Shown here: positions 1-8,852 of the stretch, in pieces
Layout: each line of letters begins with the position of its first letter
Position numbering within the stretch: position 1 is the stretch's first letter
Notes under the pieces: generated by a model
Seen by the model: only the letters and a program-made list of their open reading frames with translations
Databases searched by the model: none
What the model was told of the DNA's origin: nothing
Source of the DNA: an uncultured Fidelibacterota bacterium
GTDB taxonomy: Bacteria; Marinisomatota; Marinisomatia; Marinisomatales; UBA1611
Length of the DNA: 8,852 bases
Assembly: GCA_913045415.1 (NCBI GenBank)
Contig: CAJWPW010000029.1
Coordinates: 1-8,852 of the forward strand
Direction: 5' to 3'
Program-made: the position numbers and the translations under genes

Positions 1-50
1 CGTTACAGGCATTTAAATACTCTATTAAAATGAACTCATTCGATAAATAA
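1..50 (+). CDS. Possible 3' end of an unidentified upstream gene
   Basis: A frame open from the window edge (codons from base 3) runs to a TAA at 48-50 and would end a protein in ...[12 protein letters not shown]. The stop lies two bases before the kbl ATG, a spacing typical of co-transcribed genes, and this is the main reason to list it. Fifteen residues are too few to identify a family. A threonine dehydrogenase (tdh) often lies next to kbl, but nothing in this tail shows that it is one. Another frame, ending at 31-33, is also open from the edge, so the stretch could be non-coding or belong to a different gene. Confidence 0.3.
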
Positions 51-52
51 AT

Positions 53-1237
53 ATGAACAACCCAAAACAAATTTACCAAGATATCTTCTCTCAAATTGAA
101 TCAGATGGACTCATAAAAAAAGAACGCACCATTACAACACCCCAAGGAGTTAATATTGCCACTGCCAAGGATGGTGAAGTTTTAAATTTTTGCGCCAACA
201 ATTATCTGGGACTCGCCAATCATCCGGACATTATTTCTGCGGCTAAGCAGGCTTTGGATGACTATGGTTTTGGAATGGCATCGGTTCGTTTTATCTGCGG
301 AACGCAAGATCTCCATAAAGAATTAGAATCGAAAATTTCCACCTTTTTCGGAACGGATGATACTATTCTTTATACTTCTTGCTTCGATGCCAACGGTGGT
401 CTTTTTGAAACCATCCTTGGACCGGAAGATGCCATCATTTCCGATGCTTTAAATCATGCATCCATTATTGATGGAGTCCGCCTTTGCAAGGCTCAACGAT
501 ACCGTTATACCAATAGTGATATGGTCGATTTGGAAGAAAAGCTCAAAGAATCCCAAGGAGCGCGATTGCGAATGATTGCAACGGATGGTGTTTTTTCTAT
601 GGATGGGTATATTGCGAAATTGGATGAAATCACCTTCTTGGCAGAAAAGTATGATGCCATGGTCATGGTTGACGATAGCCATGCTACTGGGTTTATAGGA
701 AAATCCGGTCGCGGTTCTGCAGAATATTGTGGCGTCATGGACAAAATTGATGTTTGGACTTCTACCCTTGGGAAAGCATTAGGTGGAGCTTCCGGTGGAT
801 TTACAACAGGACGACAAGAGATTATTAATTTATTACGGCAACAGTCTCGCCCCTATTTATTTTCGAATACTGTGGCGCCAGCCATAGTTGCCGCAGGCTC
901 CAAAGTGTTTGATATGGTGTCCGCCACCACAGAACTCCGAGATAAATTAGAAGAAAATACAACTTACTTCAGGACAAAAATGTCCGAAACAGGTTTTGAT
1001 ATTTTAGATGGAATTCATCCCATTGTCCCCATCATGCTATATGATGCAGTTTTAGCCCAAAACATGGCGGCTGAAATGCTAAATGAAGGTATTTATGTGA
1101 TTGGTTTTTATTTTCCTGTAGTCCCAAAAGGCCAAGCACGGATCCGTGTACAGATTTCTGCCGCTATGGAAAAAGATCATCTTGATAAGGCAGTAACTGC
1201 CTTCACAAAAGTTGGTAAAAAACTCAATGTGATTTAA
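53..1237 (+). CDS. kbl: Glycine C-acetyltransferase (2-amino-3-ketobutyrate CoA ligase)
   Basis: This cytosolic PLP enzyme converts 2-amino-3-ketobutyrate plus CoA to glycine and acetyl-CoA, the second step of threonine breakdown after threonine dehydrogenase. The 394-residue length matches the family (about 398 in E. coli). It is a fold-type I alpha-oxoamine synthase from end to end. N45-L54 ([10 protein letters not shown]) is the N-terminal signature, TSCFDANGG (108-116) the cofactor loop, and H135 in NHASIIDG the probable ring-stacking histidine. D207 and H210 in VDDSHATG contact PLP. K241 in [10 protein letters not shown] is the Schiff-base lysine. The C-terminal [10 protein letters not shown] (363-372) holds the substrate-carboxylate arginine region. 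These features favour Kbl over its relatives KBL/BioF/HemA/SPT, with [12 protein letters not shown] (77-88) especially Kbl-like. The first ATG gives the expected N-terminus. It has no Shine-Dalgarno sequence. No tdh gene is visible in the window, so the pathway partner is either upstream or elsewhere. Confidence 0.95.
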
Positions 1238-1272
1238 AAGTTAATAAAAATATATAAATCCCACCGCCACCC

Positions 1273-1302
1273 TTGCCCAAGTTAGAATCCAAAGGGTATA
1301 TT
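1273..1302 (+). promoter_or_regulatory. Weak sigma70-like promoter candidate upstream of secD
   Basis: TTGCCC (1273-1278) and TATATT (1297-1302) are separated by 18 bases, matching four and five of six positions of the -35 and -10 consensus. This would start transcription about 30 bases before the secD ATG, in the 100-bp gap after kbl. The same stretch can form a 6-bp stem (ACCCTT 1269-1274 with AAGGGT 1292-1297), but no U-tract follows directly, so I do not call a terminator for kbl. Promoter consensus in this lineage is unknown, and a match of this quality can arise by chance. Confidence 0.25.
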
Positions 1303-1337
1303 CACCGGCTTTTTTAACCTTACAATTCACTTTTTTA

Positions 1338-3248
1338 ATGCAAAGCAATTTAACTCCTAGATATATAATTATTGGTGTCATTCTTGCGTGGGCGATTTTT
1401 GCCCTCAAGCCTACGTGGCAATACCATAACATGACAGCTGACGAGAAAGAAGAACTCCGGACTTCAGGGGATCTTGAACAAATTGAATCTCGAATCATTC
1501 GTCAGGGCCTTGACCTAAAAGGTGGTATGTACATCGTCCTGGAAGCAGATATTCCTACTTTGATGGAAAATCTCGCTTCTATGAAGGATGACCGACTTAA
1601 AGGTATTTTGGCAACTGCCAAAGAAAAATCAACTTCTCCGGATGAGGATTTCTTTACGGTATTTGAACAAGATGTAAAAGCGGACGGTATCAAACTCTCC
1701 CGCTATTATCATCAATACGGCGCATCTCTGGATGATATTATGTTGGCCCTGAAAGAAGAGGCGGACGATGCCATAAATCGCGTGTTGGAAATTCTCCAGA
1801 ACCGAGTAGATCAATTCGGTGTGTCAGAACCCACAATCCAGAAACAAGGCAAACATCGCATTGTAGTTGAATTGGCTGGTATCCAAGATTCTGAGAGAGC
1901 ACGGGCATTACTCCAAAGTACAGCACTCCTTGAGTTTTATCTTGTAAAAAATGCAGCAGTGACCAATGAAATTATTGCTCAATTGGACGACGTTCTCAAA
2001 GAAAAAACCGATGAAACTGAACTGCAAGAATTGGCTTCGGGTGGACAACCTAAAACTGAAGAAAAACAACCTGATGCACCCAAAGAGGATGATGGAACCA
2101 AAACTGTATCCGAACTTTTTGGAGAAACGGAACCAAAGCCCGGTGACACAGTGAATAATGCAGGTGCAAACATTTTTGCTGATACGCCTTTCTCTGGTTT
2201 ACTGGCTGCACTGACCGGCGATATGGGTGTTCAGGATAAGAATGTTTATGCAATTAAAAAATTATTAGAGAAACCGGAAGTTCAGTCTATACTGAAAAGT
2301 GCTAATGGACAATTTGTATTTAGTAACGATGCCCAAACACTCACCGGAACAACTGTTCCTGAAAAGTTCTATCGCCTTTATTATTTAGAAAAAACACCGG
2401 AACTCACTGGTGGGGTCGTGGATAAAGCTCGCGCTGATCTCGGTACAATTGGTAGCGGATCTGCAGGTCAACCTATTGTATCTCTTTCTATGAATAGTGA
2501 TGGTTCTAAAACATGGGCTCGCGTTACAGGTGCAAATGTAGGTCAGCGAATTGCTATCGTTCTGGACAAAAAAGTCCACATGGCGCCATCTATCCGTGAA
2601 AAAATAGCTGGCGGGCGAACCCAGATTGAAGGTTTTGGGAGCATGAACGAAGCAAAGGATCTTGCCATTATTTTACGTGCCGGCGCGCTTCCTGCTCCAG
2701 TGAATATCATTGAAGAAAGAATTGTAGGGCCGAGCCTTGGCGCTGATTCTATTGCACAAGGGACACAGGCTATTATTTTCGGATTGGTATTAGTACTCAT
2801 CTTTATGCTGGTTTACTACAAGATGGCGGGAATTGTGGCTGATTTTGCACTGATTTGGAATATTCTTCTTGTGCTAGCTGTACTGGCTTCACTTCAGGCA
2901 ACTTTAACTCTACCAGGCATAGCTGGGCTTATCCTTACTGTTGGTATGTCAATTGATGCAAACGTCATTATTTTCGAACGTATTCGTGAAGAACTGCGTA
3001 AAGGTAAAACACCAAAAGCTGCCATTGATGCTGGCTATGACCGAGCGTTGACAACCATTATTGATGCAAATGTTACAACCCTAATCGCATCTCTGGTTCT
3101 TTATCAGTTTGGTACAGGCCCCATTAAAGGATTTGCCACAGTGCTATTCTGGGGAATTTTGATCTCCATGTTCACCGCAGTGTTTGTTACACGAACTATT
3201 TTTAATGCATATACATCCCGTAGAGGGCTCACAACATTGAGTATTTAA
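1338..3248 (+). CDS. secD: Protein translocase subunit SecD
   Basis: SecD forms the SecDF complex with SecF. It is an RND-type inner-membrane protein that uses the proton gradient to pull exported proteins out of the SecYEG channel. Residues 8-24 are TM1, followed by the signature GLDLKGG (57-63) and NRVDQFGVSEPTIQ (155-168) of the periplasmic P1 domain. LRAGALPAPV (446-455) and GPSLGADSI (464-472) precede the five-helix membrane block (about 475-620). That block contains GMSIDANVIIFERIREE (536-552), with D540 as the likely proton-relay aspartate, and TTIIDANVTTLIA (572-584). The C-terminus ends in LSI as in E. coli SecD. At 636 residues it is slightly longer than E. coli SecD (615). A hydrophilic acidic, Lys/Pro-rich stretch at about 215-275 sits inside P1. 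The first ATG is used, with a U-run (1331-1336) instead of a Shine-Dalgarno sequence. secF follows after one base, so the two are translationally coupled. Confidence 0.97.
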   Translation: MQSNLTPRYIIIGVILAWAIFALKPTWQYHNMTADEKEELRTSGDLEQIESRIIRQGLDLKGGMYIVLEADIPTLMENLASMKDDRLKGILATAKEKSTSPDEDFFTVFEQDVKADGIKLSRYYHQYGASLDDIMLALKEEADDAINRVLEILQNRVDQFGVSEPTIQKQGKHRIVVELAGIQDSERARALLQSTALLEFYLVKNAAVTNEIIAQLDDVLKEKTDETELQELASGGQPKTEEKQPDAPKEDDGTKTVSELFGETEPKPGDTVNNAGANIFADTPFSGLLAALTGDMGVQDKNVYAIKKLLEKPEVQSILKSANGQFVFSNDAQTLTGTTVPEKFYRLYYLEKTPELTGGVVDKARADLGTIGSGSAGQPIVSLSMNSDGSKTWARVTGANVGQRIAIVLDKKVHMAPSIREKIAGGRTQIEGFGSMNEAKDLAIILRAGALPAPVNIIEERIVGPSLGADSIAQGTQAIIFGLVLVLIFMLVYYKMAGIVADFALIWNILLVLAVLASLQATLTLPGIAGLILTVGMSIDANVIIFERIREELRKGKTPKAAIDAGYDRALTTIIDANVTTLIASLVLYQFGTGPIKGFATVLFWGILISMFTAVFVTRTIFNAYTSRRGLTTLSI

Positions 3249-3249
3249 C

Positions 3250-4173
3250 ATGAGAATTATAAAAGAGACACATATTGATTTTATGAGTAAAACTGGTTTG
3301 GGCGGACTTTTATCTGCCTTGTTGATTGTGGTAGGAGTCGCTTCCATGGTCATGAAGGGTGGACCCAAATTAAGTATCGATTTCAAAGGCGGAACCATGA
3401 TTGCGGTGAATTACACTGATCCGGTGGATATCAATGAAGTCCGTTCTGCTTTAAATCAGGTAAACATCGATGGACAGACATTCGATTTCAGCAAAGCTGA
3501 GATCAAACATTTTGGGGATGAGTCTAATGTGGCAGTTCGTCTCCCAAGTATAGATGATGAGCCAGAACAATTTGCACATAAATTTGTAGAAAAAATGGCA
3601 GAAGCATTTCCGTCACTGATTCCTGACGATAGGTCAAAATTTATTCTTTCCATTGATAAAGTTGGACCTAAGATCGGTGCTGAATTGAGCGGTGATGCGG
3701 TCATGGCTATCTTTAGTACCTTGTTATTGATCCTGATCTATATTTCCATCCGATTCGAATTCAAATATGCTGTGGGTGCCATTGCAGCCCTAGCCCATGA
3801 TATATTGATCACATTGGGCATTTTCTCTTTATTGGACTTTGAAGTATCTCTTGCAGTAATAGCAGCATTTCTAACTATCGTGGGTTATTCTTTAAACGAT
3901 ACAATTGTTATCTTTGATCGAATTCGTGAAAATGTAAAAGGATTGAAAAATGCGACTCTTTCATCCGTGATCAATGAAAGTATCAATCAATCAATGAGCC
4001 GAACCATCATTACATCTCTCACCACATTATTCGTTGTCTTGGTGCTATTTGTAGTTGGGGGCGAAGTGATTCATACTTTTGCCTTTGCCATGATTGTTGG
4101 TGTGATTATTGGCACCTATTCCAGTATTTTTGTTGCCAGCCCTGTGGTTATCAAAATGGGATCCGACAATTAA
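3250..4173 (+). CDS. secF: Protein translocase subunit SecF
   Basis: This is the smaller SecDF subunit, 307 residues (E. coli SecF is 323), with the standard layout. TM1 lies at about 16-36, then LSIDFKGGT (41-49) and a short periplasmic domain to about residue 135. VGPKIGAEL (138-146) leads into the five-helix block at about 147-302. That block holds RFEFKYA (168-174), AHD (182-184), VGYSLNDTIVIFDRIREN (211-228, with D217 in the conserved motif), SRT (250-252) and GTYSSIFVASP (288-298). The start lies one base after the secD stop, and no Shine-Dalgarno sequence is visible, so translation probably depends on termination or re-initiation after secD. The separate secD-secF order matches Proteobacteria and Thermotogae rather than the fused SecDF usual in Bacteroidota and Bacilli. 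A strong intrinsic terminator follows 33 bases downstream and ends the transcript. Confidence 0.97.
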   Translation: MRIIKETHIDFMSKTGLGGLLSALLIVVGVASMVMKGGPKLSIDFKGGTMIAVNYTDPVDINEVRSALNQVNIDGQTFDFSKAEIKHFGDESNVAVRLPSIDDEPEQFAHKFVEKMAEAFPSLIPDDRSKFILSIDKVGPKIGAELSGDAVMAIFSTLLLILIYISIRFEFKYAVGAIAALAHDILITLGIFSLLDFEVSLAVIAAFLTIVGYSLNDTIVIFDRIRENVKGLKNATLSSVINESINQSMSRTIITSLTTLFVVLVLFVVGGEVIHTFAFAMIVGVIIGTYSSIFVASPVVIKMGSDN

Positions 4174-4206
4174 GGCAAAATAATTAACATTAAACAATTT
4201 TTACAT

Positions 4207-4248
4207 CGCCTCGTATCCTGAGTTTTTAAAAGGACGAGGCGTTTTTTT
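4207..4248 (+). terminator. Intrinsic terminator after secF, abutting the next start codon
   Basis: The left arm CGCCTCGT (4207-4214) pairs perfectly with ACGAGGCG (4234-4241). After a two-base AT bulge, CC (4217-4218) pairs with GG (4232-4233). The 13-base loop is 4219-4231, and seven T residues follow at 4242-4248. This is a textbook Rho-independent terminator and should end the secD-secF transcript. It is unusual in that only two bases (AA, 4249-4250) separate the U-tract from the ATG of the EamA gene, so it may also shape expression of that gene. Confidence 0.9.
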
Positions 4249-4250
4249 AA

Positions 4251-5123
4251 ATGAAACCAAAAGTATTAATCAATTATGCGATCCTGTGCATTATTTGGGG
4301 TACCACCTGGATCATATTGAAAAAAAGTCTGATAGGTGGAACGCCACCATTCTTTGGTTCTGGTTTTAGATTTTTTTTCGGTGGTATAATTCTCTGGAGC
4401 ATTATTTTATATAAAAGAGATTTTCCATCTTTCAAGGCTTTACCTTTGCAGCTTTATCTCCAATTTGGGCTTTTGAATCTGACGATCTGTTATGGTTTAA
4501 CTTATTGGGCAACCCAATTTATTTACTCAAGTTTATCAGCTCTTATTTGGGCAGGATTTCCGCTTTGCGTTGCTGTTTTTTCATATTTCATGCTCCCCGA
4601 TGAAGTTCTCACAAAAAAGAAAATTATTAGTCTTTTCCTTGGAACTATCGGTGCATTGTTAATTTTAAGGGAAGGCCTGAATTTTAAGGGAGATCAGGTT
4701 GTGATTGGTATTTTTATGGTCGTAATAGCCGTGATAATAGCGGGTTATCCAAATGTTTACCTAAAAAGGTATTCAAATGCGGTTACATCCCTCCATCTCA
4801 ATGCAGTGAGCCAGCTCATAGCTGGAATAACATTACTAATTATTTCTTTCGTATTCGAGTCAGACCAGAAAATGGTCTGGAACAATTTCAATATTTTTGC
4901 TTTGGCCTATCTAACTATTTTTGGCTCTCTCATTGCCTGGTATATTTATTTTTGGCTTTTTCCTCATATTTCCATGTCCCAGATTTCATATATTGCCTTT
5001 TTTCCACCGGTTCTAGCTTCCATTCTAGGGTTGATTTTCCTGGATGAAAAGTTGTCCATTCTTGCTATATTTGGAGGTGGACTTGTTATTTTCGGAGCAG
5101 TACTTGTAAATCTCAATGAATGA
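4251..5123 (+). CDS. EamA/DMT-superfamily transporter, substrate unknown
   Basis: This 290-residue, very hydrophobic protein has about ten membrane helices in two repeated EamA domains (roughly 8-138 and 152-288), the usual length for the drug/metabolite transporter superfamily. IIWGTTWIILK (14-24) is the typical opening of the first repeat. SSLSALIWAGFPLCVAVFSY (93-112) and QISYIAFFPPVLASILGLIF (244-263), followed by LDEKLSILAIFGGGLVIFG (264-282), are the characteristic repeat ends. Family members export amino acids, metabolites or drugs, and sequence alone does not give the substrate. The next in-frame Met is residue 114, so the start has to be at or near 4251, directly behind the secF terminator. 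The mRNA may therefore be leaderless or arise by readthrough. The ogt ATG lies inside its last codons (8-bp overlap), implying a two-gene unit. A perfect 7-bp inverted repeat lies inside the gene at 4861-4879. Confidence 0.9.
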   Translation: MKPKVLINYAILCIIWGTTWIILKKSLIGGTPPFFGSGFRFFFGGIILWSIILYKRDFPSFKALPLQLYLQFGLLNLTICYGLTYWATQFIYSSLSALIWAGFPLCVAVFSYFMLPDEVLTKKKIISLFLGTIGALLILREGLNFKGDQVVIGIFMVVIAVIIAGYPNVYLKRYSNAVTSLHLNAVSQLIAGITLLIISFVFESDQKMVWNNFNIFALAYLTIFGSLIAWYIYFWLFPHISMSQISYIAFFPPVLASILGLIFLDEKLSILAIFGGGLVIFGAVLVNLNE

Positions 5124-5598
5124 ATTTGCTACCATAGAAACACCCATCGGTACTCTCGGAGTCCGAACAAATTCTAAAGGTGTTTATCGCCTCCATCTTG
5201 CCAATGATGTAGATTATAAAGAGACAGAAACACCCAATAATAATCAATCTCCTATTCTTAAAAATGCCCTGAAACAACTTCGTGAATATTTCGATGAAAA
5301 CCGGACAACATTCTCGGTACCCCTTGATTTACAGATGCCGCCATTTTATAAAAAAGCATTGCTGGAAGTAGCAAAAATCCCTTATGGAAAAACAGTTTCA
5401 TATCAAGAAATTGCCCGCCGAGCAGGAAATGCAAAAGCATCCCGAGCTGCTGGATCGGCCAATGCCAACAATCCAATTGCAATATTTATACCCTGTCATA
5501 GAATTCTGGCTTCTGACGGGACATTGGGAGGCTATGGCGGCGGACTAGATAAAAAAATGATCCTCCTAGAACACGAAGGTTTGGATGTCAGGGTCTAA
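5116..5598 (+). CDS. ogt: Methylated-DNA--[protein]-cysteine S-methyltransferase (O6-alkylguanine repair)
   Basis: This is a suicide DNA-repair protein that transfers an alkyl group from O6-alkylguanine (or O4-alkylthymine) in DNA to its own cysteine. At 160 residues it has the Ogt/MGMT layout without the AdaA/AraC parts of Ada: a variable N-terminal domain (about 4-70) and the conserved methyltransferase domain (about 75-157). The active site is C127 in IPCHRI (125-130). VSYQEIA (94-100) supplies the tyrosine before the DNA-binding helix. ASRAAGSANANNP (108-120) is the recognition helix, with R110 as the probable arginine finger that replaces the flipped base. LGGYGGGLDKK (137-147) is the following active-site loop. 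The start overlaps the EamA stop by eight bases, so the genes are probably co-translated. It has no recognisable Shine-Dalgarno sequence. The 103-bp gap that follows (5599-5701) is AT-rich with a pyrimidine run at 5654-5670, and I see no clear promoter or terminator in it. Confidence 0.95.
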   Translation: MNEFATIETPIGTLGVRTNSKGVYRLHLANDVDYKETETPNNNQSPILKNALKQLREYFDENRTTFSVPLDLQMPPFYKKALLEVAKIPYGKTVSYQEIARRAGNAKASRAAGSANANNPIAIFIPCHRILASDGTLGGYGGGLDKKMILLEHEGLDVRV

Positions 5599-5701
5599 TT
5601 TAAAAAAATTAAAATCACATTATTTGGGGGGCTTTTTGTTAAATAATCAAACGCTTCTCTCTCTTTTTTTACCTGTAAAGACGAATTAACTTCGTTGCCT
5701 T

Positions 5702-6295
5702 ATGAACTCCATCACACAAAACTTTAGATCAAAACTCTTTGCCGGGATTGCGGCTGCACTGCCATTATTCCTGACTTATGTTTTATTGGAATTTTTATTT
5801 ATCACTTTGGATGAAATGTCTGCTCCCATCCTTGATAAAATGGGATGGGAAATTCCCGGACTTGGAATTGTGCTCACATTACTCCTAATATTTTTTCTTG
5901 GGGTTCTGGTAACTAACTTTTTAGGTCATAAGATTTTCAGTATTGGCGAACGTATCGTTAAAAAAGTCCCTGTTGTAAATACGATTTATTCAACTCTGAA
6001 GCAAATAACAGAAACATTTACAAAAGGAACTTCAGATACATTCAAGGCTGCTGTTTATATCCAATATCCACGAAAAGGACTATGGACCATGGCCTTAATT
6101 AGTGGTGAATCAAAAAGCAAAGATGGGATTCCTTATTACCATTTATTTATTCCTACGACACCAAATCCTACCTCGGGCTTTTTTATCATGATTCCCCAAG
6201 CGGATGCTGTCCCTACGGGAATGTCAGTAGAAGAAGGACTTAAAACGATCATTTCCGGTGGGTTGCTTGCTCCGGAGGAGAATCCACTTCCTTAG
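5702..6295 (+). CDS. DUF502 family membrane protein
   Basis: This 197-residue inner-membrane protein has two predicted helices (about 12-34 and 53-74) separated by a short loop, then a soluble domain of about 120 residues. Conserved DUF502 stretches are RIVKKVPVVNTIYSTLKQI (84-102), LFIPTTPNPTSGFFIMIP (148-165) and MSVEEGLKTIISGG (174-187). The family is widespread in bacteria and related to the plant COV/LCV membrane proteins. Its biochemical role is not established. The basic N-terminus (K11) and helix spacing suggest the soluble part faces one side of the membrane as a unit; orientation is not settled. It starts a unit with the fatty-acid-kinase fusion 20 bp downstream and plsY after that, so a role in membrane lipid supply is a reasonable but untested guess. 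A small inverted repeat (ACGAA 5681-5685, TTCGT 5691-5695) lies just before the ATG. Confidence 0.88.
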   Translation: MNSITQNFRSKLFAGIAAALPLFLTYVLLEFLFITLDEMSAPILDKMGWEIPGLGIVLTLLLIFFLGVLVTNFLGHKIFSIGERIVKKVPVVNTIYSTLKQITETFTKGTSDTFKAAVYIQYPRKGLWTMALISGESKSKDGIPYYHLFIPTTPNPTSGFFIMIPQADAVPTGMSVEEGLKTIISGGLLAPEENPLP

Positions 6296-6315
6296 GAATT
6301 GTTACGAAATAACGT

Positions 6316-8100
6316 ATGCAGATCAAATACATTGATGGTCCACGGCTCCTCAGGGCAATCCAAGCCGGGATTAATCACGTTATCACCCGGAAGGATTACC
6401 TGAATAAAATTAATGTGTTTCCTGTCCCTGACGGTGATACTGGAACTAATATGGCCTTTACACTGGCTACTATTTCTGAAGAAACAAAATCAAATAATAA
6501 TAAACAAGTTTCGAAGGTAGCTGATGCAGTTGCAGATGCATCTCTAAATGGCGCAAGAGGGAATTCCGGGTCTATCCTCGCTCAATTCTTTGTAGGGTTT
6601 GCTGATGGAATTGGATCCTTTCGAAGACTTACGCCAGAGCAATTTTCTGAAGCCACTAATACAGCAAAAAATTATTCTTACGATGCATTATCTGAACCAA
6701 TAGAGGGCACCATTCTTTCCGTCATTTCAGATTGGGCAGATTCGATTAAAAACATTTATAAGAAGCATGATGATTTTGTCATGATCCTGGATTTTGCTTT
6801 TGAACAAGCGAAAGAATCCTTACGGAAAACACCGGAAAAATTGGCAATCTTAAAAAAAGCCGGTGTGGTGGATGCAGGGGCTCAGGGATTTGTGGATTTC
6901 CTGGAGGGAATCAATCATTTTATCAAGCAAGGCGAAAAAGATGATGTAGACACCTCCACAATTGCCGAACCGGTGGATAATTTTGAAGTGGAAATGACCG
7001 ATGAATTTCGCTATTGCACTGAATGTCTTGTGGCCGGAGATGATATCGACCGGATCAAACTCAAAGAACAATTGATGAATCTGGGTAGCAGTATCGTTCT
7101 TGCCGGTTCCAAAAAGAAAGCAAAGATCCACATTCATACTAATGACCCACAGGCGGTTTTCACCTTGGGGCACGAATATGGAACTCTTAGTGGCGAAAAA
7201 GCTGACGACATGCTGAAACAGCAAAAAGATGCTCATGGGAGCCATGAAGAAATTGCAATTGTGGTAGATTCCGGCTGTGACCTTCCTGAAGATCTCATTG
7301 ATGAATTCAATATCCACATGGTGCCCGTTCGTCTGAATTTTGGAGATGAACACCATGTGGACAAGGTTACCATCACCTCAGAAGAATTCTGGCACCAACT
7401 CCAAACCAACTCTATCCATCCGCAAACTTCTCAGCCAACACAGGGTGATTTTCGGCGACAATATCAGTTTTTAACCGGACATTATAATAATGTCATATCG
7501 ATCCATTTACCCGCATCTGTAAGTGGAACCTTACAATCAGCGACACTGGCTGCGAGAGATGCAGAAGATTTACCCATTGAGCTAATCGATTCTCAAAACG
7601 GTTCAATAGGTATCGGGTTGATTGCTCTTAGGGCAGCCGAAGCAGTTAAATCAGGAAAGGCTAAAGAAGATATCTTGAAAATTATTCATCAGGCCGTTGA
7701 GAATACCACCATTTATATCGGATTGGAGACACTGGATTATGTGGTGAAAGGAGGTCGATTGTCTGCCAATAAAAAGAAAATCGCCAATTTGCTTCAAATT
7801 AACCCAATTCTCTCCTTTGCCTTGAATGGAATCAATTCAATAGGAAAAACTTTTGGGTCCAAAAATAAGGCAGAAAAACTAGTAAAATTTGTTTCATCAA
7901 AATTACCGGATGGTCCTTATCGAGTGGGTTTAGCCCACGGAAATGCCTTGGAACTCGCTGAAAATGCCGAACATCATTTTGAATCTTTGGGAGCAGAAAA
8001 AGTAATCTCTACCGAGATCGGGCCAGCACTAGGCGTACATGCAGGTCCACAAGCACTGGTGATTGCCGTCCAATCGTTAAAGGATGATCTCTATGAATAA
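6316..8100 (+). CDS. fakA-fakB: Single-chain fatty acid kinase: DhaL (FakA-type) kinase fused to DegV (FakB-type) fatty-acid-binding domain
   Basis: Fatty acid kinase phosphorylates a fatty acid held by FakB to give acyl-phosphate. In Firmicutes FakA and FakB are separate proteins; here both lie in 594 residues. Residues 1-200 are a DhaL/DAK2 ATP-binding domain: FPVPDGDTGTNM (35-46) carries D39 and D41 for Mg-ATP, NGARGNSGSIL (78-88) is the next nucleotide loop, and VVDAGAQGF (184-192) is conserved. Residues about 222-305 match the FakA middle domain, with FRYCTEC (231-237) and IHIHTNDP (271-278) as probable zinc ligands. Residues 312-594 form a complete DegV domain (283 residues, versus about 288 for FakB1). 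It has T371 in TSQPT, S403 in SVSGT, R481 in KGGRLSA and H575 in HAGPQALVIA, at spacings matching the FakB fatty-acid carboxylate site. The usual FakA C-terminal domain appears absent, with DegV in its place. plsY overlaps the 3' end. A dihydroxyacetone kinase role is unlikely because no DhaK part is present. Confidence 0.9.
   Translation: MQIKYIDGPRLLRAIQAGINHVITRKDYLNKINVFPVPDGDTGTNMAFTLATISEETKSNNNKQVSKVADAVADASLNGARGNSGSILAQFFVGFADGIGSFRRLTPEQFSEATNTAKNYSYDALSEPIEGTILSVISDWADSIKNIYKKHDDFVMILDFAFEQAKESLRKTPEKLAILKKAGVVDAGAQGFVDFLEGINHFIKQGEKDDVDTSTIAEPVDNFEVEMTDEFRYCTECLVAGDDIDRIKLKEQLMNLGSSIVLAGSKKKAKIHIHTNDPQAVFTLGHEYGTLSGEKADDMLKQQKDAHGSHEEIAIVVDSGCDLPEDLIDEFNIHMVPVRLNFGDEHHVDKVTITSEEFWHQLQTNSIHPQTSQPTQGDFRRQYQFLTGHYNNVISIHLPASVSGTLQSATLAARDAEDLPIELIDSQNGSIGIGLIALRAAEAVKSGKAKEDILKIIHQAVENTTIYIGLETLDYVVKGGRLSANKKKIANLLQINPILSFALNGINSIGKTFGSKNKAEKLVKFVSSKLPDGPYRVGLAHGNALELAENAEHHFESLGAEKVISTEIGPALGVHAGPQALVIAVQSLKDDLYE
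8079..8084 (+). promoter_or_regulatory. Possible Shine-Dalgarno for plsY
   Basis: AAAGGA at 8079-8084 lies eight bases before the ATG at 8093, a good distance for a ribosome binding site. For the alternative ATG at 8084 it would directly abut or overlap the start codon. It therefore favours 8093. The bases also encode Leu-Lys-Asp of the upstream protein, and the other genes here lack such a motif, so the match may be fortuitous. Confidence 0.35.
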
Positions 8101-8755
8101 TCCGAACCTTATTTTAATCTTGATCCTGTTTGCCAGTTATATCATTGGCTCTTTTCCCACCAGTATTATTATGGGACGAATCACAAAAGGTATTGATATT
8201 CGTGAGCATGGAAGTGGAAATGCTGGTGGTACAAATGTTTACCGTGTATTGGGCTGGAAACCGGCATTGGTTGTGGTTGTATTTGATATATTCAAGGGAT
8301 GGCTCCCTGCAGCGTATTTAGCCAAAATGTTCTTTGATGCAACTCCACTTCCGGATCTGGGACTTTTTCAAATATTATGTGGGTTTTGCGCTGTTTTAGG
8401 CCATACCTATACAATCTTTGCAGGATTTAAGGGTGGTAAAGGTGTGGGCACCTTGGCCGGAATGCTTATTGCTATGTTCCCTCTTGCTGTGCCACTTTGT
8501 ATGCTGGTTTTTGCAGTTACTTTAATGCTGACAGGTTATGTGTCTGTGGGATCCATTATCGCCAGTACTTCCCTCCCGGTATTATTACTGACGCTGCCAA
8601 TTATTGGGATTGAGCCTGCAGAACTATCACTTTTGATTTTTAGTTTGATGGTTCCATTTTTCATTATCTATACCCATCGCTCCAATATTTCCCGACTTCG
8701 AAACGGAAAAGAAAACCGTTTTGAGAAAGCAATGATCTTTAAAAAGAAATCCTAA
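8093..8755 (+). CDS. plsY: Acyl-phosphate:glycerol-3-phosphate acyltransferase PlsY
   Basis: PlsY is an inner-membrane enzyme that transfers an acyl group from acyl-phosphate to glycerol-3-phosphate, giving lysophosphatidic acid, the first step of phospholipid synthesis. It is 220 residues from the chosen start, with about seven membrane helices. All three PlsY motifs are present, numbered from this start. HGSGNAGGTN (39-48) is motif 1, followed by VYRVLG. GHTYTIFAGFKGGKGVGT (103-120) is motif 2, with the phosphate-binding GGKG. HRSNISRLRNGKENR (195-209) is motif 3. In motif 2 the usual proline after the aromatic residue is threonine, and the usual VAT ending is VGT. An in-frame ATG at 8084 would add three residues and lengthen the overlap with the upstream gene from 8 to 17 bases. 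I prefer 8093 for the AAAGGA at proper spacing, without certainty. Overlap with the fatty acid kinase gene suggests coupled translation and supply of its acyl-phosphate substrate. Confidence 0.95.
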   Translation: MNNPNLILILILFASYIIGSFPTSIIMGRITKGIDIREHGSGNAGGTNVYRVLGWKPALVVVVFDIFKGWLPAAYLAKMFFDATPLPDLGLFQILCGFCAVLGHTYTIFAGFKGGKGVGTLAGMLIAMFPLAVPLCMLVFAVTLMLTGYVSVGSIIASTSLPVLLLTLPIIGIEPAELSLLIFSLMVPFFIIYTHRSNISRLRNGKENRFEKAMIFKKKS

Positions 8756-8852
8756 AATTTTTGCTGAATACCCCAATGGAGAGTTGGGGAATTCCATTTT
8801 CCATCTCGATAACCCCAACCTAGATCGATTCTAATAGCATCTACCATTGGAA
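8752..8852 (-). CDS. C-terminal fragment of a probable outer-membrane beta-barrel protein (partial)
   Basis: On the minus strand a frame is open from the window edge to a TAG (complement of 8752-8754), giving 32 complete residues. They contain MVDAIRIDLGWGYRDGKWN and end in WGIQQKF. Alternating hydrophobic and polar residues, frequent aromatics and glycines, and a C-terminal phenylalanine are the signature recognised by the BAM machinery in the last strand of outer-membrane barrels. The segment resembles the end of BamA/Omp85 or surface-antigen proteins (xxIRIDLGxG... followed by a last strand), but it is too short to assign a family. Its stop codon overlaps the plsY stop on the opposite strand, so the two transcription units converge with no spacer. 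The start lies outside the window. Confidence 0.6.
   Translation of the reverse strand, partial: PMVDAIRIDLGWGYRDGKWNSPTLHWGIQQKF
8766..8794 (+). terminator. Hairpin that may terminate plsY transcripts inside the convergent gene
   Basis: CCCCAA (8771-8776) pairs with TTGGGG (8784-8789) around a 7-base loop. Beyond one A-A mismatch (8770/8790), GAAT (8766-8769) pairs with ATTC (8791-8794), giving ten base pairs in all. Read on the plus strand it is followed by CATTTT (8795-8800), a poor U-tract, so termination would be partial or factor-assisted. It lies within the coding end of the minus-strand gene. A second CCCCAA at 8813-8818 could compete for the TTGGGG arm. The hairpin may also be a coincidence of coding sequence. 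Confidence 0.35.

Follow-up and report, generated by a model that had tools for sequence, protein, structure and literature searches.

A putative single-chain fatty acid kinase with FakA-type and FakB-type domains in a Marinimicrobia-like bacterium and other Gram-negative phyla

Within the window (the whole stretch of 8,852 nucleotides of DNA that was analysed), a single gene encodes the kinase and middle domains of FakA followed by a complete DegV domain of the FakB type. As judged from its sequence, the product is very probably a self-contained fatty acid kinase that feeds PlsY and needs neither the FakA_C domain nor the docking of a FakB. In the bacteria studied so far, the kinase FakA and the carrier FakB are separate proteins. 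Both families were already known, and what appears to be new here is the one-chain architecture of Fak and its wide spread; no published description or biochemistry of a fused Fak was found in our literature searches (subscription papers lay outside their scope). The host is Marinimicrobia-like: the named close homologues come from Candidatus Marinimicrobia, the nearest named locus (L033) belongs to a Candidatus Neomarinimicrobiota bin, and the nearest genome in our sample contains the window protein at 97% identity. A plasmid similarity search with the window gave no match.

Domains and conserved residues of the fused chain

The chain of 594 residues is encoded by an uninterrupted frame, in which Pfam domains were identified in the order Dak2, FakA-like_M and DegV (Table 1). 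The earlier note had described one frame of 594 codons with a DhaL domain, a FakA middle domain and a full DegV domain carrying T371, S403, R481 and H575, and this description was confirmed by the ORF, the Pfam matches and the alignment with SaFakB1. Its reading of the chain as a fatty acid kinase that unites kinase and carrier in a single polypeptide is also supported at the sequence level, as is its claim that DegV replaces the C-terminal domain of FakA: the DegV match is full-length, and the FakA-like_C model (PF13684) matched weakly, within the DegV part and below its cut-off (2.7e-4; 20.8 versus 23 bits). Thus, DegV stands in the window protein in place of the FakA_C docking domain ending in Glu548, and the carrier, being in the same frame, is not a separate diffusible FakB. 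The NCBIfam model of DegV (TIGR00762) scored above its cut-off (254.3 versus 99.7 bits), and those of FakA (NF038248; 194.7 versus 975) and FakB1 (NF038249; 123.5 versus 350), as well as YloV (TIGR03599; 304.8 versus 396.1), scored below theirs, so that the chain resembles one half of either family without being a complete member of it. A dihydroxyacetone kinase was rejected on the score of the DhaL equivalog (29.1 bits versus 138.3). Fifteen homologues with 75–97% identity over 99–100% of the length indicate that the fusion is more than chance. dN/dS was below 1 in each half of the window gene: compared with the nearest genome, from which it differs by few changes, the values were 0.18 for the kinase and middle domains and 0.06 for DegV, and compared with L033 (87% identity) they were 0.048 and 0.041, with dS (1.3–1.8) near saturation.

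Table 1. Positions in the window of the fused gene, its domains and its same-strand neighbours
Feature	Positions	Strand	Remarks
DUF502 membrane protein	5702..6295	+	20 nt upstream of the kinase gene
Single-chain fatty acid kinase gene (FakA_N + FakA_L + FakB), putative	6316..8100	+	594 codons plus stop, ATG to TAA
DhaL/Dak2 ATP-binding domain, residues 36-199	6421..6912	+	Pfam Dak2, E 4.9e-39
FakA middle domain, residues 230-304, with C234/H272/H274	7003..7227	+	Pfam FakA-like_M, E 3.7e-20
Short linker between middle domain and DegV, residues 305-312	7228..7251	+	Gap between two Pfam matches
DegV/FakB fatty-acid carrier domain, residues 313-585, in the position of FakA_C	7252..8070	+	Pfam DegV, E 4.4e-70, profile 2-277 of 280
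F513, at the FakB Arg205 position (FakB docking residue for FakA_C)	7852..7854	+	Alignment
plsY, acyl-phosphate:glycerol-3-phosphate acyltransferase	8093..8755	+	Overlaps the kinase stop codon

In an alignment with S. aureus FakA_N, residues N33, D39, D41, T42, N83 and D186 correspond to Asn32, Asp38, Asp40, Thr41, Asn82 and Asp185 of SaFakA, of which Asn32, Asp38, Asp40, Thr41 and Asp185 are assigned roles in ATP-Mg binding (PMC9136124). C234, H272 and H274 align with the C and HxH motifs of S. suis FakA (Cys240, His282 and His284 in SaFakA numbering). The role of this Cys-His-His site is disputed, as it is presented as a catalytic triad in PMC9136124 and as a structural zinc site in PMC11617999, and its conservation here would fit both a zinc and a catalytic role. 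In the carrier half, T371, S403, R481 and H575 fall on Thr62, Ser95, Arg173 and His270 of SaFakB1 (PDB 5woo; phmmer alignment), which form the network around the fatty acid carboxylate and the latch over it (PMC8892158). The DegV domain thus appears to retain both the carboxylate network of FakB (T371, S403 and H575) and the catalytic Arg173 (R481). N33, D39, D41, T42, D186, C234, H272, H274, T371, S403, R481 and H575 were all invariant in an alignment of 22 fused homologues, comprising the window protein and 21 others that are 36–83% identical to it. A scan of genome contigs yielded at least 592 relatives, the best 80 of which all had both halves in one frame (hereafter the best 80). When the window protein was added to these, R481, C234, H272, H274, N83 and D186 were kept in all 81 rows, and N33, D39, D41 and T42 in 80 of 81, the remaining row having a gap. 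The fused chain therefore shares with FakA (YloV) of Staphylococcus, Streptococcus and Bacillus the DhaL and middle domains together with the ATP-Mg and Cys-His-His residues, and differs from it in having a full FakB where classical FakA has its docking domain.

Occurrence of the fusion within and beyond the phylum

The earlier note had suggested that DhaL-DegV fusions might exist elsewhere, which was borne out: among the best 80 of at least 592 relatives, the fusion was found to be common across Gram-negative phyla and not a local oddity. These 80 represent at least 10 phyla, including 27 Pseudomonadota, 13 Fidelibacterota (Marinimicrobia), 12 Bacteroidota and fewer from each of the rest (Acidobacteriota, Aminicenantes, Cloacimonadota, Chlorobiota, Calditrichota, Gemmatimonadota, Spirochaetota, Caldisericota and others); since the fused form served as the seed of the scan and relatives were ranked by their similarity to it, such figures show where the fusion occurs and not how often. 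In two of the 80 (L079 and L093), the frame runs off the contig inside the DegV part. L079 and another metagenome bin (L075) are titled Klebsiella pneumoniae and Janthinobacterium lividum, respectively, and their fusions group with uncultured Gammaproteobacteria in the kinase-half tree, so these species names may be wrong. Where fused homologues carry a name, it is DegV family protein, DegV family EDD domain-containing protein or hypothetical protein, and our results suggest a likely function for proteins named in this way only. Among the matches listed, one separate FakA, from Anaerophaga, was named fatty acid kinase. Classical FakA with FakA_C was also found in Bacteroidales and Marinimicrobia, and is thus not confined to Gram-positive bacteria. 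FakAB has been called a Gram-positive strategy (PMC10146087); the fusion places a Fak-type enzyme in many Gram-negative phyla, and separate FakA of Bacteroidales was already present in databases.

We also analysed 149 genomes of the phylum, with DegV matches in 90 and Dak2 matches in 89 of them. By pairing the two lists by contig, strand and a frame length of at least 400 amino acids, 89 Dak2-first fusions could be identified in 82 genomes. As most records are metagenome assemblies, it might be suspected that the assembly is wrong or that two adjacent genes were joined by chance. However, the fusion is present in the strain genomes of Arenimonas oryziterrae DSM 21050 (L092) and Ancylomarina euxinus M1P (L110), the spacing between the Dak2 and DegV matches is 331–358 nt in all 89 genes, and in the tree of each half one branch parts fused from separate forms (see below). 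In our view, the strain genomes and the spacing refute this explanation, and the probability left to it is negligible.

The distribution of the fusion in the phylum is patchy: 67 of the 149 genomes lacked a same-frame fusion, at least one of them from the same genus as the host. A clear FakA_C (E under 1e-30) was present in 11 genomes, 7 of which also had the fusion. PlsX was found in 118 genomes and PlsY in at least 125. One genome that is 93% complete (G121) and seven listed genomes of the same family had neither a DegV nor a Dak2 match, and the enzyme therefore seems dispensable. In addition, genes of the AMP-binding (acyl-CoA/ACP-synthetase) superfamily occurred in all eight genomes examined, so the fused kinase need not be the sole route of fatty acid activation.

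Another explanation is that the DegV half is a mere docking scaffold like FakA_C, and that the fatty acid is delivered by a separate FakB. In favour of this, FakA_C resembles FakB in structure (PMC9136124), the Pfam FakA_C model weakly matches some fused DegV domains (best E 6.6e-11), and 12 of the 82 genomes with a fusion have another DegV match (7 of them together with a classical FakA). On the other hand, the remaining 70 have no other DegV match, and in the nearest genome (86% complete) one DegV and one Dak2 were found, with no match to FakA_C or to a second DegV. Furthermore, FakA_C lacks three tunnel elements that FakB has (PMC9136124), and these elements appear intact in the fused DegV, as do the carboxylate residues: the segments 27–62, 164–185 and 264–273 of FakB are occupied at 0.97, 1.0 and 1.0 in the window protein, and for each of them at least 217 of 220 fused rows show a filling of 80% or more. 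A mere scaffold is thus very improbable, and we favour a working carrier.

Gene neighbourhood and the probable ligand

The enzyme PlsY uses acyl-phosphate, and its gene directly follows the fused gene in the window. The listed frame of plsY opens at 8084; the ATG at 8093, preceded by AAAGGA (8079–8084), is the more likely start. It gives an overlap of 8 nt with the kinase gene and lies 8 nt from the end of AAAGGA. Upstream of the kinase gene lie genes for DUF502, ogt, an EamA transporter, secF, secD and an aminotransferase-fold protein (Pfam), and the first of these is perhaps co-transcribed with the kinase gene. Among the same-strand upstream neighbours of fusions (53 of 54 ORFs scanned), 11 of 53 matched the T2SSB family (Type II secretion protein B) and 10 of 53 matched DUF502. 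In the phylum sample, plsY was located on the same strand within 800 nt downstream of at least 71 of the 89 fused genes, with some of the others near contig ends. Nine classical loci (L113–L121) were fetched from the 11 genomes with FakA_C, and in these fakA and fakB are adjacent to each other and immediately precede plsY. The classical fakA of these nine loci is thus placed beside plsY like the fusion in the window, and the fusion stands at the site of the pair. Among the best 80 of at least 592 relatives, plsY was adjacent in 23 loci (12 Fidelibacterota, 3 Pseudomonadota, 2 Calditrichota and six others) and absent in 49 with at least 800 nt of flank; 8 could not be judged. Where plsY was not directly downstream, DUF1295/steroid-reductase-like membrane proteins made up 10 of the 27 scanned same-strand downstream neighbours, and they are a possible second lipid partner of the fusions.

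Such neighbours could also point to a kinase chain that makes a different acyl-phosphate, the ligand of its DegV half being not an ordinary fatty acid but some other carboxylate or lipid. The head-group positions other than the docking arginine vary more than expected: in the best 80, the position of H575 held another residue in 14 fusions (11 Asn, 2 Tyr and 1 Gln; 2 further rows had gaps), including Asn in 10 of the 12 Bacteroidota, and the position of T371 held Ser in 13. The head group may therefore differ in some lineages. However, among 119 close homologues of the window protein, Thr was kept in 118, Ser in 119, Arg in 119 and His in 118, each of the four was present in 21 of the 21 other rows of the fused alignment, and plsY overlaps the window gene. 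We consider a different ligand unlikely, and an ordinary fatty acid remains the preferred substrate. In the stand-alone DegV rows of the phylum (L003, L011 and L113–L121), Tyr occupied the His270 position in 3 of 12 and the Ser95 column was unsettled, so head-group binding may be different in the phylum's separate carriers.

Docking arginine, trees and proposed mechanism

Arg205 is described as completely conserved in FakB and as the key residue for binding FakA (PMC8892158); its docking site is near Glu548 of FakA_C, and the R205E exchange in FakB1 raises the KM (PMC9136124). In the window protein, this arginine is replaced by F513, a replacement that the earlier note did not mention, nor did it mention the plsY overlap. 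Stand-alone DegVs had R or K at this position in 130 of 131 cases (R or K in 12 of 12 from the phylum and R in 118 of 119 homologues, with 1 Leu; one of 120 was dropped for length), and R was also present in 3 of 3 PDB chains. By contrast, R was found in 5 of the 80 fusions that were the best of at least 592 relatives, and 73 had another residue (Phe 42, Leu 10, Ile 9, Pro 4, Trp 3, Met 2 and Ala, Val and Tyr one each; 2 gaps). Neither R nor K occurred in the 21 rows of the fused alignment (1 gap) or in the 119 close homologues of the window protein (one of 120 dropped for length), 113 of which had Phe; these counts are not independent, because the latter two sets have 7 rows in common and the rows are related by kinship. 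The five fusions among the best 80 that keep Arg belong to Pseudomonadota (3), Spirochaetota (1) and Gemmatimonadota (1), and the last of these (L098) is the first-branching fused row as drawn in the kinase-half tree, so the arginine may have been lost after the joining. Since Arg205 also touches the membrane in published simulations, its loss may change membrane docking as well. Compared with SaFakB1 (PDB 5woo), the fused carrier shares the complete DegV domain, the four head-group residues and the tunnel elements, whereas it is part of the kinase chain and, in most members examined, has Phe or another hydrophobic residue in place of Arg205. The claim of the earlier note that the carrier is no longer shared is therefore supported in part: it agrees with the arginine replacement in most fusions examined and with the 70 genomes that have no DegV match besides the fusion, and is weakened for the 12 that have another; the tethered carrier may also still meet PlsX, PlsY or the membrane.

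In the kinase-half tree, 50 fused and 28 classical sequences fell on two sides of one branch (bootstrap 100, SH-aLRT 97; 99% of 200 bootstrap trees). The classical rows came from 8 of the 9 classical loci (L119 unused), 19 of 120 listed homologues and one S. suis FakA, the single Firmicute FakA in this tree. In the carrier-half tree, made by a quick search and with a long-branch warning, the same number of fused sequences was split from 29 stand-alone ones (12 of the phylum, 14 of 119 homologues and 3 PDB chains) with SH-aLRT 96. The fused rows of both trees were 41 of the best 80 (L095 left out on purpose), 8 of the 21 alignment rows and the window protein. As the trees are unrooted, joining and splitting look the same in them. 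We hold the chances to be evenly balanced that a single old joining (or splitting) set apart two classes of fatty acid kinase: the separate FakA and FakB known from Gram-positive bacteria, and a one-chain form found across many Gram-negative phyla, with a tethered carrier, no FakA_C and, in most lineages, a hydrophobic residue instead of the docking arginine. It is even conceivable, though a guess given the unrooted trees, that FakA_C, a tunnel-less FakB-like domain, arose by decay of the carrier in an ancestral fused enzyme. Profile comparisons of FakA_C found nothing with the fused DegV set (probability 1.0 of 100, E 0.055) or with stand-alone DegV (0.7, E 0.079), and such a descent is therefore not argued from these data.

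We infer the activity, the route of the lipid and the transfer in cis or in trans as follows. The DegV (FakB) domain would take a fatty acid from the membrane into its tunnel and hold the carboxylate by T371, S403 and H575 under R481, while the DhaL domain would bind Mg-ATP and the middle domain would dimerise the protein and carry the Cys-His-His site. The tethered carrier could then swing the exposed head group to a DhaL site, either in the same chain or in the dimer partner, and the acyl-phosphate would be handed to PlsY, the product of the overlapping next gene, giving lysophosphatidic acid. With the carrier covalently bound, FakA_C as the docking domain for FakB would not be needed, in line with the replaced docking arginine. 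A comparable protein is S. aureus FakA_NL, which also has the kinase and middle domains without FakA_C and is an active Fak when FakB is supplied, with a KM for FakB1 that is 11-fold higher (0.99 versus 0.09 uM; PMC9136124). Unlike the fusion, FakA_NL is a laboratory construct, to which FakB was added as a separate protein; tethering could supply the affinity that is missing without FakA_C, and a fusion would be the expected outcome if FakA_C serves only as a dock. In a rival published model, which comes from the S. suis FakA-FakB work behind PDB 7w7h (as described in PMC11617999), FakA_C and FakA_N form the pocket. As the fused enzyme has no FakA_C, this model would not apply to it as it stands, except if the DegV half were to take on the two roles together.

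Activity of the one-chain form would mean that a kinase lacking FakA_C altogether occurs naturally. This would favour the published model of head-group presentation to the kinase domain by FakB itself over that of a fatty acid moving into a FakA_C/FakA_N pocket. The mechanism could be tested with one purified polypeptide, and a covalent complex should lend itself to crystallography or cryo-EM more readily than a weak pair.

A fusion in the reverse order was also observed in the phylum, in a chain of 787 amino acids with DegV at residues 4–307 followed by Dak2 at 344–511 (L122:1217–3577, minus strand; L123:1890–4250, plus strand). Like the usual form, it has DegV and Dak2 in one frame and no FakA_C match, whereas in L122 the docking arginine is kept, along with the Cys-His-His and Arg173 positions, and no plsY was present among its three Pfam-scanned neighbours. 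The C-terminal end of the reverse fusion had no tool match and may be PAS-like. A quick kinase-half tree that included L122 had a very long branch (4.68), with support of 0 for the fused and 93 for the classical sequences. The two genomes belong to one genus, and both also have the usual fusion.
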